A stretch of 64,000 bases of DNA, taken from positions 1,054,001 through 1,118,000 of the forward strand of contig NZ_CP063304.1 in NCBI RefSeq assembly GCF_015159595.1, given 5' to 3'. The notes under the pieces are model-generated. The model had not been told where the DNA came from, did no database searches, and saw only the letters and a program-made list of their open reading frames with translations. Positions 1-64,000 of this stretch are shown here, piece after piece. This DNA is from Blautia liquoris (GTDB lineage: Bacteria; Bacillota; Clostridia; Lachnospirales; Lachnospiraceae). A program made the position numbers and the translations under genes. Each line of letters begins with the position of its first letter. Position 1 is the stretch's first letter.

Positions 1-354
1 GAACATCCCGAATTGGTTAAAGAATTTTTTAAATTTGTGACTACAACGAAGAGTCTTCAAGAAATTTTGGATAATTCGCCGTCATATACGAACCTTGATG
101 TGAATGATGACAAGCTGAAACAACATTGGCTGCCAGAGGAAGAAGAATTCATGTCTGATATTCCGGAAGAGAAGATGAAGACCTCTGTTCTGCAAAATGG
201 CACCAAATATACAAATGACTACTGGATGCAGTTTGGTCAGGATATGATAGCCTATTGTACCGGGCAGATGGATGCGAACACTGTATTAAAAAATATGGAT
301 GTCAACAGGGCAGAAGCGGCTAAGGTTGCTGAAGACCCGGATTGGGCGAAATAG
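1..354 (+). CDS. ABC sugar importer, extracellular solute-binding protein (3' part)
   Basis: The last 117 residues of a protein whose start lies left of the window. It is called a CUT1-type solute-binding protein mainly from context: it precedes, in the same direction, two MalF/MalG-type permeases. The visible end is an acidic, helical segment finishing in a GQMDANTVLKNMD-like helix, which fits the C-terminal helices of such binding proteins, where the protein captures an oligosaccharide outside the membrane. The following gene is 107 bp downstream across a strong hairpin. The signal peptide and lipobox are not visible, so the sugar cannot be named; the GH95 gene downstream suggests a fucosylated or L-galactosylated glycan. 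Confidence 0.75.
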   Translation, partial: EHPELVKEFFKFVTTTKSLQEILDNSPSYTNLDVNDDKLKQHWLPEEEEFMSDIPEEKMKTSVLQNGTKYTNDYWMQFGQDMIAYCTGQMDANTVLKNMDVNRAEAAKVAEDPDWAK

Positions 355-387
355 TCAGAGAACTTTTGGTCTTAATATTTTAATGAA

Positions 388-427
388 AATGTAATGCCGG
401 AGGACAAAGCTTCTTCGGCATTACATT
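388..427 (+). promoter_or_regulatory. Intercistronic hairpin between binding protein and permease genes
   Basis: A perfect 12-bp inverted repeat, AATGTAATGCCG at 388-399 and CGGCATTACATT at 416-427, with a 16-nt loop and no T-run after it. Such hairpins between a binding-protein gene and its permeases commonly protect the upstream mRNA from 3' decay or partly terminate transcription, so that more binding protein than permease is made. That role is inferred. Confidence 0.7.
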
Positions 428-461
428 ACGTAAAATTCAAGAAAAAGGAAGTATAACTAAT

Positions 462-1340
462 ATGAATAAAAAAAGAATTTATCCGCAATGGTTTCTGATT
501 ATTCCGCTAACACTATATATTGTATTCTTTTTACTACCCAGTGTTTTGGGTCTGCTCTATTCTTTTACTGACTGGAATGCCAGAAGTCTTGATAAAATTA
601 ATTTTGTCGGAATTCAAAATTATAAAGACATTTTTACCTCGAACAAAGATTATGCCTCAGGAATCTTTAATACACTGAAATTTACTGTGATTTCCAATGT
701 GATTAAACTGATACCTGCACTGTTCATAGCAATCATGTTACAAGAAGGTCTTAGAGGAAAGAATGTATATAGAACGATTCTTTACCTTCCATCCATATTA
801 CCGTTTCTTATCATTGGTCTTACTTTTAAATCTATATTTAACTATAATACAGGGCTTTTAAATACAGCGCTGGACTTTTTCCATCTGGGTTTTATGAAAC
901 AGAAATGGTTGTCGGACTTAGATGTTGTCTGGAAATCAATATTTGGGGTAGATGCATGGAGAGGTATCGGCTATGTTATGACCATATTTTTAGCGGGGTT
1001 GAATACAATACCGAGATCATATTATGAGGCAGCTGAGATCGATGGTGCGAACTTCTGGCAGAGACTAAGGCATATTACACTTCCTATGCTTTCCGGTTCC
1101 ATTATGATTAACTTAGTGTTTGGCCTTACATATGGCTTAAAAGTGTTTGATATTATATATGTTCTCACAAATGGCGGTCCAGGGCATGCGACAGAAGTGA
1201 TCACTACATATGCTTACCAACTTTACTCAACGGGTCAATACGGGATGTCAACTGCTTTAAACTCAATCTTGCTTATCATAACCGCAGTGATTGGTGTGGT
1301 CGTAGTAAAGGTTATGAGTAAAAAGGAGGTACAGCAGTGA
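462..1340 (+). CDS. ABC sugar importer permease, MalF/UgpA type
   Basis: A 292-residue integral membrane protein, first permease of a CUT1 sugar importer. The N-terminus is a short basic stretch followed by a hydrophobic helix (about residues 10-33), and about six membrane segments follow. The EAA loop that docks the cytoplasmic ATPase is at about residues 188-207 (YYEAAEIDGANFWQRLRHIT). Length is normal for the family. The start ATG is preceded by AAGGAAG. It overlaps the next permease start by 4 bp. No ATPase gene is present here; a shared MsmX-type ATPase encoded elsewhere is usual for such clusters. Confidence 0.93.
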   Translation: MNKKRIYPQWFLIIPLTLYIVFFLLPSVLGLLYSFTDWNARSLDKINFVGIQNYKDIFTSNKDYASGIFNTLKFTVISNVIKLIPALFIAIMLQEGLRGKNVYRTILYLPSILPFLIIGLTFKSIFNYNTGLLNTALDFFHLGFMKQKWLSDLDVVWKSIFGVDAWRGIGYVMTIFLAGLNTIPRSYYEAAEIDGANFWQRLRHITLPMLSGSIMINLVFGLTYGLKVFDIIYVLTNGGPGHATEVITTYAYQLYSTGQYGMSTALNSILLIITAVIGVVVVKVMSKKEVQQ

Positions 1341-2158
1341 TGAAGAGAAAAATACAGACTTTATTAAAACAGATTGTATGTATTATCATGAGCCTGATCG
1401 TTATTGTTCCGTTTTACATGGTTATCATTAATTCTTTTAAGACAAAGAGTGAAGCGGCAAGGATGAGCCTTTCACTTCCCAAACAGTGGGTCTTTAGAAA
1501 TTATCTTGAGGTGATTGAGAAAGGAAGACTTTTTCAGGGATTTGCAAATAGCTTTCTTTATGCATTTGTTTCTACTACGATAGGGGTCATCTGCTGTGCT
1601 ATGGGTGCATTCGTCATTTGCCGTAACAGGACAAAGCTAAATAACTTTCTTTATTATTTTATTTTGTGTGGTTTGTTTTTCCCAGTCAACTATGTAACCC
1701 TGGTAAAGGTATTGAACCGGACCGGGCTGGCAAATACGAGACTTGGAATTATCGTTGTATTTACAAGCTCAATGATTCCATTTTGTATTTTTACAATTCG
1801 TAATTTTGTCACGTCACTTCCCGTGGAACTTGATGAAGCGGCGATTATTGATGGGGCGGGGCCTGTAACATTGTTTTATAAGATTATTGTTCCAATGCTC
1901 AAACCTACCCTTGTGACATGTTTTATCCTGCAGTTTATGGGGATTTGGAGTGATTTTTTAACACCCTTATATTTATCAAATAATAGTTCCATGTTTCCGA
2001 TGACCATGGCTGTTTATCAGTTTTTCGGAAAAAACAAAAGCTATTGGAATTATATATTTGCGGATATCGTATTAACTTGTCTGCCAGTTGTGATTGTTTA
2101 CTTACTAGGTCAGAAATATATCATCGGAGGGATGACATCGGGTGCTGTCAAAGAATAA
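1337..2158 (+). CDS. ABC sugar importer permease, MalG/UgpE type
   Basis: A 273-residue second permease of the CUT1 importer. It has an N-terminal membrane helix (about residues 10-32), five more hydrophobic segments and the EAA motif (VELDEAAIIDGAGPVTLFYKI is the region, about residues 160-180). The GTG at 1337 is placed 7 nt after AGGAGG (1324-1329); ATG at 1340 is the alternative. It overlaps the upstream permease stop, so the two are translationally coupled. The end of the gene overlaps the start of the GH95 gene, indicating one operon. Confidence 0.92.
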   Translation: MMKRKIQTLLKQIVCIIMSLIVIVPFYMVIINSFKTKSEAARMSLSLPKQWVFRNYLEVIEKGRLFQGFANSFLYAFVSTTIGVICCAMGAFVICRNRTKLNNFLYYFILCGLFFPVNYVTLVKVLNRTGLANTRLGIIVVFTSSMIPFCIFTIRNFVTSLPVELDEAAIIDGAGPVTLFYKIIVPMLKPTLVTCFILQFMGIWSDFLTPLYLSNNSSMFPMTMAVYQFFGKNKSYWNYIFADIVLTCLPVVIVYLLGQKYIIGGMTSGAVKE

Positions 2159-4418
2159 TATGAAAATTGTCAGAAAAGAACCGGCGAAACGATTTGGTGA
2201 AGCATATGCCATCGGAAACGGACATATAGGTGCTATGGTATATGGAGGAGTAAAAACAGAGAAAATTGAACTATCCGAGAACTCATTCTTTAGTGGGTGT
2301 GAGAGCATGAAGAATGATAACCAACCTGGGGCCTCAATTGCCTTCCAGCAGATGCGTGAGTTGATTCAACAAGGAAAATATGAACAAGCCCATCAGATCT
2401 CGAAGAAGTTTTATGGTAATAGAAATAACTACGGTACAAATCTTCCGGTCGGAAGTCTCTTGATAGATAGAGAGAGAGAAATGCCTGTGGATAACTATAG
2501 CAGAACCTTGAATATCGAAACCGGGGCTGCCCTGGCATCATGGGAAACAGGAGGAGAAAGAACCTGCACGGAATCTTTTGCCTCTCATGTAAACAATATC
2601 TTGTTTTATCAAATTGCTCAGACATCTCATAATATACATTTGCGCATACATTTTCATTCGCCCAGAGATGGGGATAGGATTGTCTGTAGTCCATCAAAGA
2701 TACAATTTGACTGTCAGGCATTAGAGCCTTTACATAGTGATGGAAGAACTGGGGTATGCCTGTATGGAGAATTGCGAATTGTTACCGATGGGACTGTACA
2801 GTGTTTCCAAGATGCGTTAAAGGTTCAAAAAGCTTCTTATGTGAGATGCTATCTAAGTATGGAAACCGACTTTGTTCTGGATGGTGGAAAGATTGGAAAA
2901 GAGATGATCCGCCAGAGAGTTTGTAAGACTCTCGATGACGTCAGGCGAACATCTTGTAAGCAATTACGGGAATCACATGAGGCAGATATGAGATCGCTTT
3001 TTAAAAGGAATACGCTTGAGATTCGAGGCGAGAAAGATGAATTTGTCAAATCTATTCCACTTATGTACCAGATGGGGCGATATCTCCTATATTCCAGCTG
3101 CCGTGAGGATTCAAAATTGCCGGCAAATCTTCAGGGGATCTGGAATGATAATGTTGCCTGCAGGATCGGATGGACTTGCGACATGCATCTAGATATCAAT
3201 ACACAGATGAATTATTGGCCTTCAGAGGTGACAAATCTTTCATCCGTCTCATCAAACTTATTTAGATGGATAAAAAAACTTGCTGTATCAGGTGAGATGA
3301 CGGCAAAGACAAGTTATGGATATCCGGGCTGGGCAGGGGAGATAGTTTCTAATGCATGGGCATATACGGCTCCATATTGGGCAACACCGCTGTCCCCCTG
3401 CCCGACAGGAGGTGTATGGATCTTAACTCAGATGTGGGAGCATTATCAATTTACCTCAGATACGGTTTTCCTGGAAAAAGAAGCTATGCCTGTAATAGAA
3501 GGAGCAGTGAGATTTTTCGCAGATTATGTCACGGAAGATAAAAGCAGCGGATATTTTACCAGTGGGCCTTCGATATCTCCCGAAAATGGGTTTCTCCTAA
3601 ATAATAAAATATATTACATGAGCATGGGATGTACATACGAAATCACAATGATCCGTGAACTGTTTGATCTATATCAAAAAGCTTGTGACGTTCTGCAAGA
3701 AGATACGGAGCTTTTAAGAAGAGTTTCATTAATCAAAGAAAGACTTCTCCCATACCGGATTTTGAGCGATGGCAGTATTGCTGAATATAATCATGATTAT
3801 CCTGTTATGGACTCCTGGCACAGACATACGAGCCATCTGTTGGGAATCTTTCCGTTTGCACAAATTACTCCTGAAAACGAAAAATTGTCAAAAGCAGCGG
3901 AGGTTACCATCCAAAATAAAATCACGCCGGAGGAAAATTGGGAAGATACAGGATGGGCGAGATCCATGCTGGCACTTTATGAGGCAAGGCTTCATAATCC
4001 GAAAAAGGCATGGTATCATATCAGCAGAATGTTGGAAAATTTACTTGAACCGAACGGGTTTATCATACACCCTCCAACCAGAGGCACTCATGTGTCTGAT
4101 CAGGTTTATGAGCTCGATGGAAACACTGGACTTACCAGCTGTATTGCTGAGATGCTGCTTCAAAGTCATAATGGAGTTGTTCAGTTCCTCCCCTGCCTGC
4201 CCCCGGAGTGGGAAGAAGGCACAGTAAGAGGCTTGCGGGCAAGGGGTGCAATTACCGTAGATATCGTATGGAAGAACAAAAAATACACAGCCAGTCTGAC
4301 TGCAGATTCAGACTGCCAATGTATGATACTTTTAGACAATATCAAGAGGCCTGTGAACCTGAAAGCAAAAAAAACTTTTGTGATAAGTGGAAAGTTATCG
4401 AAAGCGTCAGCGTGTTAA
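2142..4418 (+). CDS. Glycoside hydrolase family 95 (alpha-L-fucosidase / alpha-L-galactosidase)
   Basis: A 758-residue protein without a signal peptide, so probably cytoplasmic, acting on oligosaccharides brought in by the adjoining importer. GH95 marks: an N-terminal AIGNGHIGAMVYGG strand, the NLQGIW block (about residue 330), the QMNYWP block (about 355), SISPENG with the likely general acid Glu481, and LDGNTG with Asp659 matching the catalytic Asp activated by two asparagines in the bifidobacterial enzyme AfcA. The first of those asparagines appears to be Asp351 here (D-I-N instead of N-I-N). The GTG at 2142 lies 10 nt after GGAGGG (2126-2131) and overlaps the permease end; ATG at 2160 is an alternative. 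It converges with the LacI gene, overlapping it by 12 bp. Confidence 0.9.
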   Translation: MLSKNNMKIVRKEPAKRFGEAYAIGNGHIGAMVYGGVKTEKIELSENSFFSGCESMKNDNQPGASIAFQQMRELIQQGKYEQAHQISKKFYGNRNNYGTNLPVGSLLIDREREMPVDNYSRTLNIETGAALASWETGGERTCTESFASHVNNILFYQIAQTSHNIHLRIHFHSPRDGDRIVCSPSKIQFDCQALEPLHSDGRTGVCLYGELRIVTDGTVQCFQDALKVQKASYVRCYLSMETDFVLDGGKIGKEMIRQRVCKTLDDVRRTSCKQLRESHEADMRSLFKRNTLEIRGEKDEFVKSIPLMYQMGRYLLYSSCREDSKLPANLQGIWNDNVACRIGWTCDMHLDINTQMNYWPSEVTNLSSVSSNLFRWIKKLAVSGEMTAKTSYGYPGWAGEIVSNAWAYTAPYWATPLSPCPTGGVWILTQMWEHYQFTSDTVFLEKEAMPVIEGAVRFFADYVTEDKSSGYFTSGPSISPENGFLLNNKIYYMSMGCTYEITMIRELFDLYQKACDVLQEDTELLRRVSLIKERLLPYRILSDGSIAEYNHDYPVMDSWHRHTSHLLGIFPFAQITPENEKLSKAAEVTIQNKITPEENWEDTGWARSMLALYEARLHNPKKAWYHISRMLENLLEPNGFIIHPPTRGTHVSDQVYELDGNTGLTSCIAEMLLQSHNGVVQFLPCLPPEWEEGTVRGLRARGAITVDIVWKNKKYTASLTADSDCQCMILLDNIKRPVNLKAKKTFVISGKLSKASAC

Positions 4419-5426
4419 TTTAGAAACGCTGTCTCTTTTGATCAGTTTTGTACTCATGGACATTTTTAACGACTCTCTGTGATTATCAGAAACACGGTCC
4501 ATGAGCCGCTGAACAGCTGTTGCGCCTAATTCTTTTTTCTTGACGCGCATTGTGGACAAAGATGGAACCATCATATCACAAAGCGGCATGTCATCAAATC
4601 CAATGATAGATATATCCTCAGGGATTCGAATGCCATTTTCTCTGAATGCTTTCATGGCTGCAGCGGCTATGATATCGTTATCTGCGAAATAAGCATCAGC
4701 TAAATCTGTTTTTTGATTTAAAATATTTATCATGTCCTGATACCCCTCCTCTGATGTCGGAGTAATCAAGTGTACATAAGGATGAGAGGTGCTGATATCA
4801 CAAGCACGAAGAGCTTTATAATATCCGTCCGCTCTTTCGGAAAAGTTGCTGATGTCAATATTAGAATGCAGGTATCCAATATTCTTATGCCCGCATTTAA
4901 TCAAGTGGCTAGTGGCATTAAAAGCTCCCTGAATATTATTAATTAACACGCAATCGTAGTTAATCTCATCATAATAACAATCCAGTACCACAATGGGTAC
5001 AGAAAAGTTTTTGAATTTGTTAAAGTCCTCCTTTTTCATCTCGGTGGCCAGAAGTAAAATTCCGATACAGTCAACGCTGTTTAAACTCTCTAGTTGTTTC
5101 GAGGTATCCATGTTTTCGTAGAAATATGATACGTGTAATGCACAATTCTGACGTGTACATTCATTCGTGATTCCCTCAGTCATCTGAGAAAAGAAAGGAG
5201 TATCTGCTGCAATTTTTCCGTGCTTTTTATAACAGATCAGTTGAATTACTCCGGATTCTGCCTCGCAAGTGGAAGGGTCTTTAAGCTTATATCCGTATTC
5301 GCGAGCTGTTTTTAATACGAGCTCTCTTGTTGATTCGCTGATACCCGGCTTATTATTAAAAACCATAGACACTGTAGCAGGAGAAACATGAACAAGGTTA
5401 GCCAATTCCTTTGCAGAAATATTCAT
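4407..5426 (-). CDS. LacI-family transcriptional regulator
   Basis: A 339-residue repressor or activator of the surrounding sugar genes. The N-terminal helix-turn-helix (residues 1-50: AKELANLVHVSPATVSMVFN) and hinge are followed by a periplasmic-binding-protein-like sugar domain (about residues 60-330) with the typical GFDDMPLCDMMVPSLSTM stretch. It is transcribed away from the isomerase operon and towards the GH95 gene, sitting between the two halves of the locus. A perfect 17-bp palindrome overlaps the -35 region of its own predicted promoter, so autoregulation is likely. The effector sugar cannot be read from the sequence. Confidence 0.93.
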   Translation of the reverse strand: MNISAKELANLVHVSPATVSMVFNNKPGISESTRELVLKTAREYGYKLKDPSTCEAESGVIQLICYKKHGKIAADTPFFSQMTEGITNECTRQNCALHVSYFYENMDTSKQLESLNSVDCIGILLLATEMKKEDFNKFKNFSVPIVVLDCYYDEINYDCVLINNIQGAFNATSHLIKCGHKNIGYLHSNIDISNFSERADGYYKALRACDISTSHPYVHLITPTSEEGYQDMINILNQKTDLADAYFADNDIIAAAAMKAFRENGIRIPEDISIIGFDDMPLCDMMVPSLSTMRVKKKELGATAVQRLMDRVSDNHRESLKMSMSTKLIKRDSVSKLTR

Positions 5427-5467
5427 CTAAATATTACCTTTCTAAATTAATGTAAGTTCAATAAATA

Positions 5468-5509
5468 ATAAAATAATCTGTGTATCATCAGTGTCAAAAC
5501 ACTTTTGAC
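5468..5509 (-). promoter_or_regulatory. LacI gene promoter with overlapping operator palindrome
   Basis: GTCAAAACACTTTTGAC at 5493-5509 is a perfect inverted repeat of the size and A/T-rich core usual for LacI-family operators. On the minus strand TTGACA (5497-5492) forms a -35 box within the palindrome, with a T/A-rich -10 region near 5468-5475. Binding there would block the regulator's own promoter. The divergent isomerase promoter lies about 115 bp away. Confidence 0.6.
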
Positions 5510-5623
5510 CTTGCATCATTTTAATATGATTCTGGTGAGAAGTCAACTGTGAAATTAAATTATGGATTCATCAAAACCATAGAGTTTGTTCTACGATTCG
5601 CATACTGTTAATTGAATACTATC

Positions 5624-5652
5624 TTGACAAAAGCAGAAATATTTAATAAAAT
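5624..5652 (+). promoter_or_regulatory. Sigma-A promoter of the isomerase-transketolase-kinase operon
   Basis: TTGACA at 5624-5629, a 17-bp spacer and TAAAAT at 5647-5652. The following leader to the ATG at 5720 is about 60 nt and carries AGAGGAGGA before the start. Confidence 0.75.
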
Positions 5653-5719
5653 TAAGTAAGAATTAAATGATATTTAAAAATTATACTAAATTATAGGGCA
5701 TAGTCAGAGGAGGACTCAG

Positions 5720-7123
5720 ATGAAAAAAATTAGAATAGGATTTGCACCCACAAGAAGAAGCATATTTAGCGCACCTGATGCCATAAAGTATGCAGATTTG
5801 ACCAGAAAACGTTTGAGAGAATTGAATGTGGAATTCGTCGATATCACAGACATCAATGAAGAAGGCTTATTTTATGATGAAGCAGACAGGGAAAAAATCG
5901 AAGAAAAGTTTCGAAAAGAGAATGTAAAGGGAGTATTCTTTCCTCATACAAATTTTGGCACCGAATATGTCTGTGCCAGACTGGCGAGAGATCTGAACGT
6001 ACCTGTACTTTTATGGGGTCCCAGAGATGAGAGACCGGATGAAAATGGGATTCGTCTGAGAGACAGCCAGTGTGGCCTGTTTGCGACCGGAAAAGTCCTC
6101 AGGAGGTTTCAGGTACCCTTTACATATATGAATAACTGCCGTCTGGAGGATCCTGAGTTTGAAAGAGGCCTGATGGATTTTCTTGCGGTGTGTAATGTTG
6201 TGGATGTATTCAGACATACAAGAATCCTTCAGATTGCTCCAAGGCCATTTGACTTCTGGTCTACCATGTGTAACGAGGGGGAACTTTTAGAGAAGTTTAA
6301 TATCCAGCTATCGCCGATTCCCATGCCGGAACTTACGGCACAGATGAAAGAAGTAAAAGATAAGGAGCCTGATGAAATCAAACAGGTACTTGATTATTGC
6401 AGATCTCATTACTGTATCAAAGTCAGGCCAAAGGAGCTTGAACAGGTCGCCATATTAAAGATAGCGATGAGAAAACTGGCGGATAAATATGGCTGCAATG
6501 CGGCTGCAATACAATGCTGGAATGCACTTCAGGATGAGATTGGCATCATGCCATGTGCTGCAAATTCATTGTTAGATGAGGAGGGACTTCCTGTTGTCTG
6601 TGAAACAGATATTCATGGTGCTATTACGCAGTTGATCGTGGAAGCGGCTTCTATGAATGAAAAAAGAGGCTTCTTTGCAGACTGGACAGTACGTCATCCG
6701 GATAATGATAATGGAGAATTGCTGCAGCATTGTGGATTATGGCCGATCTCTGTGGCACAGGAGAAACCTACAATCGGATACCCGCTCGCATTCGACCATC
6801 CGGGTGCAGTAGAAGCAAAAGCAAAACTGGGGGACATGACGATTGCCCGTTTTGATGGTGACAATGGGGAATATTCTCTGCTTTTGGGCAATGCGAAAGG
6901 TATCGAGGGGCCTTACACCAAAGGAACGTATGTATGGATTGAAGTGGAAAACCTAAAACGGTTGGAGGCAAAGTTGGTGGAGGGACCATACATTCATCAC
7001 TGTGTGGGCATTCACAAGGATGTAGTACCTGTGCTCTACGAGTCTTGTAAATACCTTGGGGTGACACCTGATTTTTACGACCCAATTGAGGAAAATGTTA
7101 AAGCATATCTAAGAGGGGAATGA
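5720..7123 (+). CDS. L-fucose/D-arabinose isomerase family protein
   Basis: A 467-residue protein of the L-fucose isomerase-like family, which interconverts aldoses and ketoses using a divalent metal in the cytoplasm. It is of the short class (about 470 residues) rather than the near-590-residue E. coli FucI. Recognisable parts are the N-terminal Rossmann-like domain with GVFFPHTNFGTE, the central CWNALQDEIGIMPCAANS block, ETDIHGAITQLIVEAAS, and a C-terminal ligand-binding domain (EGPYTKGTYVWIEVE). It is the first gene of an operon with split transketolase and a sugar kinase. The actual substrate could be L-fucose, D-arabinose or another aldose such as apiose; the family alone does not decide. 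Confidence 0.85.
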   Translation: MKKIRIGFAPTRRSIFSAPDAIKYADLTRKRLRELNVEFVDITDINEEGLFYDEADREKIEEKFRKENVKGVFFPHTNFGTEYVCARLARDLNVPVLLWGPRDERPDENGIRLRDSQCGLFATGKVLRRFQVPFTYMNNCRLEDPEFERGLMDFLAVCNVVDVFRHTRILQIAPRPFDFWSTMCNEGELLEKFNIQLSPIPMPELTAQMKEVKDKEPDEIKQVLDYCRSHYCIKVRPKELEQVAILKIAMRKLADKYGCNAAAIQCWNALQDEIGIMPCAANSLLDEEGLPVVCETDIHGAITQLIVEAASMNEKRGFFADWTVRHPDNDNGELLQHCGLWPISVAQEKPTIGYPLAFDHPGAVEAKAKLGDMTIARFDGDNGEYSLLLGNAKGIEGPYTKGTYVWIEVENLKRLEAKLVEGPYIHHCVGIHKDVVPVLYESCKYLGVTPDFYDPIEENVKAYLRGE

Positions 7124-7146
7124 TTCCGTTTCTGAAAGGGGAAAAG

Positions 7147-7980
7147 ATGAACGATATTAGAGAATTGGAAAGATTGTCATTTGAACTCAGGAAAAAAGTA
7201 ATTGAAATGATTGAGGAAGGAAAAACAGGCCATACAGGGGGAGACATGAGTGTTATGGACATTCTTGTTACACTCTACTTTCAAGAAATGAATATCACCC
7301 CTAAAAATGCTAAAAGTGCCAACCGGGATCGCTTTATATTAAGTAAAGGGCATTGCGTTGAGGCTTACTATACTGTTTTGGCTCAAAAGGGATTTTTCCC
7401 TATGGATGAGGTGATCCGTAAGTATTCAAAGTTTGGCAGTCAATACATAGGTCATCCCAACAATAAACTTCCTGGTATTGAGATGAACTCCGGATCTTTA
7501 GGACATGGACTTTCTGTCAGTGTAGGAATGGCTTTAGCAGGAAAAATGGATCAAAAAGACTATCGAGTCTATACGGTAATGGGCGATGGAGAGTTGGCGG
7601 AAGGCTCGGTCTGGGAGGCCGCTATGGCGGCCGGACATTATAAACTCGATAATTTGTGTGCAGTTGTTGATCGAAACAGACTTCAGATTTCCGGAAATAC
7701 AGAGACTGTTATGAGCCAGGATGATCAGGCAGACAGATGGTCGGCATTCGGATGGCATGTGATCAGTGTAAAGGGAAATGATATTGCTTCTTTGACAGAT
7801 GCTTTTGCCTCTGCACGAGAGTATAAAACAAAGCCAACGATTCTCATAGCGAATACCGTGAAAGGTTATGGGTCACCGGTTATGGAGGGCAAGGCAGAAT
7901 GGCATCATAAGGTGCCTACACAGGAAGAGTACACACAGATTCAAAAAGATCTTGAGCAGAGAAAGGAGACTTGGGCATGA
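7147..7980 (+). CDS. Transketolase, N-terminal subunit
   Basis: A 277-residue thiamine-diphosphate-binding half of a split transketolase. It carries the GHTGGDMSVMDILVTLYF entry, SKGHCVEAYY, GSLGHGLSVSVGMALAGK and the TPP/metal motif GDGELAEGSVWEAAMAAGHYKLDN (about residues 145-168, quoted in two parts of one helix-strand unit). I place the start at ATG 7147, 6 nt after AAAGGGG; ATG 7120, which overlaps the isomerase stop, lacks a properly spaced ribosome site. The partner subunit follows with a 4-bp overlap, so an A2B2 enzyme made from coupled translation is expected. Confidence 0.92.
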   Translation: MNDIRELERLSFELRKKVIEMIEEGKTGHTGGDMSVMDILVTLYFQEMNITPKNAKSANRDRFILSKGHCVEAYYTVLAQKGFFPMDEVIRKYSKFGSQYIGHPNNKLPGIEMNSGSLGHGLSVSVGMALAGKMDQKDYRVYTVMGDGELAEGSVWEAAMAAGHYKLDNLCAVVDRNRLQISGNTETVMSQDDQADRWSAFGWHVISVKGNDIASLTDAFASAREYKTKPTILIANTVKGYGSPVMEGKAEWHHKVPTQEEYTQIQKDLEQRKETWA

Positions 7981-8909
7981 ACAATATTCCGAACAAACAG
8001 GCTATTTGTGAAGTGTTGATGGAGAAAGCAAAGAAAGACAAAGATATTGTTGTGTTGTGCAGTGATTCCAGAGGAAGTGCCTCTTTGACACCTTTTGCGA
8101 ATGAGTTTCCGGGACAGTTTTTTGAAATAGGAATTGCAGAACAAAATCTTGTGGGTATTTCAGCAGGACTTGCAAGCTGTGGGAAAAAGGCATTTGCGGC
8201 TTCACCAGCCTGTTTTCTGACCACAAGGAGCTATGAACAGGCTAAGATTGACTGTGCCTACTCTGATACAAATGTAACTTTAATCGGAATCAGCGGTGGC
8301 GTCAGCTATGGGGCATTGGGAATGAGTCATCATTCGATTTCTGATATTGCCGCAATGTCCGCATTGCCTAATATGCGGGTATACCTTCCAAGCGATCGTT
8401 TTCAGACGAAAAAACTGATTGAGGCCTTATTAGAAGATGAGAAACCCGCTTATGTCCGAGTAGGCAGAAATGCCGTTGAAGATATTTATCAGGAGGATAA
8501 TATTTCATTTAAAATGGATCAGGCCGCTGTTTTAGCACAGGGCAAAGATATTCTTCTGGTTGCCTGCGGTGAGATGGTAAAACCGGCATTTGAAGCGGTA
8601 GCTGAACTGAAGAAAAAAGGTATTCATGCTGCTTTGTTGGATATGTATTGTGTGAAACCTTTAGATAAAGAAACCCTGATACAGGCAGCAAGACCTGTAA
8701 AGGCGGTACTTACCATTGAAGAACATTCTCCTTTTGGAGGTTTGGGTTCTATGGTCAGTCAAGTTATTGGAAGTAATTGCCCACGTAAAGTAGTTAACAT
8801 GACTTTGCCGGATGCACCGGTGATAACCGGTACTTCACAGGAAGTGTTTGATTATTATGAACTTAATACGCAGGGAATTGTAAAGAAAGCGGTGGATCTG
8901 TTAAGTTGA
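7977..8909 (+). CDS. Transketolase, C-terminal subunit
   Basis: A 310-residue pyrimidine-binding and C-terminal half of split transketolase. GIAEQNLVGISAGLASCGKK contains the catalytic Glu that activates thiamine diphosphate. A central YGALGMSHHSISDIAAM block and a C-terminal transketolase domain (LTIEEHSPFGGLGS) follow. ATG 7977 is 8 nt after AAGGAG (7963-7968) and forms ATGA with the preceding stop; the TTG at 7971 is too close to that ribosome site. With the isomerase and kinase it probably removes a two-carbon unit from a phosphorylated ketose. Confidence 0.92.
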   Translation: MNNIPNKQAICEVLMEKAKKDKDIVVLCSDSRGSASLTPFANEFPGQFFEIGIAEQNLVGISAGLASCGKKAFAASPACFLTTRSYEQAKIDCAYSDTNVTLIGISGGVSYGALGMSHHSISDIAAMSALPNMRVYLPSDRFQTKKLIEALLEDEKPAYVRVGRNAVEDIYQEDNISFKMDQAAVLAQGKDILLVACGEMVKPAFEAVAELKKKGIHAALLDMYCVKPLDKETLIQAARPVKAVLTIEEHSPFGGLGSMVSQVIGSNCPRKVVNMTLPDAPVITGTSQEVFDYYELNTQGIVKKAVDLLS

Positions 8910-10426
8910 GCGAATTAAAGTATATCATAGGAATTGATCAAAGCACGCAGGGGACGAAAGCATTACTGTTTGATCAGAATGGCCGTCTTTTACTGCGAAC
9001 GGATAAATCTCATCGACAAATTGTTAATGACAAGGGATGGGTATCTCATGACTTGGATGAGATATACCATAATACGCTTGAAACTGTAAAACAGTTATTT
9101 CATAAATCAGGTATCAATTCACGGCAGATAGCAGGAATCGGGATTAGCAATCAGAGGGAAACAACTGCAGTCTGGGACAGGGATTCCGGGAAACCGCTCG
9201 ATGATGCAATTGTCTGGCAGTGTAAAAGGGCAGGCTCTATTAGTCAAGATCTGAAGAAAAGAGGATATGCAGAGATCGTCAGAGAAAAAACGGGGATACC
9301 TTTGTCTCCGTATTTTCCGGCTCCGAAGATGTCCTGGCTCCTTCAAAAGAAAGATAATACGGATTCATCTATAGACAGGACAAGACTAGCCGGGACGGGA
9401 AAACTATGCCTTGGCACAATAGACAGCTGGCTGATCTATAAATTGACGAATGACCATGTGTTTCGAACAGATTACTCGAATGCGTCTCGTACTCAGTTAT
9501 TTAACATCCATTCTTTAAAATGGGATGAAGAGCTTTGCAGGATATTTGGAGTCCCTATGATATGTCTTCCGGAAGTGTGCGGTTCGGATGAAATATTTGG
9601 ATATACAAGAATGGGCGGATTGTTTGATAAGGGTGTTCCGATCTGCGGTGTTCTGGGAGATTCCCATGGAGCTTTATTTGGCCAGGGATGTCAAAAGCCC
9701 GGTATGATAAAAGCCACTTATGGAACAGGTTCCTCACTGATGCTGAATACGGGGGAGAATCTGATTCAAAGTACTCATGGGATGGTGACCTCTCTTGCAT
9801 GGAAAAGGTCGGGAAAAGTCAATTATGTTTTGGAGGGGAATCTGAACTATACAGGAGCAGTCATCTCATGGATGAAAGATGATTTGGGGCTTATAGTCTC
9901 GGCGGATGAAACTGAGGGATTAGCTTTTTTGGCTAACCCCGGAGATACTACATATCTTGTTCCGGCATTTACAGGACTGGGAGCACCTTATTGGGATGAG
10001 AATGCGAGAGCCTGTATCAGCGGAATGAGCAGGCTGACAGGAAAGGCAGAAATCGTGAAAGCCGGATTAGACTGTATTGCTTATCAGATAACGGATCTTT
10101 TAACAGCTATGGAGCTGGACACGAATCAGAAGATAACTGAACTTAGAGTAGATGGGGGTCCCACGAAGAACAAATATTTGATGCAATTCCAAAGTGATAT
10201 TGCTGACAAAAAGATAAGCGTTCCATACGAAGAAGAACTGTCCGGTATCGGTGCTGCATATATGGCCGGAATATCAGCAGGACTATATGAAGAGGATAAA
10301 CTCTTTGGATCTATGGATCGTGAATTTTACCATCCCGCACAAGACAGAGAGCGATGGGAAGTGAAATATGAGGGCTGGAAAGCGACTGTTCATATGCTCG
10401 GACAACACTTTCCGAAAAAAATGTAG
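8906..10426 (+). CDS. FGGY-family carbohydrate kinase
   Basis: A 506-residue two-domain sugar kinase of the glycerol/xylulose/fuculose kinase family. The N-terminal phosphate loop is GIDQSTQGTKALLFD (residues 9-23). GISNQRETTAVWDR and AIVWQCKR resemble glycerol kinase, and Asp in GVLGDSHGALFGQG (about residue 250) is the expected catalytic base. GTGSSLMLNTG and the C-terminal DGGPTKNKYLMQFQSDI complete the ATP site. Translation appears to start at TTG 8906, overlapping the transketolase stop as TTGA, consistent with coupling. It most likely phosphorylates the ketose made by the isomerase. No aldolase gene follows. Confidence 0.9.
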   Translation: MSELKYIIGIDQSTQGTKALLFDQNGRLLLRTDKSHRQIVNDKGWVSHDLDEIYHNTLETVKQLFHKSGINSRQIAGIGISNQRETTAVWDRDSGKPLDDAIVWQCKRAGSISQDLKKRGYAEIVREKTGIPLSPYFPAPKMSWLLQKKDNTDSSIDRTRLAGTGKLCLGTIDSWLIYKLTNDHVFRTDYSNASRTQLFNIHSLKWDEELCRIFGVPMICLPEVCGSDEIFGYTRMGGLFDKGVPICGVLGDSHGALFGQGCQKPGMIKATYGTGSSLMLNTGENLIQSTHGMVTSLAWKRSGKVNYVLEGNLNYTGAVISWMKDDLGLIVSADETEGLAFLANPGDTTYLVPAFTGLGAPYWDENARACISGMSRLTGKAEIVKAGLDCIAYQITDLLTAMELDTNQKITELRVDGGPTKNKYLMQFQSDIADKKISVPYEEELSGIGAAYMAGISAGLYEEDKLFGSMDREFYHPAQDRERWEVKYEGWKATVHMLGQHFPKKM

Positions 10427-10481
10427 TGATTACCCAGATAGAGCATAACAGTATTCTTCGCCTTGTGCTTAATCGTGAAGA

Positions 10482-10510
10482 TTGACAACTCCTGTCTATA
10501 GTGCTATAAC
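10482..10510 (+). promoter_or_regulatory. Sigma-A promoter of the methyltransferase gene
   Basis: TTGACA at 10482-10487, exactly 17 bp, then TATAAC at 10505-10510, ending 38 bp before the ATG. It shows that the methyltransferase can be transcribed independently of the sugar operon. Confidence 0.75.
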
Positions 10511-10548
10511 TTCAGTATGAAAATTTAAAATAGAAGGCAGACATATAT

Positions 10549-11241
10549 ATGAAAGCTTACGATCGTGAAACAGATATGTGGAATAAAATTTTTGAAGAGT
10601 ATGAGCCGGTGGACTTGAGGGGAATAAATCTAAGTGTGGAGCCGATGTTCGATGAAGCTTTGATGGAGTTTTCAGATCGGACGAATAATGTTTTGGATTT
10701 TGGCTGCGGGACAGGGGATATTTCTTTTCAGTGCCTTCAGTATCACCCGGAACATCATATTACAGGGATTGATAGAGCCGCAAGAGGTATTGCATTCGCA
10801 AAAGAGACTGCTCAGATAAGTGATTATCAAAATGTCCGCTTTTTTTTCGGTGGGGATGAACTTCTGGAACAGTTTCAGAGAGGGGGGTTCGATGGTATTA
10901 TTATTTCAAACGTTCTCGATGTAATGCCAAAAGAGGTATCCAAAGAGACGGTACATAGACTTGACAGACTTCTGACAGATGGCGGATATTGGTTTGTCAA
11001 AATGAATCCCTATTATTCGAAAGAAGAGCTGGCATCTTTTGGATATGAAAAAAAAGGAGACAACCTCTATGAAGAGGAAGGGGTTTTACACCTGAGACAG
11101 TCAACCACCGATTACTGGAAGAAGCAATTTTCAAAGCTTGGAAAAATAAAGACCTATCTGGAATTTCAATATCCCTGGCAAGAAGGGCTGAACCGCCTCT
11201 TTGTAATTGAAAAAAAAGAAAATCAAGAAGAAAATTGTTAA
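10549..11241 (+). CDS. Class I SAM-dependent methyltransferase
   Basis: A 230-residue soluble methyltransferase. Motif I is NVLDFGCGTGDISF (about residues 43-56) and motif II the acidic GIDRA (about 74). The post-motif FDGIIISNVLDVMPKE is the usual motif IV region. The C-terminal third is basic with an aromatic patch (FQYPWQEGLNRLF). The family methylates very different small molecules or proteins, and nothing here fixes the substrate. The gene lies 122 bp after the kinase but has its own promoter, so a link to sugar breakdown is only positional. Confidence 0.8.
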   Translation: MKAYDRETDMWNKIFEEYEPVDLRGINLSVEPMFDEALMEFSDRTNNVLDFGCGTGDISFQCLQYHPEHHITGIDRAARGIAFAKETAQISDYQNVRFFFGGDELLEQFQRGGFDGIIISNVLDVMPKEVSKETVHRLDRLLTDGGYWFVKMNPYYSKEELASFGYEKKGDNLYEEEGVLHLRQSTTDYWKKQFSKLGKIKTYLEFQYPWQEGLNRLFVIEKKENQEENC

Positions 11242-11263
11242 ATTTGAAAAAACAAAATAATTG

Positions 11264-11292
11264 TTGACAAATTATATTTTTAGAGGTATTAT
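11264..11292 (+). promoter_or_regulatory. Promoter of the tRNA-Arg gene
   Basis: TTGACA at 11264-11269, 17 bp, TATTAT at 11287-11292. The predicted start is about 30 bp before the mature tRNA. Confidence 0.75.
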
Positions 11293-11326
11293 ATATACTG
11301 TTGTTAGAAACCATAACATAATAGAT

Positions 11327-11400
11327 GTGCGTTTAGCTCAGCTGGATAGAGCGTTTGGCTACGGACCAAAAGGCCGGGAGTTCGAATCTTCTAACGCACG
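11327..11400 (+). tRNA. tRNA-Arg (anticodon ACG)
   Basis: A 74-nt cloverleaf. The acceptor stem pairs GTGCGTT (11327-11333) with AACGCAC (11393-11399) and G is the discriminator. The D arm contains AGCTCAGCTGGATAGAGC. The anticodon stem TTTGG/CCAAA encloses loop CTACGGA with anticodon ACG at 11361-11363, read as Arg after A34-to-inosine editing. The T arm has GTTCGAATC. CCA is not encoded. It stands alone between its own promoter and terminator. Confidence 0.97.
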
Positions 11401-11439
11401 TACTAAAAAGCCAGTAAACATGTGGCTTTCAAGAATTAA

Positions 11440-11467
11440 GGACATCCGAAAGGGTGTTCTTTTTTTT
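11440..11467 (+). terminator. Rho-independent terminator of tRNA-Arg
   Basis: The stem GGACATCC (11440-11447) pairs with GGGTGTTC (11452-11459) through a GAAA tetraloop and is followed by eight T residues. A smaller AGCCA/TGGCT hairpin precedes it at 11409-11427. Confidence 0.88.
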
Positions 11468-11610
11468 GCAAATCGGTAACAAATGGGTAACATTTGACTA
11501 ACATATTCTTTGACTTATCGTCTATACATATGCAGGCTGTTTGGAGTTGGCAGCGCCAGGCTTTACAAAATGCTAGGAATTGTACTCAGAATTTGGTACA
11601 ATAGTATAAT

Positions 11611-11640
11611 GATGGGGTTAAATTACTTTTGACCCCAACA
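11611..11640 (+). repeat. MITE-like element, solo end (copy A)
   Basis: A 30-bp piece matching the CCCCAACATC end of the 179-bp repeat family. The imperfect palindrome GGGG(T)TAAATTACTTTTGACCCC occupies 11614-11636, followed by AACA. ATAGTAT occurs on both sides (11601 and 11640), a possible target duplication. It begins directly after a TATAAT (11605-11610) that may be the -10 box of the MoxR gene. Confidence 0.6.
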
Positions 11641-11672
11641 TAGTATTAAACTTACGTAGCGGAGGGAAAATA

Positions 11673-12590
11673 GTGACGAAAGAATTAAAGAATTTTGAGA
11701 TACAAGGCGTAGATTTGGGGCTGCTTGATGCGGTATCAAAGTTTCGCGAAAAATTTAGTGTGAGTGAAGATGTAAAAAACCGTGTATTAAAGCCTTCTAT
11801 ACCTTATTTTGGAAGGGAAGTGCTGGAGATGGCTCTTGCAGCACTTCTGGAGGGTGAGAATCTGCTGCTCACCGGTTCCAAAGCAACCGGTAAGAATGTT
11901 CTGGCTGAAAACCTCGCGTGGGCTTTTGGAAGACCCTCTTATAATGTATCCTTCCATGTGAATACATCAAGTGCAGAGCTGATCGGGACGGATACATTTC
12001 TAGATGACGAGGTTTCCCTGCGCAAAGGCAGCATATACCGCTGTGCCGAATATGGAGGATTTGGCGTTCTGGATGAAATCAATATGGCTAAAAATGATGC
12101 CGTATCCGTATTACATGCAACGTTAGATTACCGCCGAAGCATTGATGTGCCCGGGTATGAGAAGATTGACCTTCATCCGGCAACGCGCTTCATCGGGACT
12201 ATGAATTATGGCTATGCGGGGACCAAAGAGTTAAATGAAGCGCTTGTATCACGGTTTCTTGTCATAGATATGCCGTCCCAGACCGAGGACACACTGATGC
12301 TCATCTTAGATCAGATGTTTCCGGATATGAAAGACCGTGCAAAAAAACAATGGGCGGGCTTATTTTTGGATCTCCAGCTGAAGGCTGAACATGGAGAGAT
12401 TTCCACAAAACCTGTGGATCTTCGCGGAATGACCGGTGCCATAGGGACGATACGACAGGGGCTTAAACCTGCACTCGCGGCAAAGATGGGAATCACAAAC
12501 AAATGTTTCGATATTTTTGAAAAGGAAATTGTACAGGATGTGGTGATGACACGGATACCGGAGGATTGGACACCTGGAGATGTCTTTTAA
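11673..12590 (+). CDS. MoxR-type AAA+ ATPase
   Basis: A 305-residue AAA+ ATPase of the MoxR class, whose members act with a VWA-domain partner as chaperone or metal-insertion machines. Walker A is LLTGSKATGKNVLAENLA (about residues 69-86), Walker B GVLDEINMAK (about 131-140), and sensor 1 lies in FIGTMNYGYAGTKELNEAL with the arginine finger region after it (VSRFLVIDMP). The start is GTG 11673, 6 nt after GGAGGG. The VWA gene follows after 19 bp, forming a two-gene unit. The target of the pair is unknown. Confidence 0.88.
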   Translation: MTKELKNFEIQGVDLGLLDAVSKFREKFSVSEDVKNRVLKPSIPYFGREVLEMALAALLEGENLLLTGSKATGKNVLAENLAWAFGRPSYNVSFHVNTSSAELIGTDTFLDDEVSLRKGSIYRCAEYGGFGVLDEINMAKNDAVSVLHATLDYRRSIDVPGYEKIDLHPATRFIGTMNYGYAGTKELNEALVSRFLVIDMPSQTEDTLMLILDQMFPDMKDRAKKQWAGLFLDLQLKAEHGEISTKPVDLRGMTGAIGTIRQGLKPALAAKMGITNKCFDIFEKEIVQDVVMTRIPEDWTPGDVF

Positions 12591-12609
12591 ATAGTTGGAG
12601 GCAAAGCAT

Positions 12610-14415
12610 ATGAGAGAAGATTATCCGGGCGATGAACTTTTCGAAAAGGAAACAGTCGACGAAAGTCGCTTAGAATTGGAAAACAGAATCAAAAATCTCG
12701 TATGGACTGTAAGCGGAGATTATACACTCGAAGTAAAACCAGATGTCGAGAGTTTTCTGACTTCCCAGAATACGGCGATATATGACAATATCAAACAAGG
12801 CGCATACGCCAGATACCTGGACCGGGAGCAGTTATCCATGTATCTTGTGAAAAAGGTCTTTATGCAGGCGGAAGAGGCACCGCTTCTTATGCTTTCTTCT
12901 TTATGTATCGATGAAGCCGTCTGCGACCGTCTGATGAAAGAGAGAGAGGGAGTCAAAGCAATTCGAAAAAAAGCCTGTGAGGAAATTCTGAATCAGGATT
13001 TTAAGGCTTTGTCGTCATCTTCTGTGGGTATGCTGGAATTGGCTTACCTTCGCGAGGTATTGGATGGAAGTGTCATTTCCACAAAGAAGAATATGCAAAG
13101 TCTGGACCTGATCCGTTCCCTGAAAGATACGGAGAATACCAGTCAGGTGATCCGTGTGATTGATGCACTTTATAATCAGATTGTGGAGCCGGATTTTGAA
13201 AAGAAGAAGGGCAGCCTTTCAAAAGTCCTTGCGGTGACGCTTGACGAGCTGAAAGAATATTCCTGGCAGGACTATCTGTCGGAGGAAATGTATGAAGAGA
13301 ATCTGGAAGTATATCTAAAACGCATCAACGAATCCATGGCGACACTTGATATCAGGGATGAGAAGGAAGAACCGGAATCTCCTGAGGTCAAAGAGAAGAA
13401 GCAAAAGAAAGTACTGGTCGTGGATGAGGCCGCTCTTGAAAAGATGAATCTCTATGTGCAGCTGAATTACGGAAAATCCTATCTCACCCCTCAGGAAGAG
13501 AAATCTGTCAACAATCAGATGTGCCGCGGGATTCATGATGAATGCAGTCTGTATTTTACGGAGGGAATCCTGAGGAATCCGGTCAAAAAGAATTATCAGT
13601 TGGAATATGCTAGAAAACTGAGGGATAAGAATCGTTTTCAATATCATGACAATCACTGGATTGTGAAAAGAAATATACGGATTCTGACGGATATGCTGAA
13701 ACGTGCCATGATGCTGCACGACCAACAGGATTTTGTCCGGTCTGATGCAGGAGTCATCAACCCATCGCAGATGTGGAAAGTGGGAAGATGCCATGACCCC
13801 CGCCTTTTCATACATGAGAATAAACAGGATTCTATGGATTTTGTCGTGGACGTGTTGATTGACGCCAGCGGATCTCAGCGAAAACGCCAGGGACAAGTGG
13901 CAATCCAGGCTTATACCATCAGTGAGACGCTCAGTAACCTGTCTATATCACACCGGGTAACCAGCTATTGTACTTTCTGGGATTATACGGTTTTACAGCG
14001 ATTTCGGGATTATGAAGATGACAGAAAGATGAATGAACGGATTTTCGATTATATGACATCGGCGAATAATCGGGATGGGCTTGCAGTCAAAGCAGTCGGA
14101 TCGCAGCTTTCTCTAAGAGAGGAAGAGCATAAGATTCTGATCGTGTTAAGTGACGGGAAGCCATATGATGTGGTCGTGAACCGACCGGGTAACAAGAATC
14201 CTATGCCGTACAAAGACAAATACGCTATTTCAGACACCGCAATGGAAGTGCGAAAGCTGCGCGGACAGGGAATTTCTGTGCTTGGAGTATTTGCAGGGGA
14301 AGAGCAGGATCTTTCGGCTGAACGGATGATATTCGGCAAAGATTTTGCATATATTAGAGATATCACAGAATTTCCAAGCATCGTCGGACGATACTTGGTG
14401 AAACAAATTGAATGA
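12610..14415 (+). CDS. VWA-domain protein, partner of the MoxR ATPase
   Basis: A 601-residue cytoplasmic protein (no signal peptide or membrane segment). The N-terminal 400 residues are mostly helical and charged, with a Lys/Glu-rich linker near residues 250-275. The C-terminal von Willebrand A domain has the MIDAS loop DASGS in VVDVLIDASGSQRK (about residues 415-428), and ILIVLSDGKP (about 512-521) supplies the second metal-binding strand. The architecture resembles CobT/NorD-type partners of MoxR ATPases. ATG 12610 is 8 nt after GGAGG; an upstream in-frame TTG at 12595 overlaps that ribosome site and is not used. Confidence 0.85.
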   Translation: MREDYPGDELFEKETVDESRLELENRIKNLVWTVSGDYTLEVKPDVESFLTSQNTAIYDNIKQGAYARYLDREQLSMYLVKKVFMQAEEAPLLMLSSLCIDEAVCDRLMKEREGVKAIRKKACEEILNQDFKALSSSSVGMLELAYLREVLDGSVISTKKNMQSLDLIRSLKDTENTSQVIRVIDALYNQIVEPDFEKKKGSLSKVLAVTLDELKEYSWQDYLSEEMYEENLEVYLKRINESMATLDIRDEKEEPESPEVKEKKQKKVLVVDEAALEKMNLYVQLNYGKSYLTPQEEKSVNNQMCRGIHDECSLYFTEGILRNPVKKNYQLEYARKLRDKNRFQYHDNHWIVKRNIRILTDMLKRAMMLHDQQDFVRSDAGVINPSQMWKVGRCHDPRLFIHENKQDSMDFVVDVLIDASGSQRKRQGQVAIQAYTISETLSNLSISHRVTSYCTFWDYTVLQRFRDYEDDRKMNERIFDYMTSANNRDGLAVKAVGSQLSLREEEHKILIVLSDGKPYDVVVNRPGNKNPMPYKDKYAISDTAMEVRKLRGQGISVLGVFAGEEQDLSAERMIFGKDFAYIRDITEFPSIVGRYLVKQIE

Positions 14416-14487
14416 ATATGAAAACATGAAGTTTGGGGCAATTCATAGTAACAATTGCATAAAAAAATAGAAAACATTAATAAACTA

Positions 14488-14519
14488 TTGACATATCAGA
14501 TAATTCAAGATATTATAAT
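14488..14519 (+). promoter_or_regulatory. Promoter of the V-ATPase operon
   Basis: TTGACA at 14488-14493, 17 bp, then TATTAT at 14511-14516 (an overlapping TATAAT lies at 14514-14519). The 345-bp gap between the VWA gene and ntpF holds this promoter and a leader of about 235 nt, with a hairpin described separately. No convincing gene was seen in the gap. Confidence 0.7.
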
Positions 14520-14645
14520 TAATAGAAATTGATGGATGTTAGAGTTTCGGATATAGATGGACGATATAATTTAACAGAATTTTTTAGATCCGGTTGGATG
14601 AGTATTTTGATACTTATTTTCAAGAAGGTAAGCTTCTGGGGTGGG

Positions 14646-14679
14646 AAGCTCGTTTATCGAGCTTTTCACTCTATTTTTT
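14646..14679 (+). promoter_or_regulatory. Leader hairpin upstream of ntpF, possible attenuator
   Basis: AAGCTCG (14646-14652) pairs with CGAGCTT (14658-14664) and is followed by a T-rich stretch ending in TTTTTT (14674-14679). It lies in the leader between the promoter and ntpF. It could be a weak terminator or attenuator, but the T-run is interrupted. Confidence 0.4.
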
Positions 14680-14759
14680 GTTATATAGAAACCATTTTCC
14701 GATCCTGTAACTCTAATTACCAGGAAGTTATCAACAATAAAAAGTAGGGGGGTGAATCT

Positions 14760-15074
14760 ATGATTGATTCGATACTGCATTCTGTACAGGAATCAGAGGA
14801 AGAGGCAGACAAGAAGATTGAAGAAGCGAGAAAAAAAAGCAGCCAGATTCTTGAAGAGGCTGTCCATGAAGCCGATTTGCAGCAAAAGAAGCTGGAAGCC
14901 GATTTGGAAAAAACAAGACAGTCCAGATGGCAGAGTTTAAAGGACAAAGAAGCCAAGGAAGATGAAAAAGCACAGGAGAAGATAAGAGTTTATCTTGAAA
15001 GATTTAGAGAGAAGGCGTATCAAAAGTCGGATCCGGTTACTGAGACATTGATTTCCATCATCGGGGAGTTATAG
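14760..15074 (+). CDS. ntpF: V-type ATPase subunit G/H-like (NtpF)
   Basis: A 104-residue, almost entirely helical, highly charged protein, predicted to be a long coiled coil (residues 8-85, rich in Glu/Lys). With NtpE it forms the peripheral stalk holding the A3B3 head still against rotation. It is the first gene of a ntpFIKECGABD operon, the order known from Enterococcus hirae. The ATG follows GGGGGGTGA. Sequence identity among these stalk proteins is low, so the name rests on length, coiled coil and position. Confidence 0.85.
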   Translation: MIDSILHSVQESEEEADKKIEEARKKSSQILEEAVHEADLQQKKLEADLEKTRQSRWQSLKDKEAKEDEKAQEKIRVYLERFREKAYQKSDPVTETLISIIGEL

Positions 15075-15108
15075 TACGAAGATCAATCTTTGAAAGGAGG
15101 TACCGGTT

Positions 15109-17612
<2,504 letters not shown>

Positions 17613-17627
17613 GGGGAGGGGACTATT

Positions 17628-18233
17628 ATGAACGGTTTGGAAAAGATTACAGAACAGATTCTTGATGAGGCCAGGGAGGAAACCGATCAGATACTGGACA
17701 AGGCGGAGAAAGAGAAAACCAAAATACTGGCAAAGTCTAAGAAGGAATGTGACCAGAGGAAAAGAGAGTTCATCGCATCCATGGAAAAAGAACTTCAGGA
17801 CTACAGCGACAGAGAGGCTTCAGTCAGGGAGCAGAGGTTTAACAGAGCTGTTCTGCAGGAAAAACAGTTGATAATTGAGGAAATGATTGATAAGGCTTAC
17901 CATCAGATGAAAAACCAGGAGACGGGGATCTATTTTAAGACATTAGAGCGATTATTTGAAAGGTACTGTCACAGCGAAGAAGGACAGATGATTTTAAACA
18001 TTCACGATTTAGAAAGAATGCCCGGCGATTTTCGATATTCGATTGAACAGCTGGCGGGAAAAAAAGGCGGCTCTTTGACAATTTCAGATGTGCCCGGCCA
18101 GATCAGCGACGGGTTTCTTTTGATATATGGGAAAGTAGAGGAAAACTGTACGTTTCAATCTATTATAGAAGCGAAAAAAGATTGCCTGAAAGATCAGGTG
18201 AACAAAATATTATGGGAGGAAAGCGATGGCTGA
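17628..18233 (+). CDS. ntpE: V-type ATPase subunit E
   Basis: A 201-residue peripheral-stalk subunit. The N-terminal half (residues 1-110) is a continuous charged helix forming a heterodimeric coiled coil with NtpF; the C-terminal globular part (about 115-195) binds the catalytic head and contains the family-like SDVPGQISDGFLLIYGKVEENC stretch (residues approx. 150-171). The ATG follows GGGGAGGGG. The end overlaps the ntpC start by 8 bp. Confidence 0.9.
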   Translation: MNGLEKITEQILDEAREETDQILDKAEKEKTKILAKSKKECDQRKREFIASMEKELQDYSDREASVREQRFNRAVLQEKQLIIEEMIDKAYHQMKNQETGIYFKTLERLFERYCHSEEGQMILNIHDLERMPGDFRYSIEQLAGKKGGSLTISDVPGQISDGFLLIYGKVEENCTFQSIIEAKKDCLKDQVNKILWEESDG

Positions 18234-19197
18234 TCATTCGAATGCGTATGCAGTTGCAAGGATTCGCGTACTGGAAAATAGTCTGTTGACACAAAGCGAT
18301 ATTGATCAGCTGATGGCCTGCAAAACATATGAAAGCTGTCTGGCATTTCTGACAGATAAAGGATGGGGGACGCCGGATCACAGATCAGATGCACAAAACA
18401 TTCTAAGGGCAGAGCGTGAGAAAATATGGGACTTGATCAGAGACATGAAAGTGGATATGGCAACGTTTGATGTGCTGGCCTGCCAGAATTTGTATCACAA
18501 CCTGAAGGCGGCTGTTAAAGAGACCGTTACAGGACCTTCTCCTGTAAATGTATATTATGAAAAAACCGCTATCCCGAAAGAAGAGATGCTGCGCATTGTA
18601 TATGAAAAGGACTTTGAAAAACTCCCTGAACATATGCAGGAAGCAGCAGCCGAGGCACTGAAGGTCATGCTTCAGACACGAGATGGCCAGCTGTGTGATA
18701 TTATTGTAGATCGCGCACTGTTAGAGGCAGTTCGCCAGATGGGAAAAAGTTCCGGAAGTGACATGATTTGGGCCTATGCCGAAAACTTCGTCTCTTCGGC
18801 AGACATGAAGATCGCTTTCAGAGCTGCAAAGACTGGTAAGACCAAATCGTTTCTGGATCGTGCACTGGCCGAGTGTGATTTGCTGGATTTGGACAAATTA
18901 TCAATGGCCTCTGTTTCTGGTTTTGATGCTATCTGTGAATATCTTTCTGAAACCGGTTTTTCCGAAGCAGTCGATGCAGCCAAAGAATCGAATTCAGCCT
19001 TTGAACGCTGGTGCGATAATCGCATCCTTGCGTGTATCTCTCCTCAGAAATATAATCCATTTACGACGGGCCCGCTCATCGCCTATGTGCTGGCAAGAGA
19101 AAATGAAATCAGTACAGTTCGCATGATTCTTACCTGGAAGAAAAATAAACTTCCGGAGGAATCAATACGAGAAAGGATACGGGTGATGTATGTATAA
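18226..19197 (+). CDS. ntpC: V-type ATPase subunit C (d subunit)
   Basis: A 323-residue all-helical socket protein that links the central stalk to the K ring. Family marks are an N-terminal YAVARIRVLENSLL, repeated three-fold helical units, and the C-terminal NPFTTGPLIAYVLARENEISTVRMI (about residues 282-306), the conserved end of this family. The ATG overlaps the ntpE stop and the gene overlaps ntpG by 8 bp, showing tight translational coupling. Confidence 0.94.
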   Translation: MADHSNAYAVARIRVLENSLLTQSDIDQLMACKTYESCLAFLTDKGWGTPDHRSDAQNILRAEREKIWDLIRDMKVDMATFDVLACQNLYHNLKAAVKETVTGPSPVNVYYEKTAIPKEEMLRIVYEKDFEKLPEHMQEAAAEALKVMLQTRDGQLCDIIVDRALLEAVRQMGKSSGSDMIWAYAENFVSSADMKIAFRAAKTGKTKSFLDRALAECDLLDLDKLSMASVSGFDAICEYLSETGFSEAVDAAKESNSAFERWCDNRILACISPQKYNPFTTGPLIAYVLARENEISTVRMILTWKKNKLPEESIRERIRVMYV

Positions 19198-19513
19198 GAT
19201 AGCGGTGATCGGTGCACACGAAAGTATCTATGGCTTTGCTGCTCTGGGACTTGAGACCTATCCTGTGCAAGATGAAGACGAGGGCAGGAAAGTACTCAAA
19301 GAAGTGGCAGATAGAGATTATGCAGTTATCTACATCACCGAGGAAATGGCCGCAAAACTGACAGATGAGATAGATAAATACCGCGAAAGGTATTTGCCGG
19401 CCATCATACAGATTCCGGGGGTCATGGGTAATACGGGTGCAGGCATCAAAAATGTTAAAAAAAGTGTGGAACAGGCAGTAGGCGCGGATATTTTATGGAG
19501 AGGAGGAATATAA
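19190..19513 (+). CDS. ntpG: V-type ATPase subunit F (NtpG)
   Basis: A 107-residue central-stalk subunit with a Rossmann-like fold. It starts MYKIAVIGAHESIYGFAALG, typical of the family, contains AVIYITEEMA (about residues 44-53), and ends in a helix that wraps subunit D. It overlaps ntpC by 8 bp and is followed 3 bp later by ntpA. Confidence 0.94.
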   Translation: MYKIAVIGAHESIYGFAALGLETYPVQDEDEGRKVLKEVADRDYAVIYITEEMAAKLTDEIDKYRERYLPAIIQIPGVMGNTGAGIKNVKKSVEQAVGADILWRGGI

Positions 19514-19516
19514 AGT

Positions 19517-21283
19517 ATGAGTACCGGTGTCATAAAAAAAGTGGCAGGTCCGTTAGTCACCGCAACAGGGATGCAGGATGCGAACATGTTTGATGTTGTC
19601 CGAGTCAGTGAACAAAGACTGATCGGTGAAATAATAGAGATTCATGGTGACGAGGCTTCGATACAGGTATATGAGGAGACATCAGGTCTTGGGCCGGGAG
19701 AGCCAGTTGAGTCTATGGGAGTTCCACTCTCTGTTGAATTAGGACCGGGACTGATCTCAAATATATACGATGGAATTGAGAGGCCACTGGAAGAGATCAG
19801 AAAGTTAACTGGCAATAATCTGAAACGAGGGGTGGAAGTGCCATCCCTGGACCGGGAGAAAGAATGGAAATTTACTGCGGCAGTCGCTGCAGGGGATGAG
19901 GTAGAAGCAGGAGATGTCCTCGGGACAGTCGAGGAAACAGTGGTGGTTACACAAAAGATTATGGTTCCGCCCAAAATTAAAGGAATAGTGAAAGAAATCA
20001 GGGAAGGCTGTTATAAGGTTGACGATGTGATTGCAGTAATTGGCACAGAGCAGGGAGATAAGGAGTTAGCTATGATGCAGAAGTGGCCGGTACGTGTCGG
20101 AAGGCCGTATCAGAAAAAGCTGGCTCCAAACAAACCACTCGTCACAGGGCAAAGAGTCATCGATACCTTTTTTCCGATAGCGGCCGGAGGAGTTGCAGCA
20201 GTACCGGGGCCATTTGGAAGTGGTAAAACAGTAATTCAGCATCAACTTGCAAAGTGGGCAGAAGCTGACATTGTGGTCTATATCGGATGTGGCGAACGTG
20301 GAAATGAAATGACAGATGTATTAAACGAATTTCCGGAGCTCATCGATCCGAGGACAGGCGAATCTCTGATGAAAAGAACTGTTTTAATTGCAAATACGTC
20401 GGATATGCCTGTGGCGGCCCGAGAAGCTTCTATCTATACGGGAATTACCATAGCGGAATATTTCCGCGATATGGGATATTCCGTCGCACTGATGGCGGAT
20501 TCGACATCCCGCTGGGCGGAGGCCTTGAGGGAAATGTCAGGACGACTCGAAGAAATGCCCGGTGAGGAAGGATACCCGGCTTATCTGGGAAGCCGTCTTG
20601 CACAGTTTTATGAACGTGCAGGGGATGTGATCTCTCTGGGAAAGGATAATCGGGAAGGTGCGCTGACTGTAATTGGTGCCGTTTCACCTCCCGGCGGAGA
20701 TATCTCGGAACCGGTCTCTCAGGCGACACTTCGTATCGTCAAGGTATTCTGGAGCCTGGATGCAGACCTGGCAGCCGAACGTCATTTTCCCGCGGTCAAC
20801 TGGCTGAAGAGCTATTCTTTATATCTTGATGATATGGAAAAGTGGTTTAACGAGTCTGTGAAGCAGGACTGGATGAAATGTAGACAAGAGATGATGGCTC
20901 TTCTTCAGGACGAGTCAGAGCTGGATGAGATCGTTAAAATGGTAGGGATCGATGCACTCTCTCCGGCTGACAGGCTGAAGATGGAGACTTCTCGATCAAT
21001 TCGTGAGGATTTTCTGCATCAGAACTCTTTTCATGAGACGGATACTTACAGTTCCTTAAAAAAGCAGTATATGTTGATGAAACTGATCCTTGGTTATTAC
21101 AAAGAGGCAGTTGACGCTCTCGAACAGGGAGCGGAGCTTAATCCTATTATAAGTCTGCCGGTTCGTGAAGATGTCGGAAGATTTAAATATGTGCCGGAAG
21201 AAGGAATGGAATCTGAATATAATAAGATTAAGGATGAAATTCATGATCAGGCACTGAAATTGCTGCGAAAGGAGGAACTGTAA
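19517..21283 (+). CDS. ntpA: V-type ATPase catalytic subunit A
   Basis: A 588-residue nucleotide-hydrolysing subunit. The Walker A loop is [14 protein letters not shown] (about residues 233-246). The catalytic Glu and Arg regions are GCGERGNEM (about 258-266) and [18 protein letters not shown] (about 329-346). The long 'bulge' insert specific to A subunits lies between residues 115 and 185. The C-terminus is the usual helical domain. The next gene starts one base after the stop (TAAATG), so A and B are produced together for the A3B3 hexamer. Confidence 0.98.
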
Positions 21284-22696
21284 ATGCCGAAGGAATACAA
21301 AACAATACAGGAAGTTGCCGGACCGCTTGTTCTGGTTCAGGGTGTGGATCATGTCAATTATGATGAGCTTGGAGAGATTGAGCTGGCAAATGGTGACAAG
21401 CGAAGGTGCAAAGTTTTAGAGGTTGACGGTGCGACAGCTCTTTTGCAGCTTTTTGAAAACTCTGCCGGTATTAATCTATCAAACAGCAAAGTCAGATTTT
21501 TAGGTCACTCCATGGAACTGGGAGTTTCTGCGGATATGCTGGGAAGAGTCTTTAATGGTCTGGGCAGTCCGATCGATGAGGGGCCTGAGATTTTGCCAAA
21601 AGAGCGAAGGGATATCAATGGACTTCCTATAAATCCGGCGGCGAGAAACTATCCGCAGGAATTTATTCAGACAGGGATTTCCGCCATAGATGGTCTTAAT
21701 ACGTTAGTTCGCGGACAAAAACTTCCGATCTTTTCTGCATCGGGTCTTCCGCATGCGCAACTTGCCGCGCAGATTGCCAGACAGGCAAAAGTTCTGGGGA
21801 CAGGTGAAAAATTTGCCGTTGTGTTTGCTGCGATGGGAATCACTTTTGAGGAATCCAATTTCTTTATCGAAAGTTTCAAAGAGTCTGGAGCAATTGACCG
21901 GACAGTCCTCTTTGTCAATCTGGCTAATGACCCGGCGGTGGAGCGAATCGCCACCCCCAGGATGGCACTGACAGCAGCTGAGTACTTGGCTTTTGAAAAA
22001 GGAATGCATGTTCTTGTGATTATGACTGATATCACAAATTATGCTGATGCACTGCGTGAGGTTTCTGCGGCGCGAAAAGAAGTCCCGGGAAGGAGAGGCT
22101 ATCCGGGCTATATGTATACAGATCTGGCTTCTTTATATGAGCGCGCCGGACGTCAGAAAGGAAAGGAAGGTTCGATCACGATGATTCCGATTCTGACAAT
22201 GCCCGAGGATGACAAAACGCATCCGATTCCTGACTTGACAGGGTATATCACAGAAGGACAGATTATTCTGAGCCGTGATTTATATCATAAAGGTATCATT
22301 CCACCCATTGATGTTCTTCCCTCTTTGTCGCGTCTGAAAGATAAAGGAATCGGAGAGGGAAGAACCAGAGCGGATCATTCCGATACTATGAATCAGTTAT
22401 TTGCAGCATATGCCCGTGGAAAAGATGCCAAAGAATTGATGGTGATTCTGGGAGAGGCGGCACTCTCCAACATGGATCTGTTATACGCGCGATTTGCCGA
22501 TGCATTTGAAAGGGAATATCTAAATCAAGGTTATCGCACAAAGCGCAGTATCGATGAGACACTTGATATTGGGTGGAAGTTGCTTGGAATGCTTCCAAAG
22601 GGTGAACTAAAACGAATTAATGAAAAGTTTTTGGATCAATATTATGATACCAGGGTCAAAAGGTCCTGCGTTTCATGCTTGCATGAAAAAGCATGA
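21284..22696 (+). CDS. ntpB: V-type ATPase subunit B, C-terminus altered by a mobile element
   Basis: A 470-residue non-catalytic partner of subunit A. Typical blocks are [32 protein letters not shown] and [17 protein letters not shown]. The last genuine residues are [10 protein letters not shown]. From about 22,651 the frame runs into a 179-bp repeat element and adds [13 protein letters not shown] before a stop inside the element. Removing the element and one 12-bp direct repeat restores DQYYDTR followed by TGA (now 22846-22848), only 6 nt before the ntpD start. The tail may be tolerated because the C-terminus lies at the membrane-facing end of the hexamer; this is inference. Confidence 0.97.
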
Positions 22697-22829
22697 CCTT
22701 GGGACCCGAACAAACATGAGAAAGCAACCCGATTAGGGTGTATTTCGAATGTTTGTAGGATTACGTGAGCACAAAGTGCGGAGTAATCCGTGTATCATAT
22801 GGGGTCAAATTACTTTTGACCCCAACATC
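22651..22829 (+). repeat. MITE-like element, full length (copy B)
   Basis: A 179-bp element running from CAGGGTCAAAAGG to CTTTTGACCCCAACATC. Terminal inverted repeats are GGGTCAAAAG and CTTTTGACCC. It is flanked by a 12-bp direct repeat ATATTATGATAC (22639-22650 and 22830-22841), the likely target duplication. Inside are a long first hairpin centred on TTCATGC/GCATGAA (about 22671-22687), an ACAAACAT/ATGTTTGT stem, and a GGATTAC/GTAATCC stem (22758-22789). No protein-coding capacity. It is inserted at the 3' end of ntpB and separates it from ntpD. Confidence 0.88.
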
Positions 22830-22854
22830 ATATTATGATACGAGGTGAGGTCAT

Positions 22855-23532
22855 ATGGCAAAAACCCAGGTAAATCCGACCAGAATGGAATTGACAAGAC
22901 AAAAGAAGAAACTGAGTACCGCGAATCGAGGCTATAAACTTCTCAAAGACAAACGGGATGAATTAATGCGTCAGTTTCTGATCTTAGTCAAAGAAAATAT
23001 GGAGCTCCGGAATCAGGTGGAGGCGGGAATAAAAAGAGCGAATACTAATTTTGTAATTGCCGGCTCTGCGATGTCAAAGGAAGCACTTCACACTGCATTG
23101 ATGTCACCGAAGCAAGAGATATCGCTTGCGGCTGACAGGAAAAATATCATGAGTGTCGACGTTCCCGTGTTTCACTATGAAACACGAAGAGCAGACAGTA
23201 ATGATATCTATTCCTATGGTTATGCATTTACATCCGGAGATCTTGACGATGCAGTGAAATCTCTTGCAGATGTATTTCCCAAGATGATAAATCTGGCAGA
23301 AAAAGAAAAAACCTGTCAGTTGATAGCTGCTGAAATTGAGAAAACAAGAAGACGCGTAAATGCTCTGGAACATATTATCATTCCTGGGACGCTGGAAAAT
23401 ATAAGGTACATCTCAATGAAACTTGATGAGAATGAGAGAAGCTCTCAGGTTAGGTTGTTAAAGGTCAAAGATATGATGCTTGAAGACACGCATCATTATC
23501 GGGAAAAACAGAGTGCAGAGAGGGGGAAATGA
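22855..23532 (+). CDS. ntpD: V-type ATPase subunit D
   Basis: A 225-residue central rotor shaft, two long antiparallel helices (about residues 5-70 and 140-205). The family start is NPTRMELTRQKKKLSTANRGYKLLKDKRDELMR (residues about 7-39; key residues are the NPTR and GYKLLKDKRDEL blocks), and the second helix has TRRRVNALEHIIIPGT. The ATG follows GAGGTGAGG. In the reconstructed pre-insertion state its ribosome site would overlap the ntpB stop codon. Confidence 0.96.
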   Translation: MAKTQVNPTRMELTRQKKKLSTANRGYKLLKDKRDELMRQFLILVKENMELRNQVEAGIKRANTNFVIAGSAMSKEALHTALMSPKQEISLAADRKNIMSVDVPVFHYETRRADSNDIYSYGYAFTSGDLDDAVKSLADVFPKMINLAEKEKTCQLIAAEIEKTRRRVNALEHIIIPGTLENIRYISMKLDENERSSQVRLLKVKDMMLEDTHHYREKQSAERGK

Positions 23533-25614
23533 TTGGAATTATTACGTAAACTTACACACCCGCCAAGGGAATTCACACCAATACCATTCTGGTTTTTAAA
23601 CGGTGATTTAGATGATCATGAAATAGAACGTCAGCTGCAGGATTTCTCTGATAAGGGTGTCAATGCAGTCGTCCTTCATCCGAGAATGGGGCTGGCGAAA
23701 AGAGTTGAATATCTGAGTGACACTTATTTTCACTATATTCGGACAGCGGTGGAAACTGCAGCTCGTCTGGAAATGAAGGTTGTCTTGTATGATGAGGGAA
23801 TGTACCCATCCGGCTCGGCAGGAGGAAAGGTAGTTGAAAACCATCCGCAACTTGCAAGCGAGGGCATCGCACTTGTTTCAAGACCCAGACAGGGTGATGA
23901 ATTACTGGCTTATGATGAGAAAGAGTATCTGGTTGCGCGAAAGAGCAGGGGCACGATCCGAGGTCTTCACTGGGGTGAGGATGACGGAGAAGCCAATGCG
24001 CCGCCAAGTGCAGATATCTTAAATCCGAAAGCAGTCGATAGATTCCTTATGTTGACTCATGAAGCATACTATAGAGAGTTGAAACTCTATTTTGGCAATA
24101 CGGTGATTGGGTTTTTCACCGATGAACCCAGTATTCTGGGAAGAAATCATGAAAAAGACCTGTTCCCATGGACGCATGGATTTGCATCAGATTTTGTAAG
24201 TGCGGGTGGGAATCTTGCCAATCTCATAGAGATGTTTCACGGTGGAAAAAATCAAGATACGATTTTATATGATCGATTAATTCTGGAACGAGAGGGAGAT
24301 GTCTATTACAAAAAGCTTTCACTTTGGTGCGAAAAACATGGGATTTCGCTGATGGGACATCCGCATCAAAGCGATGATATTGAGGTCGAAAAGTATTTTC
24401 ATATACCGGGACAAGATTTGGTACTAAGAATGTTTGGACCCGAAACAGGAGGTACAACCGGTATAAATTCCACAATGGCAAAATGCAGTGCAGATGCAGC
24501 TCGAATCATGGGACGCAGAAGAAATTCGAATGAGTGCTTTGGTGCATGCAATAAGGATGGCAATCCCTGGCAGATGTCGGGTCAGGATCTCAAGTGGTAT
24601 ATTGACTGGCTTGCCGTGCGGGGTGTAAATCTGTTTATCCCTCACGCATTTTATTATAGTATCGAAGGAAAGAGAAAGGAAGAGCGTCCGCCGGACGTCG
24701 GTCCGCACAATATCTGGTGGAAATACTATGAAAAATGGTCGACCTATATGAAACGTCTCTCTTTTTTGATGACAGACTGCGATATGTACGCTTCGACAGC
24801 AGTCCTGTGCCATAACCGGGACTTAAGACCAGAAGATGTAAAACCATTATTCGAACACCAAATCGGCTTCCAGTACCTGCCTGACAGTGTCTGGTGCGAC
24901 TGCAAGGTGACTCAGGATGGTCTTTGGTATCATGATCACTACTATCCGTTTGTGGCAGGAGATATCTCCCAGTTTAAAAAAGTGGTGAACCCGCAGAAAC
25001 CAAAATATCTGACTTGGCCAAATAAAGCATGTGACTGTTTCTGTAATCCTCCCTGTCCAAATCTGAGAGTGGCACACTTTAATCGCTTGGGAACAGAGTG
25101 CTGGCTTCTGGTAAATGAAGGAGATCAGGCAATAGAGACACGGCTGACACTACCGACGGTTCAGTCAGTCGCAAGTTATGATCTCTGGAACGGTAAACTG
25201 GCAAAAGTAGATAATTTTCTAAACCTTCCTGTCTGCGGCAGCCTCTTGCTGTTTGCATGCAAGGATTCAAAGTATCAGGATCTCCCGGATAAAATTGAGA
25301 ATATGATTACCTTGAAACCTGATTTTGTTTTGGAAAAAGAAGATGAGGCAAACGTCATAAAAACATATCATGCAAAACTTGAGATAACCGACGACGAGCT
25401 GGATCACGATCAAATTAAGATATGTATTCATGCAAAGGAAATGGCCACGTTGACAGTAAACGGCGAATTTGTTGATGTGGGTTTCTGGCCCCCGCAGGAA
25501 TTCGAGATAAAAGAATACCTTCATAAAGGTTCGAATCATCTTAACATTCAAGTAACCGGATCTCTGGCCAATCTCTATGGGAAAAGACCAGTCTGGTATG
25601 GGATAAAACAGTAA
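23533..25614 (+). CDS. Putative glycoside hydrolase, GH106 (alpha-L-rhamnosidase)-like TIM barrel
   Basis: A 693-residue protein without a signal peptide. The N-terminal half resembles the catalytic TIM barrel of GH106-like proteins: PFWFLNGDLDDHEIERQ (residues 18-34), LYDEGMYPSGSAGG (about 85-98), GFFTDEPSILGRN, and NECFGACNKD followed by WYIDWLAVRGVNLFIPHAFYY (about 357-377). A C-terminal beta-sandwich (about 600-690) ends in GKRPVWYGIK. It seems to start at TTG 23533, directly after the ntpD stop, with GGGGG placed 6 nt upstream. The coupling to a V-ATPase operon is unusual. Activity and substrate are not certain; residues acting as acid/base cannot be assigned safely. Confidence 0.7.
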   Translation: MELLRKLTHPPREFTPIPFWFLNGDLDDHEIERQLQDFSDKGVNAVVLHPRMGLAKRVEYLSDTYFHYIRTAVETAARLEMKVVLYDEGMYPSGSAGGKVVENHPQLASEGIALVSRPRQGDELLAYDEKEYLVARKSRGTIRGLHWGEDDGEANAPPSADILNPKAVDRFLMLTHEAYYRELKLYFGNTVIGFFTDEPSILGRNHEKDLFPWTHGFASDFVSAGGNLANLIEMFHGGKNQDTILYDRLILEREGDVYYKKLSLWCEKHGISLMGHPHQSDDIEVEKYFHIPGQDLVLRMFGPETGGTTGINSTMAKCSADAARIMGRRRNSNECFGACNKDGNPWQMSGQDLKWYIDWLAVRGVNLFIPHAFYYSIEGKRKEERPPDVGPHNIWWKYYEKWSTYMKRLSFLMTDCDMYASTAVLCHNRDLRPEDVKPLFEHQIGFQYLPDSVWCDCKVTQDGLWYHDHYYPFVAGDISQFKKVVNPQKPKYLTWPNKACDCFCNPPCPNLRVAHFNRLGTECWLLVNEGDQAIETRLTLPTVQSVASYDLWNGKLAKVDNFLNLPVCGSLLLFACKDSKYQDLPDKIENMITLKPDFVLEKEDEANVIKTYHAKLEITDDELDHDQIKICIHAKEMATLTVNGEFVDVGFWPPQEFEIKEYLHKGSNHLNIQVTGSLANLYGKRPVWYGIKQ

Positions 25615-25643
25615 AAGCAAAACTGATAAATTGTACATGAAAG

Positions 25644-25693
25644 AGGACAAAATGTAAATGAGATTACTCATGGCTACATTTTGTCCTCCTTTT
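25644..25693 (+). terminator. Terminator after the glycosidase gene
   Basis: AGGACAAAATGTA (25644-25656) pairs perfectly with TACATTTTGTCCT (25675-25687), with an inner ATGAG/CTCAT stem, followed by CCTTTT. It likely ends the V-ATPase/glycosidase transcript and can fold on both strands. Confidence 0.75.
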
Positions 25694-25831
25694 GTGCCTT
25701 TTGCCACTTCAGAAATCATCAAGATCAGATATACATATTACAATCAGAAGGCAATGATCTGACAGATAGATGACAATAGACGGAGAACAGAGGATTGATT
25801 GCCTGTAGTTTGAAAGAAGGAGGAAAATGAT

Positions 25832-27487
25832 ATGGGGACAAGGTTATCTTTCAAAAATGGTATGATGTTATTGGCAGCAGGAACAGCTGCGGCAGGCTTG
25901 CTTGTGGGATGTGGGGAAAAGGAGGAGACGCCGGTCGGCACAGGCGATAGTTCAAAAACGAAAACACAAAGGGAAGAATCGGCTCCATCTAAATCTGAAG
26001 AAGTCAGTTATCCGGTAAAAGGTGCTGGAAATTTCACTTATGGGATGGAGCTTACAGGAGCATGGAGTGACCGTTATGATTCATTTGACAAGCTTCCTTT
26101 AGGTCAGGAACTTGAAAAACGCACTGGTTTTGACTTGGATATGGTTCACGTGGAGAACAAAGAGGCCATGAACCTTTTGTTGGCGTCGGGAGAGCTTCCA
26201 GATGCAATTGGATATAATTTTCAACTGAATTATACGGGTGATGAGTCAAAAGCAATTCAAGATGGACTGATTTATCCGATGAGCGAAGAATTTGTAAAAA
26301 AGAATGCGCCCGATTACTGGAAAGCTATCAGCGAAAATCCGGAGATTTTAAAACAAGTCAAAACACCCGAAGGTGATATTTATGGTTTTGCGTTTATACT
26401 GGGAGACGAGATCCTAAAAGGTGGATATGGGATGCTTGTGAGAGATGACTGGTGCAGGGAACTGGGGATTGAGCTTCCTGAAACACCCGATGAATTTTAC
26501 GATATGCTTGAAGCTTTTAAAGACAAAAAGGGTGCTGAGGTTCCATTATGCATCAGAAGTGAGACACTAATTGAAATGCTTCAGAGAGGTGTTATAACTT
26601 CTCCCTTTCATCTTGTCTGTGCGGATAATTATGTCGATGATGGAAAAGTGGTCATCGGATATGAGCAGCCGGAATTTAAAGATGTACTGACATGGCTGAA
26701 TCAACTATATTCTGAGGGGCTCCTAGATCCAAACTTTTCCACAGTGGACAGCGATACGGTAGAAGCAAATATACTGACCGGAAAGTCTGGCGCTTCGTCG
26801 GGTACTGCAGGTAGTTTTATGGGAAATCTGCTTTCCACAAACAGAGAGGATAAGAATTATTCTCTTGCCGGAATCAAGAATCTTGTGGGCACAAAAGGCG
26901 ATACGCCAAAGTATGGGCATTATAATACAGATGTGGTAGGCGCTGTCAACGTGATCACTACAGCTTGTAAAGATCCGGAAACAGTAGCAAAATATTTTAA
27001 CTTTGGATATACAAAAGAGGGTCATATGTTATATAACTTTGGAATTGAAGGAAAAAGCTATGAGATGGTTGATGGCAAACCGAAATTCACAGATCTCATC
27101 CTCAAAAATCCGGACGGTTTGACTGCTCAGCAGGCTCTTTCAGAATATGAGCTGGCATATGGTAATGGTCCCTTTGTCCAAGATAAGGATTATTTGCTTC
27201 AATATTATCAGGATGATCGGCAAAAAGACGCTCTGAAAAAATGGGGCGACAATAACGCCAAAGATTATAAAATGCCAAAAATTACGATAAATGCCGAAAG
27301 CGCCGGAGAATATTCCAGTCTGTTAAGTGAACTTATAACATATCGTGATGAAATGATCATTAAATATGTCCGCGGTGAAGAATCTTTGGATGGGTTTGAT
27401 ACTTATCTTGATACGTTAAAGTCGATGGGAATTGACAAAGTTCAGGAAATACTTCAGAATGCAGTTGACGAGTATTATCATCGTTGA
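25832..27487 (+). CDS. LplA-like extracellular solute-binding lipoprotein
   Basis: A 551-residue lipoprotein. The signal peptide ends in the lipobox LLVGC with Cys27, followed by an acidic and Ser/Thr-rich linker (residues 28-60). The binding fold has the large-type layout of LplA/YtcQ proteins, which serve importers of oligosaccharides together with LplB- and YtcP-type permeases. The ATG is about 8 nt after AAGGAGG. No permease gene is near, so it is either an orphan or uses permeases encoded elsewhere. Following a GH106-like gene, it may bind the matching oligosaccharide, but this is inference. No clear promoter was seen in the 217 bp upstream beyond the terminator. Confidence 0.85.
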   Translation: MGTRLSFKNGMMLLAAGTAAAGLLVGCGEKEETPVGTGDSSKTKTQREESAPSKSEEVSYPVKGAGNFTYGMELTGAWSDRYDSFDKLPLGQELEKRTGFDLDMVHVENKEAMNLLLASGELPDAIGYNFQLNYTGDESKAIQDGLIYPMSEEFVKKNAPDYWKAISENPEILKQVKTPEGDIYGFAFILGDEILKGGYGMLVRDDWCRELGIELPETPDEFYDMLEAFKDKKGAEVPLCIRSETLIEMLQRGVITSPFHLVCADNYVDDGKVVIGYEQPEFKDVLTWLNQLYSEGLLDPNFSTVDSDTVEANILTGKSGASSGTAGSFMGNLLSTNREDKNYSLAGIKNLVGTKGDTPKYGHYNTDVVGAVNVITTACKDPETVAKYFNFGYTKEGHMLYNFGIEGKSYEMVDGKPKFTDLILKNPDGLTAQQALSEYELAYGNGPFVQDKDYLLQYYQDDRQKDALKKWGDNNAKDYKMPKITINAESAGEYSSLLSELITYRDEMIIKYVRGEESLDGFDTYLDTLKSMGIDKVQEILQNAVDEYYHR

Positions 27488-27509
27488 TGGATCAAAAAGA
27501 ATAGAAGAA

Positions 27510-27538
27510 AAGAGAAGAACAAGCCTTGTTCTTCTCTT
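27510..27538 (+). terminator. Terminator-like perfect hairpin after the binding protein
   Basis: AAGAGAAGAACAA (27510-27522) and TTGTTCTTCTCTT (27526-27538) form a 13-bp stem with a 3-nt loop, ending in CTT-ATATCTT. It lies between convergent genes and can serve both strands. Confidence 0.7.
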
Positions 27539-27564
27539 ATATCTTACATTACAGACAATTATAT

Positions 27565-27664
27565 GATGTTGGGGTCAAAAGTAATTTGCCCCCTATGATA
27601 CACGGATTCCAAGGTCATGCTTTTTCATGCGAGCATGAAACGCAGGACATTTTGACCCTGGTAT
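27565..27664 (-). repeat. MITE-like element, internally deleted (copy C)
   Basis: A 100-bp version in reverse orientation. It keeps both ends (GATGTTGGGGTCAAAAG and TTTTGACCCTG on the plus strand) but lacks about 79 bp of the middle, joined at CACGGATT|CCAAGGTC. CAATTATAT is repeated on both sides (27556-27564 and 27665-27673), a likely target duplication. The repeat contains the stop codon of the DtxR/MntR-type gene (27668-27670). Confidence 0.82.
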
Positions 27665-27667
27665 CAA

Positions 27668-28057
27668 TTATATTTCTGTATTTTCCAATAAGTTATGTTC
27701 TTTAATATATTTTTTTACTGCAGCGAAACTTTCGGTACTGATTACATGTTCGATCCGGCATGCATCCTCTGCAGCTATTTTGGGATTAACGCCCATCTTC
27801 TCCAGAATCTGGGAGATGATTGTATGTCGTTCATAGATCTTTGCGGCAATTGTAAGACCTGATGGAGTCAGTTTGATATGTCCTTCGTCATCTACCGTGA
27901 TGTTGCCGTTCTCCCTTAGGTGTTTCATCGCAACACTGACGCTGGGCTTTGAATAGCCAAGCTCTGTGGCAATGTCGATCGAGCGGACAGAGGGCTGTCG
28001 TTGGCTTAGAATTAATATAGTTTCCAGATAATCTTCTGCAGATTCATGTACTTTCAA
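27668..28057 (-). CDS. DtxR/MntR-family metal-dependent regulator
   Basis: A 129-residue repressor of the manganese/iron-sensing family. The N-terminal winged helix reads SAEDYLETILILSQ and SVRSIDIATELGYSKPSVSVAMKHLRENG (about residues 5-52), and the dimerisation and metal domain contains ERHTIISQILEKMGV, EDACRIEHVIS (about residues 75-110) with the metal-binding His/Glu pattern of MntR. It lacks the SH3-like third domain, as MntR does. The start follows AAGGAGG-like GGAGGCC. It is divergent from the CapA-like gene. Regulated targets, probably a Mn2+ or Fe2+ importer, are not in this window. Confidence 0.9.
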   Translation of the reverse strand: MKVHESAEDYLETILILSQRQPSVRSIDIATELGYSKPSVSVAMKHLRENGNITVDDEGHIKLTPSGLTIAAKIYERHTIISQILEKMGVNPKIAAEDACRIEHVISTESFAAVKKYIKEHNLLENTEI

Positions 28058-28154
28058 GGGAGGCCTCCTTCCTTTCGTGACAAATCGTAGTTTAAGTTCA
28101 ATATAAATCCCTATATTTTATGATAACACATAAGGTCCGGGCGGGCAAGTTTTA

Positions 28155-28183
28155 TTGTACACAATGCAAAAGCATGGTACAAT
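28155..28183 (+). promoter_or_regulatory. Promoter of the CapA-Bce two-component operon
   Basis: TTGTAC at 28155-28160, 17 bp, TACAAT at 28178-28183. The transcript would start at about 28190, exactly where a MITE-like element begins, so the whole element would be transcribed as a leader of the capA-like mRNA. The gap 28058-28459 otherwise holds only that element and one more hairpin. Confidence 0.6.
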
Positions 28184-28197
28184 TGATTTGATGGTAC

Positions 28198-28376
28198 CAG
28201 GGTCAAAAGGTCATGCTTTTCATGCTTGCATGAAAAAGCATGACTTTGGGACCCGCACAAACATGAGAAAGCAACCCGATTAGGGTGTATTTCGAATGTT
28301 TGTAGGATTACGTGAGCACAAAGTGCGGAGTAATCCGTGTATCATAGGGGTCAAATTACTTTTGACCCCTACATCA
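28198..28376 (+). repeat. MITE-like element, full length (copy D)
   Basis: 179 bp, same orientation as the downstream gene, from CAGGGTCAAAAGG to CTTTTGACCCCTACA. TGATGGTAC is duplicated at 28189-28197 and 28377-28385. It differs from copy B at only a few positions (for example GGTCATGCTTTTCATG near the start and TAGGGG near the end). It lies between a promoter and the capA-like gene. Confidence 0.88.
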
Positions 28377-28387
28377 TGATGGTACTA

Positions 28388-28422
28388 AGATTGTGAGAGC
28401 TCGAAGAGCGTAACAATCTGTG
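28388..28422 (+). promoter_or_regulatory. Leader hairpin with element-like architecture
   Basis: AGATTGT (28388-28394) pairs with ACAATCT (28413-28419), enclosing GAGAGCTCGAAGAGCGTA with an inner GCTC-GAA-GAGC stem, and followed by GTG. The layout matches the GGATTAC...GTAATCC-GTG hairpin inside the MITE-like element and another at 31461, with different stem sequences that still pair. It lies 38 nt before the capA-like start. Confidence 0.6.
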
Positions 28423-28459
28423 TATAAATTTTCACACGAAAGATGAGAGGGTTATTTTT

Positions 28460-29617
28460 ATGAATCAGAGACAAAAGGAACTTCGAAGGAGACAAAGAGT
28501 AAAAGAAGTGCGCAGAAAGCTCTTCGTCCTCTGTGTCCTGAGTGTAATATGTGCTTCGGCGGTCATTGCACTGGCTGCAGACCAGTATAAGGAAAGTAAA
28601 CAGACGATAGCAAAGAAACCAGAGAAACAGCCAGCAAAAGGGGAAACGAAAAGGGCAGAGGAAAACAATACCGATACCGGGACACGCAAGATGGAGGAAC
28701 AGACAAAACCCGAGCCTGTGACTATCACGATCAGTGCTGCGGGTGACTGCACGCTTGGAACAGATGAAAATTTTGATCCCGGCACAAATTTTGTGTCAAA
28801 ATATAATGAAGTCTCCGATCCTGGATATTTTCTTTCTAATGTCAAAGATATCTTTTCTTCCGATGATCTCACGATTGTCAATCTGGAAGGAACTTTGAGC
28901 AGTGCGGGTGAACGTGCCGATAAGAAGTTTGCATTTCGCGGAGATCCCTCCTACACGGAGATTTTGACGAGAGGATCTGTGGAGGCGGTTAATCTTGCGA
29001 ATAATCACAGCAAAGATTATGGGGAACAGAGCTTTCAGGACACGATCACAAATGTTGAGGCAGCAGGAATCACCACATTCGGCTATGAGCGCACGGCTAT
29101 TGTTGAAAAAAAAGGCGTGAAAATAGGTCTTTTGGGTACTTATGTTTTAAAAGATGGAATTGGCTGCAAACAGGGAATGCTTGACAATATCAATTCATTA
29201 AAACAACAGGGAGCACAGCTGATTATTGCCAGCTTTCACTGGGGAATTGAGCGAGAATATGAACCGGAAGCAGTGCAAAAAGAATTGGCGCATGCGGCGA
29301 TTGATGCAGGCGCACATCTGGTTTTGGGGCACCATCCGCATGTCCTTCAAGGGGTGGAGGAGTACAACGGCCGATATATTTGCTACAGTCTGGGCAATTT
29401 CTGCTTTGGCGGAAACAAGAATCCTTCGGATAAAGACACGATGATCTACCGCCAGACATTTACGATTACGGGAGACGAGGTGGCAGCAGATGACAATAAA
29501 GAAATCATTCCGTGCAGTCTGTCTTCTGCCACTTCAATCAACAACTATCAGCCGACGCCGGCCGAGGGCACTGAAAAAGAACGGATTATGAATAAGATTC
29601 ATGGTCTTGCAACCTGA
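28460..29617 (+). CDS. CapA-family protein (metallophosphoesterase fold, membrane anchored)
   Basis: A 385-residue protein with a basic N-terminus, one membrane helix (about residues 23-42) and a Lys/Glu-rich linker, then an extracytoplasmic CapA/PgsA domain. Motifs: AAGDCTLGTDENFDP (about 94-108), VNLEGTLSS, NLANNHSKDYG (about 178-188) and GHHPHVLQGVEEYNGRYICYS followed by LGNF (about 293-318). CapA proteins are needed for poly-gamma-glutamate synthesis in bacilli, but no capB/capC genes are here and many stand-alone members have unknown roles. It is followed after 20 bp by the response regulator and is probably in the same operon. Confidence 0.88.
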   Translation: MNQRQKELRRRQRVKEVRRKLFVLCVLSVICASAVIALAADQYKESKQTIAKKPEKQPAKGETKRAEENNTDTGTRKMEEQTKPEPVTITISAAGDCTLGTDENFDPGTNFVSKYNEVSDPGYFLSNVKDIFSSDDLTIVNLEGTLSSAGERADKKFAFRGDPSYTEILTRGSVEAVNLANNHSKDYGEQSFQDTITNVEAAGITTFGYERTAIVEKKGVKIGLLGTYVLKDGIGCKQGMLDNINSLKQQGAQLIIASFHWGIEREYEPEAVQKELAHAAIDAGAHLVLGHHPHVLQGVEEYNGRYICYSLGNFCFGGNKNPSDKDTMIYRQTFTITGDEVAADDNKEIIPCSLSSATSINNYQPTPAEGTEKERIMNKIHGLAT

Positions 29618-29637
29618 TACAAGGAGCGTGTTGTCAT

Positions 29638-30324
29638 ATGTTCAAGATAATGCTGGTGGAGGATGATCTCACCATCACGGAAGTATTGGAACGTCAGCTG
29701 AAAAAATGGGGATACCAGGTTCTGGCGGTGGAAGATTTCAATCGGGTCATGGAGCAGTTTGAGAGGGATCAGCCTGATCTTGTACTGATGGATATCTCTC
29801 TGCCAAGTTACAATGGGTTTTATTGGTGCACCGAGATTCGAAAGATCAGCAAAACACCGATCCTATTTATTTCTTCTGCCAGTGATGACATGAACCTTGT
29901 GATGGCAATCAACATGGGTGCCGATGATTTTATAGCGAAACCTTTTAATCTGGATGTCATCACAGCGAAGATTCAGGCGATGCTTCGCAGAACGTATGAT
30001 TTCACGCAGGAAGCGGAAGAACTAGAAGCAGGAGGTGTCACGCTGTCTCTGTTAGATAACACGATTTCAAAAGACGGGCAGACACTGGAACTGACCAAAA
30101 ACGAATTTAAGATTCTGAAAATTCTGATGGAAGAAGCGGGACAAATTGTGTCCCGTGATGAAATTATGAAGGAACTGTGGGATACGGATCATTTTATCGA
30201 TGACAATACACTGACTGTTAATGTGACCAGGCTTCGAAAACGACTGGAAGAAGCAGGAGTTGTTGATTTTATCGAGACAAAAAAAGGAATTGGATATCGT
30301 ATTGCAAAAAAGGAGGACGAATGA
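29638..30324 (+). CDS. Bce-type response regulator (OmpR family)
   Basis: A 228-residue regulator. The receiver domain (1-120) has EDD at residues 8-10, phosphoacceptor Asp in LVLMDISLPSYNGF (about residue 52) and Lys in DDFIAKPF. The C-terminal winged helix (about 130-225) contains LTKNEFKILKILME and DEIMKELWDTDHFIDDNTLTVNVTRLRKRL (split over helices). It resembles BceR/BraR. The ATG follows AAGGAGCG. It overlaps the kinase by 4 bp. Confidence 0.93.
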   Translation: MFKIMLVEDDLTITEVLERQLKKWGYQVLAVEDFNRVMEQFERDQPDLVLMDISLPSYNGFYWCTEIRKISKTPILFISSASDDMNLVMAINMGADDFIAKPFNLDVITAKIQAMLRRTYDFTQEAEELEAGGVTLSLLDNTISKDGQTLELTKNEFKILKILMEEAGQIVSRDEIMKELWDTDHFIDDNTLTVNVTRLRKRLEEAGVVDFIETKKGIGYRIAKKEDE

Positions 30325-31298
30325 AGGGGTTTTTCAGGAAGGAACGAGCAGTGTGGATCGTGGATGCGGCAGCTTCGGGCTTGTTCTTCCTGCTGTGTGC
30401 TGCCTATCATGTTTCGATTGAAATTTCGATTTATACAGTGGTTCTTCTTCAGGCCGCCGTAGCTATTCTGGAGACGATAAGATACGTGAAATATAAACAA
30501 ACATGCGGTTTGCTCGAAAGTGCACTCAAAAATGCAAGGACGGTAGTCAGCGAGCTCCCAAATTCCGAGAATTACGTGGAAGAATTGTACACAAGTCTGG
30601 TTGGAATTCTAAATGAACGATGTGAAAAGAGTGAGCAGGAATTTCAGGAGAGTTTAAATCGCGCTGACCGCTATTATACAAAGTGGTCTCATCAGATTAA
30701 GACGCCGATTGCCGGTATGCGGCTATTGATGGAAGAAGAGGAGATGGATCAGCCATCTCTTAAGAGAGAACTCTATCGAATTGAACAGTATGTCGAAACA
30801 GCTCTTCAGTATCAGAGAATCCATGCCACGACAAATGATCTGCTGATAAAAGACTATTCGGTTAAGAATATGGCAGAGCAGGCGCTTGACCATACACAGG
30901 CCTTATTCACGAAAAAAGACGTGACAGTCAAGACATATAACCTTGATTTTAGTATTATTACGGATGAGAAATGGTTTGTCTTTGTTCTCGAGCAGCTGAT
31001 CAGCAATGCCGTAAAATATACCCGTAGAGGGCAGATCGACATCCATGGGACGATGCAGCCCGACAAGACACTTATCATAGAGGACACCGGGATTGGAATC
31101 CGAAAAGAGGATCTGCCCCGTATCTTTGAATGGGGATACACCGGGGCAAATGGCAGGATGGATAAAAAGGCGACGGGAGTCGGACTTGCACTCTGTAAAG
31201 ATACTCTGGACATGCTTGGACACGGAATCACAATAGAATCCGAATCTGGAAGGGGGACAAAAGTAACGCTTTATCTGACACAGAAAAGAATGGAATAA
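30321..31298 (+). CDS. Bce-type intramembrane-sensing histidine kinase
   Basis: A 325-residue kinase with two closely spaced membrane helices (about residues 13-30 and 38-57) and almost no outside loop, the hallmark of BceS-like kinases that sense peptide antibiotics through their ABC transporter. The phospho-acceptor His is in YTKWSHQIKTPIAGMRLLM (about residue 129). ATPase boxes: EQLISNAVKYT (N box, about 228), IEDTGIGI, and GVGLALCKDTLDMLG. It is translationally coupled to the regulator (ATGA). Confidence 0.93.
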   Translation: MKGFFRKERAVWIVDAAASGLFFLLCAAYHVSIEISIYTVVLLQAAVAILETIRYVKYKQTCGLLESALKNARTVVSELPNSENYVEELYTSLVGILNERCEKSEQEFQESLNRADRYYTKWSHQIKTPIAGMRLLMEEEEMDQPSLKRELYRIEQYVETALQYQRIHATTNDLLIKDYSVKNMAEQALDHTQALFTKKDVTVKTYNLDFSIITDEKWFVFVLEQLISNAVKYTRRGQIDIHGTMQPDKTLIIEDTGIGIRKEDLPRIFEWGYTGANGRMDKKATGVGLALCKDTLDMLGHGITIESESGRGTKVTLYLTQKRME

Positions 31299-31311
31299 GA
31301 TGTGGTTGTGC

Positions 31312-31347
31312 AAGGCACGGGATTTCGATTGGTGAAATCGGTGCCTT
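31312..31347 (+). terminator. Hairpin between kinase and ABC transporter genes
   Basis: AAGGCAC (31312-31318) pairs with GTGCCTT (31341-31347), with an inner GATTTC/GAAATC stem; only a short TTTATT follows. It separates the constitutive two-component transcript from the separately controlled ABC transporter genes. Confidence 0.6.
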
Positions 31348-31388
31348 TATTCGTCTGGAAAGGATTCAAGATGGATTTTATTTGGAAA

Positions 31389-31453
31389 CTTACGTTAATG
31401 TAAGGATTATGTAAGCCAAATCTATGGAATGGGAGAATTTACTAAGTTATAAT
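31389..31453 (+). promoter_or_regulatory. Predicted BceR-type box and promoter of the ABC transporter
   Basis: CTTACGTTAATGTAAG at 31389-31404 is an inverted repeat (CTTAC-N6-GTAAG), with an extra GTAAG at 31411-31415. A TATAAT lies at 31448-31453 with no good -35 box, as expected for an activated promoter. Position and symmetry fit the response-regulator box found before bceAB-type operons; the assignment to this regulator is inferred. Confidence 0.6.
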
Positions 31454-31460
31454 GATTAAA

Positions 31461-31495
31461 GAATTGCGGGAACACGAAATGCAAAGCAATTCGTG
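31461..31495 (+). promoter_or_regulatory. Leader hairpin of the ABC transporter operon
   Basis: GAATTGC (31461-31467) pairs with GCAATTC (31486-31492), enclosing GGGAACACGAAATGCAAA, followed by GTG. Third example of the hairpin layout seen at 22758 and 28388. It begins 8 nt after the predicted -10 box, so it is at the very 5' end of the mRNA. Confidence 0.6.
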
Positions 31496-31530
31496 AAATC
31501 AGAAATTACAAACAAGTGAGGTAACAAAAC

Positions 31531-32295
31531 ATGGCATTATTGCAGGTAAAACATGTAAAAAAAATATACACGACAAGATTTGGCGGCAATCAGGTTCAGG
31601 CACTAAGCGATGTGGATTTTTCTGTGGATAGGGGAGAATATGTTGCAGTCATGGGTGAGAGTGGTTCCGGAAAGACCACACTGCTCAACATACTCGCCAC
31701 ATTGGATAAACCAACCACGGGGGATGTATATCTGGACGGAAAACAGATGACTTCCGTGCCCGACAAACAGCTGGCTGCTTTTCGAAGGGAAAATTTAGGA
31801 TTCGTATTCCAGGATTTTAATCTTCTCGATACATTTTCCATCCGAGATAACATCTTTCTTCCGCTTGTTCTGGCGGGAAAGAAATATCCTGAGATGGAGA
31901 AACAACTGGAGTCTCTTGTCCGATCACTTGGAATAGAAAAAATTCTGGATAAGTTTCCATATGAAGTGTCAGGCGGACAGAAGCAGAGGACAGCGGTTGC
32001 GCGTGCACTGATCACAAATCCACAGATTATCCTGGCGGATGAGCCGACAGGGGCCCTGGATTCCAAATCTTCTGATCAGCTTCTCGATATTTTCGAAGAG
32101 ATCAACAGGAAAGGTGAGACGATATTGATGGTCACCCACAGTACGAGAGCAGCTAGTCACGCGAATCGCATACTGTTTATCAAAGATGGCGTTGTCTATC
32201 ATCAGATCTATAAAGGAGACATGAGCAACGAAGAAATGTATGAGAGCATTTCCAACACACTGACCTTGCTTGCAACAGGAGGCCAGAAATCATGA
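31531..32295 (+). CDS. Bce-type ABC transporter, ATPase
   Basis: A 254-residue MacB/BceA-type ATPase. Walker A GESGSGKTTLLN (about residues 44-55), Q-loop FVFQDFNLLDTF (about 90-101), signature VSGGQKQRTAVARAL (about 146-160) and Walker B ILADEPTGALDSKSS (about 166-180), with MVTHSTRAASHA as the H-loop. It overlaps the permease gene by 4 bp. Together they would detoxify or sense bacitracin-like or lantibiotic peptides. Confidence 0.95.
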   Translation: MALLQVKHVKKIYTTRFGGNQVQALSDVDFSVDRGEYVAVMGESGSGKTTLLNILATLDKPTTGDVYLDGKQMTSVPDKQLAAFRRENLGFVFQDFNLLDTFSIRDNIFLPLVLAGKKYPEMEKQLESLVRSLGIEKILDKFPYEVSGGQKQRTAVARALITNPQIILADEPTGALDSKSSDQLLDIFEEINRKGETILMVTHSTRAASHANRILFIKDGVVYHQIYKGDMSNEEMYESISNTLTLLATGGQKS

Positions 32296-34280
32296 CCAGA
32301 GGATTCTATTTTAAACTTGCGGCACAGAATATACGTAAAAATGGAAAAATATACGTCCCTTATCTGTTGATGAGCACATTTATCACTGCGATGTTTTATA
32401 TTCTTCGCAGCCTGACGCTCTCAAAGAGTCTGCAGAAAATGGAAGGCGGTACTTATCTGGGAGAAATGCTCGGATTCGGATCTGTCATCGTCGGGTTCTT
32501 TGCTCTTATTTTCTTGTTCTATATTAACAGCTTTATCATGAAACGCAGAAAGAAAGAGTTTGGACTTTACAGTATCCTTGGTATGGAAAAAAGACATATT
32601 GGAAAAATTGTTTTCTGGGAGAACTTTACCATCGGGGGAATCAGTATTATCGGAGGTGTTCTGTCTGGCATTCTTCTCAATAAACTTGTGTTTTTGTTCC
32701 TCGCCAATATGCTTCACGGTGACATACTGCTGGGATTTGAGATACCGGCAGGGGCAATTCAATCGACAATTCTCTTTTTTATAGTCATTCAGGTACTGAT
32801 CTTTTTCAACGCATTTCGCCAGGTGTTTACGGCGAATCCGATTGAACTCTTACGTGGAGGAAATGTGGGAGAGCGCGAGCCTAATACAAAGGTCTTAATG
32901 ACAGTTGTCGGATTTGCATGCCTGGCGGGGGGATATTATCTTGCGGTGTCCACCAAAGACCCACTGGCAGCATTTTTTATCCTGATGATCGCGATCATCC
33001 TCGTTATGACTGGTACGTATCTTACATTCACGTCGGGAAGCATTGCTTTTTTAAAGAGATTAAAGAAGAATAAGAAGTTTTACTATCAGACAAAACACTT
33101 TGTCCCTGTATCCGGCATGATCTTTCGCATGAAACAAAATGCGATTGGACTTGCAAATATCGCAATCCTCTCCACGGGTGTGCTGCTTATGGTGTCGACC
33201 ACGGTGTCCTTATACGCTGATATGAGTAATATTATTGATAATCGTTATCCGAGAGACTATACGGTATTTTCTGTATACAAATCTGGTGAGAATGATACCG
33301 AACAGATGCTTCAGGTTTTCGGGACAGCCGCCAAAAAAAGTGGCGTCGAGACAAGTGATTTGTTCTATTATCATTATCTTCCTATGAATGGAGCATTAGA
33401 GGGGGACAAACTAGACACCAGGCTGACGAGAACAGGCGAGGACGAGCGGTATGTCGGTATTGTAACACTTGAGGATTATAACCGAATTAACAAAAGCAAT
33501 AAGACGCTGGAAGATGGACAGATCCTCCTCTATGCAGATGGAAAGTCATATGACGAAGACATGCTTATCTTGCTCGGGAAACCTTTTAATATTAAAGAAC
33601 ATATAAAAAGTTTTGTAGAACACGGAGATCAGATATCGGATGAAATCGGAAACACCTTTGTGATTATTGTAAAAGATACGTCTGTCATGCGGCAGTTGAC
33701 TGATCTTCGGGAAAAGGAATTGGAAGATTCCAGTGTAAACGATCTCGAAGCTATGAAAGCTTTTTATGGTATCAATGTGAAAGGGACTAAGAGTCAGAAG
33801 ACAGCCTTTCAAAAACAAGTACAGGAAGGTTTGACAGAATCAGGACAGAGGATGGAGGATCGCGAAAGCGGGCGCAATAATATTATCGGAATGTACAGCG
33901 GGCTGTATTTTATCGGAATCTTCTTAAGCTTACTGTTTTTGGTTGCCATGGTTTTGATCATCTATTACAAACAAATCTCAGAGGGATACGATGACCGTGC
34001 AAGATTCGAAATCATGCAGAAAGTAGGTATGGATGAGCGCGAAATAAAACATTCAATCAATTCACAGGTACTGATGGTATTCTTCCTACCGCTGATCACG
34101 GCAGGGGTTCACACGGTATTTGCCTTTCCACTCATGAGAAGACTACTTCTGGTATTGGGGCTCAATAATCCAATACTATACATGACGGTGACAGGTCTGT
34201 GTTATATAATCTTCGCAGTCTTCTATGCAGTCGTCTATAAACTCACAGCCAAGGCATATTACCGCATCGTAACAGCATAA
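32292..34280 (+). CDS. Bce-type ABC transporter, FtsX-like permease
   Basis: A 662-residue permease with about ten membrane helices. Helices 2-4 with FtsX domain one lie at about residues 55-180, and a large extracellular domain of about 200 residues (about 320-525) sits before helix 8, the diagnostic arrangement of BceB. FtsX domain two is at about 530-655. No Walker motifs. The length matches the family (about 640-670). It closes the Bce module and is followed by a clear terminator. Confidence 0.95.
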   Translation: MTRGFYFKLAAQNIRKNGKIYVPYLLMSTFITAMFYILRSLTLSKSLQKMEGGTYLGEMLGFGSVIVGFFALIFLFYINSFIMKRRKKEFGLYSILGMEKRHIGKIVFWENFTIGGISIIGGVLSGILLNKLVFLFLANMLHGDILLGFEIPAGAIQSTILFFIVIQVLIFFNAFRQVFTANPIELLRGGNVGEREPNTKVLMTVVGFACLAGGYYLAVSTKDPLAAFFILMIAIILVMTGTYLTFTSGSIAFLKRLKKNKKFYYQTKHFVPVSGMIFRMKQNAIGLANIAILSTGVLLMVSTTVSLYADMSNIIDNRYPRDYTVFSVYKSGENDTEQMLQVFGTAAKKSGVETSDLFYYHYLPMNGALEGDKLDTRLTRTGEDERYVGIVTLEDYNRINKSNKTLEDGQILLYADGKSYDEDMLILLGKPFNIKEHIKSFVEHGDQISDEIGNTFVIIVKDTSVMRQLTDLREKELEDSSVNDLEAMKAFYGINVKGTKSQKTAFQKQVQEGLTESGQRMEDRESGRNNIIGMYSGLYFIGIFLSLLFLVAMVLIIYYKQISEGYDDRARFEIMQKVGMDEREIKHSINSQVLMVFFLPLITAGVHTVFAFPLMRRLLLVLGLNNPILYMTVTGLCYIIFAVFYAVVYKLTAKAYYRIVTA

Positions 34281-34312
34281 TGCCAAGCGGAAAAACCATA
34301 TATACAAACACG

Positions 34313-34343
34313 AAAAAGGAACGGTTTGCCCGTTCCTTTTTTT
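34313..34343 (+). terminator. Rho-independent terminator after the permease
   Basis: AAAAAGGAACGG (34313-34324) pairs with CCGTTCC plus T residues (34330-34341), with a short TTTGC loop and a run of seven T residues. Confidence 0.9.
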
Positions 34344-34368
34344 CCAATTTCATGATAGAATGATAACA

Positions 34369-34428
34369 AAGGGTCAAAAATACATGCGTTTTATGCTTGC
34401 ATAAAAAAGCATGCATTTGGGTCCGGAC
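34369..34428 (+). repeat. MITE-like element, left-end fragment (copy F)
   Basis: AGGGTCAAAAATACATGCG at 34371 followed by TTATGC-TT-GCATAA and GGGTCC reproduces the first hairpin of the element with several changes; the right end is missing. CAACATGAG after it matches the element as far as ACATGAGA. It lies between the terminator and the penicillin-binding protein gene, in the same direction. Confidence 0.6.
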
Positions 34429-34459
34429 AACATGAGATGGAAGGATTGTGGAGGCATCC

Positions 34460-36538
34460 ATGAAGAAAAAAGTAATACTGTCAGTGGGGATCGCGGCCAT
34501 CGCCGTCTGTGTCGTCACAGGAGGGTACCTTGGCTACAGGACCATGTATGCACAGACAAGATCGCAGGCATTGACAGCTTATATGAAAAACATAGAAAAA
34601 CACGATTATGAAAAGATGTATGAGATGCTCGATGATCAGAGTAAGTCATACATTAAAAAAGATGATTTTGTCAGACGAAGCCAGAATATCTATGAGGGAA
34701 TTGAGGCCACTGATATTAAAATTAAAGTCACAAAAGATGAAAAGGACAAGGCACTGCAGTATGATACACATATGAAGACAGTGGCCGGAGAGCTGAACTT
34801 TAAAAATCAGGCATCTTTTACAAAAAAAGACGGGAAATACTATCTGCAGTGGGATGATGAGATCATATTTCCAGATCTTTTAAGAGATGATACCGTTAGG
34901 GTTTCCTCGGTTGCCGCAAAGCGTGGGAATATTTTTGACCGGGAGGGATCACTTCTGGCTGGAGACGGGCAAGTTTCGTCCGTAGGACTCGTGCCGGAAA
35001 AGATGAGTACCGATCCGTCTGCAGATCTTCAGAATATATCCGATCTTCTTCAGATACCCGTCGAGACGATTCAAAAGAAGTTAAAAGAGAACTGGGTAAC
35101 TCCGGGCAGCTTTGTTCCTGTAAAGAATATCAAGAAACTCTCACCCCTCATGCCGCAGGAGGAGCAGCAGAAGTCGCCGGACTTTGCCCTGCAAAGCGAG
35201 CTTCTGGCAATTCCCGGAGTGATGATAACGGATGCCCAGGATCGGGTTTATCCGCTGGGTGAGAAAGCTTCTCTGCTGATTGGATATATTCAAAACATCA
35301 CGGCCGAAGACCTCAAAAAACATTCCCAAAAAGGCTATACGGCACAGAGCAAGATCGGAAAAAGCGGTCTTGAGACTCTCTATGAGGATCGGCTTCACGG
35401 CACGGATGGATGCAAGATATGGATTGCCGATAAAAATGGAGACAATAAGGAAACCCTGGTTTCACAGGAAGTAAAGGATGGAGAAGACATCAAGACTACA
35501 ATTGATTCTAACCTGCAAGGTCAGATTTATGATTCGTTTCAGGGAGATCAAGGTACCAGTGTTGCAATGAACCCATATACGGGAGAAGTTCTGGCTCTGG
35601 TGAGTGCTCCCGGATACGATGACAATGATTTCATCCTTGGAATGTCAAAAGAGAAGTGGAAAGAGATAAATGATGACCCGGCACAGCCGATGTATAACCG
35701 CTTTCGTGCCTCCTGGGTTCCGGGATCTTCCCTCAAACCGATCATAGCCGGTGTGGGCCTGAGCACCGGGACGCTCTTGGCAGACGAGGATCTCGGGCCA
35801 TCGGTTTCAAGTTGGAAGAAAGACGACAGCTGGGGAAATTACGAAATCACCACACTACATACCTATGACGGACCAGCCAACTTGCAAAATGCAATGATTT
35901 ATTCGGACAATATCTATTTTGCCAAAGCTGCACTAAAGACAGGACAAGATACATTGACTTCATCGCTGGATAAGTTGGGATTTGGGCAGGATATTCCATT
36001 TGAGATTGTGATGAAACATTCGCAGTATGCAAATGAAGGTGAAGATCTAAGCGATGAGGTAACTCTGGCCGACAGTGGCTATGGACAGGGGCAGATGCTT
36101 GTGAACCCGCTTCATATGGCATCGATGTATTCGGCATTTGCCAATGAGGGAGATATGATCAAGCCGAAACTTGAGTTTTCTGAGTCACTCGAAACAGAAA
36201 AGTGGGTGGAAGGGGCATTTACACCCAAGGCCGCGAATACAGTAAAGGATGACCTGATTCAGGTCATCGAAAACCCTGCCGGAACGGGACATGCAGCGCG
36301 GATGGACAGCATATCACTTGCCGGAAAGACCGGAACGGCAGAGATCAAAGAATCAAAGGAAGACACTTCCGGCACAGAACTTGGATGGTTTGATGTCTTT
36401 ACCACCGATCCAAACCTGAAAGAGCCAATCCTGCTGATCACGATGGTACAGGATGTCAAAGACCGAGGCGGAAGTGGTTATGTCGTAGATAAGACAAAAC
36501 CGATACTGGAACAGTGGATTCAGAAACAGGCACAATGA
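34460..36538 (+). CDS. Class B penicillin-binding protein, MecA/PBP2a-like
   Basis: A 692-residue transpeptidase that crosslinks peptidoglycan outside the membrane. One N-terminal membrane helix (residues 5-25) is followed by an NTF2-like MecA N-terminal domain (about 30-145), a dimerisation domain (about 150-330) and a transpeptidase domain. Active-site motifs are S423-S-L-K426 (in PGSSLKP), S482-D-N and K623-T-G. The MecA-like N-domain is often seen in low-affinity PBPs, so reduced beta-lactam sensitivity is possible. ATG 34460 is 5 nt after GGAGG; an in-frame GTG at 34448 overlaps this ribosome site and is not preferred. Confidence 0.93.
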   Translation: MKKKVILSVGIAAIAVCVVTGGYLGYRTMYAQTRSQALTAYMKNIEKHDYEKMYEMLDDQSKSYIKKDDFVRRSQNIYEGIEATDIKIKVTKDEKDKALQYDTHMKTVAGELNFKNQASFTKKDGKYYLQWDDEIIFPDLLRDDTVRVSSVAAKRGNIFDREGSLLAGDGQVSSVGLVPEKMSTDPSADLQNISDLLQIPVETIQKKLKENWVTPGSFVPVKNIKKLSPLMPQEEQQKSPDFALQSELLAIPGVMITDAQDRVYPLGEKASLLIGYIQNITAEDLKKHSQKGYTAQSKIGKSGLETLYEDRLHGTDGCKIWIADKNGDNKETLVSQEVKDGEDIKTTIDSNLQGQIYDSFQGDQGTSVAMNPYTGEVLALVSAPGYDDNDFILGMSKEKWKEINDDPAQPMYNRFRASWVPGSSLKPIIAGVGLSTGTLLADEDLGPSVSSWKKDDSWGNYEITTLHTYDGPANLQNAMIYSDNIYFAKAALKTGQDTLTSSLDKLGFGQDIPFEIVMKHSQYANEGEDLSDEVTLADSGYGQGQMLVNPLHMASMYSAFANEGDMIKPKLEFSESLETEKWVEGAFTPKAANTVKDDLIQVIENPAGTGHAARMDSISLAGKTGTAEIKESKEDTSGTELGWFDVFTTDPNLKEPILLITMVQDVKDRGGSGYVVDKTKPILEQWIQKQAQ

Positions 36539-36563
36539 TGATGAAAGAGAGGAGAACATCTTA

Positions 36564-37682
36564 ATGAAATATCGAAAGTTTGGAAAGACAGGGGCAGAAG
36601 TCTCTGTACTCGGAGTGGGGGGAATGCGTTTTCCCACAAAAAAGGTGAATGATAAAGAGGTTATCGATCAAAAGCGTGCGATTGGGATGATTCGCACGGC
36701 GATTGACGGAGGGGTGAATTATCTGGATACAGCTTATTCCTATCACAATGGAGAGAGCGAAATACTATATAAAAATGCCTTAAAAGACGGCTATCGCGAC
36801 AAAGTATATATAGCGGATAAATCTCCAGTCTGGCTGATCAAAAAAGCCGAAGATTTTGACACACTGCTGGATGAGCAGCTTAAGCGGCTTGGAGTGGATT
36901 CCATTGATTTCTATCTGCTCCATGGTCTGGATCGCCCACGGTTTGAAGAACTTGTCAAAAAGTTTGACCTGACTGGCCGCATGCAAAAGGCAAAAGAGGC
37001 CGGAAAGATCAAACATCTGGGATTTTCCTTTCACGACGACTTGGATACCTTTAAAGATATCATCGATTATTACGATGGGTGGGAATTCTGTCAGATTCAG
37101 TATAATTATGTCGATGTAAACTATCAGGCCGGAAGAGAAGGCCTCAAATATGCATCCGATAAAGGACTAGGCGTAGTGATCATGGAGCCCTTGCGCGGCG
37201 GAAAACTAGCAGATGTGGCACCACATCTGGCAGAGACCTTTAAAGTGGAGAAAAAGCCCGTGGAATGGGCACTCGATTTCCTGTGGGATCAGCCGGAAGT
37301 CAGTCTGCTCTTAAGTGGTATGAGCAATGAGCAGCAAGTTCGGGATAATCTGATATATGCCAGTCGTTCTTCTGCAGGTATGCTCAGTGAGAAAGAAAGA
37401 GAAATATTCCCGAAGGCGAAAGAAATCTTCGATACCATGGCACTCGTCGGATGTACAAAGTGCAGATATTGCATGCCCTGCCCGTCCGGAATCGATATCC
37501 CGGGTATCTTTGCCATCTATAACGGCACGGCTGTCACAGGGGAAGATAAGGCCAAGAAAGAATACGCTGAACTGGAAACAAAGGCAGATGCCTGTGTAAA
37601 GTGCCGCAAATGTGAGAAAGCCTGTCCGCAGCATATCAAAGTGAGCAGTCTGATGGAAAAACTGGCTGTTTCGCTTCAGTAG
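36564..37682 (+). CDS. Aldo/keto reductase with C-terminal ferredoxin domain
   Basis: A 372-residue cytoplasmic oxidoreductase. The TIM barrel (1-280) has the catalytic set: Asp and Tyr in YLDTAYSYHNGESE (about residues 53-66), Lys in VYIADKSP and His in YLLHGL. The C-terminal 4Fe-4S part has CTKCRYCMPCPSGI (about 293-306) and CVKCRKCEKACPQ (about 339-351). This combination is common in anaerobic Firmicutes and probably couples ferredoxin electrons to substrate reduction. The start is 6 nt after AGAGGAG. It seems transcribed with the PBP gene upstream (25 bp gap). Confidence 0.93.
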   Translation: MKYRKFGKTGAEVSVLGVGGMRFPTKKVNDKEVIDQKRAIGMIRTAIDGGVNYLDTAYSYHNGESEILYKNALKDGYRDKVYIADKSPVWLIKKAEDFDTLLDEQLKRLGVDSIDFYLLHGLDRPRFEELVKKFDLTGRMQKAKEAGKIKHLGFSFHDDLDTFKDIIDYYDGWEFCQIQYNYVDVNYQAGREGLKYASDKGLGVVIMEPLRGGKLADVAPHLAETFKVEKKPVEWALDFLWDQPEVSLLLSGMSNEQQVRDNLIYASRSSAGMLSEKEREIFPKAKEIFDTMALVGCTKCRYCMPCPSGIDIPGIFAIYNGTAVTGEDKAKKEYAELETKADACVKCRKCEKACPQHIKVSSLMEKLAVSLQ

Positions 37683-37707
37683 ACGAAGATAAACAGGAGG
37701 TGCGAAT

Positions 37708-37740
37708 ATGAGACTGGATGTAAAAAAGGCAGGTGATTAA
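37708..37740 (+). CDS. Ten-residue open frame before the ABC-2 permease (leader or ATPase remnant)
   Basis: ATG at 37708 follows a near-perfect AGGAGGTG with 6-nt spacing and encodes MRLDVKKAGD then TAA. Such a strong ribosome site before so short a frame is odd. It may be a leader peptide coupling translation to the permease 16 bp further on, or the fused ends of a deleted NatA-type ATPase gene, which would normally occupy this place. Neither can be proved from sequence alone. Confidence 0.4.
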   Translation: MRLDVKKAGD

Positions 37741-37756
37741 TAAGGTGATTCATAAT

Positions 37757-38977
37757 GTGAAACAGTTTTTTGTAGTCCTGAAATTTGAAATTGGAAATTA
37801 TCTGAAAAATAAAAGTTTTCTTATCACCACTTTTGCGCTTGCAATTATCCTGTCGGGAATTGTCATTGTCCCCACCTTTTTTATGGGTAACAATAATAAA
37901 AAGGCAGATCCTGAGGAGGACAATAAGACTAAACTTGCACTTCTCGATACACATGAATCTCTTGGTGAACTCGATGATTTCGAACATTCCATGCCGAATT
38001 ATGACTGGGTCAACTGTTCCGATGAGCAGGAGCTGCACGATGCCGTGAGAAAAGGTAAAGCGAAGGCTGGTTTTATTATACTTGACGATAATCAGTATCA
38101 ATATGTGGTAGAAAACAGATCTGTGACGGACACGATTCAGGAGGATTTTGAGACTTCCATGAACCGTAATTACCGGATGAAGGTTCTGACAAAGATGGGA
38201 ATCGATGCCGCGGAAGTTGAGAGGTTATTTGATACCCCTTTGGAATCTAAGACAGTGATTCTCGGAAAAGACAGTGCGAAGAACTATGCATATACATATG
38301 TTTTGGTATTCATAATGTATATTATGGTGATCTTCTATGGTCAGATGATTGCTACCTCCGTGACAAGTGAAAAAAGCAATCGGGCAATCGAGATCCTGGT
38401 AACCAGTACCAACAGCGACAGTCTGATCTTTGGGAAAGTCATCGCAGGCGCGATTGCAAGTTTGCTCCAAGGCGGAATTATCATAGGGGCAGGACTGCTC
38501 TCTTATCGCTTTTTTCATGATGCGTGGAATAATAAGCTGGATTTCCTGCTTGACGTTCCGAAAAATGTCTGGGCGATATTTATTATATTCGGAATTCTGG
38601 GATATCTGCTCTATGCATTTCTCTTCGGGATGCTCGGAGCACTGGTCTCGAAGACAGAAGATATCAGCAAAAGCTCTATGCCAGTCATGATGATTTATAT
38701 AGTAGCCTTCCTCATCGCCGTGATGGGAATGAACATGCCGGACAGCATGATGATGAAAATTGCCTCCTTTGTGCCATTTACTTCCTGTAACAGTATGTTT
38801 ATCAGGGTCGCCATGGGAACTGTATCAAAGCTTGAAGTTCTGATATCCGCAGTCATACTTGGAGTCTCCTGTGTGCTCACCGGCATGCTCGCATCGAAAA
38901 TTTTCCGATTTGGAACGCTGATGTATGGAAACCCAATTAAGTTTCGAACTGCAGTTAAAAAAATAAGAGAAAAGTAA
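37757..38977 (+). CDS. ABC-2 type transporter permease (NatB/YhaP-like)
   Basis: A 406-residue membrane protein. The N-terminal helix (about residues 18-40) is followed by a large extracytoplasmic domain (about 45-170), and five C-terminal helices from about residue 175 form the ABC-2 membrane domain, with TSVTSEKSNRAIEILVTST as the conserved cytoplasmic coupling region. GTG 37757 is chosen because AAGGTGA lies 8 nt upstream and the protein then starts MKQFFVVLKFEIGNYL; the longer GTG 37733 overlaps the preceding short frame. NatB is normally the partner of NatA ATPase, which is missing here. Confidence 0.88.
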   Translation: MKQFFVVLKFEIGNYLKNKSFLITTFALAIILSGIVIVPTFFMGNNNKKADPEEDNKTKLALLDTHESLGELDDFEHSMPNYDWVNCSDEQELHDAVRKGKAKAGFIILDDNQYQYVVENRSVTDTIQEDFETSMNRNYRMKVLTKMGIDAAEVERLFDTPLESKTVILGKDSAKNYAYTYVLVFIMYIMVIFYGQMIATSVTSEKSNRAIEILVTSTNSDSLIFGKVIAGAIASLLQGGIIIGAGLLSYRFFHDAWNNKLDFLLDVPKNVWAIFIIFGILGYLLYAFLFGMLGALVSKTEDISKSSMPVMMIYIVAFLIAVMGMNMPDSMMMKIASFVPFTSCNSMFIRVAMGTVSKLEVLISAVILGVSCVLTGMLASKIFRFGTLMYGNPIKFRTAVKKIREK

Positions 38978-39016
38978 AGACCGGCTGCTTTTGGAGGTGG
39001 GTTCTCATACTCTTTC

Positions 39017-39045
39017 TTGTCCCGTCCATGCGTTTGTGATAGAAT
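39017..39045 (+). promoter_or_regulatory. Promoter of the radical SAM gene
   Basis: TTGTCC at 39017-39022, 17 bp, TAGAAT at 39040-39045, about 28 bp before the ATG at 39073, with GAAGTGAGG as ribosome site. Confidence 0.55.
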
Positions 39046-39072
39046 AAGGCAAGAAGTGAGGTAATTTAAAAC

Positions 39073-40800
39073 ATGAGACGAATACTGCTTGTCGCGGTAA
39101 ATGCAAAATATATTCATTCGAATCTGGCGGTCTATTCTCTGAAGGCCTATGCAAAGACCAAAGGGATACCGGTGGATCTCGCAGAATACACGATTAATCA
39201 GCAAAAAGATGAAATAATGAAAGGAATCTTTCAGTATCAGCCGGATCTGCTCTGCTTTTCCTGCTATGTCTGGAATATTTCATTTGTGAGAGAGCTGATC
39301 ATGGATCTTCATAAGGTGCTTCCCAAGACAAAGATTTGGGTCGGGGGGCCTGAAGTATCTTTTGATGCAGACAAGGTGCTGCAGGAGAATGCGGCCATTG
39401 ACGGTGTGATGCGAGGCGAGGGCGAGAAAACTTTTGCCAGGCTGGCTGCTTATTTTTGTAAAAGTAAAGAGAGTAATAAAAAGCTGGAAAATATCAGTGG
39501 ACTTACTTACATGGGCGAGAAAGGCGAAATCTATAGAAACCCTGACTGCGAGATTATGGACTTAAGTGATGTCCCTTTTCCGTATGAGAATCTGGATTAT
39601 TTCGACCATCGAATCATCTATTATGAATCCAGCAGAGGCTGTCCGTTTAACTGCAGCTACTGTCTGTCATCTGTGGATAAGAGACTTAGATTCCGGGATG
39701 TGAATTTGGTGAAGAAAGAGCTCCGGTTTTTTCTGGACAGACAAGTGCATCAGGTCAAGTTTGTAGACCGGACCTTCAATTGTAATCGCGAGCATGCCAT
39801 GGAGATCTGGAAGTTTTTGCTTGAGCAGGACAATGGCATTACAAACTTTCATTTTGAAATTGCGGCGGATCTAATCACAAGAGAGGAACTGCAGCTATTC
39901 AAGAGGATGCGTCCGGGACTCATACAGCTTGAGATTGGTGTACAGTCGACGAACCCCGAAACCGTTGCAGAGATACACCGAAAGATGGATTTTCAAAAGG
40001 TAGCCGGCCGGGTTCTTGAGATCCAGAAATACCACAACATCAATCAACATCTGGATCTGATCGCAGGTCTTCCCTATGAAGATTATGACAGCTTTGCGAA
40101 CTCGTTTCAGGATGTATATCGTCTGCATCCGGAACAGCTGCAGCTTGGCTTTTTGAAAGTGCTGAAAGGATCCTATATGGGAGCACATATCGAGGAATAC
40201 GAGGGAAAATATCATGCGAAAGAGCCTTATGAGATTTTGTCGACAAGATGGCTTCCTTACTTTGATGTGCTCCGCTTAAAGCAGGTCGAGGAAATGGTAG
40301 AAGTTTATTACAACAGCGGACAGTACACAAATCTGCTCGCCAGAATCGAAAAGAAGTACGACAATATGTTCTATTTCTTTGAGCAGCTGGGAAGCTACTA
40401 TGAAGAACATGGTTTCTTTGCCGCATCCCACACGCGAATCCGCCGTTATGAGATTCTGATGGCGTTTTTACAGAAACATTTTCCTAAAGAGACAGATATC
40501 ATTAAGGAACTAGCCGTGCTGGATATCTATGCCAGAGAAAATGCGAAGAGTCGTCCCGACTTTGCCACCGATCAAAAAGAATACAAACGTTTTTTCAGAG
40601 AATTGTTCAAAAAAGAGGAAGAGACAAGAGAACTCCTTCCCGATTATAAGAATTATGATGCGAAACAGTTGATGAAAATGACGCATGTGGAAGTCGTAAC
40701 TTCCATCTATGATCAGCCAAAGGCCTTTTTGTTTGATTATCGGCAGAGAGACCCAATCAATGGGAGTGCACGGATAATTGATGTGACAGATAAGATGTAA
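39073..40800 (+). CDS. B12-binding radical SAM protein, DUF4080 type
   Basis: A 575-residue protein. The N-terminal cobalamin-binding Rossmann domain (about 1-140) lacks an obvious DxHxxG loop. The radical SAM domain carries the cluster motif CPFNCSYC in YESSRGCPFNCSYCLSS (about residues 190-206) and extends to about 400. The C-terminal DUF4080 domain follows. The family is widespread in Clostridia and its reaction is not established; tRNA or methylthio-type modification is a guess only. It has its own promoter. Confidence 0.88.
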   Translation: MRRILLVAVNAKYIHSNLAVYSLKAYAKTKGIPVDLAEYTINQQKDEIMKGIFQYQPDLLCFSCYVWNISFVRELIMDLHKVLPKTKIWVGGPEVSFDADKVLQENAAIDGVMRGEGEKTFARLAAYFCKSKESNKKLENISGLTYMGEKGEIYRNPDCEIMDLSDVPFPYENLDYFDHRIIYYESSRGCPFNCSYCLSSVDKRLRFRDVNLVKKELRFFLDRQVHQVKFVDRTFNCNREHAMEIWKFLLEQDNGITNFHFEIAADLITREELQLFKRMRPGLIQLEIGVQSTNPETVAEIHRKMDFQKVAGRVLEIQKYHNINQHLDLIAGLPYEDYDSFANSFQDVYRLHPEQLQLGFLKVLKGSYMGAHIEEYEGKYHAKEPYEILSTRWLPYFDVLRLKQVEEMVEVYYNSGQYTNLLARIEKKYDNMFYFFEQLGSYYEEHGFFAASHTRIRRYEILMAFLQKHFPKETDIIKELAVLDIYARENAKSRPDFATDQKEYKRFFRELFKKEEETRELLPDYKNYDAKQLMKMTHVEVVTSIYDQPKAFLFDYRQRDPINGSARIIDVTDKM

Positions 40801-40848
40801 GCAACGATAATTAATTCGAAAATAAATCAGAATAGAGAGGTGCAAGAC

Positions 40849-40947
40849 ATGATGAATCCAAAGAGACGTAAAATAATCACCGGCGTAATGGCGGTTATTC
40901 TGGTAGTGGCGATGGTAGTACCAATGGTACTAAGCTTTTTACTGTAA
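40849..40947 (+). CDS. Small single-span membrane protein (32 residues)
   Basis: A 32-residue frame starting at ATG 40849 (a second ATG follows), 6 nt after GAGAGGTG. The N-terminus is basic (NPKRRK) and residues 9-32 form one hydrophobic segment ending in SFLL and a stop, so a tail-like inner-membrane peptide is expected. It sits between the DUF4080 gene and the VanW gene (gap about 38 bp), where it would otherwise be an empty intergenic space. Function unknown. Confidence 0.65.
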   Translation: MMNPKRRKIITGVMAVILVVAMVVPMVLSFLL

Positions 40948-40985
40948 AATTCGCGCCCCAACAAACAAATATAAAGGAGGCACGA

Positions 40986-42452
40986 ATGAAAAAAAGGATT
41001 GCAAGTCTGATTATATCTGTATGCCTGTGTATCACAGCTGCCCTTACTGTTAAGGCGGATACCACAGCGGACAAGCAGACTGCTCTAGATGGCATCTATA
41101 TTGAAAATGTGAATATTTCTGGCATGTCCGAGGAAGATATTGATCAAGTTGTACAGGCAAAGATCGATGAACTTTCACAATGCAGGATTGAGTTATATGT
41201 GGGAAAGCATGGGACCACGATTATGGCAGGGGATCTAGGCCTTTTTGCGAAAGACACTAAAATCGCACGACGTGCAGTTGATCTCGGACAAAGAGGAAAT
41301 GTCCTTGAAAGATTCGAGACCGGCCGTCAGATGAAAAAAGGTCCGCTGGTCCTTGAAATCCAGTATCAGGTTGATCAAGATAAAGTGAAAAGCATGATAG
41401 CCGATCAGTGCAGCCAGCTTAGTCATCCTGCCATCAACATGTCACTGAGACGTGAAAAAGATGGCACATTTACACCGATTCCCGGGCAGGACGGAGCTAT
41501 ACTCAATGAGAAAAAAGCTGTGAAAACTGTGATGAATTTTTTCTCTGATGAGTGGAGGGGCGGGGATGCCCAGATCACCCTGGATGCAGATATTAAACCG
41601 GCACAAGGGGATGAGAATCAGCTTTCTAAGGTTAAAGATGTCCTAGGTGAGAGCAGCACGGATTATTCATCAAGTTTGGCAAACCGGAGAACCAATATTG
41701 AAAACGGCACGGAAAAGCTCAACGGAAAGGTTCTATATCCCGGAGAGGAGCTCTCGGTTCTGGAATCAGTTACTCCGTTTGACGAGGAAAGCGGCTATGC
41801 AGCTGCACCTTCTTATGAGATGGGAAGCGTAGTAGACACATATGGCGGGGGAATCTGCCAGGTTTCAACGACATTGTATCTGGCTGTTTTACGTTCTGAA
41901 CTTGAGGTGACAGAGCGTTTCAATCATTCTATGTTGGTGAATTATGTAAAGCCATCCATGGATGCGGCGATCGCCGAGGGAAGTAAGGATTTTAAATTTA
42001 AAAATAATACAGACGCACCTATTTACATTCAAGGTTATGCATCAAACGGTGAACTTGGTTTCTTGGTCTACGGACATGAGACGAGGGATCGTGAAAACCG
42101 GACAGTTACCTTTGAGAGTGAGACGACAAAGACTACAGATCCCAATACGCAAGTTCGTGAGGACAGTAAACTTCCCTTTGGACAAAAAGAGTATCGTGAC
42201 GGACATATCGGTAAAGAGGCTGTGCTCTGGAAAATAGTAAGTGAAAATGGGCAAGAGACAAGGGAGCAGGTGAATGAAAGTACCTATAACATGACCCCGA
42301 ATCTCACAAGTGTGGGCATCAAAGGCGGCAGCACAGAGGCGATTAAAAAGCTGGAGAATGCAATCACCGCAAATGATCCCGAGCGGGTGGATGAAGTCTT
42401 GGCTCAGTATCAGAGTGCAAGTTTACCGAAAGCAGGGTCTGATGAAGAATGA
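40986..42452 (+). CDS. VanW-family protein
   Basis: A 488-residue exported protein: signal peptide to about residue 24 (LTVKA), a repeated peptidoglycan-binding-like domain (about 35-230) and a VanW domain (about 240-360) with YPGEELSVLESVTPF, YGGGICQVSTTLY and RFNHSMLVNYV. A C-terminal G5-like or linker segment follows and ends in an acidic tail. VanW is named after vancomycin-resistance clusters but its action is unknown; wall association is likely. The start follows AAAGGAGG. The stop overlaps the next gene. Confidence 0.88.
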   Translation: MKKRIASLIISVCLCITAALTVKADTTADKQTALDGIYIENVNISGMSEEDIDQVVQAKIDELSQCRIELYVGKHGTTIMAGDLGLFAKDTKIARRAVDLGQRGNVLERFETGRQMKKGPLVLEIQYQVDQDKVKSMIADQCSQLSHPAINMSLRREKDGTFTPIPGQDGAILNEKKAVKTVMNFFSDEWRGGDAQITLDADIKPAQGDENQLSKVKDVLGESSTDYSSSLANRRTNIENGTEKLNGKVLYPGEELSVLESVTPFDEESGYAAAPSYEMGSVVDTYGGGICQVSTTLYLAVLRSELEVTERFNHSMLVNYVKPSMDAAIAEGSKDFKFKNNTDAPIYIQGYASNGELGFLVYGHETRDRENRTVTFESETTKTTDPNTQVREDSKLPFGQKEYRDGHIGKEAVLWKIVSENGQETREQVNESTYNMTPNLTSVGIKGGSTEAIKKLENAITANDPERVDEVLAQYQSASLPKAGSDEE

Positions 42453-43044
42453 TAATGATATGGCGATAAAAATTAATGATTCAAACGCGGGAACAATTGC
42501 TCCCCATCGGGATCTGGTGATTACCAAGTGGATTGGTCTGAGCGCCGCCTGCATCCTTGCAGAGAATAAAGAGGCCGAACTCCTCGAAGTTTTTCCCCCT
42601 GCCCTGATTCGTGCTGCGAAGGAATTTGAACAGTATCTCTCAGTCGATACGGAGCGCGAGGTCGCGGATGAATTCGGTGCTTTTACAGTCTGTGAACTTG
42701 GAGAAGGCGGTATTTTTGCAGCCCTCTGGAAGCTGGCACAGGAGGGAAAGACAGGAGTTACTGTGAACTTAAGGGAAATTCCGATTCGTCAGGAGACGGT
42801 GGAAATCTGCGAATATTTTGACGTAAATCCCTATCAGATTTCCTCGAAAGGATCTCTTTTGATTGTTTCAGAGGATGGAAATGAATTGGTATCTGAATTG
42901 GACAGCAGGGGAATTCCTGCGGCCGTTGCAGGGCGCACGACAAAGGGGAAAGATAAAATCCTAAAAAATGGATCCGAACTTCGCTATCTGAATCGTCCGG
43001 AGTTTGGGGAGATGGAAAAAGTACTTCAAAGAACTTCACATTAG
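42442..43044 (+). CDS. AIR synthase-related protein (HypE-like C-terminal domain)
   Basis: A 200-residue protein corresponding to the C-terminal half of HypE/AIR-synthase proteins: GEGGIFAALWKLAQ (about residues 88-101), IPIRQETVEICEYFDVNPYQ (about 113-132) and SKGSLLIV. The N-terminal ATP-binding half with the Asp-rich motif is missing, so an independent maturation activity is doubtful. I use ATG 42442, overlapping the VanW stop by 11 bp, preceded by CAGGGT; ATG 42460 is an alternative. It is a known stand-alone type in Clostridia. Confidence 0.8.
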   Translation: MKNDNDMAIKINDSNAGTIAPHRDLVITKWIGLSAACILAENKEAELLEVFPPALIRAAKEFEQYLSVDTEREVADEFGAFTVCELGEGGIFAALWKLAQEGKTGVTVNLREIPIRQETVEICEYFDVNPYQISSKGSLLIVSEDGNELVSELDSRGIPAAVAGRTTKGKDKILKNGSELRYLNRPEFGEMEKVLQRTSH

Positions 43045-43057
43045 AAAGGAATAAGAC

Positions 43058-43558
43058 ATGGCACACATGAATATCGTACTGCATGAACCAGAGATTCCAT
43101 CAAACACGGGGAATATTGGAAGGACCTGTGTGGCGGCAGGGGCCACGCTTCATCTGATTGAACCGCTGGGATTTAAGCTGAATGAAAAATCCATCAGACG
43201 TGCCGGGATGGATTACTGGAAGGAGCTAGATGTGAGGATATATCTGGATTATGATGACTTCCTGAAGAAGAATGAAGGTGCAGTGATTTACTATGCGACG
43301 ACAAAAGGGCCTCACGTATACTCGGATGTACATTACGAAGACAATTGTTTCATCATGTTTGGAAAAGAAAGTGCAGGAATTCCTGAGGACATCCTGTATG
43401 ACAATCAGAAAACTGCCATCAGGATTCCAATGATTGGAAAGACTCGATCATTAAATCTTGCAAATTCTGTGTCCATTGTTCTCTATGAGGCACTAAGACA
43501 GCATGATTTCGATCATATGAAACTGGAAGGTCAGCTTCGCAGCTATAGATGGAAATGA
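43058..43558 (+). CDS. trmL: tRNA (cytidine/uridine-34 2'-O)-methyltransferase
   Basis: A 166-residue SPOUT methyltransferase that methylates the ribose at wobble position 34 of tRNA-Leu. Family motifs: HEPEIPSNTGNIGRTC (residues 9-24), FGKESAGIPEDIL (about 107-119) and IPMIGKTRSLNLANSVSIVLYE (about 128-149), forming the SAM-binding trefoil knot. Length is typical. It follows the HypE-like gene by 13 bp and converges on the kinase gene with a 1-bp gap and no visible terminator. Confidence 0.96.
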   Translation: MAHMNIVLHEPEIPSNTGNIGRTCVAAGATLHLIEPLGFKLNEKSIRRAGMDYWKELDVRIYLDYDDFLKKNEGAVIYYATTKGPHVYSDVHYEDNCFIMFGKESAGIPEDILYDNQKTAIRIPMIGKTRSLNLANSVSIVLYEALRQHDFDHMKLEGQLRSYRWK

Positions 43559-43559
43559 C

Positions 43560-45002
43560 CTATGATGATGCGCCCCGACTGCCGATCGAGGGCGTTTTTC
43601 CTTTGTCAAGAGTGAAAACAAATTCGGTTCCGACGCCTTCGGTGCTGATCACATTGATGTTCTGATTGTGGGCATTGATGATTTCTTTTACGATGGAAAG
43701 ACCTAGTCCGGTTCCCTTCCGGTCCTTTCCGCGGGAAGCATCGGTCTTATAAAAGCGATCCCAGATTTTTGGAAGACTTTCACTGGGTATTCCCATCCCG
43801 GTATCTTTGATGGATACGAACACTTTACCATGCTTTTCGGTGGTCTCTACATAGATCGTCGAGTCTTTGTCGCTGAATTTCACTGCATTGTCGATCAGAT
43901 TATATAAAACCTGCTGGATCTTTCCGATATCGGCAGATACATACAGTGTCTGTGCCGCGAGCAGCAGTTGTATCGTGATGCGTTTGCTTGTGCAGATAAC
44001 CTCAAAAGCAGCAGCGGTATTCTTGATGACGGCATTGATATCGAAAGAAGTAATGTCAAGAAACTGGCCTTTGCGGTCAAGGGCATTTAACGTCAGCATG
44101 CTTTTAGTGAGTTTATTCAGGCGTTCTGTCTCAAAAAGTACGATGTCCAGATATTTTCCCTGCATTTCCTGAGGGATTGTCCCATCCTTGATCGCCTCGA
44201 CATATCCCTTGATGGAGGTCAGAGGAGAACGAAAATCGTGAGAGATATTCGCCACAAATTTGTGCTGGTATTCATTCGTCTTGTTGAGTTCGTCAGACAT
44301 ATAGTTCAGTGTGGATGCAAGGTAACCCATCTCATCGTTTGATCTGACCGGAATATTATAGGTGAGGTTGCCGTCTGCATATTCCCTTGCCCCTGTCGTG
44401 ATCTTAGCCAACGGCCGGTAAACAGAGACAGAGAACAGGAATAGAATAAGAAAGAACAGTGCATAAATCACGAGGAACAGCAGATAGACGACGGCGAGAA
44501 TCGATTCCCTTTGTCTGTAAATCTCATCCATGTCGGTATGTATGGCGACATATCCTCTCGTCACAAGATTCGAGGTGATCGGCATCATAACAGTCAGCAT
44601 TTCCTGATCAAAGTAATTAAAAAAGCGGCCCGTGGAATAGAAATCGGATCCTAAAGCCAGAGGATCAAAATGGTCAATATGCTCGAGATGTTCTTCGTCG
44701 AGAGGCATCTCGGTATTCAGAAGGATGTCACCTGTCGTTCCGAGGATCCAGATCTGTGAATTCTGATAATTACTTAGGGATTTCAGAGTCTCATAGGTAT
44801 CTGACAGACTATCCTTATCTTTGTAATAGCGTGAGCCCTGATTTTCTGCAATCTTCGCTGCCTCTTTATAGAGTGATGCGCTGACAGAATTCGTCACTTT
44901 TTGACCAATCAGATGGGAGCCAAAAGTGGAAATCAGAATGAAACATGCAATTCCCAGCATTCCATAGACGATTAAGAACTTTGAGTAGAGTCTGTTTTTC
45001 AT
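43560..45002 (-). CDS. Sensor histidine kinase (HAMP domain)
   Basis: A 480-residue kinase. Membrane helices lie at about residues 7-29 and 165-190, bounding an extracytoplasmic sensor domain of about 135 residues. The HAMP linker (about 190-245) leads to the dimerisation box with His in FVANISHDFRSPLTSIKGYVE (about residue 254). The N box is LIDNAVKFS (about 370), with DTGMGIP and GTGLGLSIVKEI. It follows its regulator with a 13-bp gap on the same strand. Its signal is not known. Confidence 0.93.
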   Translation of the reverse strand: MKNRLYSKFLIVYGMLGIACFILISTFGSHLIGQKVTNSVSASLYKEAAKIAENQGSRYYKDKDSLSDTYETLKSLSNYQNSQIWILGTTGDILLNTEMPLDEEHLEHIDHFDPLALGSDFYSTGRFFNYFDQEMLTVMMPITSNLVTRGYVAIHTDMDEIYRQRESILAVVYLLFLVIYALFFLILFLFSVSVYRPLAKITTGAREYADGNLTYNIPVRSNDEMGYLASTLNYMSDELNKTNEYQHKFVANISHDFRSPLTSIKGYVEAIKDGTIPQEMQGKYLDIVLFETERLNKLTKSMLTLNALDRKGQFLDITSFDINAVIKNTAAAFEVICTSKRITIQLLLAAQTLYVSADIGKIQQVLYNLIDNAVKFSDKDSTIYVETTEKHGKVFVSIKDTGMGIPSESLPKIWDRFYKTDASRGKDRKGTGLGLSIVKEIINAHNQNINVISTEGVGTEFVFTLDKGKTPSIGSRGASS

Positions 45003-45015
45003 GAGCTTTTCTTTT

Positions 45016-45723
45016 TTACCCCTTTACTTCGAATTTGTATCCGATTCCCCACACGGTACTGATCGCCCAACTTTTGTGATCTTTGATCTTTTCTCTGAGA
45101 CGCTTAATATGTACGTCCACGGTCCGCGTGTCCCCGATGTACTCATATCCCCAGATGTGGTCGAGAAGCTGTTCTCTGGTGAACACCTGATTAGGGGAGG
45201 AAGCCAGAAAATAAAGCAGTTCCAGCTCTTTGGGCGGCATTTCAACAGTCTCTCCTTTATAAATAACGGAATAGTTGGTGAGATTGATGATCAGGTCGGG
45301 ATATTCCACGCATTTTCCATTCGTCTGAGAGACAGACATAGGGATGGAAGAGGGCTGGAAACGGCGGAGAACTGCTTTAACTCTTGCCACCAGCTCTTTT
45401 GCATCGAAAGGCTTCATGATGTAGTCATCAGCACCAAGCTCCAGGCCCAGTACCTTGTCGAAGATCTCACCTTTTGCGGAGAGCATGATGATTGGTACAT
45501 TCGAATTCTGCCGAATTTCCCTGCAGACCTGATAGCCGTCCATGCCGGGAAGCATCAGATCAAGCAGGATCAGATTCGGGTGAAAAAGCTCGTTCTCTTT
45601 GATGGCGCCCTCCCCGTCATATACGATTTTACATTCATAACATTCCTTTGTCAGATAAAGCGATATAAGCTCTGCGATATTGGCATCATCATCGACGATC
45701 AATATTTTCTGTTTCAGTGCCAT
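45016..45723 (-). CDS. Response regulator (OmpR/PhoB family)
   Basis: A 235-residue regulator. The receiver (1-118) has Asp-Asp at 10-12, phosphoacceptor in LILLDLMLPGMDGYQVC (about residue 54) and Lys in DDYIMKPFDAKELV. The winged-helix DNA-binding domain (about 140-230) contains ELELLYFLASSPNQVFTREQLL and RTVDVHIKRLREKI. It is most like the VicR/ResD/WalR-type group. The start is preceded by AAGGAGG (minus strand). A full-length MITE-like element lies 60 bp upstream, between it and mutS2. Confidence 0.94.
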   Translation of the reverse strand: MALKQKILIVDDDANIAELISLYLTKECYECKIVYDGEGAIKENELFHPNLILLDLMLPGMDGYQVCREIRQNSNVPIIMLSAKGEIFDKVLGLELGADDYIMKPFDAKELVARVKAVLRRFQPSSIPMSVSQTNGKCVEYPDLIINLTNYSVIYKGETVEMPPKELELLYFLASSPNQVFTREQLLDHIWGYEYIGDTRTVDVHIKRLREKIKDHKSWAISTVWGIGYKFEVKG

Positions 45724-45789
45724 CAGATCTACTCCTCCTTAAATCAAATTACAATTCTGATAACCTTTTGACCCTGGTATCATTTAAAA

Positions 45790-45968
45790 GATGTTGGGGT
45801 CAAAAGTAATTTGACCCCTATGATACACGGATTACTCCGCACTTTGTGCTCACGTAATCCTACAAACATTCGAAATACACCCTAATCGGGTTGCTTTCTC
45901 ATGTTTGTTCGGGTCCCAAGGTCATGCTTTTTCATGCAAGCATGAAACGCAGGACCTTTTGACCCTGG
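45790..45968 (-). repeat. MITE-like element, full length (copy E)
   Basis: A 179-bp element in reverse orientation, GATGTTGGGGTCAAAAG at 45790 to TTTTGACCCTGG at 45968. TATCATTTAAAA is repeated at 45778-45789 and 45969-45980. The repeat is longer here: CCTTTTGACCCTGG, the element's own end, also precedes the left copy, giving a 26-bp direct repeat at 45764-45789 and 45955-45980. The right repeat contains the mutS2 stop codon (45971-45973). Confidence 0.88.
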
Positions 45969-45970
45969 TA

Positions 45971-48349
45971 TCATTTAAAATTTACGATGGTAACCCCGGC
46001 ATCTCCTTCGCCGTATTCTGCCAGGTGAAAATCAGCGACATGTCTCTGACGACGCAGATAGTTGTGAATTCCTTTTCTCAAGGCACCTGTTCCCTTGCCG
46101 TGTACGACGCGGACGGTCTTAAGATGTGAGAGATAGGCATCATCCAGATATTTATCAAGTTCTGCAATAGCCTCGTCCACGGTTTTTCCGAGAAGTTTGA
46201 TCTCCGGGGAAATGCTTGCCGATTTGGATATTCGGATCTTGCCGGATCCCGTTTTTTGCATAGAAGGCGTCTGGATCTCAGTCTCATCAATTCGCTGCAG
46301 ATCGGATATATGCACTTTGGAGCGCATAATCCCCATCTGAACAAAGAGGAATCCTTTGTTGTCCGGGTGTGAGCTGACGGTTCCATTCAGATTCAAACTG
46401 AAAACATGTACAGCATCGCCGAGGTGCAGGTCTTCAGGTTTTAGTTTCTTCTGGGATTTTGGTTTTTTCTGGAAGTCAGACTTCTTTGCTTCAGCTTCTT
46501 TCATCTTTTCTCTAAGAGCCTGACGCTGTCTTTCCATCTCGCGGACATCAATGTGGTCACGACCGAACTTTTGAAAATCCCGCATCGTCTTGTCTGCATA
46601 TTCCTTGGCATCCCGCAAGATTTTCTCCGCCTCGGCAGCGGCTTCTTTTACCATCTTGTCTTTTCGCTGATCCATCTGATCCTGCTTTTTTGCCAACTTT
46701 GCTTTCAGATCTTTGATCTGATCCTTGTAGGCATCCAGATCCGCACGTTCCTTTTCAATTGTCTTGCGGCTTTCCTCAAGGGATGAGATCACATCCTCGA
46801 AAGATTCCGCCTCCTTGCTGATCTGTTTTTTTGCTTCATCGATGATAAAGTTCGGAAGTCCAAGCTTTGACGAAATGGCAAATGCATTGCTTTTTCCTGG
46901 TATGCCGATCAGAAGGCGGTAGGTAGGACGCAACGTATCCACATCGAATTCGCAGCTTGCATTCTCGACACGAGGGGTGGAAAGTGCATAGACTTTCAAT
47001 TCGCTGTAGTGAGTGGTCGCCATGGTGCGGATCCCCTGTGCATGAAGATAGGAGAGGATGGAGATCGCCAGGGCTGCACCCTCTGTCGGATCTGTTCCCG
47101 CTCCAAGCTCATCAAAGAGAACCAAAGAATCCGAGTTGGCCTGATCAATAAAGTTCACAACATTTGTCATATGCGATGAAAAAGTACTTAGGGACTGTTC
47201 AATGCTCTGCTCATCGCCGATATCGGCATACACTTCGCGAAATACGGCGAGTTCACAGCGGTCCAGTGCAGGAATGTGAAGCCCAGACTGACCCATCAAA
47301 GTCAAAAGACCCACAGTCTTAAGGGAGACCGTTTTGCCGCCGGTATTGGGTCCCGTGATGATCAGAAGATCGAATTCGTCACCAAGCACGACATCAATCG
47401 GAACAACCTTTTTTTTGTCAATCAGGGGATGGCGTCCTTTTCGGATCCGGATTCGTCCCTCGGTATTGAACATTGGTTCATTTGCATTCATGTCCATGGC
47501 AAGCTTTGCTCTGGCGAAGATGAAGTCCAATTCAACCAGATTCTCAAGATTGTATCGGATCGTATCAATATGCTCGGACGTTTCCTGACTAAGTCCGGCC
47601 AAGATTACCTCGATTTCGGCCTTTTCCTGTGTCTCCAGTTCGCGGATGTCGTTGTTCAGCTTAACGATGCTCATAGGCTCGATGAAAAAGGTGGAGCCTG
47701 TTGAAGACTGATCATGAACCATGCCGGGAACCTGTGCCCGGTATTCAGATTTGACTGGAACGCAATATCTGCCATTTCTCATGGTGATAACTGCGTCCTG
47801 AAGATAGGTTCGCAGAGAACCTGTGAGCAAGGAGGAGAGCTGAGTGTGAATCTTCTCTCCGGCCTGTCTCATCTGTCGGCGGATCTGCTTTAACCTGCTG
47901 CTTGCATCATCTGCAATCTCATCTTCTGAAAGAATACAGCTGCGGATCCGTGTGGAGAGCGGTTTTAACGGCTCCAACGCACAAAAAAGTGGATCGAGGA
48001 CATCGTCCCCGGTATCTGCATTCTCATGGCGGCCGTAGGATTTGACACGACCGGCGTTCTCCAGCAGATCACAGATCGCAAGCAGCTCTGTGATATTCAG
48101 TGAGCTGCCGATTGTAAGCCTCGAAAGAGACGGACGGATGTCTTTTGCATTTCCAAAGGAGGGACTCCCCTTTCGAAACAGGCGCGACAGGGCGTCGTGA
48201 GTCTCTTGCTGAAGACGGCGAATCTCACTGATGTCATCGGAAGGCACAAGCTTTTGGCACAAATCCTTTCCCATGGGAGAGGAGGCGTGTGTGACAAGCA
48301 TGGCAATGATTTTATCATATTCCAAAGTTTTTAATGTTTTCTTGTTCAT
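45971..48349 (-). CDS. mutS2: Endonuclease MutS2
   Basis: A 792-residue MutS homologue lacking the mismatch-reading domain. The core (about 1-310) is the clamp/lever region. The ATPase has Walker A ITGPNTGGKTVSLKTVG (about residues 333-349) and Walker B LVLFDELGAGTDPTEGA (about 411-427). After a long coiled coil (about 510-640) comes a C-terminal Smr nuclease domain (about 715-792) with VHGKGTGALRKGI. MutS2 acts on branched DNA and in Firmicutes also on collided ribosomes. The stop lies within the target repeat of a MITE-like element, so the coding sequence is intact. Confidence 0.97.
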   Translation of the reverse strand: MNKKTLKTLEYDKIIAMLVTHASSPMGKDLCQKLVPSDDISEIRRLQQETHDALSRLFRKGSPSFGNAKDIRPSLSRLTIGSSLNITELLAICDLLENAGRVKSYGRHENADTGDDVLDPLFCALEPLKPLSTRIRSCILSEDEIADDASSRLKQIRRQMRQAGEKIHTQLSSLLTGSLRTYLQDAVITMRNGRYCVPVKSEYRAQVPGMVHDQSSTGSTFFIEPMSIVKLNNDIRELETQEKAEIEVILAGLSQETSEHIDTIRYNLENLVELDFIFARAKLAMDMNANEPMFNTEGRIRIRKGRHPLIDKKKVVPIDVVLGDEFDLLIITGPNTGGKTVSLKTVGLLTLMGQSGLHIPALDRCELAVFREVYADIGDEQSIEQSLSTFSSHMTNVVNFIDQANSDSLVLFDELGAGTDPTEGAALAISILSYLHAQGIRTMATTHYSELKVYALSTPRVENASCEFDVDTLRPTYRLLIGIPGKSNAFAISSKLGLPNFIIDEAKKQISKEAESFEDVISSLEESRKTIEKERADLDAYKDQIKDLKAKLAKKQDQMDQRKDKMVKEAAAEAEKILRDAKEYADKTMRDFQKFGRDHIDVREMERQRQALREKMKEAEAKKSDFQKKPKSQKKLKPEDLHLGDAVHVFSLNLNGTVSSHPDNKGFLFVQMGIMRSKVHISDLQRIDETEIQTPSMQKTGSGKIRISKSASISPEIKLLGKTVDEAIAELDKYLDDAYLSHLKTVRVVHGKGTGALRKGIHNYLRRQRHVADFHLAEYGEGDAGVTIVNFK

Positions 48350-48477
48350 ATCTGATTCCTTATATTTGTTCTAATAATTATTTGTTTCTAATTTTCGTAT
48401 AAAGGAATGCCACTAAAAAAGTGTATCCATTTTGATAGCACTGTGCTGTCATGCTGCAAGCGTATTTTACTATCACA

Positions 48478-48486
48478 ATTATAGCA
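48478..48486 (-). promoter_or_regulatory. Extended -10 promoter of mutS2
   Basis: On the minus strand TGCTATAAT (an extended -10, TGN-TATAAT) lies about 130 bp before the mutS2 ATG. No good -35 box is visible. The 274-bp space to the HtrA-like gene is otherwise AT-rich without a recognised gene. Confidence 0.5.
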
Positions 48487-48623
48487 TAACTAAACCTTGG
48501 TGTATACTGCTATTAAAGTTCATGGAATGTTCATAAGTCTTTGGTAAAATCATGATATTGGGTCTGAGTATCATACTCATATGTACCCTAAAGAAGAGTT
48601 TAATATGTGTAGGAGACACGGTT

Positions 48624-49934
48624 ATGGATCATGATCAGAAGCCTTTTGATTTTCTCAAAGAAAGTATCAAGAAAAAGAAATGGAATAAGAAAGACATCCT
48701 GGCCCGAATCGCCCTGATTCTTGGGGCAGGAATACTCTTTGGGGCGGCAGCTGCCCTGATCTTTGCATGGGTGGAACCGAATGCCCAGACGGCGATTCAC
48801 GGGAAGATGAGACCTCCGAAAGTGGACATTCCAAATGATGAGGATCCATCAGTGGCACCGCAGCCGGAAGATTCTTCTTCTGCCTCGAATTCCTCATCAG
48901 TATCATCCTCATCTGCTTCCTCTACGTCAGAGTCTCAGCCGACGGAAGAGGCGAAAACAGACGAAATCGGACTTGTGGAGTATAAACGGCTGTACAAGGA
49001 AATGCTTGACGTGGCCGAAAAGCCGAAACGTGCCATCGTGACAGTAATTGGCATCACAAACTGGATGGATTATTTTAATCAGAATTATGAGAACAGGCAG
49101 CAGATTTCCGGGCTTCTAGTTGCAGACAATGGACAAGATCTCTTCATACTAACGGAATATAGGGTCGTGGAGAATGTAGAGCGGATTCAGGTGACGTTCT
49201 GGGACGGTTCTGTGATCGATGCGACTTACCTGAAACATGATCCAAACACTGGGCTTTCGATCTTAAAAGTTCCAAGGTCGGAGCTTAAACAGCAGACTCG
49301 TGAGGGGATGGAAATCTCGCCGCTTGGCAATTCTTATGGTGTGTCTCAGGGTGAGCCGATTCTTGCAGTCGGAAATCCCATTGGTTACAGCGATTCTGTA
49401 GCGTATGGCATCATAACTTCTGTCACCAATAAGATTTCAACGATCGATACCGAGTATAACTTGCTGACTACTGATATTATGGGAAGTAAGGAAGGAAGCG
49501 GTGTTCTGGTGAATCTGGATGGAGAGATTGTGGGAATTATCGCACAAAGTTACAGTTCCGATGATAAAAATATCATCACAGCTCTTGCAGTGTCGCAGAT
49601 CAAGCCGCTGATCGAAAAATTGTCGAATAATGAACAGCTGAACTATATCGGAATCAAGGGACAGGATGTCACGAAAGAAATTGCAGACAAGATCGGAATT
49701 CCCAAAGGAGTGCTGGTCACAACAATACAGCCGGATTCTCCGGCGATGCAGTCCGGGATCAAGGAACAGGATGTGATTGTGAAGTTTAATGACGATAAAA
49801 TCACCTCACTGAAACAGTATCACGACAGCATGGATAAGTGCAAACCAGGGCAGAAGGTTGCAATAACAGCCATGAGAAGAGGGGCAGAAGGCTACGGAGA
49901 GCTCCCATTCGAGGTTACCGTGGGAGAAAATTAA
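48624..49934 (+). CDS. HtrA/DegP-like membrane protein with degenerate protease site and PDZ domain
   Basis: A 436-residue protein. One membrane helix lies at about residues 28-48, then a Ser/Pro-rich linker (about 70-110). The trypsin-like domain (about 125-320) is recognisable (TILAVGNPIGYSDSVAYGIIT region; VNLDGEIVGI), but the expected NHVV block reads YRVV with Arg180 in place of the catalytic His, and the DLAVLK block reads GLSILK with Gly210 in place of the Asp. Ser292 in KEGSGVLV may match the nucleophile. The C-terminal PDZ domain (about 325-430) is complete. It is therefore likely a non-proteolytic scaffold or sensor. ATG 48624 is 7-8 nt after AGGAGA. Confidence 0.85.
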   Translation: MDHDQKPFDFLKESIKKKKWNKKDILARIALILGAGILFGAAAALIFAWVEPNAQTAIHGKMRPPKVDIPNDEDPSVAPQPEDSSSASNSSSVSSSSASSTSESQPTEEAKTDEIGLVEYKRLYKEMLDVAEKPKRAIVTVIGITNWMDYFNQNYENRQQISGLLVADNGQDLFILTEYRVVENVERIQVTFWDGSVIDATYLKHDPNTGLSILKVPRSELKQQTREGMEISPLGNSYGVSQGEPILAVGNPIGYSDSVAYGIITSVTNKISTIDTEYNLLTTDIMGSKEGSGVLVNLDGEIVGIIAQSYSSDDKNIITALAVSQIKPLIEKLSNNEQLNYIGIKGQDVTKEIADKIGIPKGVLVTTIQPDSPAMQSGIKEQDVIVKFNDDKITSLKQYHDSMDKCKPGQKVAITAMRRGAEGYGELPFEVTVGEN

Positions 49935-50057
49935 GGATTCTTGAAATTTGTCACGTTTTCAGGTAAAATAATGGATACATAGGCAGTAGGAATGTCCTTA
50001 TTATGCGTTTGTATATGATTGCATGGACTCTACTTAGATAGGAGAATAAGTAAAAAG

Positions 50058-51005
50058 ATGAAATATATTCAGGAATTACATGAGGGTAACAGAATGACAG
50101 GTGTTTATCTGTGTAAACACAAACAACCAGCGGTGACGAAGAACGGGAAGTGTTACGAGAATGTAGTTCTTCAGGATAAGACAGGAACGATTGACGGCAA
50201 GATCTGGGAGCCGAATTCCAACGGGATCGGCGATTTTGATTCCTTAGATTACATCGATGTTGTAGGTGATGTGACTAGCTTTGCAGGCTCCCTGCAGGTG
50301 AGCATCAAGAGAGTGCGAAAGGTAAATGAAGGCGAGTACAATCCTGCAGATTATCTTCCGACGAGCAAATTCGACACAGAGACGATGTACCAGGAGCTAT
50401 TGCAGTTTGTAAGAAGCGTAAAGAATCCTTATTACTCACAGCTGCTGTCGTATTATTTTGAAAAAGATGAGGAATTGATTAAGGCTTTCAAAGGAAGCTC
50501 TGCTGCTAAAAACGTGCATCACGGTTTTCTGGGTGGTCTTTTGCAGCATACACTTGGCGTGACCCGGCTGTGCGATTTTTATGCAAATGCATACCCGGTT
50601 TTAAGCCGGGACCTTTTGATTACTTCTGCACTATTCCACGATATCGGGAAGACAAAAGAACTTTCAGCATTTCCGGCAAATGATTATACCGATGACGGAC
50701 AGCTTCTCGGTCATATTATGATAGGTGCGGAAATGATTCATGATGCGGTACTCACGATCCCTGGATTTCCGCAAAAACTTGAACTTGAGCTGAAACACTG
50801 TATTCTGGCACATCACGGAGAACTGGAATATGGTTCACCGAAGAAACCGGCTCTTCCGGAGGCACTGGCTTTGAATCTTGCGGACAATACCGATGCCAAG
50901 ATGGAGACGATGTCTGAGATCGTCGAAAAAGCGGGAGACAACAGGGGATGGCTCGGTTATAACCGTTTCTTCGAATCAAATATAAGAAAATCCTCTGAGT
51001 GCTAG
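50058..51005 (+). CDS. yhaM: 3'-5' exoribonuclease YhaM family protein
   Basis: A 315-residue protein with the YhaM order: N-terminal OB-fold nucleic-acid domain (about 1-110, GTIDGKIW and DVVGDVTSFAGSLQVSI) and HD phosphohydrolase domain (about 155-290). HD residues are His in HHGFLGGLLQHTLGVTRL and His-Asp in ALFHDIGKTKEL (about residue 198), with LAHHGELEYGSP near 258. It degrades RNA, and single-stranded DNA, from the 3' end with a metal ion. Length equals the known protein if ATG 50058 is used; an earlier TTG at 50019 is unlikely. Confidence 0.93.
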   Translation: MKYIQELHEGNRMTGVYLCKHKQPAVTKNGKCYENVVLQDKTGTIDGKIWEPNSNGIGDFDSLDYIDVVGDVTSFAGSLQVSIKRVRKVNEGEYNPADYLPTSKFDTETMYQELLQFVRSVKNPYYSQLLSYYFEKDEELIKAFKGSSAAKNVHHGFLGGLLQHTLGVTRLCDFYANAYPVLSRDLLITSALFHDIGKTKELSAFPANDYTDDGQLLGHIMIGAEMIHDAVLTIPGFPQKLELELKHCILAHHGELEYGSPKKPALPEALALNLADNTDAKMETMSEIVEKAGDNRGWLGYNRFFESNIRKSSEC

Positions 51006-51020
51006 AGATTGAGGTGTGCG

Positions 51021-52391
51021 ATGAATCACAGAAAAAATGATGTTTTGACCCTGAAAATTGAGGATATGGGAAATGATGGGGAAGGGATCGGAAAGGCAGA
51101 TGGCTACACGCTGTTTGTCAAAGACGCAGTGATTGGTGACGAAGTTGAGGTCAAGATCATGAAGGCGAAGAAACACTATGGTTATGCTCATCTGGAGAAG
51201 GTGGTTACTCCTTCGCCTTACCGGGTGGAGCCGCTTTGCCCCATCGCAAGACCATGTGGTGGATGTCAGCTTCAGGCCATGTCCTACGAAGAGCAGCTTC
51301 GTTTCAAGCAGAACAAAGTTCTTAATAACCTGACCAGAATCGGAGGATTTCCGGAATCAGATATCCCGATAGAACCCATTTTGGGAATGGATGAGCCCTT
51401 TTATTATAGGAACAAAGCTGTATTTCCGATACGGGCAGACAAAGACGGAAATCTGATTACAGGTTTTTACGCAGGACGGACACACAACATTATCAATAAT
51501 CGCAGATGTTATCTGGGCGTCAAAGAAAATGAACAGGTGCTTGACATTGTCATAGCCTGGATGGAGAGAAATCATATCACGGCATATGATGAAGCAGCCG
51601 GAAATGGTCTTGTGCGCCATATCCTGATTCGCTATGGATTTTCGACGAAGGAAGTGATGGTGTGTCTCGTCATCAATGGAAAGAATCTTTCGAGAACGGA
51701 AGACTTGATAGAAGATCTGCGGGAAATTCCCGGGATGACAAGCATCACGACCTGCACGAATACGAAGCAGACGAATGTCATCATGGGTGATAAGATCGAT
51801 CTGCTGTGGGGACAGACCTACATTACTGATTATATTGGCAAAATCCAGTTTCAGATCTCCCCGTTGTCCTTTTATCAGGTAAATCCGGCCCAGACAAAAG
51901 TTCTCTATGAAACGGCACTCGAATATGCAGATCTGCATGGAGACGAGACCGTCTGGGATCTGTACTGCGGGATCGGAACGATATCGCTCTTTCTTGCGCA
52001 GAAAGCAAAACAAGTGTACGGTGTGGAAATCGTACCGGAGGCCATCAAAGACGCTAGACATAACGCCAAATTAAATAAAATCGAAAATGCGAAGTTTTTC
52101 ACAGGCAGGGCAGAAGATGTGCTGCCGGATAAGTATGAAAAGGAACAGATCCATGCAGACGTCATCGTCGTGGATCCGCCGAGAAAAGGCTGCGAAGAGA
52201 GTGTACTCGACACCATGATACAGATGCAGCCGGAGAAAATTGTGTATGTAAGCTGCGATTCGGCGACCCTGGCAAGGGATCTGAAGTATCTGTGCAGACA
52301 CGGGTATGAGATGAAGAGAGTCAGGGGTGTGGATCAGTTTTCGCAGACGGTGCACGTTGAGACTGCCTGCCTTCTGGTGCGGAAACCTTGA
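51021..52391 (+). CDS. rlmD: 23S rRNA (uracil-1939-C5)-methyltransferase
   Basis: A 456-residue RNA methyltransferase. The N-terminal TRAM domain (about 5-60) is followed by an Fe-S cysteine cluster (CPIARPCGGCQLQ, about residues 72-84; the fourth Cys probably at NNRRCYLG). The SAM domain contains VWDLYCGIGTISLFLA (about 311-326), VVDPPRKGC (about 377-385) and VYVSCDSATLARDL with the catalytic Cys. It could also be the related RlmCD type, common in Firmicutes; the sequence does not separate them with certainty. The start ATG is 4 nt after GAGGTG. It follows yhaM by 15 bp. Confidence 0.93.
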   Translation: MNHRKNDVLTLKIEDMGNDGEGIGKADGYTLFVKDAVIGDEVEVKIMKAKKHYGYAHLEKVVTPSPYRVEPLCPIARPCGGCQLQAMSYEEQLRFKQNKVLNNLTRIGGFPESDIPIEPILGMDEPFYYRNKAVFPIRADKDGNLITGFYAGRTHNIINNRRCYLGVKENEQVLDIVIAWMERNHITAYDEAAGNGLVRHILIRYGFSTKEVMVCLVINGKNLSRTEDLIEDLREIPGMTSITTCTNTKQTNVIMGDKIDLLWGQTYITDYIGKIQFQISPLSFYQVNPAQTKVLYETALEYADLHGDETVWDLYCGIGTISLFLAQKAKQVYGVEIVPEAIKDARHNAKLNKIENAKFFTGRAEDVLPDKYEKEQIHADVIVVDPPRKGCEESVLDTMIQMQPEKIVYVSCDSATLARDLKYLCRHGYEMKRVRGVDQFSQTVHVETACLLVRKP

Positions 52392-52554
52392 TTCTACGGG
52401 CGTTTGCCCCGCCCGGAAGAACGGTAATCACGGCCGAATCCACCGCCCTGATTTGCAGGGCAAACCCTCGCTTTTTTCCCTGTTTCACTCTGTTCGTGAA
52501 TCTGTTTTTACACAAAATTTTCCGGCGCACCGCAAAAATCAGAGTAGAATTCAT

Positions 52555-52686
52555 TTATTTGCGTCCAAATCCTAAGTTTGCCATCATTAACTGTACATCG
52601 TTATAGTCGCTAAAGATACTCTTGCCTGTATCTAGCGCAGCAATGGCTGCAGCAGGTCTTGCCGGATTAACAACAGACTTTACACT
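52555..52686 (-). pseudogene. C-terminal gene remnant, no start codon
   Basis: On the minus strand an open stretch of 43 codons, bounded upstream by TAA (52687-52689), reads SVKSVVNPARPAAAIAALD and continues to end in MMANLGFGRK and a stop at 52555-52557. Its composition looks protein-like but it has no usable start or ribosome site, so it appears to be the tail of a decayed gene. Its family was not recognised. The surrounding 380-bp gap (52392-52771) also holds a GC-rich CGGGCG/CGCCCG hairpin at 52397-52415 after rlmD and nothing else I can identify. Confidence 0.35.
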
Positions 52687-52771
52687 TTACTTTGCATAAA
52701 TTTTATACCTCTTGAAAGAATTGCTCCGATGTATGATAGCAGAAACCAAAATCCGAATTATGCAGGACTGA

Positions 52772-53110
52772 CTATTTTTGCTTCATATATGCAATGTATT
52801 GATCACCCCACTCCTCTAAAGCCTTTAACACAGGAGAAAATTTTGCTCCGATCTCACTAAGTGAGTATTCTACTTTGGGGGGTATTTGAGCATATTCTGT
52901 ACGGACGATTAGTCCCTCATTTTCAAGGGCTTTTAGTTGCCTGGATAAAGTGGTGTGCGTCATTTCTTCTGGCATTTGTCGTTGAAGTTCATTGAACCGA
53001 ATGGTTCCTGCCTGCTCCAGTAGATAAATAATGTACATGGACCATTTTCCAGTCAACACTTTTTGCGATGTAACATAGGGGCATTTACCAAATAAATGTT
53101 TCTTTTCCAT
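52772..53110 (-). CDS. HxlR-family transcriptional regulator
   Basis: A 112-residue winged-helix regulator. CPYVTSQKVLTGKWSMYIIYLL (about residues 9-30) with the early Cys is diagnostic of HxlR, followed by IRFNELQRQMPEEMTHTTLSRQLKALENEGLI and YSLSEIGAKFSPVLKALEEWG. HxlR proteins often sense aldehydes, quinones or oxidants through cysteine. It is divergent from the pyridoxamine-oxidase-like gene, with a shared 130-bp region containing CAGTAT/ATACTG repeats (53129-53145), and probably controls it. Confidence 0.92.
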   Translation of the reverse strand: MEKKHLFGKCPYVTSQKVLTGKWSMYIIYLLEQAGTIRFNELQRQMPEEMTHTTLSRQLKALENEGLIVRTEYAQIPPKVEYSLSEIGAKFSPVLKALEEWGDQYIAYMKQK

Positions 53111-53171
53111 AGCGCTCTCCTTTTCTCAAGAACAGTATCAGTAAAAATACTGGTATCAATAAATATCGTAC

Positions 53172-53199
53172 TTGCGAAATTGCTCTTACAATATATAAT
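53172..53199 (+). promoter_or_regulatory. Promoter of the PNPOx-like gene
   Basis: TTGCGA at 53172-53177, 16 bp, TATAAT at 53194-53199, 41 bp before the start codon. The inverted repeat CAGTAT-N5-ATACTG near 53129-53145 lies between this promoter and the HxlR gene and is a candidate operator. Confidence 0.5.
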
Positions 53200-53240
53200 A
53201 TACTCATAGGCAAAAATTATCAAGAAGAGAAGGAGTAATC

Positions 53241-53639
53241 ATGATGAATGAAGTATTAGAATTTTTAAGAGACAGTGGAACATTTTATTTAGCAACTAAT
53301 GAAGATGGACAGCCTCGAGTTAGACCGTTTGGTGCGGTTGCAGAGTTTGAAGGGAAGCTGTATTTTGTAACGAATAATCAGAAAAATGTATATCATCAGA
53401 TGAAGAATAATGCGAATGTTGAAATCTGCGGTATGAGTAAAGGGAAATGGATCCGTGTAGCTGGCAATGTGGAAGAAGATACCCGCAGAGAAGCAAGAGT
53501 AGCGATGATGGATCAAAATACTGCTGCTTTATCGAGTATGTATACAGTAGATGATAATTTAATGACAGTATTTTGTTTTACAAGCGGTATTGCAACGATA
53601 TCATCGTTCACAGAAGAACCAAAAACAATATCACTATAA
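53241..53639 (+). CDS. Pyridoxamine 5'-phosphate oxidase-like flavin protein
   Basis: A 132-residue split-barrel FMN-binding protein. FYLATNEDGQPRVRPFGAVAEFEGKLYF (residues approx. 14-41, key FYLAT and RPFGA blocks), NNQKNVYHQMKNN and a single barrel domain are typical. Such small members bind FMN or F420/heme and reduce small organics; the reaction here is not known. Two consecutive ATGs exist; AGAAGGAG precedes them. Paired with the divergent HxlR regulator. The terminator downstream shows a monocistronic unit. Confidence 0.88.
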   Translation: MMNEVLEFLRDSGTFYLATNEDGQPRVRPFGAVAEFEGKLYFVTNNQKNVYHQMKNNANVEICGMSKGKWIRVAGNVEEDTRREARVAMMDQNTAALSSMYTVDDNLMTVFCFTSGIATISSFTEEPKTISL

Positions 53640-53690
53640 GGAAATTCCCAGTTTGCCTAAAACAAAATAATGGAAGTTAGAAGATAACAG

Positions 53691-53724
53691 CCCATGATTC
53701 GAATGCCGAGTCATGGGATTTTTT
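53691..53724 (+). terminator. Terminator after the PNPOx-like gene
   Basis: CCCATGA (53691-53697) pairs with TCATGGG (53711-53717), followed by A and six T residues. Confidence 0.88.
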
Positions 53725-53756
53725 GTCCTCAGAGACAGTAATAACTGAAATAATCG

Positions 53757-53785
53757 TTGTCATTATCAACCATACGGTTTATAAT
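53757..53785 (+). promoter_or_regulatory. Promoter of the DUF4825-like gene
   Basis: TTGTCA at 53757-53762, 17 bp, TATAAT at 53780-53785. The leader to the TTG start at 53859 is about 65 nt. Confidence 0.72.
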
Positions 53786-53858
53786 GACCCGTAGGGTATT
53801 TTAAGGTAAAATAAATACAACATAGTTATTATTTAATAGCAGTAGAAAGGGGATCAAG

Positions 53859-54404
53859 TTGAGAGTGAAGAAAAGCAAAATTTTTATTGTCCTTTTGGCT
53901 GTCGGGATCATTGTGTTCGGAACGATTCAGTTGGGGATTTTTAAAGTAAACAATGCAAGGGAAGAGAAATATACAAAAAATCAATCTGACGCTTCTACGC
54001 ACGATATTACAGCGATTGAAGATTATCGAACCAGTTATATGGGCGATGCCACTAATGTTACAAAATTATTTAGCGTGTTACCTCTAAATGATTTGCCAAA
54101 GACATTTGAAATTAATTCTGATACCCGTTCATTGACCGTAAACTATTCAGATAGCATTGGAGTTGTAGGGGAAGAAAGAATCAAAAAAAATATGGTTTAT
54201 AATTCTATTGCAGCTATGTCTGCAATAGATAATTTGTCGGAGATAACATACAATTTTTCTGACAATAGCTATTTTTTTGACAGAGGGAAAATTAAAAGAA
54301 TTTTAGGAAACCCATTGTCGGAACTTCTTGATAAAGAAATTTGGGATAATCAGGTTCAAAGCAAATTAAATTCAAATGACTTTATCAGACAGTTTTTTGA
54401 TTAG
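53859..54404 (+). CDS. DUF4825-like membrane-anchored protein
   Basis: A 181-residue protein with one N-terminal membrane helix (about residues 7-27) and an extracytoplasmic domain. YMGDATNVTKLFSVLPLND (about 66-84) and the IAAMSAIDNLSEITYNF region are like DUF4825 domains, which often occur C-terminally in BlaR1-like or anti-sigma proteins; here the domain stands alone. The start is probably TTG 53859 after AAAGGGG; GTG 53865 is possible. Function unknown. Confidence 0.75.
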   Translation: MRVKKSKIFIVLLAVGIIVFGTIQLGIFKVNNAREEKYTKNQSDASTHDITAIEDYRTSYMGDATNVTKLFSVLPLNDLPKTFEINSDTRSLTVNYSDSIGVVGEERIKKNMVYNSIAAMSAIDNLSEITYNFSDNSYFFDRGKIKRILGNPLSELLDKEIWDNQVQSKLNSNDFIRQFFD

Positions 54405-54486
54405 GCAGAAAAGATATGCCATTCATACTACTATGATGCTGAAAAATTAGGAGATAGTATTTGCAATAAAAGCATATGTTTGTCTA

Positions 54487-54514
54487 TTGAATTATTTATT
54501 TTTTGCTATATAAT
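54487..54514 (+). promoter_or_regulatory. Promoter of the FMN reductase gene
   Basis: TTGAAT at 54487-54492, 16 bp, TATAAT at 54509-54514, in an AT-rich 240-bp gap. A second candidate TTGACA at 54599-54604 lies close to the gene. Confidence 0.5.
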
Positions 54515-54644
54515 ATATTATATAAAACAATTGTCGTAAGTACAAGATCATTTATATAATTGAAGCAACAGAACTTAATAAAATCAAGAGGTTTCAGCAT
54601 TTGACAAATGCCTGATTAATACCTTATTAAGGGAGGAAAAAGAT

Positions 54645-55199
54645 ATGGCAAGGAAAATTGGATTTATTGTTGGGAGTTTAAGAAAAGACTCATACAACAA
54701 AAAAATAGCAAAAAAATTTGCAACTTTATTGCCAGATGGATTTGAGGCAGTATTTCTTGAAATTGGGGAATTGCCTCTTTACAATGAAGATTTAGATGTA
54801 GAAGGGAAAATTCCGGATGCATGGACTAAGTTTAGAGAAGCAGCGAAAACAATGGATGGAGTATTCTTTTTTACCCCTGAATACAATCGTTCTCTCCCTG
54901 CAGCTATAAAAAATGCGCTAGACGTAGGATCTCGCCCGTATGGCGAAAGTGTATGGGCTAAGAAACCAGGCTTGGTGGTTAGCGCTTCTGTAGGGCCAAT
55001 TGCAGGATTTGGAGCGAACCATCATTTACGCCAGTCATTAGTATTTTTAGATGTATTGGTATTGCAACAACCCGAAGCTTATATTGGCAGTGTCCAAAAT
55101 ACTCTTAACGAACAAGGGGAATTTTTAGAAGATACAGTTGAGTTTTTCCAAAAAATCGTTGATGAGTATATTATTTTCTTTAATAAACTAACAGATTAG
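54645..55199 (+). CDS. NAD(P)H-dependent FMN reductase
   Basis: A 184-residue flavodoxin-fold oxidoreductase. GSLRKDSYNKKIAKKFATLL (residues 9-28) is the FMN phosphate loop, and FFFTPEYNRSLPAAIKNALD (about 70-89) with PEYN is the family hallmark of ArsH/YieF-type quinone or azo-reductases. The start follows GGGAGGAAAAAG. It is followed by a terminator and is transcribed alone. The preferred electron acceptor is not evident. Confidence 0.93.
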   Translation: MARKIGFIVGSLRKDSYNKKIAKKFATLLPDGFEAVFLEIGELPLYNEDLDVEGKIPDAWTKFREAAKTMDGVFFFTPEYNRSLPAAIKNALDVGSRPYGESVWAKKPGLVVSASVGPIAGFGANHHLRQSLVFLDVLVLQQPEAYIGSVQNTLNEQGEFLEDTVEFFQKIVDEYIIFFNKLTD

Positions 55200-55260
55200 T
55201 TTAGACATATCAAAACGAATTTAGAAACAATAACATATCCCAAAATCTTACAAAAGGATT

Positions 55261-55318
55261 AAAGCCAGGTATATTCAGTGCATACAACTTATGTAGCAGC
55301 GAATACATCTGGCTTTTT
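55261..55318 (+). terminator. Terminator-like hairpin after the FMN reductase gene
   Basis: AAAGCCAG (55261-55268) pairs with CTGGCTTT (55309-55316), extended inward by GTATATTC/GAATACAT, and ends in five T residues. The remaining gap to 55459 also has a perfect palindrome CCAGGTACCTGG (55338-55349) and CCCTTT/AAAGGG (55365-55380), without coding signs. Confidence 0.7.
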
Positions 55319-55459
55319 CCAATTATATTATCAACATCCAGGTACCTGGTTTGGGGGGTGTATGCCCTTTGGATAAAGGGATAAATTCTATGTCTATCAT
55401 CAGAGAGATGACAGAAAATCGGGGCCGTTGACAAGGATCGAGAAAAGAGATTATTTCAA

Positions 55460-56308
55460 TTATTGGTTGTTTTTTTTCATCCGATTAATGGCTGTCTCTA
55501 ATACTTTCTTTTGAATAAAATTAGGATGTTGTTTTGCAGCTATATGCAAACCATTGTTGAATTCGACCATCAGATGCCATTTATGACCTTCGCCAATTTC
55601 CTTTGGTGCATTTTCAGGAAGAAATACACCCAACTTTACTTTCATACCGGTTGGGGTGTTCGTCAATTGGTGCATGCCCATCATCTTCGTGTCTTGACCG
55701 TTTGAGCGAAGAAAAGTTTTTCCGGCCATCACGATATCTACATCTTTGCCAGGTTTAACCGGATAGTCTTCTTTGCTTCCTGGTTTCAAATCAAGATAGG
55801 ATGGATCCTGATACATGCCAAAGGTTTCGATGATTACCTGCCGCCCTGTTTTATCAGCATCAAAATAGTAATGCTCAGGATGGATTGTAGATGGCAGATA
55901 CAAATTGTTAGTCTTCATTAAACTTTGATTAAACATCAGAAATTGGATTAAAGAGATGTTTTCTGTCTCCACTTCGACATATGATTCTTGAAAATTGACT
56001 CCGGTGCGGGAAGAAGCTGCGATATCTTTCCACATCTGGTCACCTCGATCAATTTCCGGTTTGAATAGTTTCAGCGTCTTTTCTTTACCGATGTTTTCCC
56101 GGGTTTGGGCTAAAGCAACCTTAGCACTTTCAAGTGGCAGATCTAAGAGTTCCTTGAGGGATAAGGTTTTATTATTTAAGGAAATGGGAATTTCCTTTTC
56201 ATCAAATATGTGGAAAACATGGTGATAACGACTGAGTTCCATTTCCAATATCTCCTTTTCAGAAATAGTACGTCCGTCGACAGTGAACTTTATTTTAAAG
56301 TCGTTCAT
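55460..56308 (-). CDS. Uncharacterised HxxxE protein, possible phloretin/DAPG hydrolase relative (paralogue 1)
   Basis: A 282-residue soluble protein. The N-terminal part (1-100) is helical with DGRTISEKEILEMEL; the rest is beta-rich. It shares blocks with the 257-residue gene at 57300: VDG-x4-S near the start, MWKDI (about 95), a P-E-H-Y box (about 145) and the C-terminal F-P-x4-P-K-E-x3-G-H-K-x-H-L-x2-E-F. The last includes HLMVEF (H-x3-E), reminiscent of the zinc-binding end of phloroglucinol-ketone hydrolases (PhlG/phloretin hydrolase). That relation is tentative. Divergent TetR gene 137 bp away probably regulates it. Confidence 0.55.
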   Translation of the reverse strand: MNDFKIKFTVDGRTISEKEILEMELSRYHHVFHIFDEKEIPISLNNKTLSLKELLDLPLESAKVALAQTRENIGKEKTLKLFKPEIDRGDQMWKDIAASSRTGVNFQESYVEVETENISLIQFLMFNQSLMKTNNLYLPSTIHPEHYYFDADKTGRQVIIETFGMYQDPSYLDLKPGSKEDYPVKPGKDVDIVMAGKTFLRSNGQDTKMMGMHQLTNTPTGMKVKLGVFLPENAPKEIGEGHKWHLMVEFNNGLHIAAKQHPNFIQKKVLETAINRMKKNNQ

Positions 56309-56390
56309 TAGGATACCTCCATTGAAATTTATTTTGTAACTAAATTATAAGATTATACATGCAATATGACAACAACATAGAACGGCTACT

Positions 56391-56422
56391 TGTAGAGTAA
56401 AGCAACATCCTGTAGAATAAAG
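56391..56422 (+). promoter_or_regulatory. Direct repeats upstream of TetR gene 1
   Basis: TGTAGAGTAAAG (56391-56402) and TGTAGAATAAAG (56411-56422) are spaced exactly 20 bp, two helical turns, in the divergent intergenic region, 24 bp before the TetR start. They are candidate binding sites for that regulator. Confidence 0.5.
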
Positions 56423-56445
56423 ATATCTATAAAAGGAAGGCGGAC

Positions 56446-56997
56446 ATGAAAATGGCGGATTTACGATTTGAAAGAACCGAGCAAATGCTTCAACAAAGTT
56501 TTTTGAAGTTACTTGAGACAACACCCTTTCATGATATTTCTATTGCAAAGCTTGCAAAAAAGAGTTTGATTGACCGAACGACATTTTACGCTCATTACGA
56601 AAATATTTACGAATTGGCAGAAAAACTCATCGATCAGTATCTGGAGCATTTTGCAGATGCTTTTGAACAGAATATAAAAAAAAGAGAACAAGAGAAGAAA
56701 TTCGACAGTTATTCTTTCTTTGATGAGGAATTGACTGCTTATTTGATTGGAAATCGAAAAAAAATCATGCTTGTCCGTGCCCTTAATTTGGGTATGAATA
56801 GTTTCGATGCGAAACTGCGCAGTCTGTTTAAGCGCGAATATGCGAAAACATTAAATGTTTCTGAAAATGCTTTCACTATTTATTTGGTTGTCAATTTGGC
56901 GATGAGCAATATTGATTTTATTTTAGAGAAGCAGCGAGTTCCATCAAAGAAAGAGCTGAAGAAGGGACTGATTAAAATCGAAGAATTTTTGTCTTGA
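56446..56997 (+). CDS. TetR-family transcriptional regulator (1)
   Basis: A 183-residue regulator. The N-terminal helix-turn-helix (about residues 8-54) reads ERTEQMLQQSFLKLLETTPF, then ISIAKLAKKSLIDRTTFYAHYENIYEL (split by helix 3); the C-terminal part is all helical and variable, and binds the ligand. It is divergent from the HxxxE protein gene, the usual arrangement for a repressor controlling its neighbour. It converges on the small gene at 57058 with a shared terminator. Confidence 0.92.
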   Translation: MKMADLRFERTEQMLQQSFLKLLETTPFHDISIAKLAKKSLIDRTTFYAHYENIYELAEKLIDQYLEHFADAFEQNIKKREQEKKFDSYSFFDEELTAYLIGNRKKIMLVRALNLGMNSFDAKLRSLFKREYAKTLNVSENAFTIYLVVNLAMSNIDFILEKQRVPSKKELKKGLIKIEEFLS

Positions 56998-57016
56998 TTC
57001 TGCTGTACGCAGTATA

Positions 57017-57055
57017 AAAATATCCCCACAGGAAGCTGTCCTGTAGGGATATTTT
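57017..57055. terminator. Bidirectional terminator between convergent genes
   Basis: AAAATATCCCCACAGGA (57017-57033) pairs with TCCTGTAGGGATATTTT (57039-57055) with one C-A mismatch and a 5-nt loop. A-rich and T-rich flanks serve both strands. Confidence 0.88.
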
Positions 57056-57057
57056 AA

Positions 57058-57273
57058 CTACTCCAGTGTACACAATTCATCTACCATAGCTTCAAATTTC
57101 TTTTTGATGGGAGGCAATGGAATCATATTTTTAAGTTCTCCAAGTGGTTTGTTCTTCATCATTCCTACAGATGGGCGGTCTAACAGGCCACCCAAATGTT
57201 TTCTTGCCACTTCTGTACCTTCTGTGGTCTCTAATACTTCTGCAAATGTGCTTTCTTCTGTGAATTTTGCCAT
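57058..57273 (-). CDS. Small helical protein (71 residues), function unknown
   Basis: ATG at 57273 is 7 nt after GGAGGA. The protein begins MAKFTEESTFAEVLETTEG and continues with a HLGGLLDRPSV block and a KFEAMVDEL end. It is predicted to be three to four short helices. The T-x2-E-V-L ... H-L-G-G ... P pattern resembles small helical modules seen in Clostridia as stand-alone or appended domains; I do not know their role. It follows the 257-residue gene with a 26-bp gap and is probably co-transcribed, so it may be an accessory subunit. Confidence 0.65.
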   Translation of the reverse strand: MAKFTEESTFAEVLETTEGTEVARKHLGGLLDRPSVGMMKNKPLGELKNMIPLPPIKKKFEAMVDELCTLE

Positions 57274-57299
57274 AATGTTGTCCTCCATTTCTGATTCAA

Positions 57300-58073
57300 T
57301 TAAAGTTCTTCAGCTGCTATTTTCACAAGACCGAGGAATTCGCTGGCCAGATGTATCTTATGACCATCTACAAGTTCTTTAGGAGTACCTTGTGGGAAAC
57401 AACAGGTGAGCAGCATCTCAATTCCCTCGTCTGTATCCTTGATATAGTGTGCTGCCAAAGTGTGCATATCGGTTCCATCGCCAAGCTGTGAATACCCAAT
57501 TGTGAATGGCAGATAATCCTCAGGAATATCCAGTGGAATTTTAATGTCAGGCGCAAACATGATTCTCATTAGATTAGGTCCGCCAAACATCCCCATTCCT
57601 TCAAAGCCTGCCGGTACCTCCTCAGTCATGACATGTCCGTAGTGTTCAGGATTGGCAGCCAGTGATGAATCGTCACCCGCCATAGCGAGCATCAGCCCTT
57701 CGCCTAAGTCATCCATGGTAACACCAGTGACCTTCATATGGGTAACACAGGGCTGATAGGGATCGCCCTCCTTATAATTGGAAATGATATCTTTCCACAT
57801 TTTGTCTGTTTTCGTAATTTCATCTTTGTATAGTTCTAAAAGCTTATCGGTTCCCAATTTTACCTTGGTTTCTAAATTAAGACGGGCAGCATCTGTTTTG
57901 CTTAAGAAATCAATGTCGGTATAAGAAAGAGATTTCCCATTGTCTGTAACCTCTGCGCCAAGATAGATCATCTCATGTAAAACATGCTTATTTCGTTCAA
58001 ATTCAAATGCTTCAATCATCTCTTGTGAGTAGGAATTGCCGTCAATATCAAACTCTACTTTGTAGTCTTTCAA
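57300..58073 (-). CDS. Uncharacterised HxxxE protein, possible phloretin/DAPG hydrolase relative (paralogue 2)
   Basis: A 257-residue soluble paralogue of the gene at 55460. Shared blocks: DIDGNSYSQEMIEAFEFER at the start, KMWKDI (about residue 92), NPEHYGH (about 142), and FPQGTPKELVDGHKIHLASEF (about 227-247) with HLASEF (H-x3-E). Overall identity is low (roughly a quarter by eye), so these are old paralogues and may differ in substrate. It carries a Gly/Met-rich loop (GFEGMGMFGG) not in paralogue 1. The start follows AAGGAGGTACG. Divergent from the second TetR gene, with a 157-bp shared region. Confidence 0.55.
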   Translation of the reverse strand: MKDYKVEFDIDGNSYSQEMIEAFEFERNKHVLHEMIYLGAEVTDNGKSLSYTDIDFLSKTDAARLNLETKVKLGTDKLLELYKDEITKTDKMWKDIISNYKEGDPYQPCVTHMKVTGVTMDDLGEGLMLAMAGDDSSLAANPEHYGHVMTEEVPAGFEGMGMFGGPNLMRIMFAPDIKIPLDIPEDYLPFTIGYSQLGDGTDMHTLAAHYIKDTDEGIEMLLTCCFPQGTPKELVDGHKIHLASEFLGLVKIAAEEL

Positions 58074-58230
58074 ATCGTACCTCCTTAAAATATATCATAG
58101 ACAAATTGTATCACATCAGTATATAATAACAAGGGGATTACCTGAGTCAATATCATCAATTATGTATCATGTTTTAGTTGAGACTAACTTCAAAACATTT
58201 ATAAAATAGATAAGGGGAAACAGGAAAGAC

Positions 58231-58785
58231 ATGGATAAAAGAGTGATTGAAAATGAAAGAGTAAAAAAAAGTATTGAAAAAGCTTTGTTTACTTTATTAA
58301 AAAACAAATCGTTTTCAGAAATAACGGTCTCTGATATCATCAGAGTTTCTGGCGTGGCAAGAGCATCTTACTATCGGAATTTTGAATCAAAAGAAGGAAT
58401 TATTGAGGCATACATGGAGCGTCAGCGCAAGGAAGTTGCCCATATGATTACGTTCTCAGAATCTGTTGCGGATATATTTAATGAGGCAAAATTAGTCATG
58501 GCACTCCAACATTATTTGCAGCAAAAGGATTATATCCTGTTATTGTATGACAATGGATTTGGAACCTTCCTTCAGGAAGATATGAATCGGTTTGCGGAGC
58601 TTAACATCGGAGATATGCCACAAAAGTCTATGGAACGTTATCGTCTATATTTTCTATCGGGGGCAATGTTTAATACAACCATTCAGTGGTTGAAAAGCGA
58701 CGCTGTCGAATCGCCGAGGCAGATGGCAAGAGCTTTTATAAACATGTTGTCAAATAAGAATTCATACACGGAGGAAGAATCATAA
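58231..58785 (+). CDS. TetR-family transcriptional regulator (2)
   Basis: A 184-residue regulator with a helix-turn-helix at residues 10-56 (KKSIEKALFTLLKNKSF then ITVSDIIRVSGVARASYYRNFESKEGII in two helices). The ligand domain ends in an AcrR/TetR_C-like helix set. It is divergent from paralogue 2, repeating the arrangement of TetR gene 1 with paralogue 1. The 281-bp gap after it holds a short 24-codon frame at 58903 of doubtful coding value and promoter-like GTTAT/ATAAC repeats before the flavodiiron gene. Confidence 0.92.
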   Translation: MDKRVIENERVKKSIEKALFTLLKNKSFSEITVSDIIRVSGVARASYYRNFESKEGIIEAYMERQRKEVAHMITFSESVADIFNEAKLVMALQHYLQQKDYILLLYDNGFGTFLQEDMNRFAELNIGDMPQKSMERYRLYFLSGAMFNTTIQWLKSDAVESPRQMARAFINMLSNKNSYTEEES

Positions 58786-59066
58786 GGAACCAATAAGTGC
58801 AGAAATATATACTTCGAAGTCTTCTGTATCTTGCCAGCTATGAATGTACACTGTTGGAAAGCGCAGCATAATGCCTTTTTTTTTTGGAAGTATTGAAGAG
58901 AATATGGGGTCATCAATTCAAAAAGATGAAATATTCAATATTGCTGCCATAAGATCAATTAGAGGTTTTTACCTATAATGTTGTTATAACCACATAACTT
59001 TCTGAGAGATGTGTTATACTGGACATAACAAACAAAAGAAAGTGTTTTGAATGGAGGCAGATTACT

Positions 59067-60269
59067 ATGGGTAAAAAAGTTTCAAATCACGTAACCTGGG
59101 TAGGAAAAACAGACTGGGAGCTGAAAAGCTTTCATGGAAATGAACTCTCAACTTATGATGGATCCTCATACAATGCATACCTTGTACGTGGCAGTGAAAA
59201 AACAGTTTTGATTGATACAGTCTGGCAGCCATATGATAAAGAGTTTGTATCCCGTCTGCAAGAGGAGGTTGATCTTTCTTCTATTGACTATATTGTGATG
59301 AATCACAATGAAATCGACCATTCTGGTTCTTTACCGGAACTGATGCGAGAGATCCCGGATACGCCGATCTACTGCACAGCGAAAGGTGAGAGCATCATCA
59401 AAGGACACTATCATCCGGAAGATTGGAACTTTGTAAACGTGAAGACAGGTGGCACCTTAGATCTCGGTGATGTTACGCTTACATTCGTGGAGGCACCGAT
59501 GCTCCACTGGCCGGATACAATGTTCACCTATATGGATGCCGGAGAAGGCGAACATATTCTATTTTCCAATGATGGTTTTGGTCAGCATTTTGCTTCGGAA
59601 TCCTTGTTTGATGAGGATGTAAATAAAGAAGAAGTTTACCATGAGGCGATGAAGTATTGGGCAAACATTCTAAACCTCTATGCGAACCAGGCAAAGAAAA
59701 AAATCAATGAAATTCTCGCGATGAATCTGCCACTTGATATGATTGCACCGAGTCACGGAATCATCTGGAAGTCAAATCCGACGGAGATTGTTGAAAAATA
59801 TCTGGAATGGGCGGATGCTTATCAGGAGAATCAGGTCACAATCATGTATGATACCATGTGGAATTCCACACGAAAAATCGGAGAGGCAATTGCACGGGGG
59901 ATATACAAAGTAAGGCCGGATATTACGATCAAACTTTTTAATGCCAGCAAAGAGGATAAGAACGATATCGTGACAGAAGTATTTCGATCCAAAGCAGTTC
60001 TGGTCGGATCGCCAGCCATCAACTATGGATTTATGCATTCCATTGGAGGAATGCTGGAGATGATCAAGGGACTTCGCTTTAAGAAGAAAAAAGCGGCAGC
60101 TTTCGGAAGCTACGGTTGGAGCGGCGGTGTAGTTAAACAGATGACTGAAGCACTAAAGGGCTGTGGATTTGAAATCGTAAATGACGGATTCGAGAGAATC
60201 TGGGTGCCGGACGAAGGTGTTCTCGCCGAAGCAGAAGAATACGGAAAACAGTTCGCAGAGAACTTATAA
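59067..60269 (+). CDS. FprA-type flavodiiron protein (NO/O2 reductase)
   Basis: A 400-residue A-type flavoprotein that reduces oxygen or nitric oxide to protect anaerobes. The beta-lactamase-like domain (1-250) binds the di-iron centre through HNEIDHSG (H-x-E-x-D-H, about residues 80-87), His in MLHWPDTMF and His in APSHGIIW. The flavodoxin domain (about 258-400) has YDTMWNSTRKIGEAIA for FMN phosphate and GSYGWSGGVVKQM. The start is preceded by GGAGGC. GTTAT/ATAAC half-sites occur four times at 58982-59030. A terminator follows. Confidence 0.95.
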   Translation: MGKKVSNHVTWVGKTDWELKSFHGNELSTYDGSSYNAYLVRGSEKTVLIDTVWQPYDKEFVSRLQEEVDLSSIDYIVMNHNEIDHSGSLPELMREIPDTPIYCTAKGESIIKGHYHPEDWNFVNVKTGGTLDLGDVTLTFVEAPMLHWPDTMFTYMDAGEGEHILFSNDGFGQHFASESLFDEDVNKEEVYHEAMKYWANILNLYANQAKKKINEILAMNLPLDMIAPSHGIIWKSNPTEIVEKYLEWADAYQENQVTIMYDTMWNSTRKIGEAIARGIYKVRPDITIKLFNASKEDKNDIVTEVFRSKAVLVGSPAINYGFMHSIGGMLEMIKGLRFKKKKAAAFGSYGWSGGVVKQMTEALKGCGFEIVNDGFERIWVPDEGVLAEAEEYGKQFAENL

Positions 60270-60279
60270 AAAACAATAA

Positions 60280-60317
60280 TCCCCATAAGATGTAAAAGTC
60301 TTTTGGGGACTGTTTTT
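60280..60317 (+). terminator. Terminator after the flavodiiron gene
   Basis: TCCCCATAAGA (60280-60290) pairs with TCTTTTGGGGA (60299-60309) with one mismatch, followed by CTGTTTTT. Confidence 0.82.
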
Positions 60318-60434
60318 CATATGACATTCATGAAAATTGTGCTGTAAGACTATGATCCCTATATCGGTCATTTTTTTGCCTTTGTGCCAAGGTGTTTTTT
60401 GTTTTTAGAACTGAGAATGATAAAACATGTAACA

Positions 60435-60463
60435 TTGAAAATGAACTATCTGCATGATATAAT
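60435..60463 (+). promoter_or_regulatory. Promoter of the HAD hydrolase gene
   Basis: TTGAAA at 60435-60440, 17 bp, TATAAT at 60458-60463. The leader to 60559 is about 90 nt and contains a 16-codon frame starting at 60496, which I do not call a gene. Confidence 0.7.
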
Positions 60464-60558
60464 TTGGAAAAGTAGATTCGGCCTTTGGAAGTAATGAAGA
60501 GGAGAATACGAATAAAGCAACTATTGGAATTTCACTTTAAATAGATAGGGAGGTCATT

Positions 60559-61410
60559 ATGATTAAACTTATTATTACTGATTTAGATGGAACATTTCTA
60601 AATTCTAAAGGCAGTTTCGAAAAAGAATATTATCAAAAGATAAAGAAAATCATGGATATCAATCATATTGCCTTTGCAGCATGTACAGGAAAACAGTGTG
60701 AACGTGTAGAAGAGCTTTTTAACTTTGAAGATTCAAAAGACATTTGGATATTAGGAGATAGCGCTACTCGTATAAAATACAATGGTGAATATGTATACGA
60801 ATCTTTTTTACCAAATTCGTTGGGAATAAATATAATCGATAAGCTCGAATCTATTGCTTCTGATCATACGATCATAGCATGTACACCTACATCTGCGTTC
60901 ATAAAGTCAACTGTAGATAAAGAAATTGTGGAAAAACTACGTCAATCTTATGCTGTAGTCAAAGTTTTGGATAATTTCCGAGAGATCAAAGAAGATTTCG
61001 TTAAAATTACAGTTTTCGATGCTAAATTAAGATGTTTTGAACATGTGAAACAGCTTTTAGAATTTAAAGATAAAGCATATATTGTAGCATCTGAAGCAGC
61101 TTGGATTGACATTTCAAATTATAATGTTCATAAAGGAACGACGGTACATCAGCTTCAAAAAATATTGAATGTAACAAAGGATGAAACAATGGCATTTGGT
61201 GATGGATTAAATGACATAGAATTAATGGACGCAGCAACATATAGTTTTGCTGTTCGTAATGCATCTGATCAAATAAAAGAAAAGGCCACGTTTATCACAA
61301 AATCCAATGATGACAACGGTGTTTTACAAGCAATTGAAAAAATATTATTGTTACAGAATGAAAATAAAAGTTACGGGAACCTGTATGGCGAAGTTTGTGC
61401 AAAGAGATAA
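60559..61410 (+). CDS. HAD-superfamily Cof-type phosphatase
   Basis: A 283-residue hydrolase of the Cof/HAD-IIB class. Motif I is ITDLDGTFLNS (residues 6-16) with nucleophile Asp8, motif II Thr in FAACTGKQ, motif III Lys near NVHKGTTVHQLQ (about residue 195) and motif IV FGDGLNDIELMDAA (about 214-227). The cap domain (about 85-190) determines the substrate, typically a sugar phosphate or flavin precursor. The ATG follows GGGAGG. In-frame after the stop a further open stretch continues to 61500 (see findings). Confidence 0.94.
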   Translation: MIKLIITDLDGTFLNSKGSFEKEYYQKIKKIMDINHIAFAACTGKQCERVEELFNFEDSKDIWILGDSATRIKYNGEYVYESFLPNSLGINIIDKLESIASDHTIIACTPTSAFIKSTVDKEIVEKLRQSYAVVKVLDNFREIKEDFVKITVFDAKLRCFEHVKQLLEFKDKAYIVASEAAWIDISNYNVHKGTTVHQLQKILNVTKDETMAFGDGLNDIELMDAATYSFAVRNASDQIKEKATFITKSNDDNGVLQAIEKILLLQNENKSYGNLYGEVCAKR

Positions 61411-61528
61411 GGATATAGGACAGCAACATATCAGAATTTGATAGGTACTATCGACAAACTGGAAGAAGGCTTAAATACATTATCCATATTTGGATTCTAA
61501 AGACAATAAAGATATATTTGAAAAGAGG

Positions 61529-61667
61529 TGCAGGCTTATGAAAAAAAATCAAGCAATTCTCTATGCAAAGCCAGTAAAATCAGGCGATCTTTGCATAGAG
61601 TAATATAGTCGCTGATTCGTGTGCTGGCTTTGCAACTTGATGACAATTATCAAGGAGGAGGCCTGCA
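61529..61667 (+). promoter_or_regulatory. Long imperfect palindrome with alternative pairing before the CD3324-like gene
   Basis: Nested inverted repeats: TGCAGGC (61529-61535) with GCCTGCA (61661-61667), TGCAAAGCCAG (61564-61574) with CTGGCTTTGCA (61624-61634), and ATCAGGCGA with TCGCTGAT between them. A competing 12-bp hairpin joins CTCTATGCAAAG (61559-61570) with CTTTGCATAGAG (61589-61600). The outer arm would cover the start codon region of the next gene. It looks like a switchable mRNA leader or a mobile-element scar. Confidence 0.6.
61538..61603 (+). CDS. Candidate 21-residue leader peptide
   Basis: ATG 61538 follows AGAGGTG with a 9-nt gap and encodes MKKNQAILYAKPVKSGDLCI plus Glu before TAA. 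The frame lies across the competing hairpins described for this region, so ribosomes reading it could decide which hairpin forms. It might instead be a chance frame or the start of a decayed gene. Confidence 0.35.
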   Translation: MKKNQAILYAKPVKSGDLCIE

Positions 61668-61930
61668 TGAAATATTTAAATGCGATGGATATTCTTCCTG
61701 ATGCCTTAGTTAAGGAGCTGCAAGAATATTTACAGGGCGGATATCTATATATTCCCGCAAAAAAGGGGCAGCATAGGAGTTGGGGAGAATTGTCGGGTGC
61801 CCGGAAAGAAATCGATGCAAGGAACAAGGAGATTATCCAGAAATATGACAACGGGATTTCTATTGAAAATCTTGCGGAGGAATATTCTCTTTCTGTGTAT
61901 GCCATAAGAAAAATTATATATTCTCATTAA
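61667..61930 (+). CDS. CD3324-family small DNA-binding protein (Mor-like)
   Basis: An 87-residue protein. LPDALVKELQEYLQGGYLYIP (about residues 11-31) and the RNKEIIQKYDNGISIENLAEEYSLSVYAIRKII helix-turn-helix (about 52-84) match the CD3324/Mor transcription activator-like family known from Clostridioides. ATG 61667 is 8 nt after AAGGAGG. Its leader has the alternative-pairing palindrome, suggesting tight control of its expression. Targets unknown. Confidence 0.85.
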   Translation: MKYLNAMDILPDALVKELQEYLQGGYLYIPAKKGQHRSWGELSGARKEIDARNKEIIQKYDNGISIENLAEEYSLSVYAIRKIIYSH

Positions 61931-62106
61931 AATAAATGAGGGGTTGCTATATGCAGCCTCTTATTTTATACCAAAGTATGCAAGGAAAGCTGCCAGTGGC
62001 AGGTTTTCTGTATATACGAAACACTACCTAACTGTATCGTGTATTGAAGTAGGAGAACGGATTTGCTACGCTTAATATGAAAATATTTATGAGAGGAGAA
62101 CAACGA

Positions 62107-62478
62107 ATGCTGCAGCAATCACATGCCGTATTACCGTCACCCAATGTAGAAAGAACGGCGGATTATTATGCAAATGTCTTGGGATTTAAGGTTGAAAAGT
62201 ATTTACATTCAAAAGAAGCACATATTTGTCTTTACCGTGATAACACGGAAATAATATTAACAAAGGCAAATACTTTAAAAGTTTTTCCTAACAGAGCGTT
62301 ATATGGATATGGCTATGATCTTTATATCATTGCGGATACCCAGGAAGACTTGCAAAAAGAATTTTTGTCAAAAGGTGCGAAAATTGTCCGTACTCTTCAA
62401 GAAACGGACTATAATAACAAAGAGTTTGTATTAGAAGATATTGACGGAAGATGGATTGGGTTTGGGAAAAAGCAGTAA
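62107..62478 (+). CDS. VOC-superfamily protein (glyoxalase/bleomycin-resistance type)
   Basis: A 123-residue single-domain protein with the paired beta-alpha-beta-beta-beta fold. SHAVLPSPNVERTADYYANVLGF (about residues 5-27) and FVLEDIDGRWIGFGKK (about 107-122) are typical VOC halves. The metal ligands of glyoxalase I are not all conserved, so binding-type (resistance) or other lyase function is possible. ATG 62107 is 7 nt after GAGGAGA; an earlier in-frame ATG at 62077 lacks a ribosome site. Confidence 0.85.
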   Translation: MLQQSHAVLPSPNVERTADYYANVLGFKVEKYLHSKEAHICLYRDNTEIILTKANTLKVFPNRALYGYGYDLYIIADTQEDLQKEFLSKGAKIVRTLQETDYNNKEFVLEDIDGRWIGFGKKQ

Positions 62479-62512
62479 AATATGGGAGACAGAATTAAGG
62501 AGATTTAATTTT

Positions 62513-63211
62513 ATGTGCACGAGATTTGTTTATAATGGAAATGATACCATTGTGGGATTTAACTTTGATATTGACCCCTCTGTATGGACACATACAATTA
62601 TCAAAGAAAAAAACCGGTTTTATATTGGAATAAAAATGCCGGATAACAAATATCATTCCTTTCACGGAATAAATAAAAACGGTAATGTGGGTACGCTGCT
62701 TTATGTGAACGGAAATGAAAATGGGAAATATACTGCAAGCAGAACGTGTTCTACGATTTCTGAATTAACAGAAGATTTCATCAAAGGAATACTTTCACTT
62801 GATGATGTTCTGAATCTGGTACAAAAAAACAAGATTGTCTATGCTCCAGATGCTACTATGCAGGCTATGCTTTCGGATATGGATGGGCGTGTGCTTATTA
62901 TCGAGCCGGGATTGGGGTACCGATTAGAGCAAGCGGGGTATTCGCTCATTACAAACTATTCGGTGTTAAGTCCCAAGGTAACCAGGCCATATATTGTGTC
63001 TGGAGATGATAGATTTGAAAGAGCTGACGAGCAACTTGAAGAATGTGACAATGACTTTTCCATTGCGAATGCATTTCATATATTGAAATCTGTAAAGCAA
63101 GAAGGACTTTGGGCAACAAGAGTTTCCTTTGTGTATTCTGTCAGAGAAAATAAAGTTTACTATGTATTGAACAATGACTTCGAAAATATAGCGGAATATC
63201 CATTTATTTGA
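62513..63211 (+). CDS. Linear amide C-N hydrolase (choloylglycine hydrolase / acid-ceramidase-like Ntn fold)
   Basis: A 232-residue N-terminal nucleophile hydrolase. Met-Cys-Thr-Arg at the start gives Cys2 as nucleophile after Met removal, as in bile-salt hydrolase and penicillin V acylase. VGFNFDID (about residues 15-22) is where the conserved catalytic Asp lies, with NVGTLLYVNGNENG about residues 59-72. At 232 residues it is shorter than bile-salt hydrolases (about 320), so it belongs to the shorter branch with unknown amide substrates. ATG 62513 is 8 nt after AAGGAGA. Confidence 0.8.
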   Translation: MCTRFVYNGNDTIVGFNFDIDPSVWTHTIIKEKNRFYIGIKMPDNKYHSFHGINKNGNVGTLLYVNGNENGKYTASRTCSTISELTEDFIKGILSLDDVLNLVQKNKIVYAPDATMQAMLSDMDGRVLIIEPGLGYRLEQAGYSLITNYSVLSPKVTRPYIVSGDDRFERADEQLEECDNDFSIANAFHILKSVKQEGLWATRVSFVYSVRENKVYYVLNNDFENIAEYPFI

Positions 63212-63270
63212 TGGAAAAATACGGATAATTGATGTAAAATGTAATTAACAGTAAAAAAATATGTTAGGGT

Positions 63271-63444
63271 GTGATTATCTTTAATAAGTATCGCTATACA
63301 GAACAAGGTAAGATTCAAGTATTTATAATTGAAGCTCAAAAGAAAAAAAGCATCCTTAAAATGCTGGATAAATTTTCAATTAATAAAGCATGCTTGTTTC
63401 CGGAGATCTCGGATGTTACAGAATTTATTAAAGAGAAATATTAA
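63271..63444 (+). pseudogene. C-terminal fragment of a FRG-domain protein
   Basis: An open stretch of 57 codons from GTG 63271 to TAA 63444, with an in-frame TAG just before. The sequence FIIEAQKKKSILKMLDKFSI followed by NKACLFPEISDVTEFIKEKY matches the usual end of FRG-domain proteins (a hydrophobic strand, K-K-x-I-L-x3-L, then LFPE and FIKEK). The catalytic FRG part is absent. Either a decayed gene or a remnant of a defence-type locus; no ribosome site is well spaced. Confidence 0.6.
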
Positions 63445-63499
63445 ATAAAGAGCCGGATAATTGAAATCATTCGGGGAAAGAATAAAGATGGAAGTGAAT

Positions 63500-64000
63500 A
63501 TGATGACATTCGAAAAAATCAAACAGGAAATTATAGCCGATCCAATGAACGAATCCTATACAAAAATGGGAATTCCACCATTATTTAAAGCTTCTGTAGA
63601 TGCGCGTATTGTCATAGTTGGACAGGCACCAGGACGTAAAGCAGAAGCAACTCAGTTGTTTTGGAATGATTTAAGCGGAGACCGATTAAGAGAATGGATG
63701 GGAGTATCTCGCGAAACATTTTATAATACGGATCGGATTGCTCATCTGCCTATGGATTTCTATTATCCGGGAAAAGCGAAAAACGGCGATGTCCCGCCCA
63801 GAAAAGGCTTTGCAGAAAAATGGCATCCATGTTTACTGGATGAGATGCCCAATATTGAAACCATAATTTTAATCGGCAGCTATGCACAGAAATATTATTT
63901 AAATAAAAGACTGGAGAAAAGTTTAACTGAAACAGTAAGAAATTTTCAAAAATATTTACCGGAATATTTCCCCTTAGTTCATCCGTCTCCCTTAAATCTG
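63500..64000 (+). CDS. Uracil-DNA glycosylase family protein (5' part)
   Basis: The first 167 residues of a uracil-DNA glycosylase-like protein, cut by the window end. VIVGQAPGRKAEATQLFW (about residues 34-51) carries the GQAPG motif, IILIGSYAQKYYL the middle strand, and HPSPLN near the visible end the family's leucine-loop motif. It is the single-domain, family-4-like cytoplasmic type (often named uracil-DNA glycosylase family protein) which removes uracil or related bases. Starts at 63488, 63500 and 63503 are possible; GGAAGTGA lies just before 63500. Confidence 0.82.
   Translation, partial: MMTFEKIKQEIIADPMNESYTKMGIPPLFKASVDARIVIVGQAPGRKAEATQLFWNDLSGDRLREWMGVSRETFYNTDRIAHLPMDFYYPGKAKNGDVPPRKGFAEKWHPCLLDEMPNIETIILIGSYAQKYYLNKRLEKSLTETVRNFQKYLPEYFPLVHPSPLNL

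Follow-up and report, generated by a model that had tools for sequence, protein, structure and literature searches.

The window, a stretch of 64,000 nucleotides of Blautia liquoris DNA, holds two gene pairs in which a TetR-type regulator faces a putative metal-dependent hydrolase (A and B), and structural models place both A and B in the PhlG/phloretin-hydrolase fold. The two pairs are most likely inducible sensor–hydrolase detoxification cassettes that resemble PhlH/PhlG in their working. The more specific reading, in which each is a self-contained unit of a TetR sensor and a PhlG-like metal hydrolase that cleaves acyl groups as PhlG does, is judged to lie slightly on the probable side. The locus comprises the following features:

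55460..56308, minus strand: protein A, 282 aa, putative zinc hydrolase of PhlG-like START/Bet v1 fold
56309..56445: divergent regulatory region between A and TetR1, with a sigma-70-like promoter towards A
56411..56421, plus strand: TGTAGAATAAA, 11-bp motif, candidate TetR1 operator overlapping the TetR1 -10 region
56446..56997, plus strand: TetR1, 183 aa, divergent TetR-type regulator
57058..57273, minus strand: ORF of 71 aa, immediately downstream of B
57300..58073, minus strand: protein B, 257 aa, TTG start, putative zinc hydrolase of PhlG-like START/Bet v1 fold
58074..58230: divergent regulatory region between B and TetR2, with promoter-like sites both ways and TGTATCACAT
58231..58785, plus strand: TetR2, 184 aa, with TetR_N and TetR_C_8 domains

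The coordinates and strands of an ORF check agree with the preliminary description, in which A and B were each divergent from their own TetR gene; the intergenic gaps are 137 bp (A/TetR1) and 157 bp (B/TetR2), and the TTG start codon of B has an AAGGAGG site close upstream. The proposed homology of A and B was likewise borne out, with 26% identity (E 3e-24) over an alignment spanning nearly the full lengths, a similarity far above chance. The sequence blocks described as shared are present, and PEHY/F and GHxxHLxxEF occur family-wide, whereas MWKDI does not: only its W is widely retained across the family, and the Streptomyces members lack it. Pfam and NCBIfam scans matched neither A nor B to any family, and PDB sequence searches with A, B and profiles of 9 and 26 members yielded nothing relevant and did not reach PhlG. 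Weak matches to RapA_C and DUF3158 were dismissed as chance, each being confined to one member, below the cut-off and absent from relatives.

Comparison of the AlphaFold models of A (pLDDT 89.1) and B (pLDDT 90.8) with the PDB upheld the earlier guess of a PhlG/phloretin-hydrolase fold and did not lead to an unrelated one. For B, PhlG was the sole Foldseek match below E 1e-3 (1.8e-4), phloretin hydrolase was returned with a probability of 1.00, and the leading Z scores in VIA were 10.5 for 5xey, 10.4 for 3hwp and 10.0 for 5xe5, with the next entry at 9.0; beta-lactamase rows in the Foldseek results were dropped (probability < 0.45, rmsd 18–19). The best PDB matches of A were phloretin hydrolase (5xey/5xe5) and PhlG (3hwp), with Z of 12.1/11.6/11.4 and 9.5 for the next entry. 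Both models contain the Bet v1-like core together with the N-terminal helical part of DAPG_hydrolase (structure alignment, Z 10–12): the alignment of A to 3hwp, 5xey and 5xe5 spans residues 15–263, and these three are the only entries among the top rows for B that also cover most of the N-terminal part (15/18–256). Identity over the structural alignment to phloretin hydrolase is 10–12%. Aromatase-cyclases of the START/Bet v1-like type and PR-10 proteins share the core helix-grip fold with A and B (Z about 7.4–9), but score lower than PhlG and phloretin hydrolase and align mostly over residues 102–257 only; they are not known to have an HExHxxxE-type metal site.

The four putative metal ligands (H146, E161, H245 and E249 in A; H144, E158, H241 and E245 in B) appear, from profile and residue comparisons, to be equivalent to the zinc ligands of PhlG, H129, E160, H270 and E274 (numbers that agree with the 3hwp sequence). 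Phloretin hydrolase (Phy; Eubacterium ramulus, and Mycobacterium abscessus 5xe5/5xey), the best or second-best structural match, has the same ligand positions. When the family profile was aligned to the PF18089 set, the B ligands fell on precisely the four PhlG residues, in the order given, and the further conserved H209 fell on PhlG His214. This alignment scored 35.7, against 13.9 ± 2.5 for 100 column-shuffled controls, the highest of which reached 24.7, and 12.8 when reversed, and with 45 sequences the score was 36.1 compared with 13.5 ± 1.9. The last aligned pairs with 3hwp (residue 256 of B with 285, residue 263 of A with 288) correspond to offsets of 29 and 25 residues, respectively, which lay the HxxxE exactly on H270-x3-E274. 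In B numbering, H144, E158, H238, H241 and E245 are invariant in 45/45 relatives, so the HxxxE earlier proposed as a zinc half-site is conserved throughout, and H209 is kept in all but one (44/45; the exception is S_Alt3), with few conserved positions otherwise (P142, G161, P227 and P231). Compared with PhlG, the core is more compact and the spacing from the first His to the first Glu is 14 residues instead of 31. The extra His238, which has no counterpart at that place in PhlG or phloretin hydrolase, suggests that the chemistry may differ from that of PhlG.

Membership of the DAPG-hydrolase family proper is not supported. PF18089 (DAPG_hydrolase) matched neither A nor B, nor anything in the window genome at E <= 10, and 26 diverse members of the family gave no match to PF18089, even at E <= 1, or to another curated family. 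The residues that position the substrate in PhlG, Tyr121, Asn132 and Tyr229, are replaced by S136, H147 and C224 in B and by L138, F149 and V228 in A, as placed by counting from the aligned H144 and H209, and the R-Y-x2-W motif, which is invariant before the first His in the PhlG/phloretin-hydrolase family, is absent from A and B. Flavonoid degradation, with phloretin as a suggested substrate, is therefore not supported. The missing profile match and substrate-positioning residues, together with the extra His238, indicate that A, B and their relatives form a separate, unnamed PhlG-like family. The two proteins are unlike in sequence and are paired with different regulators, so each probably has its own target compound.

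That A and B are controlled by their TetRs is strongly inferred. TetR2 matched Pfam TetR_N with 28.1 bits (cut-off 24), and TetR1, which scored 16.3 bits and thus below this cut-off, matched the N-terminus of NCBIfam DhaS (TIGR02366; E 1.8e-7) and can be classed as a divergent TetR-type regulator. Of 45 family genes, 29 lie divergent to an adjoining TetR gene, three adjoin one in another arrangement and five have a MarR/HxlR neighbour, and the distances between hydrolases correlated with those between TetRs (Mantel r 0.92, p 5e-5, 13 pairs). The pairing is not strict: in lactobacilli, the partners of A-type hydrolases come from several TetR subfamilies, and some of these hydrolases have no TetR partner. 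Promoter scans, which overall performed near chance level, placed TTGTCA-17-TATAAT towards A (56372 to 56344, minus strand) and promoter-like sites towards B (58150 to 58123, minus strand) and TetR2 (58098–58127, plus strand). The motif TGTAGAATAAA before TetR1 was found exactly in 6/9 TetR1-type loci and with one mismatch in one more, and was absent at <= 1 mismatch from all other loci with a divergent ORF; its occurrence tracks the TetR1 subfamily and not the hydrolase type, and it is probably the TetR1 operator. In the B/TetR2 region, TGTATCACAT is shared with Weissella, and a palindrome search revealed no clear TetR2 operator.

The TetR-type regulator PhlH represses phlG until DAPG binds (PMC8003664), and the cassettes share with this system a TetR-type repressor encoded next to the hydrolase, while no substrate biosynthetic cluster lies near A and B. 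By analogy, each TetR-type repressor would sit on the shared divergent promoter region and silence both its own gene and the facing hydrolase gene, until it is bound by a small hydrophobic compound that has entered the cell; the hydrolase would then be produced. In the enzyme, a helical N-terminal part would accompany a START/Bet v1-like cavity with one metal ion, bound by H144 and E158 from a beta-hairpin and by H241 and E245 from the C-terminal helix, and a metal-bound water would attack the ligand carbonyl. The most likely result of the cleavage would be deacylation of an aromatic or beta-diketone-like compound, comparable to the action of PhlG on diacetylphloroglucinol. The fold, the conserved residues and the pairing of the genes are computational results; from these we infer the identity of the metal, the hydrolysis and the type of bond cut.

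The family is centred on Lactobacillaceae (36/301 genomes), with members also on Streptomyces plasmids, and is sporadic in the bacterial family of the window (6/397 genomes), so that the gut capacity proposed at the outset stands only in a narrow sense. Three TetR–hydrolase cassettes (A, B and C) are present in the window genome, and each of them falls within the lactobacilli in the tree; in certain genomes, three or four divergent paralogues occur together. Homologues of true phloretin hydrolases also occur in the bacterial family of the window, and the PF18089 genes of Lachnospiraceae lie in other genomes. The genes of Lactobacillus relatives lie in clusters that also contain CrtC-like and Pyr4-like genes, whose family names derive from hydration and terpene cyclisation. 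An aquaporin, seen beside a Streptomyces member and the Weissella D copy, was dropped as a shared partner, the Weissella one belonging to a glycerol operon (glpF-tpiA-glpD-glpK, identified by eye).

It is possible, if rather doubtful, that the same fold and metal site support other TetR-controlled chemistry, with His238 and His241 acting in a metal-dependent esterase or lactonase, decarboxylase, cyclase or isomerase. The invariant His238, the absence of the PhlG substrate-positioning residues, the cyclases among START-fold relatives and the CrtC-like and Pyr4-like neighbours would fit such an activity, but the nearest solved fold relatives are all C-C hydrolases, with the same four ligand positions. 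A non-catalytic START-like binder that sequesters a hydrophobic ligand or presents it, perhaps to its own TetR, is improbable: five invariant His/Glu residues with little else conserved are typical of a metal-dependent enzyme, even if binding alone is common among START/Bet v1 proteins and simple two-gene units are frequent.

Very little weight is given to A and B being true phloretin or DAPG hydrolases engaged in dietary flavonoid breakdown. The fold, the zinc-ligand equivalence and the genuine homologues in the same bacterial family agree with this, yet the PF18089 match is absent altogether, the R-Y-x2-W motif and substrate residues are missing, the PF18089 genes lie in different genomes, and the divergent paralogues likewise argue against it. 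Similarly slim is the chance that the cassettes inactivate prenylated acylphloroglucinols or related plant antimicrobials, of which hop bitter acids are the best known, in lactobacilli and, via transfer, in gut Lachnospiraceae; the hydrolase would then cut off the acyl chain, and hydration or cyclisation of the prenyl chains would fall to the CrtC-like and Pyr4-like proteins. For lactobacilli, the literature on hop breakdown or on CrtC/Pyr4 offered nothing useful. If the preferred reading of PhlG-like acyl cleavage is true, the family would form a second branch, so far without a name, of Bet v1-like C-C hydrolases, present in lactobacilli and gut-type Clostridia; hydrolases of this fold acting on acyl-phenol C-C bonds are rare, with few characterised. 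Most copies bring their own chemical sensor, so the inducer of a cassette should hint at its substrate, and the TetR sensors would form a set that appears to move between lactobacilli and Lachnospiraceae.

Directly downstream of B lies the 71-aa ORF, which was not listed in the preliminary description. Pfam and NCBIfam assign it to no family, no relatives were found on plasmids, and among 150 genomes of the bacterial family of the window only a 20-residue remnant was detected, at another place. In Weissella and Lacticaseibacillus, its position is conserved.

Re-reading the open reading frames and strands from the sequence reproduced the coordinates that the preliminary description had given for two modules, each with a PhlG-like protein (A or B) and a divergent TetR-type regulator:

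55460–56308, minus strand: protein A, 282 aa, facing TetR1 across 137 bp
56411–56421: TGTAGAATAAA, candidate TetR1 operator, overlapping a -10-like TAGAAT
56446–56997, plus strand: TetR1, a TetR-type protein more divergent than TetR2 (Pfam, NCBIfam profiles)
57058–57273, minus strand: 71-aa ORF, downstream of B
57300–58073, minus strand: protein B, 257 aa, TTG start preceded by AAGGAGG, facing TetR2 across 157 bp
58231–58785, plus strand: TetR2, passing both Pfam TetR_N and TetR_C_8

The proposed relatedness of A and B was confirmed by pairwise alignment (26% identity across 267 columns, E 3e-24). Read by eye, the locus has on one flank a divergent gene pair for an HxlR-like regulator and a pyridoxamine-oxidase-like protein (52772–53639), and on the other an A-type flavoprotein-like gene (59067–60269). 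Flavin reductase/flavodoxin-like genes lie near A (54645–55199), and likewise near L075 and L067.

Neither protein matched a curated family in Pfam or NCBIfam. AlphaFold models made from relatives were confident (mean pLDDT 90.8 for B and 89.1 for A), and in PDB comparisons the same three solved phloretin/DAPG hydrolase entries led for B (Z 10.5, 10.4 and 10.0; next 9.0) and for A (Z 12.1, 11.6 and 11.4; next 9.5). The margin over other folds is small (1–2.6 Z units), and Z values of 8–9 to PR-10 proteins are expected since the Bet v1/START core is widespread. The phloretin/DAPG hydrolase rows also aligned the N-terminal part (residue 15–18 onward) and the largest numbers of residues (170–183), as few other rows did. 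With the B model, Foldseek on its own returned PhlG as the sole match with E < 1e-3, and phloretin hydrolase with a probability of 1.00. The models thus show A and B with the phloretin/DAPG hydrolase type of fold, the likeness first suspected from their sequences.

Among 45 relatives, H144, E158, H238, H241 and E245 (B numbering) do not vary, so that the HxxxE motif picked out initially (H241-x3-E245) holds throughout the homologues; H209 is present in 44, and P142, G161, P227 and P231 in all 45. The zinc ligands of PhlG are reportedly H129, E160, H270 and E274, and its substrate-positioning residues Tyr121, Asn132 and Tyr229 (He et al. 2010). A profile–profile alignment of the family with true members of PF18089, the DAPG_hydrolase family of PhlG and phloretin hydrolase (Phy), placed H144, E158, H209, H241 and E245 opposite PhlG H129, E160, H214, H270 and E274 (numbered as the index in the 3hwp sequence minus 8). 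The score was 35.7, whereas shuffling the columns 100 times gave 13.9 ± 2.5 (maximum 24.7) and reversing the profile gave 12.8; with 45 sequences it was 36.1, against 13.5 ± 1.9 (maximum 18.3). By itself this sequence evidence is modest, since hhalign's own probability is just 40–43%. The structural alignments, which terminate at B256–3hwp285 and A263–3hwp288, would support the HxxxE register independently of the profiles: assuming an ungapped last helix, their offsets of 29 and 25 are exactly those laying HxxxE onto H270-x3-E274. The invariant residues of the family are in register with the PhlG zinc site, and we infer zinc as the metal of A and B and hydrolysis as their reaction.

Membership of the DAPG hydrolase family itself, as originally proposed, was not borne out: none of 26 diverse members matched PF18089 in a profile scan, even at E 1, and a profile search of the entire window genome with a limit of E ≤ 10 was likewise negative for PF18089. 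The A/B family lacks both the R-Y-x2-W motif, which every sequence of the PF18089 set carries, and the Tyr121, Asn132 and Tyr229 of PhlG; first His and first Glu are 14 residues apart, compared with 31 in PhlG; and His238, three residues upstream of His241 and invariant here, is missing from PhlG and Phy. Because PF18089 match, substrate residues, spacing and His238 all differ, A and B are treated as belonging to a sister family, kept outside PF18089 and probably working like PhlG, a zinc-dependent enzyme of Bet v1-like fold that converts DAPG into MAPG and acetate (review, PMC8003664). Flavonoid degradation by A and B, also suggested earlier, is possible but, given these absent residues and the zero PF18089 matches, without specific support.

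Gene neighbourhoods offer some hints about what the enzymes act on. Of 34 cases in lactobacilli, 11 have a CrtC-like gene no more than 10 kb from the family gene, with approximately 0.6 expected, and this co-occurrence represents six independent clusters (p 3e-5); such lipocalin genes cluster with family genes at L030/L036 (Weissella) and L061 and in genomes G849, G783, G647 and G806. Pyr4-like transmembrane terpene-cyclase family proteins (PF25129) lie within 3 kb of a family gene in three of the five lactobacilli genomes having one. Such proteins at this distance from family genes are those at L004 4539–5222, L005 9533–10165 and G647:C9 38310–38810. The window genome has a Pyr4-like gene, at 1972823, far from the A/B family genes, and no CrtC. 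By name, both families act on isoprenoid chains, and on that ground an acylphloroglucinol substrate might be speculated, the names of distant relatives being weak evidence.

The pairing of family genes with regulators is conserved. A divergent TetR adjoins 29 of the 45 (TetRs in lactobacilli being called by a custom profile, not Pfam); in three a TetR is adjacent in another orientation, in two it lies one or two genes off, and in five MarR or HxlR adjoins. The remaining six have no adjoining regulator, four of them sitting beside ABC-2 or DHA2 efflux genes. At L045, L047, L051 and L048, A-type genes lacking a TetR immediately follow ABC-2 permease or DHA2-type efflux genes, an arrangement in keeping with a function against a toxic compound. 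Over 13 pairs, distances among hydrolases correlate with those among TetRs (Mantel r 0.92, p 5e-5; species kinship left in). In the wider set, A-type hydrolases occur with several unrelated TetRs, so partners have been swapped. TetR control of A and B is very likely. The word TGTAGAATAAA recurs exactly in five TetR1-type intergenic regions, one with a TetR just 40% identical, the longest common word in 500 shuffles being 7; among four further TetR1-type loci it is exact in one and has one mismatch in another. Every remaining locus that has a divergent ORF, including those of A-type hydrolases with other TetRs, shows at least two mismatches. The candidate operator tracks the regulator rather than the enzyme, as an operator should.

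Within the window's bacterial family, taken to be Lachnospiraceae, 6 of 397 genomes carry an A/B family gene, and in two broad phylum samples the window genome was the only carrier found; carriers number 36 of 301 in the family of the Weissella relative, and distant members are located on Streptomyces plasmids. The window genome holds three copies, the third (C) lying at 2.27 Mb with its own divergent TetR (G000:C1:2271998–2272774; L002, L035). Maximum-likelihood phylogeny puts each of A, B and C into a well-supported clade with lactobacilli, these clades being common to lactobacilli and the window's family, and a Weissella protein is 86% identical to B. Horizontal transfer is the simplest account of both observations and is very probable. 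Next to C lie genes for a flavodoxin and a flavin reductase, along with one for a large protein whose sequence is glycosidase-like.

Both modules co-occur in Lacticaseibacillus daqingensis, as a B orthologue with the 71-aa gene, accompanied by another cassette whose regulator is TetR1-like. A related genome, G038, holds a decayed island copy (L040 5864–6867) in which A and TetR1 are intact, B is lost, and TetR2, internally deleted, and the 71-aa gene are remnants. The 71-aa protein, which matches no family, was seen solely downstream of B-type genes, across three genera, and a 20-residue remnant of it survives in G038.
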